Part shown: in pieces, positions 1 through 64,000 of the stretch | How positions within the stretch are numbered: position 1 is the first letter of the stretch | Layout: every line of letters begins with the position of its first letter | Assembly: GCA_937995595.1 (NCBI GenBank) | Contig: CALKJW010000037.1 | Coordinates: 1-64,000, forward strand | DNA from: an uncultured Phycisphaerales bacterium | GTDB taxonomy: Bacteria > Planctomycetota > Phycisphaerae > Phycisphaerales > UBA1924 | Reading direction: 5' to 3' | Length of the DNA: 64,000 nucleotides | Notes under the pieces: generated by a model | What the model was told of the DNA's origin: nothing | What the model saw: the letters and a program-made list of their open reading frames with translations, nothing else | The model's database searches: none | Translations under genes and position numbers: made by a program

Positions 1-17
1 TGCTCGATGCCTCAAAA

Positions 18-1583
18 TTGGCCCCCAATCAGGTGATCGGTAGTTACGAGATCGTCACCAAGTTGGCCGAAGGTGGAATGGGGTCCGTCTACAAAGCTCG
101 TCGGGTGAGTGACGGCTTACTGGTGGCATTGAAAGTGATTCCCCCCGCCACGGCACGCAACCCTGTTTTACTGAAACGTTTCGAGCAAGAGTTTAAGGCG
201 GCTAGTCAACTCAATCATCCGAATGTCGTTCAAGCGATCGAGTACAATAATACCAGCCCGACGCCGTTTTTGGTCATGGAATTCGTCGACGGCGAATCGC
301 TGGGGCAACGCATCGAACGCGACGGTCGTATTGGCGAAGAAGAATCGATTCGCATCATCGCTCAGGTCTGCCAAGGTCTGCATCGTGCCCACAAACAAGG
401 CCTGATCCATCGCGATGTCAAACCCGACAACATCATGGTCACCCGCGACGGCGTGGCCAAACTGACCGACCTGGGGCTGGTCAAAGATGTCGAAGGGGAA
501 TTGAACCTGACCCGCACCGGCCGGGGGTTGGGGACGCCTCACTTCATGGCCCCAGAACAGTTTCGCAATGCTAAAAATGTCGATGTCCGCTCCGACATCT
601 ATTCCTTAGGCGCGACCCTGTACATGATGGTGACCGGCAGCATTCCCTTTGACAAATGTGGCCCGCTCGATTGTTGGATGAAAAAGATCCACAACGACTT
701 CCCCGCACCGCGACAACTCGTGCCTAGCCTGTCGGAACGGATCGACTGGGCCATCCGCCGGGCCATGAGCGGCGACCCGGAAAAACGCCCCGGCACCTGC
801 CGCGAATTCGTCGAAGATCTCATGGGCCACTCGATTCGACTACCGGCCAATCCGTTGGAGTCGTTCCAAGGACTGGACAACTGGTATCTGGTCTACAAAG
901 ACGAAAACGAGCAGATGCACACGGTCAAAGGCAGTACCGAGGCAATTCGCAAAGCCTTGCGCGAAGGGCTGTTGGGCGATGCAAGCAATATTCGTGCCTG
1001 CCGGACCAAGCAAGGGCCTTTCCAACCGCTGCGCAGCTACCCCGAGTTCCGCGACCTAATCATCGAACCGGCACCGATGACGCTCAACACGGGGAATGCC
1101 TCGCAGTCGGCTGCTGCAAAATCCGCAGTGGGGGGGAAAGGCGGCGGAGCGACGGCCGCTGCGTCGGTGCCGGCGAAACCCGCGGTGCCGCAAAATCCCA
1201 TCCGCCCGAATGACCCCGAATCGGTCGATTTCAACACGCCGGGGGATGTCGCCGGGGGATCGTCCGCCCATGCCGCGATTCCGGTGCCGCGGCCTACGCC
1301 GCCGGTTCTTCCCACGCCGGGCCAGCGCATCGTCATCACCCCAGTAGGCCGAGCTGCTATGCCCAATCACGCTCCGGGAGGCATGCCGCCGACCACGTTG
1401 TTGCCCAGTCTCGGTGCGCCGCCAATTGGCACCAGTGGCCCGCCGAGCGGACGGCTGCACATCCCCAAAGAAGCCGTCAGTGGCCGCAGCAGCGGTAGTG
1501 ATTGGATGACTTGGGTACTTGTCCTGCTGATCGTGATTGCCTCTGCTTTGGCCGCTTTCTTGTGGCTTGGCTCCCCCCGTTGA
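18..1583 (+). CDS. Serine/threonine protein kinase with C-terminal membrane anchor (5' end possibly outside window)
   Basis: Hanks-type kinase that phosphorylates Ser/Thr of unknown targets. Visible motifs are the Gly loop AEGGMGSVYKA (residues 18-27), the ATP-binding Lys39 in VALK, the catalytic HRDVKPDN (131-138), DLG (151-153, replacing DFG) and GTPHFMAPEQ. Residues about 290-350 resemble a small GYF/GYF-2-like module, then comes a Pro/Ala/Gly-rich linker and a terminal membrane helix, so the kinase domain should be cytoplasmic with little or nothing beyond the membrane. The frame is open to the window edge, and the TTG at 18 lies only eight residues before the domain, so the true start may lie upstream. 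Codon use is less GC-rich than after 3.5 kb. Confidence 0.85.
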   Translation: MAPNQVIGSYEIVTKLAEGGMGSVYKARRVSDGLLVALKVIPPATARNPVLLKRFEQEFKAASQLNHPNVVQAIEYNNTSPTPFLVMEFVDGESLGQRIERDGRIGEEESIRIIAQVCQGLHRAHKQGLIHRDVKPDNIMVTRDGVAKLTDLGLVKDVEGELNLTRTGRGLGTPHFMAPEQFRNAKNVDVRSDIYSLGATLYMMVTGSIPFDKCGPLDCWMKKIHNDFPAPRQLVPSLSERIDWAIRRAMSGDPEKRPGTCREFVEDLMGHSIRLPANPLESFQGLDNWYLVYKDENEQMHTVKGSTEAIRKALREGLLGDASNIRACRTKQGPFQPLRSYPEFRDLIIEPAPMTLNTGNASQSAAAKSAVGGKGGGATAAASVPAKPAVPQNPIRPNDPESVDFNTPGDVAGGSSAHAAIPVPRPTPPVLPTPGQRIVITPVGRAAMPNHAPGGMPPTTLLPSLGAPPIGTSGPPSGRLHIPKEAVSGRSSGSDWMTWVLVLLIVIASALAAFLWLGSPR

Positions 1584-1737
1584 ATGCCGAAGGTCCGCTT
1601 CTCCCCTGACCGCCTCCGTAGCACCAGCACCGCTTGCATGAGCAGCTTCCCGCTGGGAACTTGTGAGCGCAAGCCCCCCCAGGAAGTTGCAATGAATTCT
1701 CGCGAGGGGATGTCCGCCTGGGCTTGGCTCATCCGCT

Positions 1738-1775
1738 TGTGTAAATAACTTCCTTCTGCGGATTCAATTTACACA
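1738..1775. repeat. 9-bp perfect inverted repeat, AT-rich
   Basis: TGTGTAAAT and ATTTACACA are separated by 20 nt in the 286-nt gap between the kinase and the peptidoglycan-binding gene. It could be an operator for the downstream gene, about 95 nt from its start, or part of a terminator for the kinase. Nothing else stands out in this gap. Confidence 0.35.
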
Positions 1776-1869
1776 CCTATGGGATGATGAAGTTCGCTTC
1801 CCAGACGATCGATTCCTCGTCGGATCGGGTAGTCATAGCATCGAGCGAACTTGCTTCGGAGCGTGAACG

Positions 1870-2751
1870 ATGGCATCCATTCAACGAGCAGTCGGACGCG
1901 GAGTGACCAATCCACGCAGCGAAGACGTTTTATTGGTGCAGCAACTGCTGAACCGTCACCGTCCTGCACCGCTGTCGAAAATCGCGGAGGATGGCATTCA
2001 AGGCAATGAAACCATTGGGGCGATTGAAGAATTCCAACGCCGGGTAGTCAAGATGAACCCCCCCGATGGCCGAGTTGACCCGAATGGCCGCACGATTCGG
2101 ATGCTCAGCCAAACGCCGGGCCAAGGGGGAGTCGAACCATCGGCACTGACACATCATCGCATCGTGGCTGCTTCCCCGGTTGGTGCGGCAGGGCCTAAGA
2201 CGACGACCACTCCTCCCGCGGTCGTCGGCCAGTTCGATACCTTCAGTCATCCCGATGCGTCGAAGGTGACGCTCAGCTACGGTTCCAATGCGGTACGGCT
2301 CAATGCCAAAGCGGAACATCTGCTCAAAAGCATTCTCGCCAGTGTCGGCATCGTGGGGGCCACCGTCACCAGCACGCTGCGCACCTATCACGATCAAGCG
2401 CGGATCACCATGACGCAGACCTACGTCAGTAATCCCAATACGGTAGCGCAATGGTACGGCCAAGACGTGCTGGATGCCTGCAAGCGATTCAGCAAAACCA
2501 ACGACATTCAAGGCTTCGCCGATTGGTGGCGCGACCGGGATGCCAAACGCGGTCGAGTGTCGAGCCGGCACCTGTCGAATCGCGCTCTGGACGTTGTGCC
2601 GAATGGGAACCGTGCTAAGTTTGCCAAGAAGGTCGAAGAACTCATTCCCGTGGCTGGCTCGGGGGTGCAACGCATCATTCCCAAAGGGGTCATGGGCGAG
2701 CCGGTCGATCACGTCGAATTCACCTTCCCGGTCACTGATCGCAGCAGTTGA
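1870..2751 (+). CDS. Peptidoglycan-binding domain plus M15-like peptidase domain protein
   Basis: Residues about 10-80 resemble a PG_binding_1 domain (DVLLVQQLLNRH, then DGIQGNETIGAIEEFQ). Residues about 130-290 resemble D,D-carboxypeptidase/endolysin folds of the M15 type: SSRHLSNRALDVVP matches the SxHxxGxAxDV zinc motif and DHVEFTF the second zinc/catalytic segment. It would then cleave or bind peptide cross-links in a cell wall or spent murein. No clear signal peptide is visible, which fits an endolysin or a protein exported another way. A GGAG about 9 nt before the ATG supports the start. Codon use matches the kinase, not the GC-rich genes after 3.5 kb. Catalytic activity is inferred from motifs only. 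Confidence 0.65.
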   Translation: MASIQRAVGRGVTNPRSEDVLLVQQLLNRHRPAPLSKIAEDGIQGNETIGAIEEFQRRVVKMNPPDGRVDPNGRTIRMLSQTPGQGGVEPSALTHHRIVAASPVGAAGPKTTTTPPAVVGQFDTFSHPDASKVTLSYGSNAVRLNAKAEHLLKSILASVGIVGATVTSTLRTYHDQARITMTQTYVSNPNTVAQWYGQDVLDACKRFSKTNDIQGFADWWRDRDAKRGRVSSRHLSNRALDVVPNGNRAKFAKKVEELIPVAGSGVQRIIPKGVMGEPVDHVEFTFPVTDRSS

Positions 2752-2784
2752 ACGGTGCGGACGGACGTTCGCTAGGTCGTCGGT

Positions 2785-4146
2785 TTAGCGGAGTCCTTGG
2801 CTCCATGCCGAGCGGCTGATCAGATCGACGACCTGCATCGCGTTCAAGTTCGGATTCGCCTGCCGGACCAAGGCCACCACCCCCGCGACGTGGGGAGTGG
2901 CCATCGAGGTACCATCGAGCCGCTCGAATTCATTCCCACGCCGTGTCAGCGATAGCACATCGATTCCCGGAGCTACGACGAAGTTCCGCAACGGGGGCTG
3001 ACTGGTCGCTCCATTGGAGAAAGCGGGGACGCGATAGAAGCGATCCACCGCTCCCACGGGCAATACATGATCGAACTCGTTGGCCAGCACCGCTGGATAC
3101 AGCGGCCCGGCCAGCGACTCGTTGCCCGAAGCGGCGACCACGACCACGTTGGCAGCCAAGGCTCGGGCGATGGCGGCCCGTTCGCCCTCAGCCAGCGGGC
3201 CCCCCAAACTCATGCTGATCACCTGGGCACCGTTGCGGATAGCATAGTCGATGGCACGGATGTAGCCGCTGTCGCTAAAGCCCAAGCCGCCGAACACCCG
3301 CAAGGGCATGATCACCGCTTCCGGCGCAACCCCCGTGATGCCGCCGTTGCCGCGATTGGCCGCGATCGTGCCGCTGACATGACTGCCGTGGCCGTCGCTG
3401 TCCCGGGGTTGATTGTCATTGCCGACAAAGTCCCAGCCACGCACGTCGTCGATGTAGCCATTGTTGTCGTCGTCGATGCCGTTGTTGGGAATCTCCAGCG
3501 GGTTGGTCCAGATGTTGGCCGCCAGGTCCGGGTGCGTGAGTTGCACGCCGGTGTCGATGACGGCGATGACCACGCGGTCGGTGCCGGTGGTGATGTTCCA
3601 CGCCAGTTCGGCGTCGATGTCGGCGCCCGGCACGCCCGCCGCGGGCTGGCCCGTGCCCGAGTCGGGGAACTCCAGCCCGGTGTTGTTGTGCCCCCACTGG
3701 AACGGGTAGCCGGCGTCGTTGGGCGCCAGGCGGTGCTGGTAGACGCGGTTGGGCTCGACCAGCCGGAGCCACGGGAAGTGCTGCACCGCGGCCTGCGCCA
3801 TCGCCTCGGTCACCTGGCCACGCACCACCAGCGACGAGAACATGCCCAGCGCGGTGGTCTCGATGCGCTCGGGCTGCAGGCCGAAGAACTCCGCGACCTT
3901 CACGGTTCGGTTGGCGACCTGCTGGCGCGTCTGCTCGTTGTGGAACGTCAGCACCCAGGAGTCGCGCACAACCTCGACGGCGCGCCCGTTCCAGTTGATC
4001 GTGTGCGTCGCGTAGCGGTCGTCCTGCGGCGCGGCGTTGAGCATCACCCGCGCCTCCAACTGCTCGACGCCGGGCACCCCGCCCTCGGCCAACTGCGACC
4101 GACCCGTCACGCCGCCGACACCCTTCAGCCAGTTGCGCTTGCGCAT
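2785..4146 (-). CDS. Secreted subtilisin-like serine protease (S8), compositionally mosaic
   Basis: Subtilase of 453 residues. The triad is Asp198 (VIDTG), His253 (DGHGSH) and Ser414 (GTSMATPHVAG), with oxyanion Asn342. The ATG at 4146 was chosen over an upstream one because GGAG lies 9 nt before it. Residues 28-37 (EQLEARVMLN) match the LExR-type N-terminal motif common in secreted planctomycete proteins; residues 40-140 look like a propeptide. The protein ends directly after the catalytic domain, without the usual C-terminal sorting or adhesion domain. Codons up to about residue 218 are almost all G/C-ending; from about residue 220-240, inside the conserved NNGIDDDNNGYIDD stretch, A/T-ending codons become frequent, as in the two genes to the left. 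The gene may be chimeric. Confidence 0.85.
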   Translation of the reverse strand: MRKRNWLKGVGGVTGRSQLAEGGVPGVEQLEARVMLNAAPQDDRYATHTINWNGRAVEVVRDSWVLTFHNEQTRQQVANRTVKVAEFFGLQPERIETTALGMFSSLVVRGQVTEAMAQAAVQHFPWLRLVEPNRVYQHRLAPNDAGYPFQWGHNNTGLEFPDSGTGQPAAGVPGADIDAELAWNITTGTDRVVIAVIDTGVQLTHPDLAANIWTNPLEIPNNGIDDDNNGYIDDVRGWDFVGNDNQPRDSDGHGSHVSGTIAANRGNGGITGVAPEAVIMPLRVFGGLGFSDSGYIRAIDYAIRNGAQVISMSLGGPLAEGERAAIARALAANVVVVAASGNESLAGPLYPAVLANEFDHVLPVGAVDRFYRVPAFSNGATSQPPLRNFVVAPGIDVLSLTRRGNEFERLDGTSMATPHVAGVVALVRQANPNLNAMQVVDLISRSAWSQGLR

Positions 4147-4461
4147 CACGAACACTCCGAGGTTGTGGGCTCGCGGTGAGGCGGAACCCGGCGCTGCACG
4201 TCCCCTTCCCCGTGACCCTGCCCGATTCAAACCCGAGGCCACGCCGACCGGCTGCCGCGCCGGCTTGCTGTGCTCCCACCGCTCCGGCGGCGGCGCTCGC
4301 GCCGTCGCCGTCCCCACAGTCTAACACGCTTCGGGCAACTGTGCGTCGGTTCATCAACGGAACGCGGCAGTTCCGCACGCCGCGGTCGAGCAACCCGCCT
4401 CCGCCGGTGTGCCGTCCCTGTACACTCCCTCTCCCACCCATTGTCCAAGGAACCCGTTCCC
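4147..4461. promoter_or_regulatory. 315-nt divergent intergenic region
   Basis: Separates the subtilase (minus) from the tricorn-like gene (plus). It contains a plus-strand TACACT at 4421-4426 and a minus-strand TAGACT at 4318-4323, both fitting the -10 pattern seen throughout the window. No further gene or repeat was seen. Confidence 0.4.
4421..4426 (+). promoter_or_regulatory. Putative -10 box TACACT for tricorn-like gene
   Basis: A start about 7 nt downstream gives a leader of about 29 nt that contains AAGGAA as ribosome-binding site before the ATG at 4462. The hexamer matches the one used by neighbouring genes. Confidence 0.4.
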
Positions 4462-7400
4462 ATGCGAACCCGTGCGCTCCGGTCGTTGTGCCTGTTCGTG
4501 GCGTCTGTTCCGGCGTTCGGCTGTGCCGCGACCCCCGCCGCGCCCGAGATGCACCTCCAGCCCGCGCTCTCCAGCGCCCCTTCGCTGGTGCGGTTCCCGG
4601 AGTTCCCCAGCCTCTCGCCCGACGGCCGGACCGTCGTGTTCGCGTGGGCCGGCGACCTCTGGGCCGCGCCGACCGCGGGCGGCCCGAGCATCCGCCTAAC
4701 CGCGCACCCGGCGACCGAGCGGCGCTCGGCGTTCTCACCCGATGGCAGCCTGCTGGCCTTCGAGTCCGACCGCGACGGCTCGCGCAGCCTGTACGTCATG
4801 TCGCTCGACCGTGCCGGCGACACGCTGGTGCCCGGCCCGATCTGGCGCATCACCGGCGGCGACCGCGCCCAGTCGCTGGGCGGCTGGTCAGCCGATGGCC
4901 GCTCGCTCTACTTCGCCGGCACCCAGGAGCCCGAACTGCACCGCTCGCCGCGGATGTACGTGGTGGATGTCGAGCGCAGCGGCGAGGGCTGGTCCGGCGG
5001 GCCGATCCGCGAACTGACGCGTGCCTTCGGCGGCATGCCGCGGGCGACGCGCGACGGCGGCGTGCTGTTCCATCGCGGCCGCTACGACCCCGACCGACCG
5101 AAGTACCACGGATCGGGAAGCCTCGACGTGTATCGCATGTGCTTGTCGGACAGCACGTTCCAACGTCTGACCACGCACCCGAACAACGACTTTGACGCAT
5201 GGCCGGTGTTCGACGGCGGGACACTCTTAGTCTCCAGCCGCGACGGGCAGAACAACCTTTGGAAACTCCCCGCGGGAGCTGCCGAACCGAACGCAAAGCC
5301 TGTGCAGATAACACGTTACGCGCCGACCGCCGAGGAGTACACCATCGCCCACGGGGTCCGCGATCTGGCCGTCTCGGGCGATGGCCGCACGGCGGTCTTC
5401 GGTCTCTGGGACGCGCTCTACTCCCTCGATCTGGCCGCGGCGGGCGCGACGCCGAGCAGGATCGACATCCACGTCGGATCTGACACACAAAGCCTTGATT
5501 GGCAACGCCTTACAGTGAGCAGCCAGGTTTCCGAGGCCGCGCTCTCGCCCGACGGCAAGACCATCGCCGTCATCGCCCGCGGCGAGGTCTTCATCCGCCC
5601 GACAACCGAGGGCCGACCGACCCGCCGCGTGACGACGACCTACGGCCGCGAGCGCGACCTGGCGTGGTCGCCCTGCGGCACGACGTTGTACTTCGCCTCC
5701 GACGAGCCAACACCGGGCGCAGCGCCCGGCGCGTACTCGCTGTGGACGGCGACCGTCGCGCTTGCGCGCGAGGATGTTCGTCCCGTCGGCGGCGCAACCA
5801 AGGATGACTCCGCCGAGAGCCGGCGCGCCGACGCCAAGAAGGACGACAAGCCCGACCCCGGCAAGCGCTGGGCCGAGGCGGTGACGTTCGAGGTCCGCCC
5901 GTTCCTGGCCGCGAACGAGGACCTCCGCCGGCCGAACCCCTCGCCCGACGGCAAGCGGCTGATCTACACCCGCGGCCGCGGCGACGTGATGCTGCGCGAC
6001 CTGGGCGGCGACGCCGCGGGCGCCGAGCGCGTGCTGCTGCGCAACTGGGACAGCGGCGTCGAGGTGCTGTGGGCGAGCGACTCGCGCCACGTCGTGTACG
6101 CGGTGAACGACCTCGACTTCAACACCGACATCTGGCTGCTCGACACCGGCGCGGCCGATGCGCGACCGATCAACCTCACCCAGCACCCCGACAACGACTA
6201 CTCGCCGCGCCTGAGCGCGGACGGCAAGGTGCTCACGTTCCTCTCGGAGCGCGGCAGCGGCGACGACTCGGTGGACGTGTACCAGGTGTACCTCGACCTG
6301 GAACTCGAGGGCATGACGGCGTACGAGCGCGACGAGTACTTCAAGAAGGCCGCAGACGCCGCGGGCAAGCGCAAGCCGCTGGAGATCAAGAAGCCCGCCC
6401 CCACCACCCCCACCACCGCGCCGGACAAGGACGAGAAGAAGGACGAGGCCGCGCCACAGGGCGACGCCGCGCCCGCGGCGGAAGCGAAGAAGGCCGACGA
6501 CAAGCCCGCCGCGCCGGCCAGGGCCGAAGAACCCAGGCCGCTGAAGTTCGACGCCGACGACGCGTACCTGCGCATCCGGCGGATCACCTCCTCGCGCGGG
6601 AACGAGGGCAACCTGGCGATGACGCCCGGCGGCGACCGGATCATCTTCACCGCGCCCTCGGACGAGGGCCCGCCGTCGCTGGTGAGCGTCGACCACAAGG
6701 GCGGCGACCGCAAGGTCATCGCGCCAGGGCCGCTGGGCGGCGTCGATGTCTCGCTCACCGGCGACCGCGTGGTGTTCGTCAAGAGCGGCGCGGCGAACAC
6801 CGCGCCCAAGGCCGGCGGCAAGGTCGATACGTGGGCGATCGACGCGCAGATCGAGATCGAGACGGCGCGCCAGCAGCGGCAGAAGTTCCTCGAGGCCGCG
6901 CGCGTCGTCGGGCAGAACTTCTACCACAACACGCTCAAGGGCCTCGATTGGGAAAAACTCACGCGGCGCTACCTGCAGCTGGCCGAGCGCACCCGCACCA
7001 GCGACAGTTTCAACCGCGTGGTGAACATGCTCTTCGGCGAACTCGACGGCTCGCACCTGGGCATCTCGGGCGGGAGCGCGACCGACGGCTGGTCGCCGCC
7101 GAGCGCGGCGACGGGATACCTCGGCGTGCGCGTCGAGCCCGCGCCGGGCGGGTTCCGCGTGACGCACGTCACCCCCAAGGGCCCGGCCGACAGCGCGCCC
7201 TCGCGCCTGACCGCCGGCGACGTGCTGGTGTCGGTGGACGGCCGGCGCTTCGCCGCGGCCGACGACGCCGCGCCCTCGATGCACATCGACGAGTTCTTCC
7301 GCGGCACGACCGGACGCGAGACGCTGCTGGAGGTCGCCGGTGCCGACGGCGCGCGGCGGATGGTCCTGATCGTGCCGATCTCGTGGGGCCAGTGGGATGC

Positions 7401-8043
7401 GCTGCGCTACGCCGAGATCGTGCAGCAGCGCCGCGCCATGGTCGAGCGGCTCAGCAACGGCCGTCTGGGCTACCTGCACATCCGCGGCATGAGCGAGCCG
7501 AGCGTGCGCGAGTTCGAGCGCGACCTCTACGCCGCGGGCAAGGACAAGGACGGCCTCATCATCGACGTGCGCGACAACGGCGGCGGCTCGACGGCGGACA
7601 TCCTGCTCAGTTCGCTCACCGCGCCGCGCCACGCCAAGACCCAGCCGCGCGGCGTCGACCCCGCCGACGTACCCGAGGACGCCTACCCGCGCGACCGCCG
7701 GCTCATCTACGCCTGGACGCGCCCCATCAACGTGCTCATCAACCAGAACTCCTTCAGCAACGCCGAGATCTTCGCGCACGCGGTCAAGACCTCGGGGCGC
7801 GGCAGGTTGATCGGCACGGCGACCTTCGGCGGCGTCATCTCGACCGGCGGCACGACGCTGATCGACGGCACGTCGGTCCGCCTGCCCTTCCGCGGGTGGT
7901 ACCTGCCCGACGGCACCGACCAGGAGAACAACGGCGCGCGGCCCGACGTCGACGTGCCGCAGACCCCCGAGGACGAGGCGATCGACCGCGACCGGCAACT
8001 GGAGGCCGCGGTCGAGGACCTGCTCAAGCAGTTGAAGAAGTGA
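4462..8043 (+). CDS. Tricorn-like secreted protease (propeller, PDZ and S41 domains)
   Basis: 1193 residues. An N-terminal signal peptide (weak lipobox AFGC) is followed by WD40/PD40-type propeller repeats (recurrent SPDG and W/F-A-SD motifs, residues about 45-680), a Lys/Ala/Pro-rich low-complexity insert (about 640-690), more propeller, a PDZ domain (about 883-960, YLGVRVEPAPGG) and an S41 tail-specific protease domain with IDVRDNGGGS and NQNSFSNAE; Ser1099 is the likely nucleophile by comparison with tricorn and C-terminal processing proteases. Bacterial tricorn homologues degrade peptides; the signal peptide puts this one outside the cytoplasm. AAGGAA precedes the ATG. Length fits the family. 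No linked aminopeptidase; pepA lies 35 kb away. Confidence 0.88.
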   Translation: MRTRALRSLCLFVASVPAFGCAATPAAPEMHLQPALSSAPSLVRFPEFPSLSPDGRTVVFAWAGDLWAAPTAGGPSIRLTAHPATERRSAFSPDGSLLAFESDRDGSRSLYVMSLDRAGDTLVPGPIWRITGGDRAQSLGGWSADGRSLYFAGTQEPELHRSPRMYVVDVERSGEGWSGGPIRELTRAFGGMPRATRDGGVLFHRGRYDPDRPKYHGSGSLDVYRMCLSDSTFQRLTTHPNNDFDAWPVFDGGTLLVSSRDGQNNLWKLPAGAAEPNAKPVQITRYAPTAEEYTIAHGVRDLAVSGDGRTAVFGLWDALYSLDLAAAGATPSRIDIHVGSDTQSLDWQRLTVSSQVSEAALSPDGKTIAVIARGEVFIRPTTEGRPTRRVTTTYGRERDLAWSPCGTTLYFASDEPTPGAAPGAYSLWTATVALAREDVRPVGGATKDDSAESRRADAKKDDKPDPGKRWAEAVTFEVRPFLAANEDLRRPNPSPDGKRLIYTRGRGDVMLRDLGGDAAGAERVLLRNWDSGVEVLWASDSRHVVYAVNDLDFNTDIWLLDTGAADARPINLTQHPDNDYSPRLSADGKVLTFLSERGSGDDSVDVYQVYLDLELEGMTAYERDEYFKKAADAAGKRKPLEIKKPAPTTPTTAPDKDEKKDEAAPQGDAAPAAEAKKADDKPAAPARAEEPRPLKFDADDAYLRIRRITSSRGNEGNLAMTPGGDRIIFTAPSDEGPPSLVSVDHKGGDRKVIAPGPLGGVDVSLTGDRVVFVKSGAANTAPKAGGKVDTWAIDAQIEIETARQQRQKFLEAARVVGQNFYHNTLKGLDWEKLTRRYLQLAERTRTSDSFNRVVNMLFGELDGSHLGISGGSATDGWSPPSAATGYLGVRVEPAPGGFRVTHVTPKGPADSAPSRLTAGDVLVSVDGRRFAAADDAAPSMHIDEFFRGTTGRETLLEVAGADGARRMVLIVPISWGQWDALRYAEIVQQRRAMVERLSNGRLGYLHIRGMSEPSVREFERDLYAAGKDKDGLIIDVRDNGGGSTADILLSSLTAPRHAKTQPRGVDPADVPEDAYPRDRRLIYAWTRPINVLINQNSFSNAEIFAHAVKTSGRGRLIGTATFGGVISTGGTTLIDGTSVRLPFRGWYLPDGTDQENNGARPDVDVPQTPEDEAIDRDRQLEAAVEDLLKQLKK

Positions 8044-8059
8044 GCGGACGGGCGCGGCC

Positions 8060-9106
8060 TCAGGCCAGCACGCCGCGCCGGCGAAGGTCGTCGAGCACCA
8101 GCCGCGCCACGTCGGCATCGGAGCGCACGACCATGCGCGTCATGCCCCGTGCCGCGGCGAAGTGCTCCAGCCTGCGCTGGTACTCCGCGAGCCGCGCCTT
8201 ATAGCGCTCGACGAGTTCGGGCGTGAGCGTCACCTCGGCCGTGCGCCCGGTCTCGACGTCGGTCAGGCGCAGATCGCCGAGCATGATGCGCCCGCCCTCG
8301 CCGTCGGTCTCGGCCAGCGGGTCGAGTTCGCCGGGCGCGAGCGTCTGCATCAGCAGCACGTCCCACCCCCCGCCGCCGATCGCCGCGCCGGCCGCCCCAC
8401 CACCCCCGGCACCCCCGCTCAGCAGGGCCAGCCCCTCCTCGTAGCCGCCGGGGATGAGCAGGTCGGAGATCAGCACCACCACGCCGCGGCCGGTGCGCGA
8501 CCTGGCGATCGCGCGAATCGCGGCGTTGAACTCGCCCGCGCCCAGCGCGCCCGGCGCGGCACGCCCCGGCCCGGTGGCCGAGACGAACGTGCGGTCGATC
8601 AGGAACCGCCCGAGTTGCTGGGCCGCGCGACGGCCGCGGACGGCCTCCATCACTCGAAGGCCCGCCGATGCGCCCCCGCTCCCGCCGCCCCCGAAGATCC
8701 ACGCCGCGACGCGGTTGTTGCCGACCAGCGCCGCGTAGCCGAGCGCCATCGCCAGTCGCTGGGCGAAGAGCAGTTTGTTGGGGTTGCCGGCGTCCATCGA
8801 GGCCGAGGCGTCGAGCACGACGTGCACCGCCAGATCCTGCTCTTCCTGGAAGATCTTGATGAAGAAGCGGTCGAGGCGCGCAAAGACGTTCCAATCGACG
8901 TGGCGCAGGTCGTCGCCGGGGACGTAGGGGCGGAAGTCCTCGAACTCGACGCTGCGGCCGCGGGCCTTGCTGCGCCGCTCGCCCTGCAACTTGCCGGGAA
9001 AGACGCGGCGCGAAACGACATCGACCGAATCCAGCGCCGCGGCCAGTTGCGGCGGCAGCAGTTCGTCGATGGTCGTGGGCCGGCGCGTGGCGGGCGAGGC
9101 GAGCAC
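8060..9106 (-). CDS. DUF58 / vWA-like protein
   Basis: 348 residues. The DUF58 signature is plain: SVEFEDFRPYVPGDDLRHVDW and RFFIKIFQEEQ, followed by a von Willebrand A-like strand with a MIDAS-type DASAS. DUF58 proteins usually sit beside a MoxR AAA+ ATPase and form a chaperone-like module, but no MoxR gene is in the window, so the partner must lie elsewhere. The start is a GTG with no Shine-Dalgarno; a TACACT hexamer ends 5 nt upstream, so the mRNA is probably leaderless. Convergent with the tricorn-like gene, 16 nt apart. Confidence 0.85.
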   Translation of the reverse strand: MLASPATRRPTTIDELLPPQLAAALDSVDVVSRRVFPGKLQGERRSKARGRSVEFEDFRPYVPGDDLRHVDWNVFARLDRFFIKIFQEEQDLAVHVVLDASASMDAGNPNKLLFAQRLAMALGYAALVGNNRVAAWIFGGGGSGGASAGLRVMEAVRGRRAAQQLGRFLIDRTFVSATGPGRAAPGALGAGEFNAAIRAIARSRTGRGVVVLISDLLIPGGYEEGLALLSGGAGGGGAAGAAIGGGGWDVLLMQTLAPGELDPLAETDGEGGRIMLGDLRLTDVETGRTAEVTLTPELVERYKARLAEYQRRLEHFAAARGMTRMVVRSDADVARLVLDDLRRRGVLA

Positions 9107-9111
9107 GGGGA

Positions 9112-9117
9112 AGTGTA
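9112..9117 (-). promoter_or_regulatory. TACACT -10 box, leaderless spacing (5 nt) to DUF58 gene
   Basis: Reads TACACT on the minus strand; 5 nt separate it from the GTG start at 9106. Confidence 0.5.
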
Positions 9118-9192
9118 ACGGTGCGGCGGCCGATCAATGGCCGACCGGCCCGGAGCCCCCGCCCGCCGCCGCCGCGGCGTCGCCCGCCGGTT

Positions 9193-9198
9193 TAATCT
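9193..9198 (+). promoter_or_regulatory. TAATCT -10 box, leaderless spacing (6 nt)
   Basis: Ends 6 nt before the ATG at 9205. There is no Shine-Dalgarno in the gap. Confidence 0.5.
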
Positions 9199-9204
9199 TC
9201 CGCC

Positions 9205-10350
9205 ATGAAGACCCCCGCCCACTGGCTGATCGCCGTCTCCTGCCTGCTCCCCGCGGCCGCCCTGGCCCAGACCGAGCCCAAGGCCGAACCGGCCGCCCCC
9301 GGCGCTTCGTCCCCCGCGGTGCCGCAGGCCACCCCGGAGCCGGCGCTGGCGCCGCCCGCGCCGCGTCCGCCCACGCCCGCGAGCGTCCGCAACGTGCCGT
9401 ACGCGCAGTTCCGCCTCGAGTTGCCGATGATCCAGCGGAACGTGCTGGAGGCCTGCCGCGGCCGGCTGGCGGGCCTGGCCATGCACGTGGAGAAGAACAT
9501 TCTCTACGTCGCGGCGCCCGAGAAGAACGCGGTCGAGGTGCACGACGTCGCGACCAGCAAGGTGCTGCAGTCGGTGGGCGACCTGGCCCAGCCATCGGGC
9601 CTGCTGCACGTGCCCTCGCAGTCGCGGCTGATCGTGTCGAACGGGGCGAACGGGCGCGTGGACGTGTTCAACGTCAACGAGCACGGGCTGCTCTCGCGCG
9701 AGCGCTCGGTGATGCTTGTCGGCGAGGCGGGGCCGATGGTGTTCGACGGAGCGGCCGACCGCGTGTGGGTCGGTCACGGCGTGTTCGTGTCGCGCCTCAA
9801 CCCCGCGACCGGCGAGCGCGAGGCCGAGGTGCAGCTGAGCCCCTCGGGCCGCGTGGTCGGGCTGGTGTGGCACCGGGGCAAACTGCTCGCCGCGCTCATG
9901 GGCGCCAAGGGCGCGGTCGCGGTCTTCGACCCGGCCACGCGCAGCGTCGCGGCCCGCTGGGAGATCGAGGGCGCGGGCGGGCTGGGCGCGATCGCCTCCG
10001 ACCCGGCCAACGACCGCGTGTTCGCGGTGTCGCGCGTGCCCGCCCGGCTGTTCGTGCTCGACGGCTCGTCGGGCGCGACGATCGCCACGCTCGAAGCGCC
10101 GGCCGACCCCGGCGGGGCGTGGTACGACCCGACGCTCCGCAAGGTCTACGTCAGCGGCGGCGGCATGGGCGGGGCGGTCGGCGTGTACGAGCAGCGCGGC
10201 GTGAACGCCTACCGGCTCGTCGAGTTCACCAGGACCGACGCGGGCTCGCGCACCAGCCTGCTCGTGCCCGAGCACCGGCGGCTGATCGTCGCCTGCCCGG
10301 GGCTCGACTCCGACTTCGGGCGCGTGTTCGTCTACCAGATCGGCCCATGA
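9205..10350 (+). CDS. Secreted beta-propeller (YncE/NHL-like) protein
   Basis: 381 residues. Signal peptide MKTPAHWLIAVSCLLPAAALAQ, then an Ala/Pro-rich linker to about residue 60 and repeated blades with the pattern of YncE/NHL propellers (NILYVAAPEKNAVEVHDV, RLIVSNGANGRVDVFNV, KVYVSGGGMGG). No catalytic residues are evident; such proteins bind ligands or partners in the periplasm. The stop overlaps the next start by ATGA, so the two genes are probably translationally coupled. The specific role is unknown. Confidence 0.7.
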   Translation: MKTPAHWLIAVSCLLPAAALAQTEPKAEPAAPGASSPAVPQATPEPALAPPAPRPPTPASVRNVPYAQFRLELPMIQRNVLEACRGRLAGLAMHVEKNILYVAAPEKNAVEVHDVATSKVLQSVGDLAQPSGLLHVPSQSRLIVSNGANGRVDVFNVNEHGLLSRERSVMLVGEAGPMVFDGAADRVWVGHGVFVSRLNPATGEREAEVQLSPSGRVVGLVWHRGKLLAALMGAKGAVAVFDPATRSVAARWEIEGAGGLGAIASDPANDRVFAVSRVPARLFVLDGSSGATIATLEAPADPGGAWYDPTLRKVYVSGGGMGGAVGVYEQRGVNAYRLVEFTRTDAGSRTSLLVPEHRRLIVACPGLDSDFGRVFVYQIGP

Positions 10351-11108
10351 GCGCGTACGGCGAGTCGGGCGTGCGGATCGAGGCGCTGCCGGCGGGCGTT
10401 TGGCTGCGCGCCGAGGTCGCCCCGCCCGGCCCGCGCGCGCACGCGCCCGAGCAGGCGGCCCGCATCGACGCGCTGTGGGAGCGCCTGTGCCGCGACAACG
10501 ACCGCCTGTACGACGGCCCGATCCTCCGCACCGTGAGCGTGGACGTGGAGTCGGGCGTGCTGCTGTGCCGGCGCGACACGTTCCGCTCGCTCGCCGCCTC
10601 GGCCCAACTCGGGCTGGGCGTGCGGCAACTGGGCGTGATGGGCGTGGTGACGGGGCGCGACCGCGCCGCGCGCGAGCGCGTGCTGCTGGCCCGCCGCTCG
10701 GCCCAGACGCGGATCTACCCCGGCCTGTGGGAACTGGCGCCCTCGGGCGGCGTGTCGCCGCCCGCGCCCAGCGTCGGCGCGCTCGGGCCCGGCGACCTCG
10801 CCGCCGCGCTGGCCGACGAGGCCGACGAGGAACTCGGCCTGAGTTTCGCCGGCGCGGCGGTCCGGCCGCTGGCCATCCTGCGCGACGACGCGGCGTGCAG
10901 CGACGACGTGGCCCTGCGCGTCGAACTGCCCGGCGTCATCGACCCGCGGCGCGGCGCATGCGCGGGCGAGCGCGAGGCCCTCGACCGCTGGGAGTACCTC
11001 GACGCCGCGTGGGTCGCGCTCGACGAGGTCGGCGCGTTCGCGCGCGAGCACGGCGCGGCGATCGCGCCGCCCACGCTGGCGATGCTGCGCTGGCTCGGCT
11101 GGGCCTGA
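10347..11108 (+). CDS. Nudix hydrolase-like protein
   Basis: 253 residues; the ATG overlaps the preceding stop (ATGA). Central residues resemble a Nudix fold: VLLARRSAQTRIYPGLWELAPSGG is the run-up to the Nudix box and DEADEELGL its end (family REUXEEXGU). The box Arg is replaced by Asp, and about ten extra residues lie between GG and the helix, so the box is non-canonical and hydrolase activity is uncertain. Metal-binding Glu residues of the EE pair are kept. The N-terminal ~90 residues are not recognised. Nudix enzymes cleave nucleoside diphosphates linked to a moiety X; the substrate cannot be told. Confidence 0.65.
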   Translation: MSAYGESGVRIEALPAGVWLRAEVAPPGPRAHAPEQAARIDALWERLCRDNDRLYDGPILRTVSVDVESGVLLCRRDTFRSLAASAQLGLGVRQLGVMGVVTGRDRAARERVLLARRSAQTRIYPGLWELAPSGGVSPPAPSVGALGPGDLAAALADEADEELGLSFAGAAVRPLAILRDDAACSDDVALRVELPGVIDPRRGACAGEREALDRWEYLDAAWVALDEVGAFAREHGAAIAPPTLAMLRWLGWA

Positions 11109-11113
11109 CCGCC

Positions 11114-11452
11114 TCAGGCGGGCGCGGGCGGGCCGGGGCGTTTCCAGTGGGCGTCCGGGTCGCGTTCCATCGCGGTCGCGGCCATGCGCACGCACCGGAT
11201 GCAGACCGCGGCGTCGTTCAGCGGGCTGCGCCACTGCGCCTCGTCGCGCTGCTCCAGGCACATGACGCACCTGCCGCCGCGGTGCTCGGCGCCGCCCTTG
11301 AGCACGGCCAGCTCGACCCACGCCGCGCTCAGGCACTTGCCGCACAGCAGGCTGCCCCGGTGGCCCTCGATCATGGGCGCGTCCTCGAAGCGCGCGCCGC
11401 AGAAGTCGCAGTGCGAACTGATGACCGTGCCGTCCGGGTGGGTGCGGTGCAT
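11114..11452 (-). CDS. Small zinc-ribbon protein
   Basis: 112 residues with four CxxC pairs: CDFC (15-18), CGKC (37-40), CVMC (62-65) and CIRC (84-87), enough for two zinc ribbons. No membrane segment, no signal peptide. Resembles zinc-finger proteins of unknown function common in planctomycetes; it could bind nucleic acid or a protein. The ATG at 11452 has no obvious Shine-Dalgarno. Lies 20 nt downstream of manA on the same strand and may be cotranscribed. Confidence 0.6.
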   Translation of the reverse strand: MHRTHPDGTVISSHCDFCGARFEDAPMIEGHRGSLLCGKCLSAAWVELAVLKGGAEHRGGRCVMCLEQRDEAQWRSPLNDAAVCIRCVRMAATAMERDPDAHWKRPGPPAPA

Positions 11453-11472
11453 GGCCGATCGTATGGTCGCGC

Positions 11473-12531
11473 TCAGGCGGGGATGCCGACGCGCAGCACG
11501 CGCAGGCCGCGCCCGCCTCGCAGCAGCGCAGCGCGGGCGCACGCGGCAGGGACATGGGCCGTCACGCCCGCGCGGAGGGCCAGCGCGTCGAACGACCCGT
11601 CGCTCGCGGCCAGTTCGCCCTCCCCGGCGACGGCCAGCACCACGAACCCGCGCTCGCCGGCCCGGCCCGTGCACAGGCACGGGAACCCGATGGTGACCTC
11701 GTCGCCGTCGCGCGGGCGGGTCTCGTCGATCACGTACCGCGGCGTCGCCGCCAGGCGCGCGCACAGGTCGCCCTCGGCCATCGGCCCGGCGCGCGGCGCA
11801 TCGGCCACCGACACGCGCCCGTCGTCGCCGAACGCGCTGCCCAGCGCGTCCTCGACGTGCGCCTCGCGCCCCGCGCGTCCCCAGTCGAACAGGCGGTAGG
11901 TGGTGTCGCTGGGCGTCTGCACCTCGGCCACCACCACGCCCGCGCCCAGCGCGTGCACGACGCCGCTGGGCAGCGTGTGACACTCGCCCGCGACCGCGGG
12001 CGCCTCGCGCAGCAGCGCGACGACGCGCGCCGCATCGCCCGACCTGACCGCCGCGGCCAGCGCCTCGCGCGTCGCGCCCTCGCGCAGGCCGATGTACAGC
12101 CGCGCGCCCGGCGCGGCCGAGAGCACGTACCACGACTCGGTCTTGAGGTGCACGCCCGGCGTGCCCGCCGCGGCCGCCGCTCGGACCACCGCCTCCGACG
12201 GGTGCACCTGCACGCTGAGGTTCTCCGCGGCGTCGAGGAACTTGATCAGCAGCGGGAACGGCTCGGGCGCGCGGCCGTGCGACGGGGGGTCGAACGTCGC
12301 CAGCGCCTCGCGGATGGTCATCCCGGCCAGCGGGCCGTTGTCGACTACCGAGCGGACCGCGCCGCCGCCCGCGCCCGACGCGCTGGTCGCGTCGAGGTCG
12401 GCCACTTCCCACGATTCGCCGTAGCGTGCGCCCGGATCGGGCAGCCGCTTGCCCAGCGCCTCCAGCGCGCGACCGCCCCAGACCTTCGGCAGCAGCACCG
12501 GACGAAACACCAGCGGGTAGGGCGCGACCAT
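11473..12531 (-). CDS. manA: Mannose-6-phosphate isomerase, class I
   Basis: 352 residues. Interconverts mannose-6-phosphate and fructose-6-phosphate in the cytoplasm, feeding GDP-mannose and glycan synthesis. Zinc ligands of the type I cupin family are present: QVHP (near 106), the Glu of HLKTESW (near 130) and the His of GVVHALG (near 192); PLLIKFLDA and PKVWGG are family motifs. Length is typical of short bacterial PMIs. The ATG at 12531 fits the leaderless pattern, with TACCCT ending 6 nt upstream and no Shine-Dalgarno. Divergent from the sugar ABC operon, which suggests a sugar link without proving one. Confidence 0.92.
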   Translation of the reverse strand: MVAPYPLVFRPVLLPKVWGGRALEALGKRLPDPGARYGESWEVADLDATSASGAGGGAVRSVVDNGPLAGMTIREALATFDPPSHGRAPEPFPLLIKFLDAAENLSVQVHPSEAVVRAAAAAGTPGVHLKTESWYVLSAAPGARLYIGLREGATREALAAAVRSGDAARVVALLREAPAVAGECHTLPSGVVHALGAGVVVAEVQTPSDTTYRLFDWGRAGREAHVEDALGSAFGDDGRVSVADAPRAGPMAEGDLCARLAATPRYVIDETRPRDGDEVTIGFPCLCTGRAGERGFVVLAVAGEGELAASDGSFDALALRAGVTAHVPAACARAALLRGGRGLRVLRVGIPA

Positions 12532-12537
12532 GCGGCA

Positions 12538-12543
12538 AGGGTA
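12538..12543 (-). promoter_or_regulatory. TACCCT -10 box, leaderless spacing (6 nt) to manA
   Basis: Minus-strand TACCCT ends 6 nt before the manA ATG. Confidence 0.5.
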
Positions 12544-12605
12544 CGCCGATCCCTCCCAAAACCCTGCCGCGCGAGCGAAGCGGTATCCCTTGCGGCGCTT
12601 GCCGG

Positions 12606-12611
12606 TACACT
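12606..12611 (+). promoter_or_regulatory. TACACT -10 box for sugar-binding protein gene
   Basis: Expected start near 12618, giving a leader of about 70 nt that carries GGAG 9 nt before the ATG at 12690. In contrast with manA this gene has a normal leader. Confidence 0.4.
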
Positions 12612-12689
12612 CTGCACGAACGGGCCGGCACGGCCCGGAGCACCGCCGCACACGCGCCCGACCCCGGGCGCGACATTCGGAGAACAGTC

Positions 12690-13685
12690 ATGCTGAGCAA
12701 GCGCGCGTTTCTCACACTGGCCGCGGGCGCGATCGCCGCGGCGGGCCTGGGCCTTGTTTCCGCCGCGACCGCCGCGGGCGGCGCGCCCGAGTCCAAGTCG
12801 TACGTCTTCGGCGTGATCGCCAAGAGCCAGTCGAACCCGGTCTTCCAGGCCGCGCGCACGGGCGCCGAGGACGCCGCGCGCGACCTGAAGGAGAAGTACG
12901 GCGTCGAGGTGAAGATCAACTGGCGCACGCCCAACAACGAGGACGCCCAGCAGCAGGCCCAGTTCCTCGAGCAACTGGTCTCGCAGGGCGTCGACGGCGT
13001 GTCGATCTCCTGCTCCGACGGCAAACTGCTCAAGAGCGCGATCGACGCCGCGGTGGACAAGGGCGTCGAGGTCGTCACGTTCGACTCCGACTCGCCCGAC
13101 TCCAAGCGCTTCGCGTACTACGGCATCGACGACGTCGCGGCGGGCGCGAAGGTGATGTCCGAACTGGCCAAGGCCATGGGCGAGAAGGGCGTGGTGGCGA
13201 TCCTCGCGGGCAACCAGAACGCCCCGAACCTGCAGGCCCGCGTGCGCGGTGTGCGCGAAGAGGCGAAGAAGTACCCCGGCATCACCATCAAGGACACCTA
13301 CTACCACGCCGAGACCGCGGCCGAGGCGGCCCAGAAGGTCCAGAGCGTGCAGAGCAGCAACCCGGACATCACCGGCTGGGCGATGGTCGGCGGCTGGCCG
13401 CTGTTCACCAAGAACGCGCTCGACGGCGTGTACCAGCACGCCAAGGTCGTGTCGGTCGACCACCTGCCCGAGCAACTGGTGTACGTCAAGAACGGGCAGG
13501 TGCAGGCGCTGATCGGGCAGGACTGCTACGGCTGGGGCTACCAGACGGTCGTGTACCTGTTCGAGAAGGTGCACCTGAACAAGAAGCCCGCGAAGGTCGT
13601 GAACAACTTCGAACTCAGCGTGGTGACCAGGGACAACGTGGCGCAGTACGAGGGCATCTGGGAGAAGTGGCTGAGGAAGAAGTGA
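12690..13685 (+). CDS. Sugar ABC transporter substrate-binding protein (RbsB-like)
   Basis: 331 residues. The N-terminus SKRAFLTLAAGAIAAAG is a signal peptide, possibly Tat-type with KR in place of RR. The mature part is a periplasmic binding protein I fold of the ribose/xylose family: FGVIAKSQSNPVFQAARTGAEDAA, LVSQGVDGVSISCSD, VVTFDSDSPDSKRFAYYGIDD. It would deliver a pentose or hexose (or inositol) to the permease. The start is fixed by GGAG 9 nt upstream. Followed after 30 nt by the ATPase gene; the permease expected next to these two genes is absent. Confidence 0.88.
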   Translation: MLSKRAFLTLAAGAIAAAGLGLVSAATAAGGAPESKSYVFGVIAKSQSNPVFQAARTGAEDAARDLKEKYGVEVKINWRTPNNEDAQQQAQFLEQLVSQGVDGVSISCSDGKLLKSAIDAAVDKGVEVVTFDSDSPDSKRFAYYGIDDVAAGAKVMSELAKAMGEKGVVAILAGNQNAPNLQARVRGVREEAKKYPGITIKDTYYHAETAAEAAQKVQSVQSSNPDITGWAMVGGWPLFTKNALDGVYQHAKVVSVDHLPEQLVYVKNGQVQALIGQDCYGWGYQTVVYLFEKVHLNKKPAKVVNNFELSVVTRDNVAQYEGIWEKWLRKK

Positions 13686-13715
13686 GCCGCCCGCTCCCGC
13701 TCATCGCGCCACGGC

Positions 13716-15377
13716 ATGACGAGCCCCGCCCACCCCGACGCGCGTGACGCCGGCCACCGGACCGTGGTGCTGCGCGCCGAGGGCATCAGCAAGCGGTTCG
13801 GCATCACGCAGGCGCTCTCGAACGTGAGCGTGTCGTTCCTCGCCGGCGAGGTGCACGCGCTGATGGGCGAGAACGGCGCGGGCAAGAGCACGCTGGGCAA
13901 GGTGATCTCGGGCCTGCACAGGCAGGACGCGGGCACGGTGCGCATCGCCCCGCCGGGGGCCGACCTGTCGCGCGAGCCGGGTAGGGTTCTCAAGCCGGGG
14001 TCGATCGACGACGCCTTCGACGCGGGCGTGCGCATCGTCCACCAGGAACTGGCCCAGTGCCCGAACCTGACCGTGGCGGAGAACCTGTGCCTGCACGACC
14101 TGCCCCGCAACCGGCTCGGGCTGGTCGATTTCCGCGAGGCCGAGCGCCGCGCGGCCCGCCTGCTGGCGCGGCTCGAACCGGCGATCGACGTGCGCGCGCC
14201 GCTGGGCGCGCTCTCGCCCGGCCACCGCCAGATCGTGCAGATCGCCCAGAGCCTCGACGAGCGGAGCGACCCGGCCGGCGGGACGGGACGGCCGTCGCAC
14301 GCCGCACGCGTCATCGTGCTCGACGAACCGACCAGTTCGCTCGCCGTCGCCGAGGTCGACCGGCTGCTGGCCATCGTGCGGCAACTGGCCGCCGACGGGC
14401 TGACGCTGGTGTACGTCTCGCACCGCATGGGCGAGATCTTCGCGGTGTGCGACCGCGTGACGGTGCTGCGCGACGGCCAGTTCGTCGCGACCTCGAACGT
14501 CCGCGACATCGACGAGCCGACGCTCGTCGAGCAGATGATCGGCCGCAAGGTGACGGGCACGCCGCGCTCGGCCCGCGCCGCCGCGCCGAGCGGCGAGGCC
14601 GAAGGGCCCGGACCCGGCGCGCGGCCCGGGCTGGTCGTGCGCGGCCTGTCGTCGCCCGGCAAACTCGCGGACGTCTCGCTCACGGTCCGCCCCGGCGAGG
14701 TGGTCGGCATCGGCGGGCTGGTCGGCGCGGGACGCTCGGAACTGCTCGACGCCATCTTCGGCCTCGACCCGCGCGCCCGCGGCACGATCGAGGTCAACGG
14801 CCGGCGCATCTGCGACGGGCGGCACGCCGGCCCGCGCGAGTCCATCCGCGCCGGCCTTGGCTACGTGCCCGAGGACCGCAAACTGCAGGGGCTGTTCTTC
14901 CTGCTCGACGTGGGCGAGAACATCGTCGTGCCCGTCATGCCGCGCCTGGCGCGCGCGGGCTTCCGCCGCACGCGGGCCGAGGCGCGGCTCGTCGGCGACC
15001 GGCTGCGGGACTTCCGGGTCAAGACGGCGACGGTCGGGTCGCTGCCGGGCGAACTCTCGGGCGGCAACCAGCAGAAACTGCTGCTGGCGCGCTGGATGGG
15101 CGCCGAGACCGGGGTCCTGCTGCTCGACGAACCGACCCGCGGCATCGACGTGGGCACCAAGGCCGAGGTGTACCGGCTGGTCTCGGCCGCGGCCGACGCG
15201 GGCGCGGCGGTGCTGCTGGTCTCCAGCGAGATGCCCGAACTGCTGATGCTCTCCGACCGCGTGCTGGTGCTGGCCGGCGGACGCGTGACGGGCGAACTGG
15301 CGGGCGAGCGCATGACGCAGGCCGAGATCCTGCGGCTGGCGACGCGCGAGGACGGCGCGGCGGCCGCGCAATCGTAA
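13716..15377 (+). CDS. Sugar ABC transporter ATP-binding protein (RbsA/XylG type, two ATPase domains)
   Basis: 553 residues with two ABC domains. Domain 1 has Walker A GENGAGKST, a changed signature LSPGHRQIVQIAQ and Walker B VIVLDEPTSSLA. Domain 2 has the degenerate loop GLVGAGRSELLDA, a good signature LSGGNQQK and LLLDEPTRGIDVG. This asymmetric pattern is typical of RbsA/XylG/MglA importers, in which only one site hydrolyses ATP. Pairs with the binding protein just upstream. The next gene is on the opposite strand, so the membrane permease must be encoded elsewhere or be lost. Confidence 0.9.
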   Translation: MTSPAHPDARDAGHRTVVLRAEGISKRFGITQALSNVSVSFLAGEVHALMGENGAGKSTLGKVISGLHRQDAGTVRIAPPGADLSREPGRVLKPGSIDDAFDAGVRIVHQELAQCPNLTVAENLCLHDLPRNRLGLVDFREAERRAARLLARLEPAIDVRAPLGALSPGHRQIVQIAQSLDERSDPAGGTGRPSHAARVIVLDEPTSSLAVAEVDRLLAIVRQLAADGLTLVYVSHRMGEIFAVCDRVTVLRDGQFVATSNVRDIDEPTLVEQMIGRKVTGTPRSARAAAPSGEAEGPGPGARPGLVVRGLSSPGKLADVSLTVRPGEVVGIGGLVGAGRSELLDAIFGLDPRARGTIEVNGRRICDGRHAGPRESIRAGLGYVPEDRKLQGLFFLLDVGENIVVPVMPRLARAGFRRTRAEARLVGDRLRDFRVKTATVGSLPGELSGGNQQKLLLARWMGAETGVLLLDEPTRGIDVGTKAEVYRLVSAAADAGAAVLLVSSEMPELLMLSDRVLVLAGGRVTGELAGERMTQAEILRLATREDGAAAAQS

Positions 15378-15450
15378 GAAAAAAGAAAGAAAGAAAAGGC
15401 CACGTCGCAACGGACGGGGCCGGTTTACAACTTATGTTGCCGGCCCGACC
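15378..15450. terminator. Possible bidirectional terminator between convergent genes
   Basis: GGCCGG (near 15418) and CCGGCC (near 15442) enclose an inner CAAC/GTTG pair. A purine tract at 15378-15400 reads as a T-rich run on the minus strand, downstream of the 15454-16704 gene. The spacing from hairpin to T tract (about 15 nt) is not classical. Confidence 0.35.
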
Positions 15451-15453
15451 GCC

Positions 15454-16704
15454 TCACCGCATCAGACGGCGCAGGCGCTCCTCCTGCTCGCGGAACCACT
15501 CCTCGTCGGTGCCGTACATGAGCGCGAAGTTGGGGTTGCCGCTGAACAGCCGCTTGAGTTCGTTCAGGTGGCGACGGGCGATGCCGACCTCGGCGCCGCG
15601 GCGCTGGCGGTCCTGGATGCCCGCGGCGACGGTGGCCGTCCGCTCGTACTTCTCATAGGCGACCTGCCACTGCTTGTCGGCACGGTCGTTCTCGCGCATG
15701 TTGCGGTCGATGAACGCCGCCGCCTCGCGGCCGGCCCACTCCCACTCCTCGTAGCCCATGGCGCGCGCCAGTTCGTCGGGCGTCGCGGCGATGGCCTTGC
15801 CGACCTTGAGCCTCACCGCCATGCCCGCCGTCAGCGTCAGCACCTCGCCGTCGGGGTTCACGATGATCTCGCCGGTCTTGGTGTCGGGGAACCACGACAC
15901 CTGCCCGGTCACGGGGTCGATCGTCGCGCTGAGCGGCTGCTGGATCTGCATCGCCCGCATGATCAGCGGGTTGCGCTTGCCCTTCCTCGAGGCGTCCTCC
16001 ATCTGCATCAGCACCTGCTCGAGCTGGATGCCCTTGATCGCGTTCAGCCGGCCCGAGAAGCCCGTGCACGCCCCGATGTTGCCCTCGGGCAGGAAGTAGA
16101 ACTCCTCGAGCACCCACGGGCTCATCGCCGCGGCGGAGATCGCCGACTCGATCCACGCGACCGTGCGGAAGCGCGGCTTGTACTCCTTCTCGTACACGTC
16201 GAGGAACCGCTGGAGTTCCAGCAGCAGGCCGCCGCCGGAGTTGATGCGGACGACCACGTCGGTCACGCCGTCCTTCTCGAGCAGGGGCACGGCCTTCTTC
16301 CACGCGTCGGCGCTGATCTGGATGCCGACGGTCGTGTCGATCTCGCCCTGCCAGGAACTCGGCGGGCCGAAGTTCAGGATCGCGATGCGCTTGGTCGCGC
16401 CGCCCGACGGGCCCCCGGCCGGACGCGCGGCCTCGGGGGCCTTGGCGTCGGTCTTGGGCGCGCCGGAGTCGCGCTCGATCTTCAGGATCTGGTCGGAGGT
16501 GAAGAACTGCTCCTGCTCAAGGCTGCCCACCCGCACCTTGAAGTACACGAACCCGTCGCCCTCGCGGACGACCTCGCCCTCCAGGACGCGACCGTCCTTG
16601 AGGTGCAGTCTGTCGGCCAGGGCCTGCGTCGCCGCGGCGAACAGGACCACGGCCGCGGCCAGCGTGAACATCAACGTGCGGATGCTGAGTGTGATGCGGG
16701 ACAT
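15454..16704 (-). CDS. Secreted ClpP/NfeD-fold serine protease-like protein, nucleophile kept
   Basis: 416 residues. A signal peptide ends near ALA-DRL; residues about 30-75 form a small beta module (DGRVLEGEVVREGDGFVYFKVRVG), then a crotonase/ClpP-like domain with VVVRINSGGG, ESAISAAAMSPWV and FYFLPEGNIGACTGF, which match the NfeD/SppA motifs for strand, nucleophile and oxyanion segments. Ser190 sits where NfeD has its catalytic Ser. The ATG at 16704 has GAGG 8 nt upstream, preferred over an upstream ATG. Seventy-seven nt downstream of a paralogue lacking the Ser. It probably cleaves or binds membrane-proximal substrates in the periplasm. Target unknown. Confidence 0.6.
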   Translation of the reverse strand: MSRITLSIRTLMFTLAAAVVLFAAATQALADRLHLKDGRVLEGEVVREGDGFVYFKVRVGSLEQEQFFTSDQILKIERDSGAPKTDAKAPEAARPAGGPSGGATKRIAILNFGPPSSWQGEIDTTVGIQISADAWKKAVPLLEKDGVTDVVVRINSGGGLLLELQRFLDVYEKEYKPRFRTVAWIESAISAAAMSPWVLEEFYFLPEGNIGACTGFSGRLNAIKGIQLEQVLMQMEDASRKGKRNPLIMRAMQIQQPLSATIDPVTGQVSWFPDTKTGEIIVNPDGEVLTLTAGMAVRLKVGKAIAATPDELARAMGYEEWEWAGREAAAFIDRNMRENDRADKQWQVAYEKYERTATVAAGIQDRQRRGAEVGIARRHLNELKRLFSGNPNFALMYGTDEEWFREQEERLRRLMR

Positions 16705-16781
16705 GCTCGGACCTCGGGATTGGAGGCGTGTGGAATGTGTGCGCAAGACGAACGTTCAGGAGGCGTCGGCGCCGCGCGCGG

Positions 16782-18257
16782 TCACGGGGGGCCGTCGAGC
16801 CGCTGCTGCTGGTCGATCTGGTCGATCATGGTGTCGATCTGGTTGATGGCGGCGTCGGCCGGGAAGCGGCGCGGGTTGAGCGCCTCCTTGTAGCGGGAGA
16901 AGATCGTGCGGGCCTCGCGCAGGAGCGACTTCTGCTGCGTGCGGGCGGCGGTCCGCTCGCGGTACTGCCCCGGCGCGCGGACCTCGACCTGCTGGAACTG
17001 GCGGAACAGCCGCTGCAGGTTGGCCTCGGCCCGGTTGACCTCCTCGCTCCAGCGCTTGAGGATCTCGGCCGAGCGGCCCTTGACCTCGTTGAACTCGCGG
17101 GTGTACCCCATCGCGTACATCAGTTCGCTCAGGTTCGAGACCGTCCCCTTGGACAGGCCGATCTTCTCCGCCGTCACGGCGTTGAGCGTCAGCACGTCGT
17201 TGCCGAGGTAGCGCAGGCGGTCCTGCGCGGCGTCGCGCCGGTCCTCCTCGCCGTCGTCGGTGAGCAGGAACTCGTCGGCGGTCTCGGGCATGCGCTCGAG
17301 GAACTCGGCCTTGCCGCCCACCATGCGGTAGGACAGCACGTAGTCCATGCGGGCCATGGCGCGGACGATCCGCGGGTCGTGCCCGCCCTTCTCGGCCAGG
17401 CCCTCGGCGCGCTTCAGGCGCAGCGAGTACTGCTTCTCCTGCGCGACCTTGTCGCCCACGCCGTCGAAGATGTGCTCCAGCCCGCCCACGCCGCCGTGCA
17501 GCCCGTCGGGGTGGAAGTACAACTCGGGGCAGACAAACGGCAGGAAGCACGCCGCGCCCATCGCCTTCTTGATGTAGCCCACCAGCCGCGGCTTCTTGGT
17601 CCACTCGGCGTCGTCGCGGATGCGGTCGGTCAGCATCGTGCTGAGTTGCCGCGCCGTCTCCAACTGGTCGAACGAGCCGGGCGAATACAGGAAGTCCGGG
17701 ATCTCCTCGCCGTACTGCCCGAACACGTGGTCGAACTCGACGACCAGGATGTCGGGCTGGAACTTCTTCACGTCGTCGATCACCTGCGCAAACGGCGTCG
17801 CCGACACGTCGCGCCCGAACTCGCCCGTGCAGCGGATCACGTACACCGTCGGCACGCCGTCGGTCGCGATCGGTTCGGGCTTGCCGGCGTCGGGCCTCCG
17901 GCCGGTCGTCGTGCCCGGACGCGGCGCCGGCTTGCCCGCGCCCGACACGGGCCCGCCCGCGCCGCGCTGGATCGCCAGGATCTCCGACTTCTGGTACACC
18001 GTCTCGGCGACCATCCCCGCGACCGACACCTTGACCTTCACGGTCGAGTCGGTCTCCTCGAGGATCTCGCACTCGACCTTCTTCCCGTCGCGGAAGATGA
18101 TCACGTCGAGTTTCGACTCCGACGCCTCGGACTTGGCGGGCGCGGCCGCGCCGCCGGTGCGCGACTGGGCGTGCGCCGGCGAGGCCGCGACCAGCGCGGC
18201 AACTCCCGCCAACAACGCCGCGGCGGCCGTCCTCTTCCACGTGTTCCTGATCGTCAT
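16782..18257 (-). CDS. Secreted ClpP/NfeD-fold paralogue, nucleophile replaced
   Basis: 491 residues. Signal peptide to AHA-QS, a beta module like that of its neighbour (DGKKVECEILEETDSTVKVKVSVAGM), a Gly/Pro-rich linker, then a ClpP-like domain: PDILVVEFDHVFG aligns with VVRINSGGG of the neighbour, and KKAMGAACFLPF with ESAISAAAMSPW, so the Ser is Gly here (near residue 230). It is likely catalytically dead and could be a partner or scaffold. The C-terminal ~100 residues are helical and charged. GGAG 10 nt before the ATG supports the start. Lies 131 nt downstream of the cca-like gene, possibly with its own promoter (TATTGT on the minus strand near 18356). Confidence 0.55.
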   Translation of the reverse strand: MTIRNTWKRTAAAALLAGVAALVAASPAHAQSRTGGAAAPAKSEASESKLDVIIFRDGKKVECEILEETDSTVKVKVSVAGMVAETVYQKSEILAIQRGAGGPVSGAGKPAPRPGTTTGRRPDAGKPEPIATDGVPTVYVIRCTGEFGRDVSATPFAQVIDDVKKFQPDILVVEFDHVFGQYGEEIPDFLYSPGSFDQLETARQLSTMLTDRIRDDAEWTKKPRLVGYIKKAMGAACFLPFVCPELYFHPDGLHGGVGGLEHIFDGVGDKVAQEKQYSLRLKRAEGLAEKGGHDPRIVRAMARMDYVLSYRMVGGKAEFLERMPETADEFLLTDDGEEDRRDAAQDRLRYLGNDVLTLNAVTAEKIGLSKGTVSNLSELMYAMGYTREFNEVKGRSAEILKRWSEEVNRAEANLQRLFRQFQQVEVRAPGQYRERTAARTQQKSLLREARTIFSRYKEALNPRRFPADAAINQIDTMIDQIDQQQRLDGPP

Positions 18258-18388
18258 CGCTCGTTCTCCATCTGGTCGCGAACGTCCGGCCGGCTCGGCC
18301 CGGGCACCCCGTGCGGCGTCCCGCGGCCGTGTATCGAAACTCCGAACCCCGATCCGACAATACGGCCGGGAGTCCGGTCTTCGTTCCC

Positions 18389-19732
18389 TTAGACACGCAG
18401 GCCCCGCGCAAGTTCCATCGCCGCGGCCTTGGTCGTGACCCGCCCCTCGAGTTGGGCGTCGCGCACCTCGTCCAAGACCCGCTTGAACAACGGCCCGGGT
18501 GCCATGCCCTCGGCGATCAGGTCCTCACCTGTTATCAGGGGGTCTGGATTCAGACCGATCCCATCTGTTTGTAACTGCTTGATATCACTCAAGATACGTA
18601 TCATTTCCGCCGGGGCGGCCCCTGCAAGGATGGCGAGGCTCGCCGCAAATGTGCCGCGCGAGGCGACCCGCTTGCGCTCCGAGGTACGCATCGAACCCCA
18701 GCGCGAGGCCAAGACGGCATGGGTACGCAGAATGTCAGCAAACTGTTCGGTCTCGTCGTTGCTCAGGCACAGCGCGGACCGCCATGCACGGACAAGCCCC
18801 GTGATTCGTGCCTCGGCCAGACCGCCGGTCATGGCCGGACCTCCCTCGCGTGCGAGCGCCCATGCGGCGAGGTAGGCCGCAAAGGGCAGCCCCTCCGCCC
18901 GCGTCGGGTCCGCGGCCATGGCGCCCAGCAGCGCGTCGCCGCGCGGGCCGCCGGCGCGCGCACTCTCGTTCAGCACGGGCGCGTCGAGGCCGAGTTGCTC
19001 GACCAGCGCGACGGCCTCGGCGCGCGACGGGTGCACGAGCATGCGCCGCAGTTCGTCGCCGATGCGCTCGCGCGAGACGCCGCGGAGTTCCGCCGCGTGG
19101 CGCGAGACCGCTTCGCGCGTCGAGGGGTCGATGGCGAAGCCGAGTCGCGCGGCGAAGCGCACGGCCCGCAGCGCGCGGAGGTGGTCCTCGGCCAGACGCT
19201 TGTCGGGGTCGCCCACGGCGCGCACGATCCGCGCGGCGAGGTCGGCCTGCCCGCCCACAAAGTCGATCACGCGCCCGGGCATGCCGGGCTCGAGCAGCGG
19301 GTCGAGGAACAGCGCGTTGATGGTGAAGTCGCGCCGGCGCGCGTCGTCCTCGGGCGTGGAGAACCGCACGCTGTCGGGCCGGCGCGCGTCGGTGTACGGC
19401 CCGTCGGCCCGGAACGTCGCCACCTCGACCGTCACGTTCGATCCGGCCGACCGGCCCTCGGCGACGGCGCGGTCGTCGCGCGGCAGCAGGCCCGCGCCGT
19501 GCACCAGCACCACGCCGAACGCCGCGCCGACCTCCGACGACCGCGGGAAGAGCGCGCGGACGCGCGCGGGCACGGCGTCGGTCGCGACGTCGAAGTCGGT
19601 CGGGCGCAGGCTGAGCAGTTCGTCGCGCACGCACCCGCCCGCGAAGTACGCCACGTGCCCGGCGTCGCGCAACTCGCGCACGATGCGCAGGGCGACCTGC
19701 CGAGCCAGTTCCGGGTCCGCGGCACGCGCCAT
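18389..19732 (-). CDS. CCA tRNA nucleotidyltransferase / poly(A) polymerase family protein
   Basis: 447 residues. The head domain has GGCVRDELLSLRPTDFDVATDA, the class II nucleotidyltransferase signature with the two catalytic Asp of DFD; RRDFTINALFLDP and ADLAARIVRAVGDPDKRLAEDHLRALRAVRFAARLGF are family motifs. It adds CCA to tRNA 3' ends, or in some family members poly(A). The tRNA-Val in this window has no encoded CCA, so a CCA-adding activity is needed. The ATG at 19732 is preferred over GTG 19738 because TATCCT ends 6 nt before it, as in other leaderless genes. Confidence 0.88.
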   Translation of the reverse strand: MARAADPELARQVALRIVRELRDAGHVAYFAGGCVRDELLSLRPTDFDVATDAVPARVRALFPRSSEVGAAFGVVLVHGAGLLPRDDRAVAEGRSAGSNVTVEVATFRADGPYTDARRPDSVRFSTPEDDARRRDFTINALFLDPLLEPGMPGRVIDFVGGQADLAARIVRAVGDPDKRLAEDHLRALRAVRFAARLGFAIDPSTREAVSRHAAELRGVSRERIGDELRRMLVHPSRAEAVALVEQLGLDAPVLNESARAGGPRGDALLGAMAADPTRAEGLPFAAYLAAWALAREGGPAMTGGLAEARITGLVRAWRSALCLSNDETEQFADILRTHAVLASRWGSMRTSERKRVASRGTFAASLAILAGAAPAEMIRILSDIKQLQTDGIGLNPDPLITGEDLIAEGMAPGPLFKRVLDEVRDAQLEGRVTTKAAAMELARGLRV

Positions 19733-19738
19733 GGCCAC

Positions 19739-19744
19739 AGGATA
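19739..19744 (-). promoter_or_regulatory. TATCCT -10 box, leaderless spacing (6 nt) to CCA-adding gene
   Basis: Minus-strand TATCCT ends 6 nt before the ATG at 19732 and decides between two possible starts. Confidence 0.5.
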
Positions 19745-19779
19745 GGGGAAGGGAGAATGTGGGAAGCGGGACGCGGTGG

Positions 19780-19785
19780 TAGAGT
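19780..19785 (+). promoter_or_regulatory. TAGAGT -10 box, leaderless spacing (6 nt)
   Basis: Ends 6 nt before the ATG at 19792. The divergent pair of boxes lies within 50 bp. Confidence 0.5.
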
Positions 19786-19791
19786 TCGGCC

Positions 19792-20199
19792 ATGAGCAAC
19801 ACCGGCGGCAGCAGGTACGACCAGTTCCACGCCTTCCGCACGCGTCTGAACGAGCGCATCCTCGGCCCGGGCAGGCCCGAGGGCGACGGCGGCGGCTCGA
19901 CGATCGTCACCAGGCGCTTCTTCGCGCTCGACGACCAGACGTACCGCGACACCAGCGCCGAGGGAGGGCTCGACAAGCGGACCAAGGAACTGCTCGGCCT
20001 CACCGCCTCCGCCGTGCTGCGCTGCGACGACTGCATCGCCTACCACCTCGACCAGTGCGTGAGGGCCGGCTGCACCGACCGACAGATCTGGGAAGCGCTC
20101 GACGTCGCGCTCATCGTCGGCGGGTCGATCGTCATCCCGCACCTGCGGCGGGGCGTCGAGTTTCTCGACGAGTGCCGATCGAAGAACGCTCAGCGATAG
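19792..20199 (+). CDS. Carboxymuconolactone decarboxylase / AhpD-like protein
   Basis: 135 residues. TKELLGLTASAVLRCDDCIAYHLDQCVRAG carries the CxxC...H motif (C78, C81, H85) of AhpD-type proteins in the CMD fold; the CxxC cysteines cycle between thiol and disulfide and reduce peroxiredoxin-like partners or peroxides. Length fits a single CMD domain. No linked ahpC. Probably a cytoplasmic antioxidant or thiol-disulfide protein; assignment to AhpD proper is not possible from sequence alone. Convergent with the O-methyltransferase gene, 55 nt apart. Confidence 0.8.
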   Translation: MSNTGGSRYDQFHAFRTRLNERILGPGRPEGDGGGSTIVTRRFFALDDQTYRDTSAEGGLDKRTKELLGLTASAVLRCDDCIAYHLDQCVRAGCTDRQIWEALDVALIVGGSIVIPHLRRGVEFLDECRSKNAQR

Positions 20200-20254
20200 A
20201 CGAGAGTGAACATCAACGCGAAGGTCGCGAAGGGATCGAAGGGGCCGGCGAGAA

Positions 20255-20947
20255 TCAGCGAGACTTCCGTCGCGCGATCAGCACGCCCTCGCGGATCGGC
20301 ACCGCCGCCGCCTCGAAGTCCGGATCGGCCGCGACCGCGCGGTTGAAGCGGTCCGCGGCGTCGCGCGACTCGCGGGCCTCCCCCGGCGCGGCCTCGTCGA
20401 TCCACCACGACCCCGAGCCCAGCACGTTGTCGGCCAGCAGCAGCCCGCCGCGGCCGATCAGCGGCCTGGCCAGACGGAAGTACTCGGGGTACTCGGTCTT
20501 GATGGCGTCCAGAAACACCGCGTCCACGCTCTCGGGGCCGAGTTGGCGCGCCAGTTCGTGCAGCGCGGCGATGCCGGTGGTTCGGCGGATCTCGACGCGG
20601 TCGGCCACGCCCGCCGCGGCGAACATCCGCTGCGCGAAATCGGCGTGCTTCGGCTCGGGCTCGACCGTGAACAGCCGCCCGCCGGGCGGCAGCGCGCGGG
20701 CGATCCAGATCCCCGAGTAGCCGGCGAGCGTGCCGAGTTCGACGACGCGGCCCGTCGCGCCGGGCCGCGCGCACGCAAGTTGCACGAGAATGTGCAGCAG
20801 TCGGCCGACGTCGGCGGAAACGGCGATGGCGGGAATGCCCGCCGCGACCGCCGCGGGCATGAGTCCTTCGAGCGCCGCGTCCTGCCCGCCGAAGACCTCG
20901 CGCAGGTACGTGCCGGTGTTCTCCCAACGCCGGGGCGTCATGTCCAT
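20255..20947 (-). CDS. SAM-dependent O-methyltransferase (caffeoyl-CoA OMT-like)
   Basis: 230 residues. RVVELGTLAGYSGIWIARALPPGGRLFTVEPE is the SAM-binding motif I region, VDAVFLDAIKTEYPEYF the metal/substrate strand (family DAxKxxY), and LLLADNVLGSG the following DN motif. These residues are hallmarks of the divalent-metal-dependent OMT family that methylates catechol-type hydroxyls. Substrate unknown. The start may be ATG 20947 or 20941; the first is favoured because TACGCT ends 5 nt upstream. No Shine-Dalgarno. Confidence 0.85.
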   Translation of the reverse strand: MDMTPRRWENTGTYLREVFGGQDAALEGLMPAAVAAGIPAIAVSADVGRLLHILVQLACARPGATGRVVELGTLAGYSGIWIARALPPGGRLFTVEPEPKHADFAQRMFAAAGVADRVEIRRTTGIAALHELARQLGPESVDAVFLDAIKTEYPEYFRLARPLIGRGGLLLADNVLGSGSWWIDEAAPGEARESRDAADRFNRAVAADPDFEAAAVPIREGVLIARRKSR

Positions 20948-20952
20948 GCGTG

Positions 20953-20958
20953 AGCGTA
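20953..20958 (-). promoter_or_regulatory. TACGCT -10 box, leaderless spacing (5 nt)
   Basis: Minus-strand TACGCT ends 5 nt before the ATG at 20947. Confidence 0.45.
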
Positions 20959-20997
20959 GCGGCGCAGCGTTGGGGCGGGCGGTCGCGTGAGCGCCCT

Positions 20998-21003
20998 TAC
21001 ACT
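20998..21003 (+). promoter_or_regulatory. TACACT -10 box, leaderless spacing (6 nt)
   Basis: Ends 6 nt before the GTG at 21010 and is the main reason to choose that start. Confidence 0.5.
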
Positions 21004-21009
21004 TGCGCC

Positions 21010-21582
21010 GTGCCTCCCACGACGTCGCGCCTGCTGCTGAGCATGATACTGCTGACCGCACTGGTCGCAGCGTACATGGTGCTGTTCAACATCCTGTACA
21101 TGGCCACGCCGTGGAACGAGTTCCAGACGCACCTCTTTACGGGCCTTGTCCTTCACCCGGCGGGACTGATTCTCTGGCCGCTGATCTGGGTCCGCGCGGT
21201 GCGCTGGACGCCGCTGCGCACCTCGCTCACGCTCGCGTGGTCCGCGGCGTCGCTGCTCATCTCGGGCGCGGTGTTCGTCGCGTGGGTCCTGCTCGCCGCG
21301 GCGACGGGATGGATCGAAGAGGATCACGCCTCGGCGGTGTGCGTGCCGCTGGCGATGATCCTCTGGCCCCTTGGCACGGTGTTCATCTGGCAGGACCGGC
21401 ATACCGACCGCGCCGCGCGCTCGCGTGAGGCGCAGCGTGAGAGCGTGACGTGTCCCGGCTGCGGCTACGCGCTGTCGGACCTCCGCTCGACCACGTGCCC
21501 GGAGTGCGGCCGCACCTTCACCGTGCGCGAGTTGGTCGTTGGCAGAGAGTCAGATGAGCCGATCAGCAGACAGGCGGATTGA
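21010..21582 (+). CDS. Membrane protein with C-terminal zinc ribbon
   Basis: 190 residues. Three to four hydrophobic helices (about residues 8-30, 45-62, 75-100, 112-130) are followed by a cytoplasmic tail with CPGCGYALSDLRSTTCPECG, a four-cysteine zinc ribbon of a kind frequent in planctomycete membrane proteins. GTG start chosen by the leaderless -10 box. Function unknown. Converges on an EamA-type transporter that carries the same kind of zinc-ribbon tail. Confidence 0.65.
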   Translation: MPPTTSRLLLSMILLTALVAAYMVLFNILYMATPWNEFQTHLFTGLVLHPAGLILWPLIWVRAVRWTPLRTSLTLAWSAASLLISGAVFVAWVLLAAATGWIEEDHASAVCVPLAMILWPLGTVFIWQDRHTDRAARSREAQRESVTCPGCGYALSDLRSTTCPECGRTFTVRELVVGRESDEPISRQAD

Positions 21583-21624
21583 TGAGGCTCGCGTCGGCTC
21601 GCATCCGCAAGTCTGCCCATCTTC

Positions 21625-22791
21625 CTATCTGCCCCGCTCCTCCACCGTCGCCGCGGGCAGCGCGTCCATCGCCCCCGCCTCGACCGTCGGCTCGCTCTCT
21701 TCGGGCACCACCACCTCGCCCTCGGGGCGCGGCACGTGCCCGCACTCGGGGCACTTTGCGCCGCGCGGCAGCCCTTCGCGCGAGTACCCGCACTCCGGGC
21801 ACGCGGCGAGCCGCGCCCGCTTCGCGTCGCTGCGCGTGAGCAGGTACTGCACGGCGAGCATCACGATCGCGCCCGCGACGGCCACGCCCCCGCTGCTCCA
21901 CTGCGCGATGCTGAGCGACTGCCAGCCCAGCGCGGTCTGCCCGAGGCTGACCATGAACGGCTGCAACTGGATCACGCCGCTCGACACCGCCACGCCCAGA
22001 CGCGCGATCGAGATGTAATAGAACACGTGCCCGAGCGCGATGCCGATGATCGACGACACCAGCAGCAGCGCCATCTGCCCCGCCGGAAGGTCCAGCGCGC
22101 CCAGGCCGCGCCGCTCGCCCAGCGCGAGCATCAGCAGCACCATCGCCGCGGCGGTGTACTGCGAGATCACCGCGAACGCCGTGACCGGGTGGAACCCGTG
22201 CATGTAGTGCCGCACCGCCAGACCGTACGCCGCGAAGAAGAACCCGCTGGCGATGGCGAGCACGACGCCGAAGGCCTGCTCGCCCCGCGGCAGGCCGTGG
22301 CCGAAGTAGATCGTGCCGCCGACGCCCGCCGCGACCATCGCCATGCCCGCCCACATGCGCGGGTCGCGCAGCAGCCTGCGCTCGGACGGGAACAGCAGGT
22401 ACGCGCCGACGGCGACAAAGACGATCTGCGTGCGCAGGCCGAAGGTCGCCGTGGCCGGGTCGATCTTGTAGAACGACCACGCGAAGGCGACCTGGCCGAT
22501 GGCGTTCACGAGCGACGGCACGAACGACCTGCGCCAGATTCCCGCGGGCAGCCCGGCGCGCCACAGGCCCCAGCACACCACGGGCAGCCAAAGGAAGGCG
22601 GAGAAGCCGTAGCGCACGCCGTTGGAGGTCCAGATGTCGATGGACTCGGCGAAGTGCCGGATGAACAGCGGCACGCTCGACCAGCCCAGCAGCGTGAGGA
22701 CGATCGTCAGCACGCCCATGAGCGGCGAAAGACCGGGCTTGGTGGGGGCGGCAACGGGCGTCGAGGGCGATGCGTCGGAAGGCGCGGGCAC
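21625..22791 (-). CDS. EamA/DMT-family transporter with C-terminal zinc ribbon
   Basis: 388 residues. Ten predicted membrane helices in two EamA repeats (LTIVLTLLGWSSVPLFIRHFAES ... and AFGVVLAIASGFFFAAYGLAV ... ), typical of drug/metabolite exporters. Substrate unknown. After the last helix comes CPECGYSREGLPRGAKCPECG, a zinc ribbon unusual for this transporter family, then an acidic tail. The start is probably GTG 22791, with TACCCT ending 7 nt upstream; an ATG nearer the first helix cannot be excluded. Confidence 0.8.
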   Translation of the reverse strand: MPAPSDASPSTPVAAPTKPGLSPLMGVLTIVLTLLGWSSVPLFIRHFAESIDIWTSNGVRYGFSAFLWLPVVCWGLWRAGLPAGIWRRSFVPSLVNAIGQVAFAWSFYKIDPATATFGLRTQIVFVAVGAYLLFPSERRLLRDPRMWAGMAMVAAGVGGTIYFGHGLPRGEQAFGVVLAIASGFFFAAYGLAVRHYMHGFHPVTAFAVISQYTAAAMVLLMLALGERRGLGALDLPAGQMALLLVSSIIGIALGHVFYYISIARLGVAVSSGVIQLQPFMVSLGQTALGWQSLSIAQWSSGGVAVAGAIVMLAVQYLLTRSDAKRARLAACPECGYSREGLPRGAKCPECGHVPRPEGEVVVPEESEPTVEAGAMDALPAATVEERGR

Positions 22792-22798
22792 GGAGCGG

Positions 22799-22804
22799 AG
22801 GGTA
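22799..22804 (-). promoter_or_regulatory. TACCCT -10 box, near-leaderless spacing (7 nt)
   Basis: Minus-strand TACCCT ends 7 nt before the GTG at 22791. Confidence 0.4.
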
Positions 22805-22960
22805 GGCCTCTGTTCCCGTGCGCCAAACGCACGATTCGCGTGCCGCGCTACCCTTGCAGAGCACCGATCCGTGGGCCACACTTGGGGGCCGGCGGCGGCG
22901 GTGGGAAGGGGAAGGTCCGCCGTCGGGTCGGGTCTGTTCGCCCTCGCGCAAGGGAGTTTC

Positions 22961-24940
22961 ATGCCGCCGCGTCGTACGAACCATCTGGTGACCCTGATCC
23001 TCGCCGCGTCAGGGGCGGCCGCGCCCGCGCTGGGGCAGGACAGCGTCGCCGCGACCCCCGGCGGCAACGACGCGCTCTCGGCACACGCCGCCGCCTCGCA
23101 GCGGGTCCGCTACGTTGTCGACGCCGCCGCGGCGGGCACTTCGTGGGGCAACACGGTGCTGCTCGCGCCGGTGCTGAAGGCCTCGCGCGAGACCGACCCG
23201 CTGTTCCGCACGCTCATCCTCGGCTCGGGCGCGATGAGCCCGTCGTACCTGACCAACGTCTCGTTCGCCTCGCGGGACTACTCGGTCTGGGCCACGCCCG
23301 GCCAGGGCGTGCACCCGGCGAGCAACACCCCGCCGGGGACGATCTCCCGCACCGGGCACGAGGTGCAGTTCGGCGTCGCCGCCAGCGAGTTCGGCCTGAC
23401 GCAGAGCGGCGCGCTGGCGGCGCTGGTCGGCTTCGACTCAGCGACGCCCACGCGGCTCTACGTCGAGCGCGTCGTGGCGCTGGCCAGCCGCACCGCCGCG
23501 GGCGGCGAGGACACCGCGACCATCTCGCTGGGCGCGGTCGATGCGCAGGGGTTCGTCGCGCTGCGGGCCGACGACTTCAACACCTCGCCCTCGACGGCGA
23601 CGCGCGTGCTGGGCGAGAACATCCTGCGCATCAACGCGCCCGCGCGGAACACCTCGGTCAACAGCCTCGCGGCGTTCGGCGGCGCGAACTTCGTCTCCGA
23701 CGTCGCCGCCAGCACGTTCATCATCAGCAACGAGACGACGCCGACGAACACGCCCACGCTCGCGCCCGCGGCCTCGGGCGCGCCCGCCGCGGCGGTGTTC
23801 GACCTCGCCTCGCGACTGCGCATCGGCACCACGGGCGCGAACCTGACGACCACGACCGCGCACCTCGATGCGGGCGTGGCCGGGCACCGCGGCAACCCGA
23901 CGTTCTCGCCCTTTGCGACCCTGCCCGGCTCCAGCGGGAACATCGGCGCCGTCGCGTCGCTCGCGCGCGTCGGCACAAAGACCAACACGCTGCACGTCTT
24001 CGACCTTGCGCCCGGCACGCCGCCGGCGCTGGTCGCCCCGTCGCGCCGGTCGTACACCATCCCGCTGTCGCTCTCGACGCCCGGCTACCTCACCAACCCC
24101 TCGGGCAACGCCGAGTTCCGCCAGTACCTCTCGCAGACCGCCTTCCGCGGCGGGAACGGGCAGGTGGGTCTCGGCGCGGCGCCGGGCGGCGCGCGCGTGA
24201 TGGCCGCGGTGGCGACCGACCCGACACAGGGCGAGTCGGTCGTGACCGTGCGCATCAGCGGCGAGACCGCGCAGTGGAGCATCGCGGCCTTCCCCGGCAA
24301 GGCGGTGCTGAGCGGCCCGCCACCCGCGGGCGCGGCGATCGGTACGCTGTCCATCCCGCTGCAGGCCTCCGCGCCCGCGGTCGACCTGCTGGGCAACGTC
24401 TACTTCGTCGCAACGTGGCAGCCGTCGGGCGCGGTGCCGCCGCGGCGCGGCGTCTTCAAGGCCGTGAACCTGCCGACCGGCTATGCGCTGGAACTGCTGC
24501 TGAGCACGGGCCAGCAGGTCGCCGGGCCCAACTCGGGCCGCACGTACACGATCACGGACCTGGGGCTGCGCGATGCGGACTCGGTCGCCAGCGGCGCGTT
24601 CCACGCGCAGCAACTCCTGCAGCAGCAGTTGCCGGGGCGCACGACCGGCGACGCCGCGTCGATCAACGCCGCCGGCGGCCTCAGCTTGCACGCCGTCATC
24701 GAGTACGACAACGCCGGACAGGCCGAGGCCTACGACGCCGTGCTGGTCGTGCTGCCGGGCGGGGCGCCCGCACCGCCGTGCGCGGCGGACTACGACGGCA
24801 ACGGCCAGGTGCAGGTCGCCGACATCTTCGCGTTCCTCTCCGCCTGGTTCGCCGGCGAGCCCGCGGCGTTCCAGTTCGGCGGAACGCCCAGCGTGCCCGC
24901 GATCTTCGCGTTCCTCTCGGCGTGGTTCGCGGGGTGCTGA
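22961..24940 (+). CDS. Secreted protein with dockerin-like C-terminal repeat ending in Gly-Cys
   Basis: 659 residues. Signal peptide to LGQ, a long Ala/Thr/Ser-rich body with beta-rich spacing and no recognised enzyme motif, then a C-terminal pair of repeats: DYDGNGQVQVADIFAFLSAWFAG and PSVPAIFAFLSAWFAGC. The first keeps a calcium-loop pattern DxDxNGxVxxxD; the second has lost its acidic residues. I recall this C-terminal type, ending in Gly-Cys, from secreted proteins of Phycisphaerales, where it is treated as a dockerin-like anchor. AGGGAG 7 nt before the ATG supports the start. Probably exported and held at the cell surface. Confidence 0.65.
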   Translation: MPPRRTNHLVTLILAASGAAAPALGQDSVAATPGGNDALSAHAAASQRVRYVVDAAAAGTSWGNTVLLAPVLKASRETDPLFRTLILGSGAMSPSYLTNVSFASRDYSVWATPGQGVHPASNTPPGTISRTGHEVQFGVAASEFGLTQSGALAALVGFDSATPTRLYVERVVALASRTAAGGEDTATISLGAVDAQGFVALRADDFNTSPSTATRVLGENILRINAPARNTSVNSLAAFGGANFVSDVAASTFIISNETTPTNTPTLAPAASGAPAAAVFDLASRLRIGTTGANLTTTTAHLDAGVAGHRGNPTFSPFATLPGSSGNIGAVASLARVGTKTNTLHVFDLAPGTPPALVAPSRRSYTIPLSLSTPGYLTNPSGNAEFRQYLSQTAFRGGNGQVGLGAAPGGARVMAAVATDPTQGESVVTVRISGETAQWSIAAFPGKAVLSGPPPAGAAIGTLSIPLQASAPAVDLLGNVYFVATWQPSGAVPPRRGVFKAVNLPTGYALELLLSTGQQVAGPNSGRTYTITDLGLRDADSVASGAFHAQQLLQQQLPGRTTGDAASINAAGGLSLHAVIEYDNAGQAEAYDAVLVVLPGGAPAPPCAADYDGNGQVQVADIFAFLSAWFAGEPAAFQFGGTPSVPAIFAFLSAWFAGC

Positions 24941-24943
24941 GGC

Positions 24944-27499
24944 TCACTCCCACGGCGCATCGTCGAAGCCCTGCTGGATGAACAGACTGCCGCCGGAGAG
25001 CGTGCCGTCGGGGCCGTAGAAGCCCATGGCGCGGACGCCCGGCGCGCCGCGCACCAGCATGTCCTGCCCGATCACCAGCACGTCCGGGACGCCCACGCCC
25101 GAGACGAATACCGGCGTGCGGTCCAGCGCGCGCATGCCGACCGGCCCGGTGCCGCCCACGACGCCGACCAGCGGCGCATCGGGGCCGCTCGCGTCGCGCC
25201 GTTTCCAGACGAACATCACGCCCAGCAGGTCCTCGCGCAGGCGCCGGCCGTCGACGCTCACGCGCCCGCGCTCGACGCGCACCGGCGCGTCGCCGCCGAG
25301 CAGCCGGTCGTAGAGCGCGTTGGTGTCGGCGTTGCCGTAGAGGATCACGTTGCGCCCGCGGTTGGCGGGCGCGTCGGGGTCGAAATCGACATCGGCCAGC
25401 ACGTCGCACGCGCCGTTGCCGCGGTACCACCACGTCTCGGCGTCGAGCCGCGCCTTGGCCAGGGCCCAGTTCTGCTCTTCCTCGCTGCCGCGCGTGCCGT
25501 AGACGAGCACGAAGTTGCGGTCGAAGACGCGCTTGAACGGGCCGGGCACGGGCGCGGGCGGCGCGCCGCCCGAGGCGTCGGCCCACTCGCCGCCGCGTCG
25601 GACGAGCCGCACGCGACCGTCGGCGGCCGGCGAGAGCGGGCCGAGTCTCGTGCCGTCGAGTTCGACCGTGACGCCCCCGGACAGGCCCAGCGCGCGGGCG
25701 TCGAACGAGACCGCCGCGGCGTTGTCGGTCGTGCCCGAGAACGTCGGCCCGCCGGCGCGGGACAGTCGCACGTCGGTCGTCGTCGGCACGAGCCGGCGCT
25801 GCTGCGCCTCGACCCGGAGCCAGAAGCAATCGGCCGAGACCAGCGGGTCGGCCGTGGCGAAGCGCACGCGCGCGACGTCCCGCGCGGCGGGGATGGTGCG
25901 GGAGCGGAACAGGTCGAAGATCGGCGGCCAGTCGACGCACTCATCGCCCCACCAGTGCCCCGCGCCCTCCTGCTCGTGGTAGTGCAGGTCGGCGTGCGAG
26001 GCGTTCCGCAGGCGGTCGCGCATCATGCGGGCCTGCGCCACGGGCACGTTGTCGTCGGCGTCGCCGTGGAGGATGTACACGCCCAGCGCGTGGTAGTTGT
26101 CGATCAGCGCCAGCGTGTCGCTGGTGCGCGCCGCGCGGTGCGCAAGGCCGACGATCGAGTCGGGCGCGTGGGTGTCCCACGGCGCGACGCCGCTGCGCTC
26201 GGTGTAGGTCCAGAACGTCGGCCAGCCGGCGCTGGGCGCGATGGCCGCGAACCGGTCGGGGTACAGCCCGCCGATCTGCCACACGCCGTGCCCGCCCATC
26301 GAGTGGCCCGTCAGATAGACGCGCGCCGGGTCGTGCGGGAGATGCTCGGCCAGCGCCAGCACCTCCATCGCGTCGACGCGGCCCCAGTCCTCCCAGTCGA
26401 AACCGAACGGGCGCCGGTTGGTCGGCGCGACGATGTGGAAGTCGGGCTTGGGCCGGTAGGCGCTCGCCTGGTTCGTCGCTTCGACGCTCGCGCCGTGCAG
26501 CGTGAGCACCAGCCCCGCGTCGGGCTTGTTGCCGGTGGCCTCGCGCAGCGCGTAGTACTGCAGGCTGCCGTCGATCCCGCTGACAAACGTCCGCCGCACG
26601 ACCTGCCCCGGCTCGCCGCTCAGCACGCGGTACTTCACCGTCGCGGAGGCGAGCACCTCGTCGCCCGCGCCGCCTCGACCGGGCCGGATCACCTCCAGCA
26701 GCGCGTCGCGCTCGCCCGGTTCGCCCTTGGCCAGCCCGCGCGCCGCGAACACCACCTTGCGCACGCCCAGCGGCGGGATCTCCGGCACCTCGAGCGACGA
26801 CGCGTCGTCGCCCGCGGCCCGCGCGCGCAGGCCCCTGAGCGGCTGGAGCGACGCGTTGGCCACCACCACCGCGCACCGCCAGACCGCCTCGGGCTCGGTC
26901 AGCAGCACGTCGCCCATGGTTGGTTCGGCCGTCTGGATCGCCACGCCGCTGGCGGGCGCCTCGACCAGCGCGGCCCGCACGCGCCCGCGCGAGCCGCGGA
27001 ACACCAGCGAGTTCTCGCCGCGCCGGACAAACACCGGCAGCACCGTCCAGCCGTTCTCGTAGGGGTCGCCCGTGCGCGGCACGCCGTTGACCCACGCCCC
27101 CGAGTGCCCGGACGCGTCGAGCATCATGACGCGCGCCGAGGGCGAGTCGAACACCCAGCACAGGTACCCGCCGCGGAGCGCGTTGGTGGCGAACCAGCCG
27201 CTGTCGGTGACCTTGCGCACGACCCACTGCTTGGTGGTCTCGGGGCTGTCGGTGACGGCGTCGCCCTCGGCCGGCGTGAAGGGGATCGCCCCGCGGTGCG
27301 CCAGGTCGGCCTCGAGGTAGTCGGTCCGCAGCCAGGTGCGCCCCGCGGCGGAGACCGGGTCCAGCACCAGCGCCTCGGTCATGCGGATGGTCTGGGGCGT
27401 CTGCGCCGGGGCCGCCGCGCCGAGCGCGCCCAACAGGACAGGGGGAATCAGCAGCGATCGGATCATCATGCGTGGTTCTCGTGTGCGTGGTCGGTTCAT
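24944..27499 (-). CDS. Secreted alpha/beta-hydrolase (prolyl-oligopeptidase/esterase-like)
   Basis: 851 residues from the ATG overlapping the upstream stop (ATGA), or 841 from ATG 27469. A signal peptide follows (IRSLLIPPVLLGALGAAAPAQ). Beta-rich N-terminal half, then an alpha/beta-hydrolase domain with nucleophile elbow GHSMGGHGVW, acid in HGDADDNVP and His in EGAGHWWG. Such proteins act as esterases or peptidases on polysaccharide esters or peptides outside the cytoplasm. The C-terminal ~250 residues (RNFVLVYGTRGSEEEQNWALAKARLD onward) resemble the tail of large planctomycete esterases. The translational coupling to the disulfide-forming fusion upstream suggests the two are made together; cysteines are few (Cys in WRCAVV, DECVDW, ADCFW, GACDV). 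Confidence 0.75.
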   Translation of the reverse strand: MNRPRTREPRMMIRSLLIPPVLLGALGAAAPAQTPQTIRMTEALVLDPVSAAGRTWLRTDYLEADLAHRGAIPFTPAEGDAVTDSPETTKQWVVRKVTDSGWFATNALRGGYLCWVFDSPSARVMMLDASGHSGAWVNGVPRTGDPYENGWTVLPVFVRRGENSLVFRGSRGRVRAALVEAPASGVAIQTAEPTMGDVLLTEPEAVWRCAVVVANASLQPLRGLRARAAGDDASSLEVPEIPPLGVRKVVFAARGLAKGEPGERDALLEVIRPGRGGAGDEVLASATVKYRVLSGEPGQVVRRTFVSGIDGSLQYYALREATGNKPDAGLVLTLHGASVEATNQASAYRPKPDFHIVAPTNRRPFGFDWEDWGRVDAMEVLALAEHLPHDPARVYLTGHSMGGHGVWQIGGLYPDRFAAIAPSAGWPTFWTYTERSGVAPWDTHAPDSIVGLAHRAARTSDTLALIDNYHALGVYILHGDADDNVPVAQARMMRDRLRNASHADLHYHEQEGAGHWWGDECVDWPPIFDLFRSRTIPAARDVARVRFATADPLVSADCFWLRVEAQQRRLVPTTTDVRLSRAGGPTFSGTTDNAAAVSFDARALGLSGGVTVELDGTRLGPLSPAADGRVRLVRRGGEWADASGGAPPAPVPGPFKRVFDRNFVLVYGTRGSEEEQNWALAKARLDAETWWYRGNGACDVLADVDFDPDAPANRGRNVILYGNADTNALYDRLLGGDAPVRVERGRVSVDGRRLREDLLGVMFVWKRRDASGPDAPLVGVVGGTGPVGMRALDRTPVFVSGVGVPDVLVIGQDMLVRGAPGVRAMGFYGPDGTLSGGSLFIQQGFDDAPWE

Positions 27500-29484
27500 C
27501 GCGCCGTCGCGGCGGCCTCGTCGACGATGCGCTCCATCACGTTGTCGTTCTCGCGCCACCAGCGCTTGACGAACTTGCCGTTCACGTAGATGCACGGGAT
27601 CTGCCCCACGCCCAGCGCCACCGCCGCGGCGATGTCCTCCTGGATCGCCGCGTTCACGCGCGGGTCGATCAGCGCGGAGACCAGCGCGTCGGCGTCGAGC
27701 CCGACCTCCGCCGCGCCGCGCCGGACCGCGTCCATGCCCATCCCCTGCGCGTGGCGCAGCAGCCAGACGTGCATCTTCCAGTAGGCCTCGTCGCCCCCGA
27801 GCAGGCCCGCGGCTTCCGCCGCGCGGGCCGTCAGGCAGCCGTGCTCGAAGAACGTGCGCGGCAGGCGCGAGTTGCAGGACTTGTCGCCCGGGTAGTGCCG
27901 GAACACGTAGCGGATCGGCTTGCCGCCGCGGTCGGCCGGGAGGTCGATCCACTCGCGCAGTTGCGCGTCGATCTTGGCCGTGTTCGGCTCCTGCAGGTCG
28001 CCGTAGACGACGACCTCGACGGGCGCGTCGGCCGCGCCGCGCACACGCCGGACCGTGTCGGCGGGCTGCGCGCGGACGGTCTCGTCGCGCCAGTCGGCCA
28101 CGTACTTCTCGCGCGCCAGGACGGGCCGGTCGTTGGCGCTGGTCGCGGCGGGCGGGTTGGTCGCCAGCAGGGCCTCGACGGTGCGCTCCAGCGCGCGCGG
28201 CGCCTCCCACCCCTTGAACTCGATGCCGTTGATGACCACCATCGGCGTGCCCGAGATGCCCAGCGCGAACGCCTCGTCGATGTCGGCCAGCACGGGGCGG
28301 AGCGAGCCGTCGCTCATCATCACGGGGATGAACACCTTGGGGTCGTAGCCCATCTCGACCAGCGCGGCGTTCAGGACGTCGTCGGTGAACCCGCCGCCGC
28401 GCTCGAACAGCCACTTGTGCATCTGCCAGAAGCCCTCGTTGCCGCGGAGGATGCCCGCGGTCTCGGCGGCGCGCGCGGCCCAGCAGCCGTTGGAGTGCAG
28501 CGTCGCGCCGTTGAGGTACTTGTTGCAGTCGGCGTTGTAGACGTAGTGCTTGTGCGAGAGCGAGATCCGGTCGCCGTGCTTGGCGCGCAGCGCCTGCGCC
28601 TCGCCCTCGATGCGCTTGCACTGCGGGCACTGGTAGCCCGAAATGATCACGATGCGGACCTGCGCCTGCTCGGGCCCCTGACGCCAGCGGCCCGTGAAGC
28701 CCTGCGGGCCGAAGTTCCACGTCTCCTCTCGCGCCGGCTGGTGGGCGCGGGCCCGCTCGGCCTGCTCGATCAGCGCCCGCTCCGCCTCGGCGCGCGCGGC
28801 CTCCGAGGCCGCTCGCTCGCGCGACACCTTGCCGCGCTCCGCGTGCGCCAGTGCGCCGGACGCGCCGAAAAACACCGCCGCGCCCACCGCCGCCGGCACG
28901 AGCCAACCGCCGCGCCCCAACCGACCGACCGAACTGGCGGCCATCGATCGCTTCCAAGCCATGACGCCGACCTCCATGAACGCCAGCAGCAGAAAGTTCG
29001 CCGCGTGGCTCGCGACACAATACTGACAGAACGCCTTGCCCCCCGACACCGCGTGCACGATCGCGCCGACGTACACAACGCTCGCGCCGACTCCCAGCCA
29101 CACCACGACCCGGAGCGCGACGGGCACGCGCCGCGCCAGGACCACCCACGCCGCCAGCACCGCCGCAAAGAACGTGAACCCCAGGAACGACGCGGGCCAC
29201 CACGCAAAACCGGCCCACTCGGCCAGCGTCCCCGGCAGCGGGAACCTGCCCATCGGGTGGTTCTCGATCGACGCGCACCCGCTCTGCGGCCCGCAGCCGG
29301 GCAGGTACCTGCCCGTGAAGTGGTTCCAGACCAGCGCGCCCGACGCCCCGCACGCCCCGACAAGGCTCGCCGCGCCGCCCAGCCACGCCCACAGCGGCAG
29401 GCGCGGCACACCCGGCGCGGCCGCCGCACCGCTGCGCGCATCGCCCGACTTCTTCGCGCCGCCGCTGGCGCGGGTTTGAGCCAC
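27496..29484 (-). CDS. VKOR-DsbA-DsbA fusion protein, second thioredoxin domain without CxxC
   Basis: 662 residues. Residues 30-215 form a vitamin K epoxide reductase domain with about five helices, loop cysteines C64 and C70 and active-site CQYC (153-156), which passes electrons to quinone. A charged linker (218-255) leads to a DsbA/thioredoxin-like domain with CPQC (286-289) and cis-Pro in SGTPMVV. A second similar domain starts near 487; there the active site is EPNT (499-502), while its cis-Pro segment GVGQIPCIYV remains. It would oxidise exported proteins and recycle itself. GTG start with GGAG about 8 nt upstream; TAGAAT at 29531-29536 is a likely -10 box. Confidence 0.82.
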   Translation of the reverse strand: MAQTRASGGAKKSGDARSGAAAAPGVPRLPLWAWLGGAASLVGACGASGALVWNHFTGRYLPGCGPQSGCASIENHPMGRFPLPGTLAEWAGFAWWPASFLGFTFFAAVLAAWVVLARRVPVALRVVVWLGVGASVVYVGAIVHAVSGGKAFCQYCVASHAANFLLLAFMEVGVMAWKRSMAASSVGRLGRGGWLVPAAVGAAVFFGASGALAHAERGKVSRERAASEAARAEAERALIEQAERARAHQPAREETWNFGPQGFTGRWRQGPEQAQVRIVIISGYQCPQCKRIEGEAQALRAKHGDRISLSHKHYVYNADCNKYLNGATLHSNGCWAARAAETAGILRGNEGFWQMHKWLFERGGGFTDDVLNAALVEMGYDPKVFIPVMMSDGSLRPVLADIDEAFALGISGTPMVVINGIEFKGWEAPRALERTVEALLATNPPAATSANDRPVLAREKYVADWRDETVRAQPADTVRRVRGAADAPVEVVVYGDLQEPNTAKIDAQLREWIDLPADRGGKPIRYVFRHYPGDKSCNSRLPRTFFEHGCLTARAAEAAGLLGGDEAYWKMHVWLLRHAQGMGMDAVRRGAAEVGLDADALVSALIDPRVNAAIQEDIAAAVALGVGQIPCIYVNGKFVKRWWRENDNVMERIVDEAAATAR

Positions 29485-29530
29485 GTGCTGCTCCTGCCTC
29501 GCCGCGCCATGAGAGGGTGCCGCGGCCCCG

Positions 29531-29536
29531 ATTCTA
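29531..29536 (-). promoter_or_regulatory. TAGAAT -10 box for VKOR-DsbA fusion
   Basis: Would give a leader of about 40 nt with a GGAG ribosome-binding site before the GTG at 29484. Confidence 0.35.
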
Positions 29537-29604
29537 CCGGCGACGGCGCGCCCGGTAGCCGCCGAACGGACGCGTTCGGAAGGGGTGCGGGCGAGCGGCG
29601 AACC

Positions 29605-29610
29605 TATCCT
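29605..29610 (+). promoter_or_regulatory. TATCCT -10 box upstream of tRNA-Val
   Basis: Ends 13 nt before the first base of the tRNA, a suitable distance for a short 5' leader. Confidence 0.35.
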
Positions 29611-29623
29611 TGGGCATACCCGC

Positions 29624-29697
29624 GGGCGGGTAGCTCAGTTGGCCAGAGCATTCGCCTTACACGCGAAGGGTCCCGGGTTCGAGTCCCGGCCTGCCCA
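29624..29697 (+). tRNA. tRNA-Val (anticodon UAC)
   Basis: 74 nt that fold as a cloverleaf: acceptor GGGCGGG/CCTGCCC (one G-U), D arm GCTC/GAGC, anticodon arm TTCGC-CTTACAC-GCGAA with anticodon TAC, T arm CCGGG-TTCGAGT-CCCGG, discriminator A. CCA is not encoded. The waaA gene starts 38 nt downstream on the same strand. Confidence 0.95.
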
Positions 29698-29734
29698 CTT
29701 CTGGAGGCGCGCCCTCCGCCGTCCGCTGCCCCGC

Positions 29735-31027
29735 ATGAACCTCCTCGACGCCCTGTACCTGCCCGCCGCCGTCGTCACCGCGCCGTGGTGGGCGCGCAAG
29801 ACGCGCGGCGGCTGGTCGGAGCGCTTCGGCCGCATCGATCCCCTGCCGCCCCCGCCGCCCGGCCGCGGGCGCGTGCTGCTGCACGCGGTCTCCGTCGGCG
29901 AGGTGAACACGCTGCGCGCCCTGGCGCCGATGCTGGCGCGCGACGCCGACGTGGTCGTCAGCGCGACGACCGACACGGGCCTTGCGCGGGCCCGCGCGCT
30001 CTTCGAGCCCGCCGGCGCCGAGCCGGTCGCGCGCGTCGTCCGCTACCCGCTGGACTTCTCTCCCGCCGTCGAACGCTTCCTCGACGCGGTTCGCCCCGAC
30101 GCCGTCGCGCTGGTCGAACTCGAACTGTGGCCAAACTTCGTCGCCCGCTGCCGCCGCCGCGGCGTGCCGGTGTGCGTCATCAACGGGCGCCTGAGCGCGC
30201 GGTCGTTCCGCGGCTACCACCGCTTCCGCTCTTTCTTCGCGGGCACGTTCGGCGCGCTGGAGTTCGCCGCGGTTCAGGACGCGGCGTACGCCGAGCGGTT
30301 TGCCGCGATGGGCGTGCCCGAGCCTCGCGTGCGCATCACCGGCAGCATGAAGTGGGACTCGGTGAGCCTTTCCGACGACGTGCCCGGCGCGCAGGAACTC
30401 GCCGCGAGCATGGGCATCGACCGGTCGCGCCCGCTGGTCGTCGCGGGCTCGACGGCGGAACTGCCCGGCGATCGGCAGTGCGAGGAGCACCTGCTGCACG
30501 AGGCCTGCCCCCCGGGCGTGCAGTTGCTCTGCGCCCCGCGGAAGCCCGAGCGCTTCGACGCCGCGTTCGCCGCGCTCGGCGGCGAGGGGCGTTGCGTGCG
30601 CCGCACGGCCGCGCGCGGCGGCGCGTCGCGACCCGCCGCGGATCGTTTCCTGCTCGACACCATCGGCGAACTCCGCGCGGCGTACGCCCTGGCCGACGTC
30701 GCCGTCATCGGCCGGTCGTTCGGCGGCCTGCACGGGTCCGACCCGATCGAGCCGATCGCCCTCGGAAAGCCGACGATCATCGGCCCGCGCTACGCCAACT
30801 TCGAGTCGATCGTCGCGGAGTTCCGGGCCGCGGGCGCGCTGGAGGTCGTCGAGCCCGGCGACCTCCGCCGCGCGCTGGCCGGGCTGCTGGCCGACCCGGC
30901 CCGCGCCGCGGCTATGGGACGGGCCGGGAAAGAGTGCGTCCGGGCCAACCAGGGGGCCACCGCACGCCACGCGGCAATGATCCTGCAGATGATCGGCGTG
31001 CGAACCGCATCCGCCGCGCGGGCGTAG
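29735..31027 (+). CDS. waaA: 3-deoxy-D-manno-octulosonic acid (Kdo) transferase
   Basis: 430 residues, GT30 family. It moves Kdo from CMP-Kdo to lipid A precursor at the inner membrane, so the host makes an LPS-type outer membrane. Motifs: RVLLHAVSVGEVNTLRAL, SATTDTG, ELELWPNFV, VINGRLSARSFRGYHR, ITGSMKWD, ADVAVIGRSFGGLHGSDPIEPIALGKPTIIGP. N-terminal helix MNLLDALYLPAAVVTAP anchors it. There is neither a Shine-Dalgarno nor a -10 box before the ATG; transcription from the tRNA promoter is plausible. A terminator-like hairpin follows. Confidence 0.92.
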   Translation: MNLLDALYLPAAVVTAPWWARKTRGGWSERFGRIDPLPPPPPGRGRVLLHAVSVGEVNTLRALAPMLARDADVVVSATTDTGLARARALFEPAGAEPVARVVRYPLDFSPAVERFLDAVRPDAVALVELELWPNFVARCRRRGVPVCVINGRLSARSFRGYHRFRSFFAGTFGALEFAAVQDAAYAERFAAMGVPEPRVRITGSMKWDSVSLSDDVPGAQELAASMGIDRSRPLVVAGSTAELPGDRQCEEHLLHEACPPGVQLLCAPRKPERFDAAFAALGGEGRCVRRTAARGGASRPAADRFLLDTIGELRAAYALADVAVIGRSFGGLHGSDPIEPIALGKPTIIGPRYANFESIVAEFRAAGALEVVEPGDLRRALAGLLADPARAAAMGRAGKECVRANQGATARHAAMILQMIGVRTASAARA

Positions 31028-31094
31028 ACGTATACACAGGCAGATCACACCGCGGCGGAGGCCGCCCGAAGCCGCGTCACGAGCCTCTTCTCTC

Positions 31095-31143
31095 AACTCC
31101 GGGTCGATCGCCCAAACGGACCGGGCGACGGACTCGGAGTTTT
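31095..31143 (+). terminator. Rho-independent-type terminator after waaA
   Basis: AACTCCG (31095-31101) pairs with CGGAGTT (31135-31141), with an inner TCGCCC/GGGCGA stem, followed by TTT. Lies between convergent waaA and the short aldehyde dehydrogenase-like gene. Confidence 0.6.
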
Positions 31144-31158
31144 GTCATGGTCCAGCGC

Positions 31159-32073
31159 TCACGCCGCGCTGGGGTGCCAGATCGTCTTCATCTCGACCAC
31201 CGGCTCGATCCACCACGGCGATTCGCACGCCGCGGCGTCGAACCAGTCCACCTCACCGCGCGTGACCTTGGCGCCCTTGTTGCCCGTCGCCTTGTGGTCA
31301 AGCACCCTCACGCGCTTGACGTTCTCCGCCGCGCCCTCGCGCAGCACGCGGGCCTGATCGGCCGACACGCCCGCCGCGAGCACGGCGTCTATGTCGCGGT
31401 GCCCCGCGATGACGGTCGTCAGTTCGTCGCGCGTTCCGGTCAGCAGGTTCAGCACACCGCCCGGCAGGTCGCTGGTCGCAAAGACCTCGGCCAGCACCGC
31501 CGCGGCGATGGGCTGGCCGCCGTCCGCTCCCACGACCGCGACCACCGCGTTCCCGGCGCACAGCGCGGGCGCACAGAGCGAGACGAGCCCGAGCAGGCCC
31601 GGAGCATCGGGCGCGACGACCGCGACCACGCCCGTCGGCTCGGGCACGGTGAAGTTGTAGTACGGACCCGCCACCGCGTTGTTGCACCCCAGCACCTGCG
31701 CGAACTTGTCGGCCCAGCCCGCGTACGCGACGAGCCGGTCGATCGACACTTCGACCTCGCGTCTGGCCGCGGCGGGCCTCCCGCCGCCGACAACCAGCGC
31801 AGCGGCCAACTCGCCGCGCTTGCCCTCCATCATCTCGGCCATGCGGTAGAGGATCTGCCCGCGCAGGTAGGCGGTCGCGTTGCGCCAACCGGGCAGAGCC
31901 TTCCGCGCTGCGGAGACGGCGTCGCGCAGGTCCTTGCGCGACGCGTGGCAGACGTGCGCGACGACGCGCCCGCGCGCATCGGCAACGGCGATCGTCCGCC
32001 CGCTCTCGGAGCGCGGGAACTTGCCGTCGATGAAGAGTTTGTAGGTCTTGTTGACTTCGAGTCGGGTCGTCAT
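31159..32073 (-). CDS. Truncated aldehyde dehydrogenase-like protein without catalytic Cys
   Basis: 304 residues, against about 480 for a full ALDH. It covers the N-terminal and NAD-binding parts (YKLFIDGKFPRSESGR, WRNATAYLRGQILYRMAEMM, VPEPTGVVAVVAPDAPGLLG, LPGGVLNLLTGTRDEL) and then ends with a different short tail; the GGK glutamate, the FxNxGQxC cysteine and the oligomerisation C-terminus are missing. It cannot oxidise an aldehyde alone. It may be a partner subunit of the complete ALDH upstream or a decayed paralogue; coding quality is good throughout, which argues for function. The gene is separated from the complete ALDH by a GxxExxY cassette. Confidence 0.75.
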   Translation of the reverse strand: MTTRLEVNKTYKLFIDGKFPRSESGRTIAVADARGRVVAHVCHASRKDLRDAVSAARKALPGWRNATAYLRGQILYRMAEMMEGKRGELAAALVVGGGRPAAARREVEVSIDRLVAYAGWADKFAQVLGCNNAVAGPYYNFTVPEPTGVVAVVAPDAPGLLGLVSLCAPALCAGNAVVAVVGADGGQPIAAAVLAEVFATSDLPGGVLNLLTGTRDELTTVIAGHRDIDAVLAAGVSADQARVLREGAAENVKRVRVLDHKATGNKGAKVTRGEVDWFDAAACESPWWIEPVVEMKTIWHPSAA

Positions 32074-32085
32074 GGGAGTACTTTC

Positions 32086-32114
32086 AACACGGGGGCGCAC
32101 AGAGGCACACGGAG
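32086..32114 (+). repeat. Left inverted end of GxxExxY cassette
   Basis: 29 nt beginning AACACGG and ending CACGGAG; imperfect inverted copy at 32519-32547. Confidence 0.55.
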
Positions 32115-32130
32115 AATCAACATCGGCCGA

Positions 32131-32511
32131 TCAGAGCACGCGGCGGACAATGCCGTCGCGCAAGTGCTGGATGTTGAAGTTCAGGAGGGGGCCTGCTCGG
32201 CATCCAAGCAGACGCATGTGTGTGAACAGTTGCGACTCGTGTACAGGCATCAGTTTGTCAACCGACTTCAGCTCGACGATCACCACGCCCTCCACCATCA
32301 AGTCGAGCCGAAACCCGCAGTCGAGTCGTTGGTCCTTGTAAACCACCGGCACCGGCAGTTGCCGAACGACGGATAAGCCTCGCCCGTTCAGTTCGTACGC
32401 CATGCACTTCTCATAGACCGACTCCAGCAGGCCCGGCCCGAGTTGCGAGTGAACCTCCAACGCCGCGCCGAGGAACTGAGGCGTGAGTTCCTTGTGGACC
32501 AGCTCCGCCAT
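32131..32511 (-). CDS. GxxExxY family protein (PD-(D/E)XK-like)
   Basis: 126 residues. The defining motif is GLLESVYEK (residues 27-35); the rest of the family pattern is FRLDLMVEGVVIVELKSV (the D...ExK-like core) and HESQLFTHMRLLG. The core resembles PD-(D/E)XK nuclease folds, but the biological role of the family is not known to me. GGAG 10 nt before the ATG, lying inside the right inverted repeat, fixes the start. It interrupts an aldehyde dehydrogenase operon and is bounded by inverted repeats, so it looks like a selfish or passenger gene. Confidence 0.85.
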   Translation of the reverse strand: MAELVHKELTPQFLGAALEVHSQLGPGLLESVYEKCMAYELNGRGLSVVRQLPVPVVYKDQRLDCGFRLDLMVEGVVIVELKSVDKLMPVHESQLFTHMRLLGCRAGPLLNFNIQHLRDGIVRRVL

Positions 32512-32518
32512 GCCATCA

Positions 32519-32547
32519 CTCCGTGCAACCCCGTGCGCCTCCGTGTT
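32519..32547 (-). repeat. Right inverted end of GxxExxY cassette
   Basis: Reads AACACGG...CACGGAG on the minus strand. Its last bases supply the GGAG ribosome-binding site of the GxxExxY gene. Confidence 0.55.
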
Positions 32548-32555
32548 CGAAGCCT

Positions 32556-34232
32556 TCACACCTCCACGTACGCCCGCAGCCCCTGCATCCCTCCCTCTCT
32601 GCCAAAGCCCGACTCCTTGAACCCCCCGAACGGGCTCGCCGCGTCGAACCTGTTGTACGTGTTCAGCCACACCACCCCCGCTTCGAGCCTGCGCGCGATC
32701 TCGAAGATCTTCGACCCCTTGTCCGTCCACACGCCCGCGGCCAGCCCGTACGGCGAGTTGTTCGCCCGCGTCAGCGCCTCCTCCGGCGTGCGGAAACTCA
32801 TCACCGCCAGCACCGGTCCGAAGATCTCCTCCCGCGCGATCGTGTGCGACGGCTGCACGCCCTTGAAGAAGCACGGCCGGCACCAGAAGCCGCGCTCGGG
32901 CAACCCGGCACGCACCAGAGCACGCGCTCCGGGTTCCGGGTTCCGGGTTCCGCGTTGGCCGCCTGATCGCCCGGAACCCGGAACCCGAGACCCAGACCCC
33001 GGAATGCAGAGCTCAGCACCTTCGGCCTCACCCGCGGCAAGGTACCCCTCGATCTTCTCGAGTTGCGCCCGCGAGTTGATCGCCCCGAGGTCGGTGTTCT
33101 TGTCCATCGGGTCGCCGACGCGCAGGCTCGCCAGCCGGATCGCCAGTTTCGCCGTCACCTCGTCGAGCACGCCCTCCTGCACAAACAGCCGCGAGCCCGC
33201 GCAGCACACGTGCCCCTGGTTGAAGTAGATCCCCTGCACGATCCCCTCGACCGCCTGGTCGATGCTCGCGTCGTCGAAGATGATGTTGGCCGACTTGCCG
33301 CCCAGTTCGAGCGTGAGCCGCTTGCCCGTCCCCGCCACCGCCGCGGCGATCTTCTTGCCCACCTCCGTCGAGCCCGTGAACGCGATCTTGTCGATGCCGG
33401 GGTGGTTGACGATCGCCGCGCCCGTGCGCCCGTCGCCGGTCACGATGTTCACCACGCCCGGCGGCAGGCCCACCTCGTCGCAGATCTCCGCCAGCCGCAG
33501 CGCGGTCAGCGGGGTGGTCTCCGCGGGCTTCAGGACGACCGTGTTCCCGCACGCCAGCGCCGGCGCGATCTTCCACGCGGCCATCAGCAGCGGGAAGTTC
33601 CACGGGATGATCTGCCCGCACACGCCGACGGGCCGCGGAGTTCTCCCCGCAAAGGCGTACTCCAACTTGTCCGCCCAGCCCGCGTGATAGAAGAAGTGCT
33701 GGGCCGCGAGCGGCACGTCGACGTCGCGCGACTCGCGGATCGGCTTGCCGCCGTTGAGCGTCTCCAGCACCGCCAGTTCGCGCGCACGCTCCTGGATCCG
33801 CCGCGCGATGCGGTACAGGTACTTGCCGCGCTCCTTGCCCGGCAGCGCGGCCCACTTCGGCTGCGCGCGCCGCGCCGCGGCGACCGCCGCGTCAACCTCC
33901 GCCGCGCCGGCCTGCGTGACCTCGGCCAGCGTCTGCTCGGTCGCGGGGTTGATGGTCGCGAACACGCCCCTGTCGCCGCGCATCTTCCCGCCGCGCGGTG
34001 CGATCCACTTGCCGTCGATGTACAGGCCGTAGCGGTCCGCGATCTGCACCTTCACCGTCTCGGGCGCGGGGGCATAGTCCCACGCCGCGCCGAACTCCAG
34101 CGCCCCCCCGCCCCCCCCGCCCGGCCCGGATGTCGCGCGTGATTTCACGTGCACGAGCGCCGTCTCCGGCGCGGCGGTCTGGGTCGATTCACCGGCGTTT
34201 TCGATCGTCTTGCCGCTGCTGGGCGTGGTCAT
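32556..34232 (-). CDS. Aldehyde dehydrogenase with in-frame repeat insertion
   Basis: 558 residues, longer than the usual ~490. ALDH motifs: IIPWNFPLLMAAWKIAPALACGNTVVLKP, FTGSTEVGK, general base Glu309 (LELGGK), catalytic Cys343 (NQGHVCCAG, His replacing the usual Gln), EEIFGPVL and FGGFKESGFGRE. It oxidises an aldehyde to an acid with NAD(P). Beside deoC, acetaldehyde is the likely substrate. Residues about 410-440 are an extra segment encoded by a palindromic GGGTTCC repeat, next to the active-site domain surface. The N-terminal ~60 residues are low complexity (Gly tract on runs of seven and eight C). TATCCT ends 6 nt before the ATG, the leaderless pattern. Confidence 0.9.
   Translation of the reverse strand: MTTPSSGKTIENAGESTQTAAPETALVHVKSRATSGPGGGGGGALEFGAAWDYAPAPETVKVQIADRYGLYIDGKWIAPRGGKMRGDRGVFATINPATEQTLAEVTQAGAAEVDAAVAAARRAQPKWAALPGKERGKYLYRIARRIQERARELAVLETLNGGKPIRESRDVDVPLAAQHFFYHAGWADKLEYAFAGRTPRPVGVCGQIIPWNFPLLMAAWKIAPALACGNTVVLKPAETTPLTALRLAEICDEVGLPPGVVNIVTGDGRTGAAIVNHPGIDKIAFTGSTEVGKKIAAAVAGTGKRLTLELGGKSANIIFDDASIDQAVEGIVQGIYFNQGHVCCAGSRLFVQEGVLDEVTAKLAIRLASLRVGDPMDKNTDLGAINSRAQLEKIEGYLAAGEAEGAELCIPGSGSRVPGSGRSGGQRGTRNPEPGARALVRAGLPERGFWCRPCFFKGVQPSHTIAREEIFGPVLAVMSFRTPEEALTRANNSPYGLAAGVWTDKGSKIFEIARRLEAGVVWLNTYNRFDAASPFGGFKESGFGREGGMQGLRAYVEV
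32931..32989. repeat. Palindromic GGGTTCC repeat inserted in ALDH coding sequence
   Basis: Three tandem GGGTTCC (32931-32951), a 20-nt spacer and two tandem GGAACCC (32973-32986) form an inverted pair. The inserted, non-homologous stretch covers about 32915-33008 and keeps the frame. Confidence 0.7.
34103..34118 (-). repeat. C7 and C8 homopolymer runs in ALDH 5' coding region
   Basis: C7 at 34103-34109 and C8 at 34111-34118 encode a poly-Gly stretch. Slippage there would shift the frame of the dehydrogenase. Confidence 0.5.
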
Positions 34233-34238
34233 GCCGGG

Positions 34239-34244
34239 AGGATA
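34239..34244 (-). promoter_or_regulatory. TATCCT -10 box, leaderless spacing (6 nt) to ALDH
   Basis: Minus-strand TATCCT ends 6 nt before the ATG at 34232. Confidence 0.5.
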
Positions 34245-34254
34245 GGTGCGGTGA

Positions 34255-34629
34255 TCACTCGATCCGCTCCGCGGCGAACACGCGAGTCACGCCGCGCTCC
34301 ACGTACCGCTTCTCGACCCACCGCCCAACCAGCGTGACGCGCCGCCCATCGGCCGCACGCGCGGCGTCGCGCACACGCGAGACATCCACCTCGGTCTGTT
34401 TCGCGCCCGGCCCGTCGCCATCGAGCAAGGCCCAACCCGTGTGCTCGCCGCCGATGCCCATAAAACCGCCGCGCAGCGTGCCCGTGAGTCGGTCCATGGT
34501 CTCTCCCGGAGTGACGGGCGCCTCGCCTTTGCGCGGCTCGACACCGGACGATGCGCAGCCGCTCGCGGCCAGGATCAGCGCGCCCGCGAACGCGATTGCT
34601 GCGAACTGACCGTGCATGGTGCTCGTCAT
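34255..34629 (-). CDS. Small lipoprotein of unknown function
   Basis: 124 residues from ATG 34629 (ATG 34617 also possible). Signal peptide with lipobox ASGC at about residues 22-25 (ILAASGCASS). The mature part ends with a beta-rich domain of OB-like look (GRRVTLVGRWVEKRYVERGVTRVFAAERIE), close to small lipoproteins that carry a nucleic-acid-binding-like OB fold. Lies between deoC and the ALDH on the same strand, 22 nt before the ALDH start, overlapping the latter's promoter. No function can be given. Confidence 0.6.
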   Translation of the reverse strand: MTSTMHGQFAAIAFAGALILAASGCASSGVEPRKGEAPVTPGETMDRLTGTLRGGFMGIGGEHTGWALLDGDGPGAKQTEVDVSRVRDAARAADGRRVTLVGRWVEKRYVERGVTRVFAAERIE

Positions 34630-34860
34630 CCTCAGATCCCGATGGGTCCTTGTCGACTCTGGCCCGGCGCCGCTCTCCGAGCACGTGTCCGGGCCTCGAA
34701 CATCGTACCCGCACGCGAGGCGCCGCCCGCGTTCAGGCACGCCGGCGCCGCAAGGCCGATCCTGATCGGCGAACGTCCGATGAGCGGGCCCTCCGCTCGC
34801 CCTCCGCGTTTCCCCATGACGCCCGCTGCAGGCAGCCCATTTTCGACATCCGACGCGGGC

Positions 34861-35820
34861 CTATGCCTCGGCGTAGTCGTAGCGTGCCGAGTACTTCCCG
34901 CAGCCCTGCTTGCGGATCTGCCGCACAAGGTCATCCACCAGCGCACTGGCGCCGAAGCGGAACCAGTCGGGGCTGAGCCAGCGGTCGCCGAGTGTCTCCT
35001 TCACCATCACGAGGTAGTGCAGGGCGTCCTTGGCCGTGCGGATCCCACCCGCGGGCTTCATGCCGATCATGTGGCCGGTTGTGAGAAAACAGTCGCGGAT
35101 CGCTTCGAGCATGCAGAGCGTCACCGGCATCGTCGCGGCGGGAGTCACCTTGCCGGTGCTGGTCTTGATGAAACCCGTCCCCGCCGGCCCGTCCCCGCCG
35201 TCAACCAGCAGCGCTTCGATCGCAAGATCGCTGGCGCGCCGGACGTTGTCGTAGGTCTCCAGTTCGCCCGTCTCGAGGATCACCTTCAGGTGCACGTGCG
35301 CCGGCGCGTCGCCGCCGATCGAGGCCGAGGCGTTGCACACCGCCTTGAACTCGCGGATCTCTTCAAAGACCAGGTCGCGCTTGCCCGCCAGAAACGCCCC
35401 GCGCGAGATCACCATGTCGATCTCGTCGGCCCCGTCGCGGATCGCCCGGCGCGTGTCCTCGATGCGCACCGCCAGCGGGTACTGCCCGCTCGGGAACCCC
35501 GTCGCGACGCTGGCCACCTTCACGCCCGAGTCCCCGAGCGCCTCTCTCGCAACGGCCACCAGGGTCGGATACACGCACACCGCCGCGACGGGCGCGAGCG
35601 GCCGGCCCTTGTGATCGACTCCCGGCGTGAGCGCCTTGCGGCACAGCGCCCGCACCTTCTCCGGCGAGTCCTTGCCTTCGAGCGTGGTCAGATCGACCAT
35701 CGACATCGCCAGACGCAGGCCGGCGAGTTTGGCCGTGGTCTTGATCGAGCGCGTCCTGAACGACGCGGCCCGCTGCTCGAGCATCACGGCGTCAACGGTG
35801 CGTGCGGGAAGGCTCTTCAT
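34861..35820 (-). CDS. deoC: Deoxyribose-phosphate aldolase
   Basis: 319 residues, class I aldolase. It splits 2-deoxyribose-5-phosphate into acetaldehyde and glyceraldehyde-3-phosphate in nucleoside catabolism. The Schiff-base Lys is in GFIKTSTGK, the second active-site Lys in GMKPAGGIRT, the Asp in DEIDMVI. It is longer than E. coli DeoC (about 260) because of an N-terminal extension seen in many other bacteria. ATG 35820 follows nuoD by 88 nt; no strong Shine-Dalgarno. Two ALDH genes downstream would remove acetaldehyde. No bacterial microcompartment shell genes are present. Confidence 0.93.
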   Translation of the reverse strand: MKSLPARTVDAVMLEQRAASFRTRSIKTTAKLAGLRLAMSMVDLTTLEGKDSPEKVRALCRKALTPGVDHKGRPLAPVAAVCVYPTLVAVAREALGDSGVKVASVATGFPSGQYPLAVRIEDTRRAIRDGADEIDMVISRGAFLAGKRDLVFEEIREFKAVCNASASIGGDAPAHVHLKVILETGELETYDNVRRASDLAIEALLVDGGDGPAGTGFIKTSTGKVTPAATMPVTLCMLEAIRDCFLTTGHMIGMKPAGGIRTAKDALHYLVMVKETLGDRWLSPDWFRFGASALVDDLVRQIRKQGCGKYSARYDYAEA

Positions 35821-35908
35821 GCGGGAAGTCCCGTGGGAGAGCGGCAGGCCGGCCAGGCGGCGCCCCGGCGCGTCGACGCGCCGCGCCCCGGCGCAGCGCG
35901 TCAACGCC

Positions 35909-37198
35909 TCACCGGTCCAGTTCCGCGGCGACAACGTTGATCGAACCCAGGATCGCCGGGACGTCCGACAGCAGGTGGCCCTCGGTCAGCCGCGCCATCA
36001 CCGAGTAGTTGATGAAGCACGCCGGCCGCGTCCGCACGCGGAACGACCGCGGCGAGCCGTCGGCCACGATGTAGAACCCCTGCTCGCCGTTGGGTCCCTC
36101 GTTGCAGCCGTAGGCCTCCGCGACCGGCGCCTTCCAGCCGCGGTTGGACATCACCAGTTCGAAGTGCTGGATCAGGCCCTCGATCGAGCCGTACACGTCC
36201 TTCTTGGGCGGCTTGACCATCTTCGCGTCGGCGTAGGTGTCGACCGGCCCGCCGGGGATGGCGTCGATCAACTGCCGCACGATGTGCATCGACTGCTTGA
36301 TCTCCTCGACGCGCACGCGGAAGCGCGCGTACGCGTCGCCCTCCAGCGCGATCGGCACCTTGAACTCGACCGCGGGCGCGCCGGCGTTGTCCCAGTTGTC
36401 CTTGTAGCACAGGTACGGGAAGTCCTTGCGCAGGTCGCGCTTCACGCCGCTGGCGCGGGCCATCGGCCCCGAGAGCGAGTGCGCGACCGCCTCGTCGTGC
36501 CCGATCTGCCCGACGCCCTGCGTGCGGTCGATGAAGATGCGGTTGGCGTTCAGCAGGCCCTCGAACTCGTCGACCGCGCGCGGCAGGTCGTCGTTGACCA
36601 GGTCCTTGACCAGCTTGCGGAACACCGCCTCGTCGGGCAGGTCCTGCATCAGCCCGCCGACGCGCGTCCAGTCGGCGTGGAATCGCTGACCCGCGATGAA
36701 GTCGCAGATGTCGTAGATCTTCTCGCGCGGGTTGAAGGCGAACAGGAACGCCGTGATCGCCCCGAGGTCCAGCGCCGCCGCGCCCACGCACAGCAGGTGG
36801 TTCTGGATCCGCGCCAGTTCGTTCATGATCGTCCGCAGCGCCTTGCAGCGCGGCGTGATCTCGATCCCGAACAGCGTCTCCACCGCCCCGTGCCACGTGA
36901 TGTCGTTGTGGATCGGCGACAGGTAGTCCATCCGCGAGACGATCGTCACGTACTGGTTGTAGTCCAGGTGCTCGCCGAGTTTCTCAAAGCCCGAGTGCAG
37001 GTAACCGATGTGCGGCGTGCAGCGCGCCACGCGCTCGCCGTCGAGTTCCAGCACCAGCCGCAGCGTGGTGTGCGTCGCCGGGTGCTGCGGGCCGAAGTTC
37101 AGCACCCAGCGCTCGCCCGTGTCCACGTGCTCCCTCAGGTAGCCCGTGCTCTCGGCGTCGACGTCGATTCCCTGCTCGGGTCGGATCGTGTACGGCAT
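35909..37198 (-). CDS. nuoD: NADH-quinone oxidoreductase subunit D
   Basis: 429 residues. The 49-kDa subunit of complex I that with NuoB forms the quinone site at the cytoplasmic face of the inner membrane. Family motifs: NFGPQHPATHTTLRLVLELDGE, HIGYLHSGFEKL, DYLSPIHND, RTIMNELARIQNHLL, EAYGCNEGPNGEQGFYIVADGSPRSFRVRTRPACFINYS. Length is typical. It stands alone here; nuoI is 16 kb away, also alone. TACGAT ends 8 nt before the ATG, slightly longer than the leaderless spacing. Confidence 0.95.
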   Translation of the reverse strand: MPYTIRPEQGIDVDAESTGYLREHVDTGERWVLNFGPQHPATHTTLRLVLELDGERVARCTPHIGYLHSGFEKLGEHLDYNQYVTIVSRMDYLSPIHNDITWHGAVETLFGIEITPRCKALRTIMNELARIQNHLLCVGAAALDLGAITAFLFAFNPREKIYDICDFIAGQRFHADWTRVGGLMQDLPDEAVFRKLVKDLVNDDLPRAVDEFEGLLNANRIFIDRTQGVGQIGHDEAVAHSLSGPMARASGVKRDLRKDFPYLCYKDNWDNAGAPAVEFKVPIALEGDAYARFRVRVEEIKQSMHIVRQLIDAIPGGPVDTYADAKMVKPPKKDVYGSIEGLIQHFELVMSNRGWKAPVAEAYGCNEGPNGEQGFYIVADGSPRSFRVRTRPACFINYSVMARLTEGHLLSDVPAILGSINVVAAELDR

Positions 37199-37206
37199 AG
37201 GCCCGG

Positions 37207-37212
37207 ATCGTA
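37207..37212 (-). promoter_or_regulatory. TACGAT -10-like box 8 nt before nuoD
   Basis: Minus-strand TACGAT; the 8-nt spacing is a little long for a leaderless transcript. Confidence 0.3.
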
Positions 37213-37240
37213 GCGAGTCGCGGCCGCCGCGGCGTCGCGC

Positions 37241-39775
37241 TCAGACCCGCTCGCCCCGCCCGTACCGCACCCGCACATACGTCGACCACGGCGGGACCCG
37301 CTTGAGCGCGTTGATCAGCCGGTACGACCGGCTCGATTCGATCATCGCAAGACGCCTGCTGGGCGGCAGTTTGAGTTCTTCGAGCCGCCAGTTGCGCCCC
37401 CACCGCGCCCGCGCCAGCACGCCGTAGGGCGGCAGGCTCTTGCACGCCCGCACCAGCCGCCACGAGCGCGAACTCTCGATCTCCGCCAGCCGCTCCGCCG
37501 CGGCACGCTCGGCCCGCGCGGCCTCCTGCGCCGCGGCGTGCTCGCCGAGCACCCGAGCGTGCTCGGCACGCACCGACCAGAGGTGGTCGGTCAGGTCCTC
37601 GAGCCGGAGCAGTTCCACGGCCTGCACGGCGGTCTCGACGGCCAGGCTCTCGGGCAGCGCGACGCGCGGCGAAACCTCGGCGAGGCGCCGCGCCTCGCGG
37701 AACAGTTCGAGCATGCGCCCGCCCATGTCCGCCAGTTCAAAGCGCGACTCGATGCGGCGGCGCGCCGCCGCGCCCATCGCGACGCGGCGCGGGCCGTCGG
37801 TCATCAGGTCCAGGAGCGCACCGGCGTACCGCTCCGCTTCGGCCGCGACGTCGGTCCGGCCGTCCTCTGTCAACACCCGCTCCAGCAGCACGCCGGTCTC
37901 GGGCGTCACCAGTTCGCGCTGCCCGCCCACCGCCGCGCCGACGACCGCAAGGCCCGTCGCCATGGCCTCGTACACCGCCAGCGCGATGCCCTCCCACTGC
38001 GAAGGCAGGAAGAAGATGTCGCTCGCGGCCAGCAGCGCGGGCACGCGGTCGGGCGCGACCTCGCCGAGCATCACCACGGGCCCGCCGGCGCCGGGACGGT
38101 CGCCGCGGAGCAGCCCCAGCCGCGCCAGGCGGGAACGCAGAGCCTCCCGGTCCTCGCCGTCGCCCGCGGCCAGCACCGTGAAGGCCGGGCGGTCGGGGTG
38201 GCGCTGGGCCAGCCGCCGCAGGCGCGCGACCGACTCGGCGAACACGTCGGGCTGCTTCTGCGGGCAGAACCGCGCGGCGTACAGGATCACGCACTCGCCC
38301 GGGCCGATGCCCAGCGACGCGCGGACCTGCGCGCGGGCCGCCGGGTCGGGCCGGTGCACCGACGTGTCGGCGTTGGTGTAGCACACGCTCACGCGCGCCG
38401 GCTCGGCCCCGCGCACGACCATCCACGACTTGAGGTGCTCCGACGAGACGATGTTCAGGTCCAGTTGCTCGCGCATCGCCGCGCCCGAGCGCGGGTGCCC
38501 GCCGTTGCGCCAGTGCGGCTCCTCCATGTGGGCAAAGTCGACGTAGACCGGCCCGGGGCAGTGCGCGCGCAGGAACGGCAGGAACATGTACCCCGCCGAG
38601 GAGTTGGTGATCATCACCACGTCCGGCCGTCGCGAATCGATCAGCGCGCGGAGGAACCGCGGCTGGTCCGCCTGACGGAGGAAGTGGTCCATGCAGAACA
38701 CGTCGGGCGTGATCGCCGCGAACCGCGGCAGCCACGGGTGCCCGCGGCCCGTCGCCGCGATGGTCACGCCCCAGCCCTCGTCCGTCAGGAGCCGCGCCAG
38801 GTCGAGGTTGAAGCGGTCCGCCCCGCCCATGCGCAGCCACGGGACGATCATCAGGATGCGCGGCCGGTCCTTGCGGAGCGGGTTCAAGATCGGCGCATCG
38901 GCCGGGACCGTCTCGAACGGGACCGGCCAGTGCGGGTCGAGCCGCGGGAACCCGCCGGGCTCGAACAGCGCGGGGTACATCGCGCGCAGCCGCGCACGGA
39001 ACGCCTCGCGCCGCGTCTCGTCGCCGAGGTTCTCCCAGTCGTCGTGCTGGTTGTCGCGCCGGCGGTACCAGTCGAGGTACTCGGGGATCGTCCCGCCCCA
39101 GAGCCCGCACGACGCAGCGCGGACCCAGTAGTCCCAGTCCTCCATCCCGCCGCGGATCGTCTCGTCGCACCCGCCGATGGCGTCGTGCGTCGAACGCCGG
39201 ATCATCGACGTCGCGGTCACGAGGTTGTTGTCCAGAAAGGCCGGGCCGTCGTGGAAGCCCTTGGTCCACAGGTACCGCTTGGCCCCGAACCCCACCGACC
39301 AACTGCCGACGAACGCCGCGCGGGGGTACGACGCGAGGTACCACGCCGACTTCTCGAGCGTGGTCGGCTCGATCAGGTCGTCGGAGTCGATCTGGTACAC
39401 CAGTTCGGCGCGCGCGGCGCGGAACCCCGTGTTGCGTGCCGCGGGCAGGCCGTGGTTGACACGGTGGTCGATCACGCGCACCCGCCCCTGCCACTCGGGC
39501 GCGAGCGCGCCCGCGCGGTACTCGCCGAGCACGCGCAGCGATTCGGGGTCGGTCGAGCCGTCGTTGACGATGACCCACTCGAAGTTCTGCAGCGACTGGC
39601 CGAGGACGCACCGCGCCGTTTCGTGGAACACCGGCCCGGTGTTGTAGAACGGCGTGACCACCGACACCGCGGGCGGCTCGCCGTCCGCGCGCGCAGGGTC
39701 GAGCGCGTACCGGCACGCCGGTCGCCGCGGCGACGCGGGGTGATTGCCGTAGTCTGGCTCGACGGGGTCGATCAT
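37241..39775 (-). CDS. GT2-GT4 fused glycosyltransferase
   Basis: 844 residues. Residues about 38-290 are a GT-A family 2 domain (VSVVTPFYNTGPVFHETARCVLGQSL, WVIVNDGSTD, YQIDSDDLI with the DxD). Residues about 308-700 are a GT-B family 4 domain (MIVPWLRMGGADRFNLDLARLL, ILYAARFCPQKQPDVFAESV, PSQWEGIALAVYEAMATGLAVVG). Both look intact, so one protein could add two sugars. The C-terminus has two copies of a positively charged segment beginning IESSRSWRL and IESSRSYRL, of a kind found at the ends of other glycosyltransferases. Probably makes a surface glycan. A TAGACT box at 39810-39815 would give a leader of about 30 nt. Confidence 0.88.
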   Translation of the reverse strand: MIDPVEPDYGNHPASPRRPACRYALDPARADGEPPAVSVVTPFYNTGPVFHETARCVLGQSLQNFEWVIVNDGSTDPESLRVLGEYRAGALAPEWQGRVRVIDHRVNHGLPAARNTGFRAARAELVYQIDSDDLIEPTTLEKSAWYLASYPRAAFVGSWSVGFGAKRYLWTKGFHDGPAFLDNNLVTATSMIRRSTHDAIGGCDETIRGGMEDWDYWVRAASCGLWGGTIPEYLDWYRRRDNQHDDWENLGDETRREAFRARLRAMYPALFEPGGFPRLDPHWPVPFETVPADAPILNPLRKDRPRILMIVPWLRMGGADRFNLDLARLLTDEGWGVTIAATGRGHPWLPRFAAITPDVFCMDHFLRQADQPRFLRALIDSRRPDVVMITNSSAGYMFLPFLRAHCPGPVYVDFAHMEEPHWRNGGHPRSGAAMREQLDLNIVSSEHLKSWMVVRGAEPARVSVCYTNADTSVHRPDPAARAQVRASLGIGPGECVILYAARFCPQKQPDVFAESVARLRRLAQRHPDRPAFTVLAAGDGEDREALRSRLARLGLLRGDRPGAGGPVVMLGEVAPDRVPALLAASDIFFLPSQWEGIALAVYEAMATGLAVVGAAVGGQRELVTPETGVLLERVLTEDGRTDVAAEAERYAGALLDLMTDGPRRVAMGAAARRRIESRFELADMGGRMLELFREARRLAEVSPRVALPESLAVETAVQAVELLRLEDLTDHLWSVRAEHARVLGEHAAAQEAARAERAAAERLAEIESSRSWRLVRACKSLPPYGVLARARWGRNWRLEELKLPPSRRLAMIESSRSYRLINALKRVPPWSTYVRVRYGRGERV

Positions 39776-39809
39776 GGTGTTTCCCGGCCGCGCTCGGCGC
39801 GGCCCGGCA

Positions 39810-39815
39810 AGTCTA
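39810..39815 (-). promoter_or_regulatory. TAGACT -10 box for the GT2-GT4 gene
   Basis: Minus-strand TAGACT about 34 nt before the ATG at 39775; expected leader near 28 nt. Confidence 0.3.
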
Positions 39816-39829
39816 CCCGCGCACTCGAA

Positions 39830-40609
39830 TCACCACGACAGGTCGGACTCGAAGCCCAGTTCGACCAGCAGTTCGCCGGCGATCCGCTTGAACGCGGCCT
39901 TGTCCGCCTCGGTCATCGCCTCGCGCCAGTGCGGGGCCGGGGGCTGCGCCGGCACGCGTGCCCGCGCGGCCTGCACCGCCGCGAGCAGCCGCCCCTGCTC
40001 CGACGACACGCCGAGCCAGCGGCACACGGAGCCGAAGGCGCGCGCGGTCTCGGCGCCGAGTTCGTCCTCGCGCAGGATCATGGCGCGGTCGCCGAGCAGT
40101 TCCGCCGCGCGGAGCGCGCCGCGCAGGCTGTTCGCCCAGCGCACCACGGCCAGGCGGAGCGACGGCGCGTCGAACAGGAGCGCGGGCCTGCTCATGCCCG
40201 CGCACCACGGGCGGCCGGCGCGCGCCAGTTGACCGCACCGCTCCGCGACGACCGCGCGCCGGCCGTCGCCGATCACGCACACCAGCGGCGCGCCCGGGAA
40301 CGCCGCGACCAGCCGGTCGGCCGACTCGATGTCCGAAAGGTCCACCTGGGTGCCCACGTGCCGCACCCCCGCGGCGTGCCCGTTCCGCACGCGCATCGCC
40401 GCGACGCGCGACGACTCGTCGAGCATCTGCCGCATCGCGCCGCGCGACGACTCCACCCCCGACGCGCCGCCGTGCAGCAGGAGCGCGGACGGGTGCGTGT
40501 CGATCTCGGGGTGGATGTCGAACAGGCCCGCCAGCAGCGTCGGGTCCGCGCCGCCGCAGGCCGAGAAGAACACCGGCAGCACGGGCGCAACCGCCGCACG
40601 CTCCGACAT
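39830..40609 (-). CDS. Sulfotransferase-like protein with altered phosphosulfate loop
   Basis: 259 residues from ATG 40609 (or 274 from ATG 40654). FFSACGGADPTLLAGLFDIHPEID has the layout of the PAPS 5'-phosphosulfate loop (family GxPRSGTTLLxxLLDxHPEI), but RSGTT is replaced by GGADPT, so PAPS binding is doubtful. VCVIGDGRRAVVAE aligns with the 3'-phosphate-binding region, and the end (HWREAMTEADKAAFKRIAGELLVELGFE) is the common C-terminal helix pair. May be an inactive or neo-functional homologue. Lies between a large glycosyltransferase and pepA, with cysC 1.8 kb away. Confidence 0.6.
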   Translation of the reverse strand: MSERAAVAPVLPVFFSACGGADPTLLAGLFDIHPEIDTHPSALLLHGGASGVESSRGAMRQMLDESSRVAAMRVRNGHAAGVRHVGTQVDLSDIESADRLVAAFPGAPLVCVIGDGRRAVVAERCGQLARAGRPWCAGMSRPALLFDAPSLRLAVVRWANSLRGALRAAELLGDRAMILREDELGAETARAFGSVCRWLGVSSEQGRLLAAVQAARARVPAQPPAPHWREAMTEADKAAFKRIAGELLVELGFESDLSW

Positions 40610-40733
40610 CCCACGTTCGCTCAACGGGGATGTGCGGGTGGAGTGCCGTGTCATCGCGTGCGGTTCTCGTGTCTGGAGCGCGCCCCGGGCGCGCGGGCCC
40701 GCGGCCCGGCCCCCCGCGGTGGTCCGATTCTAC

Positions 40734-40789
40734 CGCGCCCGCGGCCGCGCGCCAAACGCGCCCGCGGCCGCGCGCCAGACGCGCCCGCC
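40734..40789. repeat. 23-bp GC-rich tandem repeat, about 2.4 copies
   Basis: Unit CGCGCCCGCGGCCGCGCGCC plus AAA or AGA at 40734-40756 and 40757-40779, with a partial third copy. It fills the gap between pepA and the sulfotransferase-like gene. Confidence 0.6.
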
Positions 40790-40798
40790 GAGCGCCGC

Positions 40799-42310
40799 TC
40801 AGCCCGCCGCCAGTTCCGCCAGCAGCCGCACGCCCCAGCCCGTCGGCCCCTTGACAAAGCAGCCGTTGTCGGACTCGGACACGTGCACGCCCGCGATGTC
40901 CAGGTGCGCCCACGGCACCTTGGGCTCGACGAAGTACGACAGGAACGCCGCGCCCTGGATCGGGTGCGCCTTGCGGTTCGGGTTCGAGTTCACGATGTCG
41001 GCGACCTGCGACTTCATCATGTCGCGGTACTCCTGGTCGTGCGGCAGGCGCCAGAAGCGCTCGCCGGTGGTCTCCATCGCGCGCTCCAGGTGCGAGCGCA
41101 GGCGGTCGTCGTCGCAGAACAGCCCGGCGAACGTCGAGCCCAGCGCGGTGACGACCCCGCCGGTCAGCGTCGCGATGTCCACGATCGCCGCGGGCGACTC
41201 CTTCTCGCACGCCCAGATCAGCGCGTCGGCGAGCACCAGCCGCCCCTCGGCGTCGGTGTTCGTGACCTCGACGCTCACGCCGTTGCGGAACGTGATCACG
41301 TCGTCGGGGCGGTAGGCCTCGTCGGAGATCGAGTTCTCGGCGACGGCCAGCAGCGCGACGACGCGCCGCGCCGGCCTGACCACCGTCGCGATCGCGTGCA
41401 TCGCGCCCAGCACGGCGCACCCCCCGTCCTTGTCGCGCTTCATGCCCGCCATCCCCGGCGTGGGCTTGATGCTCAGGCCGCCGGTGTCGTACGTCATGGT
41501 CTTGCCGACCAGCACCAGCGGGCGCTCGTCGCGCCCGCGCCGGCCGCCGCGCACCCCCGGCCACTCCAGCCGGATCAGGCACGGCTTGTTCTCCGACGCC
41601 TTGCCCACGTTGATCAGGCCGGCGAATCGCTCCTTCTCCAGGTCGTCGCCCGCGAACACGCGGCAGGCCAGCCCGGTCCTCTTCGCCATCGCACGCGCCT
41701 GCGCCGCGATGTAGTCGGTCGTCGCGATGTTCGGCGGCGTCTCGGACAGGTCGCGCGCCAGGTTCGTCGACGCCGCGAGCGCCAGCCCCGTGCCCAGCCC
41801 GCGCTCGAACGCCGCGTCCGACGAGCGCACGTGCAGCGCTGCGCGCTTCGGCCGATCGCCGCTGCCCTTGCCCTTGAGCCGGTCGTAGTTCCACGCGATC
41901 AGTCCGAGCCCCTCGCCGAAGAGCCGGCCCGCCACTTCGGGCTTGAGGCGGGCGCCCTTCTGGGCGCGGTCGCCCAGCAGCGCGGCGAGTTCGACGCTCA
42001 CGCGCGCGTCCCTGGTCTGCGCCAGACGACGCCCCACCGCGCCCGCGGCGGTGCGCAGCATCCCGGGCTTGAACCTGGCGCGGTCGCCCAGGCCGACGAT
42101 CAGCACGCGCCCGGGCGCGCCCTTGCCCGTCGGGTACGCCTCGGCGATGCGCCCGAGTTCGCCGGTGCAGTCGGCCCTCGCCGCGGCACGGGCGACCGAT
42201 CCGTCGGTGTCCAGCGCCCGCGCGCGGGGGTCGAGCGCGCCGCCCTTGAAGATGCCGACGACCACGGCCTGCGCGTCGCCCTTGCCGCCGATGCTGACCG
42301 ACTCGAACAT
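40799..42310 (-). CDS. pepA: Leucyl aminopeptidase (M17)
   Basis: 503 residues. Cytosolic metallo-aminopeptidase that trims N-terminal residues; PepA homologues also bind DNA. The metal site is visible: [16 protein letters not shown] (family GKGITFDTGG) and [14 protein letters not shown]. The N-terminal ~170 residues form the usual macro-like domain. Length is typical. AAGGAG 9 nt before the ATG 42310 gives the start; an upstream TACACT at 42383-42388 (minus) is a likely -10 box with a leader of about 66 nt. Divergent from cysC. Confidence 0.93.
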
Positions 42311-42382
42311 GCTCCATCTCCTTTCGGGCCGCACGCCTGTGCGGTGCAGCCATTCAGCCTTGGCGCGTCGCGCCGGGCCGCA

Positions 42383-42388
42383 AGTGTA
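42383..42388 (-). promoter_or_regulatory. TACACT -10 box for pepA
   Basis: Minus-strand TACACT; predicted leader of about 66 nt includes the pepA AAGGAG. Confidence 0.35.
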
Positions 42389-42422
42389 CGGCCGCGAGAG
42401 CGGTTGCGCACGGGTCGCGGCC

Positions 42423-42428
42423 TACACT
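42423..42428 (+). promoter_or_regulatory. TACACT -10 box, leaderless spacing (6 nt) to cysC
   Basis: Ends 6 nt before the cysC ATG; no Shine-Dalgarno. Confidence 0.5.
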
Positions 42429-42434
42429 CGGCCC

Positions 42435-43109
42435 ATGACCACCACCCCCGCCGCGTCGTCCAAGCCCGTTGTCGTTCCCTCCGCCGCCACCAAGGGCACC
42501 AACCTGCACTGGCACGAGGGGAACATCACCCGCGCCGAGCGCTCCAGACTGCTCAACGCGACGGGCGCGACGCTCTGGTTCACCGGCCTTTCCGCCTCCG
42601 GCAAGAGCACCATCGCCTGCGCGCTGGAGCAGGTCCTCGTGCAGCGCGGCATCCACTGCTACCGCCTCGACGGCGACAACATCCGCATGGGCCTGAACAA
42701 GAACCTCGGCTTCTCCGCCGAGGACCGGGCCGAGAACATCCGCCGCATCGGCGAGGTCGCCAGACTCTTCGCCGATTCGGGCTGCATCGCGCTGACGAGT
42801 TTCATCAGCCCCTACCGCGCCGACCGCGACGCGGCCCGCGCCGTGCACGAAAGGGACCCCGCCGGGGCGATCCCCTTCATCGAGGTCTTCGTCGATGCGC
42901 CGATCGAGGTCTGCGAGCAGCGCGACCCCAAGGGCCTTTACAAAAAGGCCCGCGCCGGCCAGATCAAGGGCTTTACGGGCATCGACGACCCCTACGAGGC
43001 CCCCGCCCATCCCGAACTGGTCCTCAAGCCCGCGACCATGTCCGTCGAGGACTCGGTCCGCGCGTGCCTGAAGATGCTCGCCGACCGCGGCGTCATCCCC
43101 AGCGCCTGA
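42435..43109 (+). CDS. cysC: Adenylyl-sulfate kinase
   Basis: 224 residues. It phosphorylates adenosine-5'-phosphosulfate to PAPS with ATP. P-loop GLSASGKST (residues about 52-60), [46 protein letters not shown], and [41 protein letters not shown] are family motifs. A ~25-residue N-terminal extension precedes the domain. No sulfate adenylyltransferase genes are in the window. PAPS would serve sulfate assimilation or sulfotransferases, one of whose relatives lies nearby. Confidence 0.95.
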
Positions 43110-43116
43110 GTTCGCC

Positions 43117-43647
43117 TCAGCGGTTGTCGCGCGCGGTGCGCGTGAACCGCGCCAGGCTCTCGTCCCGATCCGGGCCGGGCGTCACAGCCAGCGCGTCGCC
43201 GAGCAGTCGAACGCCGCGGGCCCGCTGCAGCGCGCCGGTGTACCGCGCCTCCAGGTGCATGAGTTCGGGCGGCCCGGCGCGCCGCGTCGAGATCATCGGT
43301 GCAAGCACAAACTCGCCGCGCACCAGCGCCGCGCCGTCCAGCTTCGACGCCATGCGGTTGACGCCGGTGTACCCGCCCACCGATCCATCCGGCTCGATCA
43401 CCATCGACGGCGGCTGGTCGTCCCAGTTGGGCGGGAGCCAGTCCGCCAGTCGGCGGCCCTCGAGTTCGACGAGCGTCCACTCGCCCGCCAGCGCGGCCAG
43501 CCCCTCGTCCGCGCTAACGAACGACGACTTGGCGTCCTCGCCCAGCGGCCCGCCCGTGCGGCACGCGACCGTGGCCGCGGCGCCCAACACCGCCGCGGTA
43601 AGCCCGACCGCCCGCCACCCGTTCGGACCGCCGCGCGTGTTGCCCAT
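43117..43647 (-). CDS. META-domain (HslJ-like) probable lipoprotein
   Basis: 176 residues. Hydrophobic N-terminus with VACRTGG as a possible lipobox Cys29, then a META/HslJ-type domain: LAGEWTLVELEGRRL, SMVIEPDGSVGGYTGVNRMASKLDG, GEFVLAPMISTRRAGPPELMHLEARYTGALQRA. These proteins are secreted and often linked with heat-shock or stress response; the biochemical role is not known. GGAG about 7 nt before the ATG. Convergent with cysC, 7 nt apart; 35 nt downstream of the first dioxygenase gene. Confidence 0.8.
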   Translation of the reverse strand: MGNTRGGPNGWRAVGLTAAVLGAAATVACRTGGPLGEDAKSSFVSADEGLAALAGEWTLVELEGRRLADWLPPNWDDQPPSMVIEPDGSVGGYTGVNRMASKLDGAALVRGEFVLAPMISTRRAGPPELMHLEARYTGALQRARGVRLLGDALAVTPGPDRDESLARFTRTARDNR

Positions 43648-43682
43648 GTCCGACTCCGCGGAAAACCCCCGCGCCTGAGAGT

Positions 43683-44315
43683 CTACACGCCTTTGGCCGC
43701 GCGGCGGCGCCGCCGCTTCGCGGCCCGTGCGCCGCTGCCCGAGGCCGCGCGCACCTTGCCCTTCTCGATCGCGATCGCCCCGGCGCGCTGGATCACGTAC
43801 CCGCAGTTGCGGCACGTTCGGCGCGAGGCCGGGCCGCCCCAGAACGTGTTCATCACGACCGCGAGGTCCCTGTCGATCTTCTTCAGGCGGAACCGCGCGT
43901 CGTACACGAGGTGGTCGCACTTGGGGCAGTACCACTGCAGGCCGTCGTTCTGCCCCTTGGGACGCGGGAACTCGACGATGAGCCCCACCGTGCCCGCGGG
44001 GCGCTGCGGGCGGTGCGGCACCCAGCGCGGCAGCAGGAACATCTCGCCCTCGCGCACGATCACGTCGCGCGGCTTGCTCCCGTCCAGCGGACGAACGCGC
44101 ACCGCGATGTCGCCCTTGAGTTGGTAGAATAACTCCTCCGTCGGGTTCACGTGGAAGTCGTTCCGCGTGTTCGGGCCGCCCGACACGAACACGATCACGT
44201 CCTCGGACTCGGTGAAGAACTGCTTGTTGCTCACCGGGGGCTTCAGGTGCCGGCGGTTCTTGCGGATCCAGTCCTGCAGGTCCAGCGTCGAGAACTTGGC
44301 TTTCGCGGCGGGCAT
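43683..44315 (-). CDS. nbaC: 3-hydroxyanthranilate 3,4-dioxygenase (copy 1)
   Basis: 210 residues. Cupin dioxygenase that opens 3-hydroxyanthranilate on the kynurenine route to quinolinate and NAD. Fe ligands by family alignment: His and Glu in NDFHVNPTEELFYQLKGD and His in PRWVPHRPQRP. The C-terminal zinc site of bacterial enzymes is present (CPKC and CRNC), followed by a basic tail. AAGGA 8 nt before the ATG. Directly downstream of a paralogue of the same length; both keep the metal ligands. Confidence 0.88.
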   Translation of the reverse strand: MPAAKAKFSTLDLQDWIRKNRRHLKPPVSNKQFFTESEDVIVFVSGGPNTRNDFHVNPTEELFYQLKGDIAVRVRPLDGSKPRDVIVREGEMFLLPRWVPHRPQRPAGTVGLIVEFPRPKGQNDGLQWYCPKCDHLVYDARFRLKKIDRDLAVVMNTFWGGPASRRTCRNCGYVIQRAGAIAIEKGKVRAASGSGARAAKRRRRRAAKGV

Positions 44316-44423
44316 CGGCGGTCCTTTCGTGTCGGCGCTCGCGCCTGCCCGGCCCGGGGCCGGCCGGCATCGTCGCCGAGATTCAGGATACAAACAACCG
44401 TTGAAGGACGCAACCCTCGCCGC

Positions 44424-45086
44424 TCAGCGACCGCGCACCGTCGCCCGGCGGGGCGTCGCCTTGCCCGCCGCCGTCGCGGCGCGGCGGGGCGCAGGACGCG
44501 CAGCGGGAGGCGGTTTGGCAGCGCCCGCGGCGATCGGCGACGCCGCGATCACGTCGGACTTGCCCGGCGGCTGCACCACCGTGCCGCAGAACCGGCAGGT
44601 CCGCAGCGTCGCGTCGTCCCAGAAGCGCGAGAGAATGTCCGGCAACTGGTCCGCGGCGTCCTCGAGCGCGAACGACTCCTCGAACACGCTGGTGTTGCAC
44701 CGGTCGCAGTAGAACCGCAGCGTGTCGTCGTCGCTCGCCGGGCGTCGGCGCTCGATCACCAGCCCCACCGACCCCGCCGCACGCTGCGGCGAGTGCGGCA
44801 CGTTCGCGGGCAGCGCGAACAACTCGCCCTCGCGCACCACCACGTCGCCCACCACGCCGTCGTCGTCGCGCACGCGGAGCACCAGTTCGCCCTCGATCTG
44901 CAGGAACAACTCCTCGAACGGGCTGATGTGGTAGTCCTTCCGCTGCGACGGGCCGGACGCGACCGAGACAACGAAATCCGACATACCGCCGAACACGGGC
45001 CAGTCGCCCGCGCCGCTGCGCGAGCGCCGGCGGGCGTCGTCGATCCACGCGCGAAGGTTCAACGGAAGGTCGAAGGCGATCGGCAT
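44424..45086 (-). CDS. 3-hydroxyanthranilate 3,4-dioxygenase paralogue (copy 2)
   Basis: 220 residues. Same fold and order as copy 1: KDYHISPFEELFLQIEGE (His, Glu), PANVPHSPQRAAGSVGLVIERRR (His), CDRC and CRFC for zinc, and a basic Ala/Pro tail. Identity to copy 1 is moderate by eye, so the duplication is old. AGGGAGG 9 nt before the ATG. No other kynurenine-pathway gene is linked; the substrate may differ between the two copies. Confidence 0.8.
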   Translation of the reverse strand: MPIAFDLPLNLRAWIDDARRRSRSGAGDWPVFGGMSDFVVSVASGPSQRKDYHISPFEELFLQIEGELVLRVRDDDGVVGDVVVREGELFALPANVPHSPQRAAGSVGLVIERRRPASDDDTLRFYCDRCNTSVFEESFALEDAADQLPDILSRFWDDATLRTCRFCGTVVQPPGKSDVIAASPIAAGAAKPPPAARPAPRRAATAAGKATPRRATVRGR

Positions 45087-45232
45087 TGCAGGCCTCCCTG
45101 GGCCTCTCCCCCGCCGCGGTTCGTGCACGACACATCCTATCGCCCCGTGTGCGCCGCTGCACGGAGTGCCGAACCGCCTGCGAACACGTCGCGGGGGTTC
45201 CCGGCGCCTCCGCGCGCCAACGATCTGCCGCC

Positions 45233-46177
45233 ATGGCCCAGCACGCCGCGCCCTCCAACCCCGCCGCCAGCGCGGCTCACCCCGCGCCGCACCCGCTCGC
45301 GCGCGTCGCGCTCGAGACCACGCTCCTCCTGCACGGCGTGCCGCGCGCCGGGGCGCTCGCGCTCGCGGCGAGGTTGAACCACGCCGTCCGCGCACAGGGC
45401 GCCACGCCGCTCACCGTCGGCGTCGTCGCCGGCGTGCCCGTCGTCGGGCTCAGCGAGGCGCAACTGGCCGAACTGCTCGGCGCGCCCGCCGACAGCGTCC
45501 GCAAACTCAACACGTCCAACCTCGGCGTGGCCATCGCGCGCAGGCAGCACGGGGCGACGACCGTGAGCACGACCATGGAACTCGCCGCCGCGGCGGGCGT
45601 CAGCGTGTTCGCCACCGGCGGGATCGGCGGCGTGCACTTTGCCGAGAGCGGCGACGCCGCGCGCGGCGCGCTCGACGTCTCGGCCGACCTGTACGCGCTG
45701 ACGCGCTTCCCCGTCGCCGTCGTCGCCTCGGGCGTCAAGTCCATCCTCGACGTCGCCGGCACGCGCGAGATGCTCGAAACGCTCGGCGTGCCGGTCGTCG
45801 GCTTCCGCACCGACGACTTCCCCGCGTTCTACCTCCGCAGGGCCGACAACGCCGCCGTCGCGCCGCTCGATGCACGCTTCGACGAGGTGGCCGACCTCGC
45901 GGCGTACATCCGGCACGAACTGGCGCGCTCGCGCCGCGGCGTGCTGGTCTGCAACCCCATCCCGCGCCAGCACGAACTCAAGGCGGCCGACTGGCAGCGC
46001 TGGCTCAACGAGTCGCGCCAACTGGTCGGCGCCTCGGGCGCGAGCGGGCGCGACGTCACGCCGCGGATCCTCGGCGCGCTGCACTCGGTCTCGGGCGGCG
46101 CGACCCTCCGCGCCAACGTCGCGCTGGTCGAGTCCAACGCCGCGCTGGCCGGGCAACTGGCGCGCGCGATGGTGTAG
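45233..46177 (+). CDS. psuG: Pseudouridine-5'-phosphate glycosidase
   Basis: 314 residues. It cleaves pseudouridine-5'-phosphate to uracil and ribose-5-phosphate. Family motifs: ALETTLLLHGVPR, TTVSTTMELAAAAGVSVFATGGIGGVH, DVSADLYALTRFPVAVVASGVKSILDVAGTREMLETLGVPVVGFRTDDFPAFY, VCNPIP. The start ATG 45233 has no clear Shine-Dalgarno or leaderless box. The kinase PsuK, usually adjacent or fused, is not in the window. Divergent from the dioxygenase pair. Confidence 0.93.
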   Translation: MAQHAAPSNPAASAAHPAPHPLARVALETTLLLHGVPRAGALALAARLNHAVRAQGATPLTVGVVAGVPVVGLSEAQLAELLGAPADSVRKLNTSNLGVAIARRQHGATTVSTTMELAAAAGVSVFATGGIGGVHFAESGDAARGALDVSADLYALTRFPVAVVASGVKSILDVAGTREMLETLGVPVVGFRTDDFPAFYLRRADNAAVAPLDARFDEVADLAAYIRHELARSRRGVLVCNPIPRQHELKAADWQRWLNESRQLVGASGASGRDVTPRILGALHSVSGGATLRANVALVESNAALAGQLARAMV

Positions 46178-46192
46178 CCGGGAGTTCGGCCA

Positions 46193-46220
46193 CGGACCCG
46201 CGCGGCTGCGAACGGGTCCG
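46193..46220. terminator. Hairpin between convergent psuG and polX
   Basis: CGGACCCG (46193-46200) pairs with CGGGTCCG (46213-46220), loop 12 nt; no T run. Confidence 0.4.
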
Positions 46221-46246
46221 ATCAATCGGTCCGTCCGAACCCGCGC

Positions 46247-48118
46247 TCATCCGTGGCCCGTCTTCTTTCCGAGCCACTTGGCCAGCCGCGCCGCGCTCCA
46301 CGTGTTCACGCACTGCTCGGCCGGGAGCCAGCCGCGCCGGGCCGTCTGCACGCCGAAGCGCAGGTTGTCGAAGTCGCCCTCGGCGTGCACGTCGCAGTCG
46401 ATCGCGATCAGGCAGCCCGCGTCGACCGCCGCACGGACGTGCGTGTCGCGCAGGTCCAGCCGCATCCAGTGCGCGTTGATCTCCAGCGCGACGTCGTGCG
46501 CTCTGGCCGCGGCGATGACCCTCGCCATGTCCGGGCTCAGCCCCGCGCGCCGGTTGATCAGCCGCCCGGTCGGGTGCCCGAGGATGTGCACGCGCCCGCT
46601 CTCGATCGCGCGGACCAGCCGCCCGGTCGCGGCCTCCGGCTCCTGGCTCAGCGCGTTGTGCGGCGAGGCGACGACGACGTCGAGCAGCGCGAGCGTCCGG
46701 TCGTCGTAGTCCAGCGAGCCGTCGGCGAGAATGTCCACCTCGCTCCCCGCCAGAATGTGAACGCCCCTGACCCTCTTCCGCGCGGCGTGGATCGCCGCGA
46801 CGTGCTCGCGCAGCCGCTCGGCCGAGAGTCCGTTGGCGATCACGCTCGACCTGGAGTGATCGGTCACGGCGATGGTGTGGAACCCGCGCTGCTTGGCGCT
46901 CCGCGCCAGTCCCTCGATGCTCATGCGGCCGTCCGACGCGGTCGTGTGCGCGTGCAGTTCGGCCTTGATGTCGGCAAGTTCGACGAGCCCCTCGACCACC
47001 GCCGCGGCGTGCCGCGCGGCCCTGGTCTTCGCGCCCGCGAACGCGCGCTCGGCACGGTCGATCTCGCCGCGGTCCTCGCGCAGTTCGGGCGGGATGTACG
47101 CGAGTTTGAGCGCGTGAAAGATCTCCTCCTCGGTCTCCGAGGCGACGGGTTCCACGCCGCGCTGCTGCGGCGGCGTCTGGTCGCCGTCCTCGGGGAACAG
47201 CCCGTACTCGTTGAGCGTCAGGCCCATCCTGAGCGAGCGCTCGCGCAGGCGGATGTTGAACTCCTTGGAGCCGGTGAAGTACATGAGCGCAGCGCCCCAC
47301 GAGGCCGGCGGCACGACGCGCAGGTCGACCTGTACCGTCGGCCCCACGTCCGCCTCGCCGGCGCGGCCCTCGACGCTGAACCGCGCCGACTCGGGCGCGA
47401 TCCGCGCCCGCACCGACGACCTCCGGTCCCCCGCCGCCAGCACCTGCGACACGCCCGGCAGCGCGCGGAACGCCCCCGCCACGTGCGCCGCGTCGGCGTC
47501 CGCCGCGGCGACGAGCACGTCGATGTCGCCGATCGTCTCGCGCCCGCGCCGCAGCGAACCGGCGAACGCCGCCTGCTTCACCCCCTTGACCTTCGCCATC
47601 GCGCTCACGAAGCGCTCCCCCACCGGCGCGGCGAGCCCGAGCGGCAGGCGCGCGCCGCTCTGCTCGGCGAGGTCGATCGATTCCCTGAGTTTCTCGACGC
47701 TCTTGGCGCCCATGCGCGGCAGGCTCAGGATCGACCCGTCGGCGATGATCTTCTTGAGCGAGGCGAGGTCCTTCACGCCGCCTTCCTTCCACAGCGTCGC
47801 GACGGTCTTGGGGCCAAGGCCGGGGATGTTCATGAGCGCGAGCACGCCCGGCGGCACCTTGGCCTCGAGTTCGACCAGTTCGGCCATCTTCCCGGTGCGC
47901 GCAAACTCCGCGATCTTGTCGGCGATCTTCGGACCGATGCCCTCGATCTCGCGCAGTTTCGCGGGGTCGTCGGCGATGGTCGCGATGTCGAACGCCAAGC
48001 CCTCGATCACGCGGGCCGCGCGGTCGTGGCTGATGGCCTTGAACTTGTCCTCGCCGAGCAGGTCCTGCAGCCGCGCGATCCGCGACAGCCGCTCCGCAAC
48101 CGCCTCGTTCATGCTCAT
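46247..48118 (-). CDS. polX: Bacterial family X DNA polymerase with PHP domain
   Basis: 623 residues. N-terminal 8-kDa helix-hairpin-helix part (IEGIGPKIADKIAEF, IPGLGPKTVATLW), Pol beta palm with GSLRRGRETIGDIDVLV (about 180-200, catalytic Asp pair in DID) and KEFNIRLRERSLRMGLTLNEYGLF, then a PHP metallo-exonuclease domain (ELHAHTTASDGRMSIEGLARSAKQRGFHTIAVTDHS near 386). Fills short gaps in base excision repair. Thirty-two nt downstream of recG; still, TACGAT ends 5 nt before the ATG, so it may also have its own leaderless transcript. Confidence 0.94.
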   Translation of the reverse strand: MSMNEAVAERLSRIARLQDLLGEDKFKAISHDRAARVIEGLAFDIATIADDPAKLREIEGIGPKIADKIAEFARTGKMAELVELEAKVPPGVLALMNIPGLGPKTVATLWKEGGVKDLASLKKIIADGSILSLPRMGAKSVEKLRESIDLAEQSGARLPLGLAAPVGERFVSAMAKVKGVKQAAFAGSLRRGRETIGDIDVLVAAADADAAHVAGAFRALPGVSQVLAAGDRRSSVRARIAPESARFSVEGRAGEADVGPTVQVDLRVVPPASWGAALMYFTGSKEFNIRLRERSLRMGLTLNEYGLFPEDGDQTPPQQRGVEPVASETEEEIFHALKLAYIPPELREDRGEIDRAERAFAGAKTRAARHAAAVVEGLVELADIKAELHAHTTASDGRMSIEGLARSAKQRGFHTIAVTDHSRSSVIANGLSAERLREHVAAIHAARKRVRGVHILAGSEVDILADGSLDYDDRTLALLDVVVASPHNALSQEPEAATGRLVRAIESGRVHILGHPTGRLINRRAGLSPDMARVIAAARAHDVALEINAHWMRLDLRDTHVRAAVDAGCLIAIDCDVHAEGDFDNLRFGVQTARRGWLPAEQCVNTWSAARLAKWLGKKTGHG

Positions 48119-48123
48119 ACCGG

Positions 48124-48129
48124 ATCGTA
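48124..48129 (-). promoter_or_regulatory. TACGAT -10 box, leaderless spacing (5 nt) to polX
   Basis: Minus-strand TACGAT in the recG-polX gap. Confidence 0.4.
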
Positions 48130-48150
48130 GAGAGGCGAGCCTGCGGCGGG

Positions 48151-50307
48151 TCAGCCCACGTCGCCCAGCCCCAGCCACCTGCCGTGCAGTTTCAGCAGCC
48201 GCTTGCGCAGCAGGTCCTCGCCGGGCCCGCGCAGTTCCGGCGACCGCTCGATCCACGCCGCGGCGTCGCGCCGCGCCATCACCAGCAGGTCGCGGTCGCG
48301 CATCAGGTCGGCCACCCTGAAGGGCGGCGCGCCCGCCTGCTTCTGCCCGAAGACCTCGCCCGGACCGCGGATCTCCAGGTCCTTCTCCGCCAGCGCAAAG
48401 CCGTCGGTCGTCGCGGCCATCGCTGCCAGTCGCAACTCGGCGTCGGGCGTCTTGGGCTCGGCGATGAGCACGCACACCGACCGCTTGCCGCCGCGCCCGA
48501 CGCGCCCGCGCAACTGGTGCAACTGCGCCAGACCGAACATGTCGGCGTGCTCGATGACCATGACCGTGGCGTTGGGCACGTCGACGCCGACCTCGATCAC
48601 CGTCGTCGCGACCAGCGCGTCGATCAACCCCGCGCGGAATCGGTGCATCACGTGGTCGCGCGTCCGCGCCGAGAGCCGGCCGTGCAGCGCGGCCAGCCGC
48701 CTGCCCGACAGTTCGTGCGCCTCCAGCCGCGCCATCACGCTCCGCAGGTCGGCCAGGTCCTCGTCGCCGCCCGCGCCCGCGGCCGACGCGCCCGTGTCGA
48801 TCGCGGGCACGACGATGTACGCCTGGTCGCCCGCGTCCAGCCGCTGCCGCACGAACCCGTACACCTCAGGCGACTTGTCCGGCCCGACCACGCGCGTGGC
48901 GATCGGCGTCCGCCCCGGCGGCAGTTCGTCGATGGTCGAGACGTCCAGGTCGCCCAGCAGCGTCAGCGCCAGCGTCCGCGGGATGGGCGTCGCCGTCATC
49001 ACCAGCGTGTGCGGGACCAGCGCGCGCGCATCGCCCGCCGCCGCGTCGGCCGCCTTGCCCCGCAGCGTCGCGCGCTGGTGCACGCCGAAGCGGTGCTGCT
49101 CGTCGATCACCACCACCGCCAGCGAGCGGAACTTCACGTCGCCGGTCAGCAGCGCGTGCGTGCCGATCACCAGGTCGGCCTCGCCCGCGGCGATCCGCGC
49201 CAGGGCCGACTCGCGCTCGGCCCGGCCCAGCGCGCCCGTCAGCAGCTCGATCCGCACGTCGGCCCCCCGCAGCGCCTCGCCGATCGACAGGAAGTGCTGC
49301 TCGGCCAGCAGCTCCGTCGGCGCCATGAGCGCGGCCTGGTGCCCCGAAGCCGCCGCCAGCAGCATCGCGTACAGGGCGATCACCGTCTTGCCCGAGCCGA
49401 CGTCGCCCTGGATCAGCCGGTTGGCCGGCTCGTCGCGCGTCAGGTCGGCCACGACCTCGCCGACCACACGGTCCTGCGCGCGCGTCAGCGCGAACGGGAA
49501 CCGCGCGCGGATATGCCGGTCGATCTGCTCGCTCCAGCGCAGCGGCTCGGCACGCATCGTCCGCCGCACCTGCGCGCGCCGCAGAAACACGCCCAGTTGC
49601 AGCAGCAGCAGTTCGTCGTACGCCAGCCGCCGGTGCGCCGCCGCGGCCTCCTCCTCGCTCGCCGGCCGGTGCGCCATCCGGTAAGCCTCGGCCAGAGCGG
49701 GCAGGTCCTTGGCGCGCCGAAACTCGTCGGACAGGTGGTCCTCGATCTGCGGCAGCGCGGCGTCGAGCACGCGCGACACCGCCTGCTCGACCCTCGCCGA
49801 GTTCATCGCCTCCGACGCCGGGTACACCGGGCGGATCCGCGCTCCCTGCACCGCGGCCTCGCGGTCCTCGTCCAGCGCCTCCCACTTGGGGTTCACGATC
49901 TGCAGCCACCCGCCGTGCGGGCCGAAGCGCCTGGCCTGCCCCTGCACGCGCAGGCGCATGCCCGGCAGGATGCGGTCCTTCAGGTACGTCTGGTTGAACC
50001 ACACCAGGTCGAGCCGGCCGGTGTGGTCGAGCAGCGCGGCCTCGAAGCGCGGCCGTCGGCCGCCCGGCCGCACGCGCGTGGCCGAGACCTCGCCCCGCGC
50101 CGTCACGATGCTCCCCGGCGCAAGGTCGCGGATCGGCGCCTCGGCCTCCAGCCGCTCGTAGCGCATCGGCAGGTGCTTCACGAGGTCGGCGACCGTGAAC
50201 ACGCCGAGCCGCGCCAGCGCGTCGGCCCACGCGGGCCGCAGCGCGCGCACCTCGGCCAGCGGCGTGCTGAGCCGGAGCGGGCCGGGCTGTTCGGCGGCGC
50301 GGGCCAT
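48151..50307 (-). CDS. recG: ATP-dependent DNA helicase RecG
   Basis: 718 residues. Remodels stalled forks and branched DNA. N-terminal wedge/OB domain (SIVTARGEVSATRV ... GRLDLVWFNQTYLKD), Walker A GDVGSGKTV (about 300), DEQHRFG (about 400), MTATPIPRTLALTLLGDLDVS, and QLRGRVGRGG (about 598). Length is typical. The ATG 50307 is chosen over GTG 50313 because TACGCT ends 6 nt before it. Followed by polX on the same strand. Confidence 0.95.
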   Translation of the reverse strand: MARAAEQPGPLRLSTPLAEVRALRPAWADALARLGVFTVADLVKHLPMRYERLEAEAPIRDLAPGSIVTARGEVSATRVRPGGRRPRFEAALLDHTGRLDLVWFNQTYLKDRILPGMRLRVQGQARRFGPHGGWLQIVNPKWEALDEDREAAVQGARIRPVYPASEAMNSARVEQAVSRVLDAALPQIEDHLSDEFRRAKDLPALAEAYRMAHRPASEEEAAAAHRRLAYDELLLLQLGVFLRRAQVRRTMRAEPLRWSEQIDRHIRARFPFALTRAQDRVVGEVVADLTRDEPANRLIQGDVGSGKTVIALYAMLLAAASGHQAALMAPTELLAEQHFLSIGEALRGADVRIELLTGALGRAERESALARIAAGEADLVIGTHALLTGDVKFRSLAVVVIDEQHRFGVHQRATLRGKAADAAAGDARALVPHTLVMTATPIPRTLALTLLGDLDVSTIDELPPGRTPIATRVVGPDKSPEVYGFVRQRLDAGDQAYIVVPAIDTGASAAGAGGDEDLADLRSVMARLEAHELSGRRLAALHGRLSARTRDHVMHRFRAGLIDALVATTVIEVGVDVPNATVMVIEHADMFGLAQLHQLRGRVGRGGKRSVCVLIAEPKTPDAELRLAAMAATTDGFALAEKDLEIRGPGEVFGQKQAGAPPFRVADLMRDRDLLVMARRDAAAWIERSPELRGPGEDLLRKRLLKLHGRWLGLGDVG

Positions 50308-50313
50308 GTGCAC

Positions 50314-50319
50314 AGCGTA
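50314..50319 (-). promoter_or_regulatory. TACGCT -10 box, leaderless spacing (6 nt) to recG
   Basis: Minus-strand TACGCT; chooses ATG 50307 as start. Confidence 0.5.
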
Positions 50320-50348
50320 TGGGGTTTGCGTCCCCGCGCGGCGCGCGG

Positions 50349-50354
50349 TAGAGT
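50349..50354 (+). promoter_or_regulatory. TAGAGT -10 box, leaderless spacing (6 nt)
   Basis: Ends 6 nt before the ATG at 50361; a TTGCGT lies 17 nt upstream of the hexamer as a -35 candidate. Confidence 0.55.
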
Positions 50355-50360
50355 GCCGCG

Positions 50361-51119
50361 ATGCTCAGCCACGAAGAGGACTGGCGGTCATACCCCATCG
50401 AGTCCGACGACGAGATGGGCTTTGCGATGACCGACCTGGGCTGGACCGAGGCCCCCCACTCCCACCCGTGGTGCGTGCGCCTGGCGATCGAACTGCTCGA
50501 ACCGGGCCCGCAGGGCCTGGGCAGCACCGAGGAGATGGAATCGCTCTCCGACGGCGAGGACGCGTTCCTCGAAGCCGCCGCGGAGGCCGGCGCGATCCAC
50601 GTCTCGCGCGTCCGCCACGGCGGCGAGGTCGCGTGGTTCTTCTACGCGCCGTCCGAGGACCTGGTCGACTCGCTCGGGCAGGCCGCGGCCGAATCGCTGC
50701 AGCGCGACATCAGCGCCGGCGCCCAGCACGACCCGGAGTGGGGCGTGTACGCCAGCATCCTGCCCAGCCCCGCCGTCGAGCGATGGATGGCGGACATGCA
50801 ACTCATCGACACCCTCGAACAGCACGGCGACCCGCTCACCGTCGAGCGCGAGGTGACGCACTACGCCTGCTTCGACGACCCCGAGACGGCCGAGGCGTTC
50901 GCCGCGGCGGCCGGGCCGGAGGGTTTCGAGACCGAGGTCCGCGAGCCCGACGAGGAGAACGAGCGGTTCTGCGTCGTGCTGACGCACCGCAGCGCGGTGG
51001 ACATGGACACCATCGGCGCGATCACGCAGACGCTGGCCGAGCGGGCCGCGGAACTCGAGGGCGAGTACGACGGGTGGGAGTGCGCGCTGGTGAAGGGGCC
51101 CGGCGGGACCAACAACTAG
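50361..51119 (+). CDS. DUF695 and RraB-like domain protein
   Basis: 252 residues. The first half (HPWCVRLAIELLEPGPQGLGSTEEMESLSDGEDAFLEAA, HVSRVRHGGEVAWFFYAPSEDL) resembles DUF695. The second half (VEREVTHYACFDDPETAEAFAAAAGPEGFE and FCVVLTHRSAVDMDTIGAITQTLAERAAELEGEYDGWEC) resembles RraB, which in enterobacteria inhibits RNase E. Acidic overall, cytoplasmic. Function in this organism is not known. Its TAG stop shares bases with the stop of the convergent DUF971 gene. Confidence 0.72.
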   Translation: MLSHEEDWRSYPIESDDEMGFAMTDLGWTEAPHSHPWCVRLAIELLEPGPQGLGSTEEMESLSDGEDAFLEAAAEAGAIHVSRVRHGGEVAWFFYAPSEDLVDSLGQAAAESLQRDISAGAQHDPEWGVYASILPSPAVERWMADMQLIDTLEQHGDPLTVEREVTHYACFDDPETAEAFAAAAGPEGFETEVREPDEENERFCVVLTHRSAVDMDTIGAITQTLAERAAELEGEYDGWECALVKGPGGTNN

Positions 51120-51466
51120 CCGCCGGACGTTCCCGCCCGCGGAGCGCCCGGGTCGATCTGGCGCAGGTACGCCCACGAGTAGATGCCGGTGTGGTGCCCG
51201 TCGGAGAACCGGATGCGCAGCGCGTAGTTGCCCACCAGTTCCGCGTCGACGATGGCCAAGGGGCCGGGGGCCGCGCCGCGCGTCGCGGAGGCGGGCAGGA
51301 CCGTCAGCGGGTTGGCCGACAGTTCCCTGCGCGTCTGGCGCGCGTCGGCCGAGGGCGACATCCGCCGCAGGTGCGCAACGGGATAGAACGACACGCGCCC
51401 GTCGGCCCACTCGACGGTCACGCCGCGGTCCCTGCGGACGTCCAGCCTCGCCGGCGCATCGCTCAC
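51116..51466 (-). CDS. DUF971 / gamma-butyrobetaine hydroxylase N-terminal-like protein
   Basis: 116 residues. VEWADGRVSFYPVAHLRRMSPSADARQ and AELVGNYALRIRFSDGHHTGIYSWAYLRQI are the DUF971 core, a small zinc-less or zinc-binding beta domain found alone in bacteria and at the N-terminus of gamma-butyrobetaine hydroxylase. Often near Fe-S cluster genes (such as Mrp/ApbC) in other genomes, not here. GTG start with TACGCT ending 6 nt upstream. Its stop and the convergent gene's stop overlap in CTAG. Confidence 0.8.
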   Translation of the reverse strand: MSDAPARLDVRRDRGVTVEWADGRVSFYPVAHLRRMSPSADARQTRRELSANPLTVLPASATRGAAPGPLAIVDAELVGNYALRIRFSDGHHTGIYSWAYLRQIDPGAPRAGTSGG

Positions 51467-51472
51467 GGCGTG

Positions 51473-51478
51473 AGCGTA
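51473..51478 (-). promoter_or_regulatory. TACGCT -10 box, leaderless spacing (6 nt) to DUF971 gene
   Basis: Minus-strand TACGCT ends 6 nt before the GTG at 51466. Confidence 0.5.
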
Positions 51479-51535
51479 CGCTGGCGCACGGCGGCCGGGC
51501 CGCGCGGGCCCGACGCCGCAGACAGGGAGCGCACC

Positions 51536-52411
51536 ATGCACTTTGCCGACACGCTCGCGCAGGCCATCGACCGCTGCGGCGCGCCCGCCTGCGTCGGGCT
51601 CGACCCCGTGCTCGAGAAGATCCCCCGGGCCGCGCTCGACGCGACCGCACGCGAGGGCGGCGACGACGTCGAAGCCCTCGGCGACTTCTGCATCGGCGTC
51701 CTGCACGCGACGCGCGACGCCGGCGTCGGCGTCGTCAAGCCCCAGAGCGCGTGCTTCGAGCGGCACGGGTCGCGCGGCTTTGCGCAACTCGAACGCGTCG
51801 TCGCCGAGGCGCACCGGCTGGGCCTGCTGGTCATCCTCGACGCCAAACGCGGCGACATCGGCGTCTCGGCACAGCACTACGCCGCGTGGGCGTTCGATCA
51901 CCTCGACGCGCACGCCGTCACCGTCAGCCCCTACCTCGGGCCCGACGCCGTCGAGCCGCTCGTGCGCGACGGGCGCGGCGTGTTCGTGCTGGTGCGCACC
52001 TCGAACCCCGACTCCGACGCCGTGCAGTCGCCCCGACTGGCCGACGGGCGAAGCGTCTCGGAGTTGATGGCCGACACGGTGCGAACCCTCGGCGAGCACC
52101 GGCGCGGCGGGCGCGGCCTGTCCGACGTCGGCGCGGTGGTCGGCGCGACCAAGGCCGTCGAGGCCGCCGCGCTCCGCGAACGCATGCCCGACCAGTTCTT
52201 CCTCGTGCCCGGCTTCGGCGCACAGGGCGGGACGATCGACGACGTCCGACGTATGACGCGCGAGGGCGCACGCACCCCGGGCGAACTCGGCGTCGTCGTC
52301 AACGCCAGCCGTTCGGTCATCTACGCCGCGCCCGAGCCGGGCGAGCCGTGGCAATCGGCCGTGCGCTCCGCGGCCGAGGCGCTGGTGCGCGACCTGCGCG
52401 ACCTGTGCTGA
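51536..52411 (+). CDS. pyrF: Orotidine-5'-phosphate decarboxylase (type 2)
   Basis: 291 residues. Converts OMP to UMP in pyrimidine synthesis. The catalytic Lys/Asp segment is LVILDAKRGDIGVSAQHYAAWAF; CVGLDPVLEKIP, VVKPQSACFERHG, TVSPYLGPDAVEPL and LVPGFGAQGGT are motifs of the longer, type 2 enzymes (as in mycobacteria and myxobacteria). GGGAG about 9 nt before the ATG gives the start. A GC-rich hairpin follows. Confidence 0.95.
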   Translation: MHFADTLAQAIDRCGAPACVGLDPVLEKIPRAALDATAREGGDDVEALGDFCIGVLHATRDAGVGVVKPQSACFERHGSRGFAQLERVVAEAHRLGLLVILDAKRGDIGVSAQHYAAWAFDHLDAHAVTVSPYLGPDAVEPLVRDGRGVFVLVRTSNPDSDAVQSPRLADGRSVSELMADTVRTLGEHRRGGRGLSDVGAVVGATKAVEAAALRERMPDQFFLVPGFGAQGGTIDDVRRMTREGARTPGELGVVVNASRSVIYAAPEPGEPWQSAVRSAAEALVRDLRDLC

Positions 52412-52423
52412 GCGCGCAGGAAA

Positions 52424-52450
52424 GCGGGCGAGCCCGAAGGGCCCGCCCGC
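52424..52450. terminator. Hairpin between convergent pyrF and PEP-CTERM gene
   Basis: GCGGGCG-A-GCCC pairs with GGGC-C-CGCCCGC across a 3-nt loop; no T run, so termination may be Rho-dependent or stem-only. Confidence 0.5.
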
Positions 52451-52480
52451 ACTTGGGAGTCTGCGAGTTGTCAGCGCCGA

Positions 52481-53071
52481 TCAGCGGCGGCGCCGCGCGG
52501 CCAGCAGTCCGCCCAGGCCCAGCAGCGTGAGCGTGCCCGGCGCGGGTACGTTGTCCGCCGACGAGGTGAACGACGCGGTCGCGGTGTAGTTGTCGGCCGA
52601 GCCGATCTGGTTGGCGAAACTGAACGCGAACGCCTCGTTGGCCGGCGCGCCCTCCATGATCGGGCCGCCGAACACCACGCCGTAGCCGGCGAAGATGCTG
52701 GCGCCGAAGCCCAGGCCGTCGGTCAGCAGGCCGCCGGTGAACGTGATCGTCACCAGCAGGTTCCCGCCGCTGTCGCGGAATCGGATCTGACCGGGGCCGA
52801 GGTTGTAGAACGGCGGGAAGCCGGTCGGCGTGACCGTCACCGGGTCAAACTCGAAACGTGCGTCCGGGTAGTTCGGCGCCGACAGGCCCGGCGTTTCCAG
52901 CAGCAGGCCCGTGCTCGACCAGCCGCCGGTGAGCGTGGTGCCGTTGGTCAGCGTGAACAGCGGCGTCGACGGCCCGGTCGCCGGGTCGGCGAAGGTCAGT
53001 ATCGTTGCGGCGTTGGCGGATGCGGAAAGGCCCAGACCGGCCACAAAGAGAGCGCAGAGAGAACGAGACAT
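52481..53071 (-). CDS. PEP-CTERM sorting-domain protein
   Basis: 196 residues. Signal peptide to ANA-AT, a beta-rich body with many Gly/Thr/Phe, and a C-terminal VPAPGTLTLLGLGGLLAARRRR: the VPxPG motif, hydrophobic helix and basic end recognised by exosortase. It is thus exported, processed and placed on the cell surface or in exopolysaccharide. No enzyme motif. AAGGAG about 9 nt before the ATG. No exosortase gene in the window. Confidence 0.85.
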   Translation of the reverse strand: MSRSLCALFVAGLGLSASANAATILTFADPATGPSTPLFTLTNGTTLTGGWSSTGLLLETPGLSAPNYPDARFEFDPVTVTPTGFPPFYNLGPGQIRFRDSGGNLLVTITFTGGLLTDGLGFGASIFAGYGVVFGGPIMEGAPANEAFAFSFANQIGSADNYTATASFTSSADNVPAPGTLTLLGLGGLLAARRRR

Positions 53072-53238
53072 ACCGGAACACTCCTTCCGTACGTCTCTCT
53101 CACTCCCGGGTTGTACTCTCTCCCCCGCTACGGCCCTTCCGGGTCTCCAGCCCGGTCGGACGCGAACATGATAATCGACGACGTCCGAAATGCCAGCGAA
53201 TTCTGCGCAAACTCACGCGGTTTTCTCGGCCGTGGCCA

Positions 53239-53252
53239 GGATTGGCCAATCC
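53239..53252. repeat. 14-bp perfect palindrome GGATTGGCCAATCC
   Basis: Lies in the 240-nt gap between the PEP-CTERM gene and nuoI, 3' of nuoI. Could be a protein-binding site; no gene seen in the gap. Confidence 0.45.
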
Positions 53253-53284
53253 CCCCTTGCTCGTCCCAATCGGCCGATCGTGGG

Positions 53285-53303
53285 CCGGTTCAGACCGAAC
53301 CGG
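53285..53303 (-). terminator. Hairpin downstream of nuoI
   Basis: CCGGTTC (53285-53291) pairs with GAACCGG (53297-53303), loop 5 nt, 9 nt after the nuoI stop; no T run. Confidence 0.4.
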
Positions 53304-53311
53304 AATCGAAC

Positions 53312-53857
53312 TTACATCGGCTTCTTCGAGATGGTCACGTCGTACACCTTCAGGAGTTTCTCCTTGTCGAAGATCATCTCCTGCCGGCTCATGCCCACGA
53401 CGTCGTACTCGGTCGTCAGTTCGATCGCGTCCACGGGGCACGCCTCCTCGCACATTCCGCAGTAGATGCACCGGAGTTCGTCGATCTCGAACTTCTTGGG
53501 GTACTTCTCCCGGTCGTCCCACGGCGACACGTCGGCCTCGATATGGATGCAGTTCGCCGGGCACAGCGTCGGGCACATCATGCACGCCACGCACTTGACG
53601 CGCCCCTGCTCGTCCCGGTTCAGGCGGTGCACGCCGCGGAAGTTCCGCACCTCCTGCCCGCCCTTCTCCACCGGCAGGTGCTCGCGCCGGACCTCGGGAT
53701 ACTGCATCGTGCGGCTCGTCGAGCCTTGGCCGAACGACGTCACAAAGTGCCGGAGCGTTGTCCCAAAGCCCCGGAAGATCTCGGGCAGGTACGCCGCCTC
53801 CCACGCGGTCATCTTCGGGCCCGGAACAACGTAGACGTCCTGCTCGCGGATGGTCAT
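53312..53857 (-). CDS. nuoI: NADH-quinone oxidoreductase subunit I
   Basis: 181 residues. Complex I subunit with two 4Fe-4S clusters: C89-x2-C92-x2-C95-x3-C99 (CVACMMCPTLC) and C130-x2-C133-x2-C136-x3-C140 (CIYCGMCEEAC). YPEVRREHLPVEKGGQEVRNFRGVHRLNRDE is the family N-terminal part. Stands alone, 16 kb from nuoD. TATACT ends 7 nt before the ATG and no Shine-Dalgarno is present, so the mRNA is probably leaderless. Confidence 0.95.
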   Translation of the reverse strand: MTIREQDVYVVPGPKMTAWEAAYLPEIFRGFGTTLRHFVTSFGQGSTSRTMQYPEVRREHLPVEKGGQEVRNFRGVHRLNRDEQGRVKCVACMMCPTLCPANCIHIEADVSPWDDREKYPKKFEIDELRCIYCGMCEEACPVDAIELTTEYDVVGMSRQEMIFDKEKLLKVYDVTISKKPM

Positions 53858-53864
53858 AGCCGCC

Positions 53865-53894
53865 AGTATACGGAGCCTGCCGCGGCCGTATACT
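53865..53894. promoter_or_regulatory. Divergent leaderless promoters within a 9-bp inverted repeat
   Basis: AGTATACGG (53865-53873) and CCGTATACT (53886-53894) are perfect inverted copies. Each contains TATACT reading toward a start codon, 7 nt before nuoI (minus) and 6 nt before the gene at 53901 (plus). The two -10 boxes face outward in a 43-bp intergenic region. Confidence 0.6.
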
Positions 53895-53900
53895 CCCGCC

Positions 53901-54761
53901 ATGGGACACGCGCGCCGACAGCAACCGCTGTACGAAGTCCTGTCCACGTCGTCGCGGCGTCCGGGGTTCCCGCGCCCCGTTCCCATCCGCCCCGCCGCGC
54001 CCGCCGCCGGCGCGGACAAGACACACGCGGAACCGAAGCCCGAGCCCGAACCCGCACCCGAAGCACGGTCGCCCGCGCCCGAGGTCAAGGTTCTCAACCG
54101 CGAACCGTTCCGTCGAACACACGCGCCCGCCGCGGCGGCCGAACCGGCCGAACTCGCGCCGGCCGAATCGCCCGCGTCGGATGGCGCGCTCCGGCTGCCC
54201 GCGAGCACGATGCTCATCCTGCTCGCGGTGCTCATCGGCGTCGTCGCGGTCGCGTGGGCCATCGCCTACCGCATGGGCGTACAGGCCGAGGCGGCCAAGA
54301 AGAGCGAGCAGTTCCCCTCCGCGCCGGGCGCGGGGCTGGTCACCGGTCCAGAGTCCGGAAACCCGCCCATCCAGCCTCCCCCGCCGCAGCCCAAGCCCCA
54401 GCCCCCCGTTCCGCAGCCCCCGGCCGGCGCCGCCGATCCGACCCAGGACCCGAGGATCCCCGGGTACAACTACCTCTACCTTGGCACGCTGATCGAGCGC
54501 GACGCCGCGGCGGGCGTGGCCTTTCTGACGCAGAACGGCGTTCCCGCGTTCTACGTGGTTGATCGGGCCAAAGCAGGCGGGAACAATCGGCCCTGCCGGG
54601 TCTACGCCGCTCAGGGCATCCCGTCGGACCGCTACCGCGAGATGCAGCGCGAGCGGGACGAACTGGTGCGCAAGGTGGAGGAGATCGGCCGCAGGTGGCA
54701 GCGGGAACAGAAGGGCGCGAGCGACTTCCGCCAGCCCTACTGGACGTTGCACAAGGGTTAG
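53901..54761 (+). CDS. Single-pass membrane protein with proline-rich linkers, unknown function
   Basis: 286 residues. An N-terminal cytoplasmic part rich in Pro/Ala/Glu (residues 1-95), one membrane helix (about 99-122, STMLILLAVLIGVVAVAWAIAY), a Pro/Gln-rich linker (about 150-175), and a C-terminal domain (PGYNYLYLGTLIERDAAAGVAFLTQNGVPAFYVVD, then a coiled-coil-like YREMQRERDELVRKVEEIGRRW). The latter has the beta-alpha-beta look of SPOR-like domains but I cannot assign it. Leaderless start with TATACT 6 nt upstream. Followed 50 nt later by the small basic protein gene. Confidence 0.6.
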   Translation: MGHARRQQPLYEVLSTSSRRPGFPRPVPIRPAAPAAGADKTHAEPKPEPEPAPEARSPAPEVKVLNREPFRRTHAPAAAAEPAELAPAESPASDGALRLPASTMLILLAVLIGVVAVAWAIAYRMGVQAEAAKKSEQFPSAPGAGLVTGPESGNPPIQPPPPQPKPQPPVPQPPAGAADPTQDPRIPGYNYLYLGTLIERDAAAGVAFLTQNGVPAFYVVDRAKAGGNNRPCRVYAAQGIPSDRYREMQRERDELVRKVEEIGRRWQREQKGASDFRQPYWTLHKG

Positions 54762-54811
54762 CGTTCCGGGCCGGCGATCGGCCTTTCACCCAACCGACGG
54801 GAGTCAGACCG

Positions 54812-54976
54812 ATGAGCCTCGACCGTTCGCTCAAGACCAAGGGCAGCCTGACCGGCGTCCGCAGCGTGCTCACCCGCGCCGAGCGCATCAGCAAGATGCA
54901 GGCGGACAAGAAGTTCGACCCCAAGAAGGACAAGGTTCTGGGCATCCCCAAGACCCGCGTCTCCAAGGCCGGTTGA
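54812..54976 (+). CDS. Small basic protein of PVC bacteria
   Basis: 54 residues, strongly basic. MSLDRSLKTKGSLTGVRSVLTRAERIS and VLGIPKTRVSK match the conserved small basic protein that I know from Planctomycetes, Verrucomicrobia and Chlamydiae. Role unknown; the composition suggests RNA or ribosome binding. GGGAG about 9-13 nt before the ATG. A good lineage marker. Confidence 0.85.
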   Translation: MSLDRSLKTKGSLTGVRSVLTRAERISKMQADKKFDPKKDKVLGIPKTRVSKAG

Positions 54977-55074
54977 TCGTCGCCCGAACCGCCGCCCGTC
55001 GCAGCGTGCCGCGGACCACCGATTCTCACGTCATCTGTTCCGCGCGGCCGTGCGCCGGCGCGGGCCGCTGCGGG

Positions 55075-55080
55075 TATGCT
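55075..55080 (+). promoter_or_regulatory. TATGCT -10 box for aminotransferase gene
   Basis: Predicts a short leader of about 11 nt that contains the GGAG before the ATG at 55098. Confidence 0.35.
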
Positions 55081-55097
55081 CGCACCGGAGATCCGAC

Positions 55098-56297
55098 ATG
55101 GACATCGACCGGCTGATCGCCGACCGCGCCAAGCGCATCGACGCCTCGGGCATCCGGCGCGTGTTCGACCTGGGCGCGCGCCTCAAGGACCCGATCAACC
55201 TCTCCATCGGCCAGCCCGACTTCCCCGTGCCCGAGCCGATCAAGCAGGCGGCGATCGACGCCATCCGGAACAACCAGAACGGCTACACCCAGACCCAGGG
55301 CATCGCGTCCCTCCGCCAGCGCATCGTCGAGCATCTCAAGGCCGACGTGAACTGGGACGTCGACCCGCGCCCGCTTGCATCGGCGGACGCGTCCAAGCCC
55401 GGCGTGATGGTCACCTCCGGCACGTCGGGCGCGCTGATGCTCGCCTTCCAGGTGCTGCTCGACCCCGGCGACGAGGCGATCATCCCCGACCCGTACTTCG
55501 TGATGTACCCGCACGTCTGCACGATGGTCGGCGCCAGGCCCGTGCTGTGCGACACGTACCCCGACTTCCGAATGACCGCGGAGCGGGTCGAGCGGCTCAT
55601 CACGCCGCGCACCAAACTGGTGCTGCTTAACAGCCCGAGCAACCCCGCCGGCGTGGTGGCGAGCAACCGCGACTGCCGCGAACTGCTCGAACTCTGCCGC
55701 GCCAGGAACGTGCTGCTGATCTCCGACGAGATCTACGACACGTTCACCTACGCCGACGCGCGCGAGCCGTCGCCGCTGGGCGCCGGCGCGCCGCGCTGCC
55801 CGAGCCCGGCGCGCTTCCCCGGCGCGGCGGACGACGTCTTGCTCATCCGCGGCTTCGGCAAGACCTACGGCGTGACGGGCTGGCGTCTCGGCTACGCCGC
55901 GGGACCGCGCCGGATCATCGAGGAGATCAGCAAACTCCAGCAGTACACGTTCGTGTGCGCGCCGTCGGCGCTGCAGCACGGCGCGGTCGCGTGCTTCGAC
56001 GTGGACATGTCCGCGCAGATCGCCGACTACCAGAAGCGCCGCGACACGGTCGTCTCGCGCCTGTCGAAGGTGACCGAGGTCACGGTCCCCGGCGGCGCGT
56101 TCTACGCGTTCGTGAAAGTCCCCGAGCGTCTGGGCCTCACCGCCGGCGCGTTCATCGACAGGTGCCTGGAGCGGGGCCTGCTGGTCATCCCCGGCAACGT
56201 CTTCTCGAAGCGCGACACGCACTTCCGCCTGTCGTACGCCACCGACACCCGCTCGCTGGAGCGCGGGCTGGCCGTGCTCGAGGACCTGATGCGCTGA
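55098..56297 (+). CDS. Class I/II pyridoxal-phosphate aminotransferase
   Basis: 399 residues, fold type I. INLSIGQPDFPVPEPIKQAAIDAI, YTQTQGIASLRQRI, SGTSGALMLAFQVLLDPGDEAIIPDPYFVMYP, LNSPSNPAGVV, ISDEIYDTFTY, and GFGKTYGVTGWRLGY with the PLP-binding Lys are all present. Aspartate or aromatic amino acids are typical donors in this subgroup; the exact substrate is open. GGAG 8 nt before the ATG. It contains a ~20-residue Pro/Ala-rich insert (SPLGAGAPRCPSPARFPGAAD) before the strand preceding the Lys. Confidence 0.9.
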   Translation: MDIDRLIADRAKRIDASGIRRVFDLGARLKDPINLSIGQPDFPVPEPIKQAAIDAIRNNQNGYTQTQGIASLRQRIVEHLKADVNWDVDPRPLASADASKPGVMVTSGTSGALMLAFQVLLDPGDEAIIPDPYFVMYPHVCTMVGARPVLCDTYPDFRMTAERVERLITPRTKLVLLNSPSNPAGVVASNRDCRELLELCRARNVLLISDEIYDTFTYADAREPSPLGAGAPRCPSPARFPGAADDVLLIRGFGKTYGVTGWRLGYAAGPRRIIEEISKLQQYTFVCAPSALQHGAVACFDVDMSAQIADYQKRRDTVVSRLSKVTEVTVPGGAFYAFVKVPERLGLTAGAFIDRCLERGLLVIPGNVFSKRDTHFRLSYATDTRSLERGLAVLEDLMR

Positions 56298-56320
56298 CCG
56301 GCCGGGGCGCCGCGCCGCGA

Positions 56321-56326
56321 TAGACA
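56321..56326 (+). promoter_or_regulatory. TAGACA -10-like box, leaderless spacing (6 nt)
   Basis: Ends 6 nt before the ATG at 56333; the last base departs from TAnnnT. Confidence 0.3.
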
Positions 56327-56332
56327 GCGTTT

Positions 56333-57121
56333 ATGCGCACGACCATCGCCATCACTTCCGTGATCGCCCTGCTGGCGCCCGCGCGGCCGGCCCCGCCGTC
56401 GATCAGGGACTTCCGGCCCTCGGCGCACGGCTTTGCCTTCGCCAACTCGTTCACGGGCTCGCCCCTGCCGGGCGCGCTCGGCGGCCTTCTGGCCGCCGCG
56501 GCGGGCGCGCCGTCGAAGTTCGGCCTCTGCGGCGGCATGTCGTTCGTCGCCGCGGATTTCTACCTCGCCGGGCGCGCGGTGCCGACGGCCGGCGCCGCCC
56601 CGAGGCGCGGCCAGCCGCTGTACGAGTACATCTACGCGCGGCAGGTCGATTCGCTGGGGCCGGGCGTCGAACTGGCCGCGAAGTTCTCGCGCTGGATGGA
56701 CGCACCCGACCAGGGGCCGGTGAGCGCGGGGGCGTTCACGCTCGGCGCGCTGCCGCCGATGCTGGAGCGGCTGGCACGCGGCGAGCCGGTGGTGCTGGGG
56801 CTGGTGCTGACCGACTCGTCGCGCTCGCGTGTGCCGTGGAACAACCACCAGGTGCTGGCGTGCGAGGGCGCGCTGGAGGACGAATCGTCGCGCGGCGTGA
56901 CGCGCTGCACGCTGCGGATCTACGACCCCAACTACCCGCGCGCCGACGGCGCGTCGGTGCGCATCGACCTGCGCGCCTTCGGCTTGTCGCGCGTCGGGCA
57001 CGACCTCGCGCCCGTGCTGGGCGCGCAGGCCGTGCGCGAGGTGCCGGGGTTCCGCCCCACGCGCGTCCGCGGCGTGTTCGACATGCCCTACGAGCCGCGC
57101 ACGCCGCCCGACGGTCTGTGA
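56333..57121 (+). CDS. Putative secreted papain-like cysteine peptidase
   Basis: 262 residues. A short signal peptide (to about residue 20), then FRPSAHGFAFANSF and GLCGGMSFVAADFY with Cys66, NNHQVLACEG with His172, and LRIYDPNYPRADG with Asp198. The order Cys-His-Asp/Asn and the CGG-MSF helix start look like papain/C39-type peptidases, but I do not recognise a named family. Secretion with a free nucleophile Cys would suit a peptidase or transglutaminase-like enzyme. No Shine-Dalgarno; a TAGACA lies 6 nt before the ATG. Convergent with the TauE/SafE gene. Confidence 0.5.
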   Translation: MRTTIAITSVIALLAPARPAPPSIRDFRPSAHGFAFANSFTGSPLPGALGGLLAAAAGAPSKFGLCGGMSFVAADFYLAGRAVPTAGAAPRRGQPLYEYIYARQVDSLGPGVELAAKFSRWMDAPDQGPVSAGAFTLGALPPMLERLARGEPVVLGLVLTDSSRSRVPWNNHQVLACEGALEDESSRGVTRCTLRIYDPNYPRADGASVRIDLRAFGLSRVGHDLAPVLGAQAVREVPGFRPTRVRGVFDMPYEPRTPPDGL

Positions 57122-57127
57122 CCCGCG

Positions 57128-57925
57128 TCAACCCAGCAGGCCCGCGAGGCGCGCCGCCGCGACCAGCAGCAGGAGGGTCACCACGGCGCGCACCGCCGCG
57201 GTCGGCAGGTAGTGCGTGAGGTTGGCGCCGATCGCGCCGCCGACCATCGCCGTGGGCGCCATGGCCAGCGCGAGCAGCGCGGCGTCCTGCCAGTCCTCGC
57301 CGTGGGTCGAGAGCGTGAACATCTTGAGCCCCGCGCCGATCAGCGCGGTCACGCAGATCACCGCGCTGCTGGTCGCGATGGCCTGCTTGAGCCGCACGCG
57401 GCAGAGCATCTGCAGCGCGGGCACGAGCATGACGCCGCCGCCCAGACCCAGCACGCCGCCTACAAAGCCCGTCATGCCGCCCGCCACGAGCAGGCGCGGG
57501 CGCGTGGCCCGCTCGCCGGAGGAGTCGACCGGCCGGTTCACCAGCAGGCGCCAGATGTTGAACGCGCAGTAGATGCACAGGAACGCCGCGAGCGACACGC
57601 GGAGCACGTCGCCGCGCACGAGGTTGCCGGTCAGCACGCCGACGACCATGAAGATGATCGTTGTCACAAGCAACTCGGGGAGCAGTTCCCTGCGGACCGC
57701 GCCGCGCCGGTAGTGCCGGACCGCCGCGGGGAACGAGACGGCGACGTTCACCGTCATCGCCGCGGCCATGTACATGTGGTGGGTCGAGTCGGACTTTTCG
57801 CCAAAGACCAGGTGCAGGCCGGGCAGCATCACCATCGAGCCGCCGATGCCCGCCAGCCCGCCGAGCACGCCCGCCACCAACCCGATCAGGACGGCATCAA
57901 GGAGTTGGATGGCGGTCAGTTCCAT
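57128..57925 (-). CDS. TauE/SafE family membrane transporter
   Basis: 265 residues with about eight membrane helices in two repeats (LIGLVAGVLGGLAGIGGSMVMLP and AGGMTGFVGGVLGLGGGVMLVP, each with the family GxGGG-type motif). The family exports sulfite, sulfoacetate or other organic anions. Substrate not predictable; no linked taurine or sulfite genes, though cysC is in the window. Length typical. A TACCGT about 20 nt before the ATG could be its -10. Confidence 0.88.
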   Translation of the reverse strand: MELTAIQLLDAVLIGLVAGVLGGLAGIGGSMVMLPGLHLVFGEKSDSTHHMYMAAAMTVNVAVSFPAAVRHYRRGAVRRELLPELLVTTIIFMVVGVLTGNLVRGDVLRVSLAAFLCIYCAFNIWRLLVNRPVDSSGERATRPRLLVAGGMTGFVGGVLGLGGGVMLVPALQMLCRVRLKQAIATSSAVICVTALIGAGLKMFTLSTHGEDWQDAALLALAMAPTAMVGGAIGANLTHYLPTAAVRAVVTLLLLVAAARLAGLLG

Positions 57926-58329
57926 GGTCGGCGCGACGAGCAGACGGTATCGACCCTCCGGCGGGTGGGTGCCAAGGGGGACCCACTGTTTGTGGTTCTC
58001 GGACGTGTCCTGGTAGCCAGAATCGGGGGTTCCTGATCACACATCCCACCCAGACTGCACAGGGAATCCACCAGACGCTGGCGAAACCGCGGCCGATGGG
58101 CGTTCATGGGGTAGGCTGATTGACAGTTCGGCCAGATTTTTTCAAGTTTCCAAGAGCGGATGGCTTCAAATCCTCGCCGGGTGCTGATGGTCGCCGTGGC
58201 GGCCGCCCACCAGCAACCCCCTTCGGAGCGGCGACTGCCGGCCCGACAACGGCCCCCCCTCCCCCCTCTCCCCCTCGCCTTCGCCCCGCCTTTCTCGCCC
58301 CGCTCGCATTGAAGATCGGACGGCCCGCC
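57926..58329. other. 404-nt gap between TauE/SafE gene and 3D-domain gene
   Basis: No convincing gene. TAGGCT at 58112-58117 is a possible plus-strand -10 box, giving a leader of about 200 nt. An open frame from TTG 58120 has poor third-position GC until the TTG at 58330 and looks noncoding. C/T-rich low complexity at about 58245-58285. Confidence 0.4.
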
Positions 58330-59031
58330 TTGACCAACCAAGATCAGACTATCGCTCCGCCACGTCGCGGCGTTTCGATCACCACCATCAACCGGTGCGG
58401 GGCGGTCGCGCTGCTGTGCGCCCTGTCGGCCCTGTCGGCGATCGTCACCAAGGAGGCGATGAGCCGGCACGAAGTCCCGCCGCTGGCGGCGGTGAGCGAG
58501 ATCGGCGGCACGGTGCGCCCCGCGGCGTTTGTGACCGAGTACGACCTGCCCGCGCCCGATCCGCTCGCGGCAGCGCCCGAGCCGGCGCCCGCCGCGGAGT
58601 CGGACTCGCTGCCCGCGAACGCGATCGCCGATCCGACGATCCGGTTCTTCAACGGCCGCCCGGTGCGCCCGGCGCGGACGATGCGCATGGAAGTCACCGG
58701 CTACTCGCCCGATGCCCGCTCGTGCGGCAAGTGGGCCGATGGCAAGACCTGCTCGATGCACAGCGTTTGGACGAACGCCTCGAAACTCGTCGCCGCGGAC
58801 ACGCGGCTGCTGCCGCTGGGGTCGATGGTCTCGGTGCCGGGGTACCACGACGGGGAGATCGTCCCCGTGCTCGACCGCGGCGGGGCGATCAAGGGCAAGC
58901 GGCTGGACCTGCTGTACCCGACGCACAAGCAGGCGCGGCAGTGGGGCCGGCAGTTTGTGGACGTGGTGATCTGGGAGTACGCCGACGAACAGCCGGCGTG
59001 CGACTTCCGCGCGATCCGCGATTCGCGGTGA
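58330..59031 (+). CDS. 3D-domain (RlpA/MltA-like double-psi barrel) membrane-anchored protein
   Basis: 233 residues from TTG 58330, a start chosen because codon bias turns coding there; TTG 58120 would add 70 low-quality residues. One N-terminal membrane helix (CGAVALLCALSALSAIV), an Ala/Pro linker, then a 3D domain: MEVTGYSPDARSCGKWADGKT, DTRLLPLGSMVSVPGY, VLDRGGAIKGKRLDLLYPTHKQARQWGRQFVDVVIWEY, with the conserved Asp of DRGG and RLDL. In MltA and Rpf-like proteins this domain acts on murein or glycan strands. It is likely exported with a catalytic role in the periplasm. Confidence 0.78.
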   Translation: MTNQDQTIAPPRRGVSITTINRCGAVALLCALSALSAIVTKEAMSRHEVPPLAAVSEIGGTVRPAAFVTEYDLPAPDPLAAAPEPAPAAESDSLPANAIADPTIRFFNGRPVRPARTMRMEVTGYSPDARSCGKWADGKTCSMHSVWTNASKLVAADTRLLPLGSMVSVPGYHDGEIVPVLDRGGAIKGKRLDLLYPTHKQARQWGRQFVDVVIWEYADEQPACDFRAIRDSR

Positions 59032-59049
59032 GCGAACCGGACGGTCCGG

Positions 59050-59074
59050 GACACACCGCAGAGGCACAGAGAAC
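59050..59074 (+). repeat. Solo sequence similar to GxxExxY cassette ends
   Basis: CGCAGAGGCACAGAG in the gap between convergent genes resembles the core of the cassette end at 32097-32114 (CACAGAGGCACACGGAG). It may be a relic of the same repeat family. Confidence 0.35.
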
Positions 59075-59214
59075 GCCGCGAACCCAGAACGGACGAACGG
59101 TCGTTCCGACGAAGGGCGGTCGCTGTGCTCATTCTGTCCCGGTGATTGCTGCCACCCCGCGGTGAAGCCTGTCCGAGCGCCCCTCGCGGCGCGCGTTTTG
59201 ATTGCGAGGGCGAC

Positions 59215-59958
59215 TCACACCCTCGCCCGCGCTTCGGCGAGCAGCACCGCGGCGCGGTCGATGCACGCGAGGGCCTCGGCCTCCACTTCGTCGGCCGCGG
59301 CGGACCACGCGCGGTTGATGGCGCGTTCGGCCACGGCGAAGGCGTCCATGAGGCGCGCGTAGCCGCCCAGACCGAGGCGCGCGGTCAGTTGCGGGCGCGC
59401 GTTGAGGAACGCCTCGACGTGCGTCTGCTGCATGTGTCCGATGTCGGCGACGATCGCCGCGAGTCGGTCGCGCTGGCCGGGCGTGGCGTGGAGTTTGCCG
59501 CGGAGGGTGTCGAGGTCGGCGCGCATGGCGTCGAGCAGTTCGGCGGGGCCGAGTTTCGCGGCCGCGCCGGAGGGGCGCGGGCCGTGCGTTGACGACGCCG
59601 CGGCGAGCGCCTTGGCGCGCATCGAGCGCACCAGCGCCGCGCCGCCGGCAAGGCCCGCGCAGCCGAGGACGAACAGCCACCACTCGGGCCAGCGGGCAAG
59701 CGAGAACTCCTTGACCTTGACGCGCTGCACGTTCGCCGCGCGCAGCGTGGCGAGCAGTTCGGCGGTGAGCGTGTCGCCCTTTCTGGCGATGGGTCTGGGC
59801 GCGCGCGGGTCCGTGGAGGCGTTGCCCGCGGGCGCGTTGAGCGTGAGCCCGACGAGGGAGGAATCGGCCAGCGACAGCGGCGGCAGGTACGCCGTGACCG
59901 CGCCGATCACGCCCACGCACATCGAGACCGCGATGATCAGGAACGCGACGAGTTTCAT
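59215..59958 (-). CDS. Membrane protein of unknown function linked to OPT transporter
   Basis: 247 residues. Helix 1 (MKLVAFLIIAVSMCVGVIGAVTAYLPP), a periplasmic loop (about 27-90), helix 2 (about 92-110, EWWLFVLGCAGLAGGAALV) and a cytoplasmic helical C-terminal domain (about 120-247) rich in Ala/Arg/Leu. Three nt after the OPT stop and on the same strand, so the two are cotranscribed and it may be an accessory subunit. No named family recognised. Confidence 0.6.
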   Translation of the reverse strand: MKLVAFLIIAVSMCVGVIGAVTAYLPPLSLADSSLVGLTLNAPAGNASTDPRAPRPIARKGDTLTAELLATLRAANVQRVKVKEFSLARWPEWWLFVLGCAGLAGGAALVRSMRAKALAAASSTHGPRPSGAAAKLGPAELLDAMRADLDTLRGKLHATPGQRDRLAAIVADIGHMQQTHVEAFLNARPQLTARLGLGGYARLMDAFAVAERAINRAWSAAADEVEAEALACIDRAAVLLAEARARV

Positions 59959-59961
59959 GCT

Positions 59962-62292
59962 TCACCCTCTCACCAGAACGACCGCGTTGATGACCAGCGC
60001 GAGGATCGCCTCGCCCACGATGAGCCCGGCGCAGAACGGGACGCCCCACTCCTCGGCCCACGCGCGGCCCTTGATCCGGCCGATCACGATGTTGGCCACG
60101 CACCCGACGCCGTAGGTCAGGATGTAGAAGAACGGCAGGTACATCGACAAACCGACCAGCACGCCCAGCCCGGCGAACGCGCCCAGCCCCAGCAGCGCGC
60201 CCAGCGCGGCGCCGAGGCCGTAGAGCGTGTAGGGCAGTTCGCCTCCCTTGACGCCCTCGATGACGACCTCCAGCGCCTGGGCCTGCGGCGCGCTGGTGGG
60301 CGTGTCGGGTCCGATCGGCGCGCCGTACTGCTTCATGTTCACGCCCGCGATGAGCACCAGCGTCGCCATGGTGATGACCGGGCCGATCCACGCGGTGCCG
60401 ATCTCCAGCCACTGCTGGCGCCGCGGCACGCCGCCGACGATGTAGCCGGTCTTGAGGTCCGCCATCATGTCCGCCGCGCACGAGATGGCCACGCACAGCG
60501 CGGCGCCGAGCATGACCGCCGAGACGACGTCGCTCTTGCCGGCGAGCATCATGACAAGCACGACCGTGAGCAGCGACATGCCGGAGATGGGCGACCAGTC
60601 GGTCATGCCCGTGCACTGGGCGATGATGATGCCGGCGAACCAGATCCACGCCGCGGCGATGAGGACGATGAGCCCGCGCGCCAGCCAGACGGGCAGGCCG
60701 CTGAGCCAGCCGGTCATCTGGGCCGCGCCGCCCTGGCCGGAGAACTCCGCCGCGATCAGCAGCAGGACCATCGCCGCGCCGCCGACGAGCAGGAGCGTGC
60801 GGAAACTCATCTCGTCGCGCTGGTCGGCGCCGGGCGCGGCCGAGCCGGACCTGCCCGCCGACACGATGCTCTTGATCGCCTCGCGGATGGCGGGCATCGA
60901 CGCGAGCACGCCCATCATCGCCCCGCCCAGCAGCAGGCCGATGCCCAGCGGACGGTTGAACGCGCCCAGCGCGTAGCCGGCCACCTGGTCGGCGCGCACT
61001 GTCTCGGGCACGTAGCCGAGTCTGAACGCCAGCGGGTTGAGGACAAAGTACGCCAGCACGCCGCCGGCGAGGACCATCAACCCCGCGCGCCCGGTGAGGT
61101 AGCCCGCGCCGAGCGCAAAGGGCGCGATGGCGAAGACGAACGCGGCCTGATCGGGCAGGCCGATGATGCGGCCGAGGTCGATCCTCTCGTCGGTCACCAC
61201 GAGGTCGGGCCGGTTGTCGCCGTCGCGGTCGGTGGCGATGGGCTCCTGCCCGTCGGCGCCCTTGCGCGAGCGCAGGCGCAGGCCGAGGTCCTGATAGCCC
61301 CACAGCGGCGCGCCGGCCCAGCCGCAGTCCAGCGAGCGGAGCGCGTCCCACGCTCCCTTGCCCGTGCTCGCCTCGTACGCGGCGATGCACGCCTGCGCGG
61401 TGTACCGGCCCGCTGCGTCGGGCGCGCCGAGTTCCCTGAGTCGCGCCTCGCGCGCGTGCAGCGCGGTCTGCACCGACTGGTTGTCGGGCCCGGCCTCCAA
61501 ATGCTCGCGCAGTTCACGCAGCGCGAGGATCGTCTCGCCGCGCTGCACGACCGCCTCGGGCGCGGCCTTGGCCTCGATCCACGCGGCCAGTTCGCGCGTG
61601 GTCGCGGCGTCCCTTGCCGAGATGCGCTCGCGCGCGACGAGCGAATCGAGCTGGTCGAGCCGCGCGGGGTTGCGGATGGCCGGCAGGCCCGCGGGCAGGT
61701 AGATGAGGATCGACACCAGGATGCCGATCGCGAGCACGACCGACTTGGCCGCGCCCGCGCCGGGGGACTTGAGAATCGCCGCGACCGCGACCGCGCTGGG
61801 GAAGCGCAGGCGGTCGATGTCGAGCATCTGCTTGCGAAGCGGGACGATGAACACGCACCCCAGCAGCGCGCCGGCGACGCACGCCAGCGTGATCATCCAG
61901 AAGTCCCTGCTGGCGAAGGAGAGTTCGAAGCCCTCGATCCTGCCCGAGTGCGCCAGCAGCAGGAGCACCGGCACGGTGAAGATGACGCCGGCGTTGGTGG
62001 TGTTCACCGCGCTGGCGATGGTCTGGCCGATGTTGGTCTCGAGGATCGAGCCGCGGCGCAGGATGCCGCGGAGCACGCCGAAGCCCAGCACCGCGGCGAT
62101 CGCGCTGCCGACGATGGTGAAGCCGATCTTGAGCCCGGCGTAGGTGATCGCGGCGTTCATCACCGCGCCGAAGAGCACGCCGAAGACGACCGCGCTGAGC
62201 GTCGCCTCGCGGTACGCGCCGGTTGCGGTCGCGCGGCGGGGGCGGTCGGCGGACGGCGGCGAAGACGTGGGGGGTGGTGCGGCGCTGGACAT
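59962..62292 (-). CDS. OPT-family oligopeptide/metal transporter
   Basis: 776 residues, about 16 membrane helices. YREATLSAVVFGVLFGAVMNAAITYAGLKIGFTIVGSAIAAVLGFG and ETNIGQTIASAVNTTNAGVIFTVP are conserved in bacterial OPT proteins, which move peptides or metal chelates. A polar segment (about 203-385) is inserted between helices; it carries a calcium-loop-like DRDGDNRPD (355-363). GAGGAG before the ATG. Cotranscribed with the small membrane protein gene downstream. The upstream 350 nt hold a CRP-type palindrome. Confidence 0.88.
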   Translation of the reverse strand: MSSAAPPPTSSPPSADRPRRATATGAYREATLSAVVFGVLFGAVMNAAITYAGLKIGFTIVGSAIAAVLGFGVLRGILRRGSILETNIGQTIASAVNTTNAGVIFTVPVLLLLAHSGRIEGFELSFASRDFWMITLACVAGALLGCVFIVPLRKQMLDIDRLRFPSAVAVAAILKSPGAGAAKSVVLAIGILVSILIYLPAGLPAIRNPARLDQLDSLVARERISARDAATTRELAAWIEAKAAPEAVVQRGETILALRELREHLEAGPDNQSVQTALHAREARLRELGAPDAAGRYTAQACIAAYEASTGKGAWDALRSLDCGWAGAPLWGYQDLGLRLRSRKGADGQEPIATDRDGDNRPDLVVTDERIDLGRIIGLPDQAAFVFAIAPFALGAGYLTGRAGLMVLAGGVLAYFVLNPLAFRLGYVPETVRADQVAGYALGAFNRPLGIGLLLGGAMMGVLASMPAIREAIKSIVSAGRSGSAAPGADQRDEMSFRTLLLVGGAAMVLLLIAAEFSGQGGAAQMTGWLSGLPVWLARGLIVLIAAAWIWFAGIIIAQCTGMTDWSPISGMSLLTVVLVMMLAGKSDVVSAVMLGAALCVAISCAADMMADLKTGYIVGGVPRRQQWLEIGTAWIGPVITMATLVLIAGVNMKQYGAPIGPDTPTSAPQAQALEVVIEGVKGGELPYTLYGLGAALGALLGLGAFAGLGVLVGLSMYLPFFYILTYGVGCVANIVIGRIKGRAWAEEWGVPFCAGLIVGEAILALVINAVVLVRG

Positions 62293-62399
62293 GACGCGTG
62301 CTCCTCGTCCGCCGGTGCGAAGAGCGCCGGGCGCGGGAGAACCCGGCGCCGGGCGGGCCGGTCGCGGCGAACGGGGGCAGTGTTGCAGAAAACCCGCGT

Positions 62400-62572
62400 G
62401 GGCACAAGTGCGGGCGGGGTCCCACGCCCGCCGTCACGGCCGCCGCCGCCCACGCCGCGCCGGAGTTGATCAGCACGCCGATCACCGTCTGACTCTCCGC
62501 ACCCACGCCGGCCAGGGTTGCGGCCGCGTACGCCGTCGCGCTGACTTCCTCCAGCGGCAGGTTGACCGACAC
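62400..62572 (-). pseudogene. Coding-like fragment, possible gene remnant
   Basis: From GTG 62572 the frame reads VNLPLEEVSATAYAAATLAG with strong third-position GC for about 55 codons, then turns into unlikely sequence that runs into the OPT start. The frame is open upstream too (to about 62610). It could be a remnant of a larger gene or a short unannotated gene. No family recognised. Confidence 0.2.
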
Positions 62573-62643
62573 CAGCGTGTCGCCTGTATCAACGGGATCG
62601 CGCTGCGCTCCTCTGAAGGTTCAGCCGTTGCTCAGGCGCGTCG

Positions 62644-62659
62644 TGTGAGCAAACTCACA
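62644..62659. promoter_or_regulatory. CRP/FNR-type operator TGTGA-N6-TCACA
   Basis: A 16-bp palindrome with 6-bp arms, matching the CRP consensus half-sites exactly. Lies 352 nt upstream of the OPT start and beside TACGAT (plus, 62669-62674). Regulated gene uncertain. Confidence 0.45.
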
Positions 62660-62708
62660 ACAAAGTGTTACGATCGGCCGCACGACCTCCATGTCCCACC
62701 GATTCTGG

Positions 62709-63962
62709 CTATCTGGCTCTTACGACTTTCGACCCCTCCCGCCTCACCCGACGCTTGATCTCCAGCAGCGAGATGTCCGTCCGCAACGCCGCGGCGGGGA
62801 TCTGCGTGTCGCGCACGAGTTCGTCAAACGTCTTCGCGGCGTCGAGCGCGGCGAGAATGGCACGTTGCGAGTCGGAGAGGGAGGAGTCGAGTTCGGAATC
62901 GACGGGCGGTTTCGATCCGATGGCGCCGCCTTTGGTCCCCCTCGCATCGTCCGGGGACGTCTGGCCGCGGGGCGGGGAGATGGCACTCGAAGGATCGAAC
63001 AATCCCGCGCCGCCACCCGTCGCGTAGCGCGACTCGTGCGTCCCTTGATACAGGTGCCGCGCGGGGGTTTCGAGCGATTGGATCACGTCGTCGGGGTGCG
63101 TCACCAACTCCGCGCCGCCGGCGCGGAGCAGGTCGAGGCAGCCCATGCTCGCGGCGGAATCGACGCGGCCCGGCACGGCGAAGACCTCGCGCCCCTGGTC
63201 CTCGACCGCGGCCCGCGCGGTGATGAGCGCGCCCGAGCCGCGGCCGGCCTCGATCACCAGCACGCCCAGGGACAGGCCGCTGATGATTCGGTTGCGCGCG
63301 GGGAAGTTGTTCGCATCGGGCGCGGTGCGCATCGGCAACTCGCTGACCACCGCGCCGTTGTCGGCGGCGACCTGCTCGAACAGGTCTGTGTTGTCCGGCG
63401 GGTAGAGGTGACCCAGCCCGCAGCCGAGCACGGCGATGGTGCGGCCCTTCATGCGCAGCGCGGCGCGGTGCGCGGCGGTGTCGATGCCGCGCGCGCCGCC
63501 GGAGACGACCGTCAACCCCGCCGCGGCCAGCGCGCCGGCGAACCGCTCGGCCTGCTCGATGCCGTAGTGCGTGCAGGATCGCGAGCCGACGATGGCGACG
63601 GGGTAGCGGTCGAGGTCGTCGGGCCGCAACTCGCCGCGAACGTAGAGGATGGGCGGCGGGTCGGGGATCTGTCGCAGCAGCGGCGGGTAGGCGGGGCTGG
63701 TGATCGCAACAAGCGATGCGCCGGCGCGCTCGGCCCGGTGCAGTTCGTCCTCGGCCGCGCGTTCGCTCTCGCGCATGCCCGCGAGGATGCCGCGGCTCTT
63801 CTCGACGCCGATGCCCCTGATGCGTTTGAGGCCGGCTTCGCTCGCCGCGAGCACGGCGTCGGGCGAGCCGAACTCCTCGATCGCGCGGCGGATGAGCACG
63901 GGCCCGAAGCCGGGCGTCATGCAGAGCCTGAGCAGCGACAACAGGGCCGGATCGTGCGGCAT
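62709..63962 (-). CDS. dprA: DNA-processing protein DprA (Smf)
   Basis: 417 residues. It loads RecA on incoming single-stranded DNA in natural transformation. N-terminal HhH/SAM-like region (IRGIGVEKSRGILAG), Rossmann-like domain with VAIVGSRSCTHYGIEQAERFAGALAAAGLTVVSGGARGIDTAAHRAAL, RNRIISGLSLGVLVIEAGRGSGALITARAAVEDQGREVFAVPG, and a C-terminal winged helix (FDELVRDTQIPAAALRTDISLLEIKRRVRREG). A linker of about 55 residues rich in Ser/Pro separates the last domain. TATTCT ends 8 nt before the ATG. Confidence 0.95.
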   Translation of the reverse strand: MPHDPALLSLLRLCMTPGFGPVLIRRAIEEFGSPDAVLAASEAGLKRIRGIGVEKSRGILAGMRESERAAEDELHRAERAGASLVAITSPAYPPLLRQIPDPPPILYVRGELRPDDLDRYPVAIVGSRSCTHYGIEQAERFAGALAAAGLTVVSGGARGIDTAAHRAALRMKGRTIAVLGCGLGHLYPPDNTDLFEQVAADNGAVVSELPMRTAPDANNFPARNRIISGLSLGVLVIEAGRGSGALITARAAVEDQGREVFAVPGRVDSAASMGCLDLLRAGGAELVTHPDDVIQSLETPARHLYQGTHESRYATGGGAGLFDPSSAISPPRGQTSPDDARGTKGGAIGSKPPVDSELDSSLSDSQRAILAALDAAKTFDELVRDTQIPAAALRTDISLLEIKRRVRREGSKVVRAR

Positions 63963-63970
63963 CTGTTTGG

Positions 63971-63976
63971 AGAATA
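63971..63976 (-). promoter_or_regulatory. TATTCT -10-like box 8 nt before dprA
   Basis: Minus-strand TATTCT; spacing slightly longer than in the leaderless set. Confidence 0.35.
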
Positions 63977-64000
63977 CACTACGGGGTCGGGATGGTGCAA

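Follow-up and report, generated by a model that had tools for sequence, protein, structure and literature searches.

Introduction

The ends of MITEs correspond to the ends of a transposase-bearing IS. In REPIN/RAYT systems, as described in the available portion of Bertels and Rainey (2011, PMC3116915), short repeats occur as inverted pairs in extragenic space, many of them without a gene and with the potential to form hairpins, and, according to the accessible part of PMC3733652, the repeats linked to RAYTs carry a GTAG tag at the repeat end. The same portion of the latter source also describes TIRtron/TIRYT elements, in which a single small gene lies between inverted repeats and the repeats form moderately abundant families. 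Here we compare with these systems a locus of an uncultured Phycisphaerales bacterium, located on contig 37 of an assembly of 3.1 Mb in 55 contigs, in which a gene for a GxxExxY protein lies between inverted ends in the gap between two ALDH genes (Table 1). Throughout the text, the window is the whole stretch of 64,000 nucleotides that was analysed.

The cassette and its ends

The first-pass annotation of the window had described a cassette with inverted ends matching in 23 of 29 nucleotides, and the match was found again between 32086–32114 and 32519–32547; a repeat finder extends both arms to 34 nt at 76% (Table 1). As it had also stated, the cassette takes up 462 nt of the gap: the distance from the stop of the long ALDH gene to the start of the short one was measured as 482 nt, so that 20 nt are left after removal. 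The ribosome-binding site which it had placed in the right end is likely a GGAG situated 7 nt upstream of the ATG of the GxxExxY gene, within the innermost of the words of the 5′ arm. In the lowest-energy structure predicted for the single-stranded DNA of the element, both arms pair as a closing stem, with a z of −2.2, and 5 of 100 shuffles folded equally well. A search for RNA families in 29500–36000 returned nothing known except one tRNA.

Table 1. Features of the GxxExxY cassette and of the adjacent genes (window coordinates).
Feature	Position	Strand	Description
GxxExxY gene	32131..32511	-	126 aa; PF13366 E 1.2e-38, TIGR04256
5′-side arm of GxxExxY gene	32519..32552	-	CTTCGAACACGGAGGCGCACGGGGTTGCACGGAG on minus strand; three words; repeat finder
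3′-side arm of GxxExxY gene	32081..32114	+	CTTTCAACACGGGGGCGCACAGAGGCACACGGAG; inverted relative to the other arm
Long ALDH gene	32556..34232	-	PF00171; stop just outside the element
Short ALDH gene, 304 aa	31159..32073	-	PF00171; start just outside the element

The iterated-word arrays of the ends are absent from the first-pass annotation. Arms of this kind are arrays of iterated words of 7–10 bp, with 3–4 words in each arm, CACAGAG, CGCAGAG, CACGGAG, CACCAAG, CGCAGAT and ACAGGAT being among them. The pooled end profile reads TTnAACC followed by CRCRGAG words. It comes from the 96 loci (out of 158) in which both sides have word arrays, and there the similarity of the arms sets in at about −8 and is lost at about +28. 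Words vary between loci, but are alike in the two arms of any one locus: at positions left free by the way the loci were selected, the agreement within the same locus and between different loci was 0.95/0.56, 0.84/0.42 and 0.90/0.40. Thus, the word belongs to the element and is common to both of its ends. The window arms start with AACAC, as do those of some other members, e.g. L055. The GxxExxY gene of two loci in another genome (L301 and L326 of G128) is flanked by a complete palindrome on each side, not by single arms.

Taken by itself, a 23/29 match is too weak for a claim, which is carried by the place, the orientation and the words of the arms and by the comparative data. In fact, the window has 4 distinct places, the element included, with inverted 29-nt pairs of at least 23/29 at comparable spacing. 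The alignment score of the window arms (14.0) is above that of all 71 control windows (maximum 12.0), but below the line of 15 used for the relatives, and falls inside the range obtained when arms of different loci are compared (95% point 15.5). A pattern fitted to both window arms gave 2 matches in the window and 0 in 100 shuffles and, in the whole genome, 15 matches (two of them overlapping) against 1 in the reversed control. Of these copies of the ends, for which the first-pass annotation had advised a search, only 2 of the 15 flank the window's GxxExxY gene; by eye, several others are gene-less inverted pairs, such as L006/L016 (about 200 nt apart), L007 and L013. Further word-like arrays (ctgagtgctgagtcctg; gatccgtccgatccgtcc) were seen beside element ends at L007, L011 and L014 of this genome.

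The long ALDH gene has, at 32926–33010, an in-frame insertion of about 28 codons made up of inverted GGGTTCC word arrays. Among 11 loci aligned from relatives, 10 lack it, and another stretch takes its place in G020; the insertion reads as a gene-less palindrome of another word type within a coding gene.

The GxxExxY protein

With 132.5 bits against PF13366 (cut-off 22) and 135.1 bits against TIGR04256 (cut-off 35), the 126-aa product is by profile a clear member of the GxxExxY family. Residues E30, D70, E80 and K82 (own numbering) are conserved, and the D...ExK active-site residues of PD-(D/E)XK are present; one of the conservation alignments (A2) consists of 43 sequences of our own choosing. 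The structure model (pLDDT 91.9, pTM 0.84) has the helix and strand order of the PD-(D/E)XK core fold, and by core fold and active-site residues the protein is predicted to be a PD-(D/E)XK nuclease, in agreement with the PD-(D/E)XK-like assignment of the first-pass annotation. Foldseek against the PDB gave weak matches, all with E above 0.01 (the best, LHK-Exo, at 0.015), and no sequence relative was found in the PDB at E 1. In VIA-align, the best row was SSO0001, which we take to be a Cas4 (Z 11.5, rmsd 4.2, 100 aligned); AF1548 and 3ijm had Z 8.5 each and the Holliday-junction resolvase Hjc Z 8.2 (rmsd 3.4, 87 aligned), and the top rows include, by title, restriction-endonuclease-like and resolvase entries. 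Z values near 8 may reflect the common fold alone.

PHROGs gave no family for this protein. The gene was found in 0 of 50,697 phage records, in 8 of 72,556 plasmid records and in 2 viral-contig loci, so that a phage or plasmid origin is unsupported.

Arms in relatives and in other phyla

To place the locus among its relatives, 61 genomes were compared (the window's own and 60 others), 49 of which have PF13366, at 121 places; 94 of these places were analysed, and the 27 omitted all scored below 76.2 bits. The high-scoring set comprises 68 places of at least 100 bits, 67 of them testable, with flanks of 200 nt. When the upstream flank of these 68 loci is compared with the reverse-complemented downstream flank, the two usually align as iterated-word arms. 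As counter-evidence, the first-pass annotation had named beforehand the case that all relatives carry the gene without inverted ends; instead, 57 of the 67 testable loci reached an arm score of 15, a line chosen after inspection of the data (control maxima 12.0, 11.5 and 13.5), in comparison to 0 of 71 same-size control windows (maximum 12), and 10 of the 67 stayed below. In a stricter control, the upstream flank of one locus was combined with the downstream flank of a locus from another genome, both of them possibly bearing words. These 408 swaps had a 95% point of 15.5 and a maximum of 23.5, and the real loci exceeded the former in 54 and the latter in 32 of 67 cases.

The armed gene recurs over many phyla. 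A scan of one genome per species returned at least 592 stretches, 586 of them relatives, and the best 80 were kept. The record titles of these best 80 name Bacteroidetes, Chloroflexi, Acidobacteria, Planctomycetes, several proteobacterial classes and cyanobacteria, as well as Verrucomicrobia, Nitrospinota, Methanosarcinales and others; many of the records are MAGs, so that single assignments, the archaeal included, may be binning errors. When the two viral-contig loci were added to form the all-phyla set, 54 of 77 testable loci scored at least 15, compared to 0 of 139 controls, and 23 of 77 scored below.

On the sequences compared, arms and an intact active site go together, an argument which rests on 93 testable loci, none of them dropped. 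Arms (score of at least 15) were found in 61 of the 72 loci with the catalytic lysine and in 1 of the 21 without it, and 20 of the 21 lysine-less proteins form one clade (FastTree support 1.0) in which no locus has arms. D70 and E80 are also less conserved in the low-scoring copies. In the window's family, 35 of 37 genomes have a PF13366 match below 100 bits (L005 in the window's genome), which suggests a vertically kept copy. For the arm and correlation counts, L085–L088 and L101 were removed from the low-scoring group as arm-type, a partly circular step (4 of these 5 are armed); unfiltered, 4 of 26 low-scoring loci are armed, all four with the lysine. The window's genome has a further copy (L004, G000:C7:49884-50231), about 1.2 kb from the copy L003, in which the lysine is replaced by glutamate and the arm score is 15.0.

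Gene-less copies

In the 61 genomes, a generic three-word pattern had between 0 and 155 sites each, and its reversed control 0–8. Among the 40 site loci which this pattern picked in G053 and G045, adjacent arrays face inward in 23 cases and outward in 1, the spacers are short, and the printed sequences hold no genes. In the one-contig genome G056, 100 of the 127 sites gave 80 clusters with 23 inward pairs, 0 outward and 1 same-strand; the spacers of the inward pairs measure 18–53 nt, and 34 clusters lie outside any such pair. The gene-less arms of G053 are closer to the gene arms of that genome than all 300 random draws from the loci of other genomes. For G045 the result was marginal (18 of 300 draws were equal or better), and the G153 row of this comparison is no evidence because its sites were picked by likeness to its gene arms.

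Some of these loci have a more complex architecture. Symmetric palindromes nested in palindromes, with an own word at each level, were observed in L252, L256 and L286; in L256, GCCAAG is outermost, CACAGAG next and GCAGAT innermost. In G053, L254, L259, L266, L268, L272, L276 and similar loci have a single array with common flanks, gcgcagc..gattgaaccgcggaggcgcggag..ttatgttttcagccgcactg, and read as copies of a longer dispersed repeat bearing only one arm; L254, L275 and L280 also have cgcagcaccacgctgatgcacac in common, a further conserved stretch at a distance of about 330 nt from the array, and this suggests a repeat of roughly 400 bp. Two loci of G153 (L338 and L339) are outward-facing compact palindromes with a centre like TTGAAGATCTTGAA, and resemble two element ends back to back.

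Number of sites and presence of the gene

Over the 61 genomes, the number of sites follows the number of high-scoring copies (rho 0.74): the median is 23.5 sites in the 30 genomes with a high-scoring gene and 1 in the 31 without, and rho remains 0.63 after controlling for the number of Y1 transposases and genome size. By contrast, low-scoring copies show no correlation with the sites (−0.13). Given the gene and genome size, Y1 transposases relate to the sites with a value of 0.19 (p 0.14); they add little once the gene is accounted for, and Y1/RAYT transposases as the driver are therefore unsupported.

The link was also seen in 294 genomes across the phylum, in which the arm-type gene was counted as present at a best E-value of 1e-30 or better and all matches per genome were taken as copies. 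At least 5 sites were found in 94 of 126 genomes with the high-scoring gene vs. 24 of 168 without it (OR 17.6, p 1.5e-26), and the effect persists within the 23 families holding both states (153 genomes, permutation p 0.0002). Exceptions occur in both directions. Many sites and no gene in the assembly were found in G341 (136), G110 (132) and G098 (49), and 21 of the 126 gene-bearing genomes have 0–1 sites. Four of these 21 belong to one genus, whose fetched loci have arms with the word CACGAAA, missed by the pattern; in those genomes, the arms of L302, one of these loci, are matched at many dispersed places, so that part of the 0–1-site exception is due to blindness of the pattern. The reversed control rose to 32 in G139 (279 sites) and to 17 in G342 (47 sites).

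Filled and empty sites

The comparison of related genomes for empty sites, proposed by the first-pass annotation, did reveal them. Out of 25 loci with the short ALDH gene, those of the window's genome (G000) and of G013 have a GxxExxY element in the gap, whereas in at least 7 relatives (G002, G007, G015, G020, G037, G042 and G050) the ALDH genes are adjacent, about 8–39 nt apart, with no array; in the remaining loci, a different sequence precedes the short ALDH gene or the long one was not found. The proteins of G000 and G013 share 53% identity and, ranked 48th and 73rd in the list of the respective other, are not mutual nearest relatives; the two gap copies may come from one old insertion or from two separate ones.

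Related species also differ in whether other units of this kind occupy a given site. In another genus, the element of G153 is present in G093 and absent from G229 (45 vs. 503 nt between the matched flanks), and G024 has unrelated sequence in its place. The clearest case is that of G128 and G107, whose flanks are 95.2% (460 nt) and 97.2% (2,881 nt) identical, with 867 and 61 nt, respectively, between the anchors, that is, a filled and an empty site differing by about 800 bp. The unit of G128 consists of palindrome, gene and palindrome, and the empty site of G107 has no array. Since the congeners G238, G281 and G291 carry the gene at this locus, loss from G107 is the simpler reading. At the divergence of these genome pairs, no target-site duplication was readable at the G128/G107 junction, which is resolved to about 15 nt, nor for G153/G229.

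Discussion

With somewhat more belief than doubt, we read the cassette as a gene-bearing copy of a REPIN/RAYT-like miniature mobile element run by a PD-(D/E)XK nuclease. The first-pass annotation had seen in it a minimal, transposase-free mobile unit with the GxxExxY protein as its cargo. The first half of this description stands: the unit is discrete, has inverted ends and is absent from the gap of relatives, and its only gene belongs to a nuclease family (PF13366), not to a transposase family. The second half is not supported: gene-less arms occur mainly where the gene occurs, and lysine-less proteins are without arms, so that a mobilising or maintaining role as an enzyme is the more likely one for the protein, and cargo is probably the wrong word for it.

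We infer that the arms are the substrate of the nuclease, that it moves the unit by way of a hairpin intermediate, and that host repair or replication has a role in this. The inverted word arrays would pair as a hairpin or cruciform; the nuclease would bind the iterated words as a multimer, or recognise the extruded hairpin or cruciform, and would cut at its base, giving excision or a copied end. In this way it could start the excision, copying or insertion both of the unit that encodes it and of inverted pairs without a gene at other places in the genome, which it might serve, by analogy, as RAYT transposases are thought to serve REPINs, and host replication or repair would complete the process.

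The arms might instead be moved by an unrelated transposase or by host replication or repair, with GxxExxY as a mere passenger, e.g. a repair or defence nuclease. The genomes with many sites and no gene in the assembly (G341, G110 and G098) would fit such a situation, and the several different arm words of G056 suggest more than one mover; we nevertheless consider it unlikely, because absence of the arms goes with absence of the catalytic lysine, Y1 transposases have no predictive value for the sites once the gene is accounted for, and no other gene lies between the arms in the site loci read. Also unlikely, and if anything more so, is a homing-type spread, in which the nuclease cuts gene-less palindromes that arise and spread otherwise, and homologous repair copies the gene-bearing version in. 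It leaves the number of gene-less copies unexplained, and neither the ALDH gaps of the seven relatives nor the empty G107 site has an array; if that state is ancestral, a resident palindrome was not needed there. In its favour are the nearly identical arms of the gene-bearing L031 and the gene-less L263, L264 and L274 in one genome, as well as the small size of the protein and the presence of Hjc among its structural matches.

Two further readings concern the arms themselves. That the 23/29 match of the window is due to chance, and its element outside the family, we hold to be improbable: the arms occupy both ends of the gap, in the orientation of the family and with the AACAC start of L055, their score is above all 71 control windows, their pattern occurs 15 times in the genome vs. 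once in the control, and the protein belongs to the high-scoring set with its catalytic residues kept. This has to be set against the four places of the window which reach 23/29 and against the score of 14.0, below 15 and within the range of swapped arms. Chance similarity of the ends was rejected by comparison, although a bare 23/29 is not rare in the window. The least probable case, which we regard as very remote, is that of an ordinary gene with fixed hairpins for regulation or termination instead of mobile ends; one window arm does hold the ribosome-binding site, and the arms can pair, but dozens of gene-less copies in many genomes, the syntenic presence and absence and the locus-specific words argue against it.

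More broadly, and with belief falling a little short of doubt, we suggest that a lone PD-(D/E)XK nuclease of about 125 aa could mobilise hairpin elements whose ends are inverted iterated-word arrays, as a new class of mobile DNA of bacteria and perhaps archaea; its progeny without a gene would account for a large share of the palindromic DNA that is dispersed between genes in many environmental phyla, and the specificities of ends and enzymes would diversify by nesting and by turnover of the words. We know of no PD-(D/E)XK protein which transposes DNA alone, and such an element would add to the DNA-moving machinery an enzyme class not known to work alone. For dispersed palindromes of this kind no explanation was found, and the annotations of GxxExxY, which exist in many phyla, name no function; a link between the arrays and GxxExxY gives a testable role to the family and a candidate enzyme to the repeats.

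Comparison with known systems

To our knowledge, the combination of enzyme family and end architecture matches no described mobile element, and the kind is therefore rated as new. The short Pfam and NCBIfam descriptions of PF13366 and TIGR04256 do not mention the arms, nor do the available parts of PMC8934634, PMC12085832 and PMC9756366 where they name the GxxExxY family. The open-licence literature on GxxExxY/PDDEXK_3, REPIN/RAYT, MITEs and palindromes of Planctomycetes and Chloroflexi, as far as its texts are accessible, contains no description of such elements, which may exist elsewhere. One 10-mer of the arms retrieved, among the accessible records, titles mostly on eukaryotes and viruses and one bacterial promoter prediction (PMC2412878), and longer arm words only titles on heart cells and eye development.

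Compared with Hjc and Cas4, the protein has a similar model fold and, in the case of Hjc, a similar size, but the identity in the structural rows is 13–16% (Hjc and SSO0001). The elements share with MITEs the short, non-autonomous form and the inverted ends, but the gene linked to them is a nuclease, and no transposase bearing such ends was noticed; if the protein were only a passenger, they would be a variant of MITE-like elements. As in TIRtron/TIRYT elements, one small gene lies between inverted repeats and the repeats form families, but those elements encode HUH tyrosine transposases, and their ends are not described as iterated words in the available part of the source (PMC3733652). The closest likeness is to REPIN/RAYT as far as its source text is available: in both, the pairs are inverted, many copies lack a gene, a locus bearing the gene has the same repeat, and hairpins could form. 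The differences lie in the enzyme, a PD-(D/E)XK nuclease (PF13366) here and a HUH tyrosine transposase (Y1_Tnp) there, in the arms of 3–4 iterated words, of which several types coexist and are sometimes nested, and in the end profile, TTnAACC followed by words, from which the GTAG tag is absent. On the evidence presented, the GxxExxY elements are not members of the RAYT systems and yet work alike.
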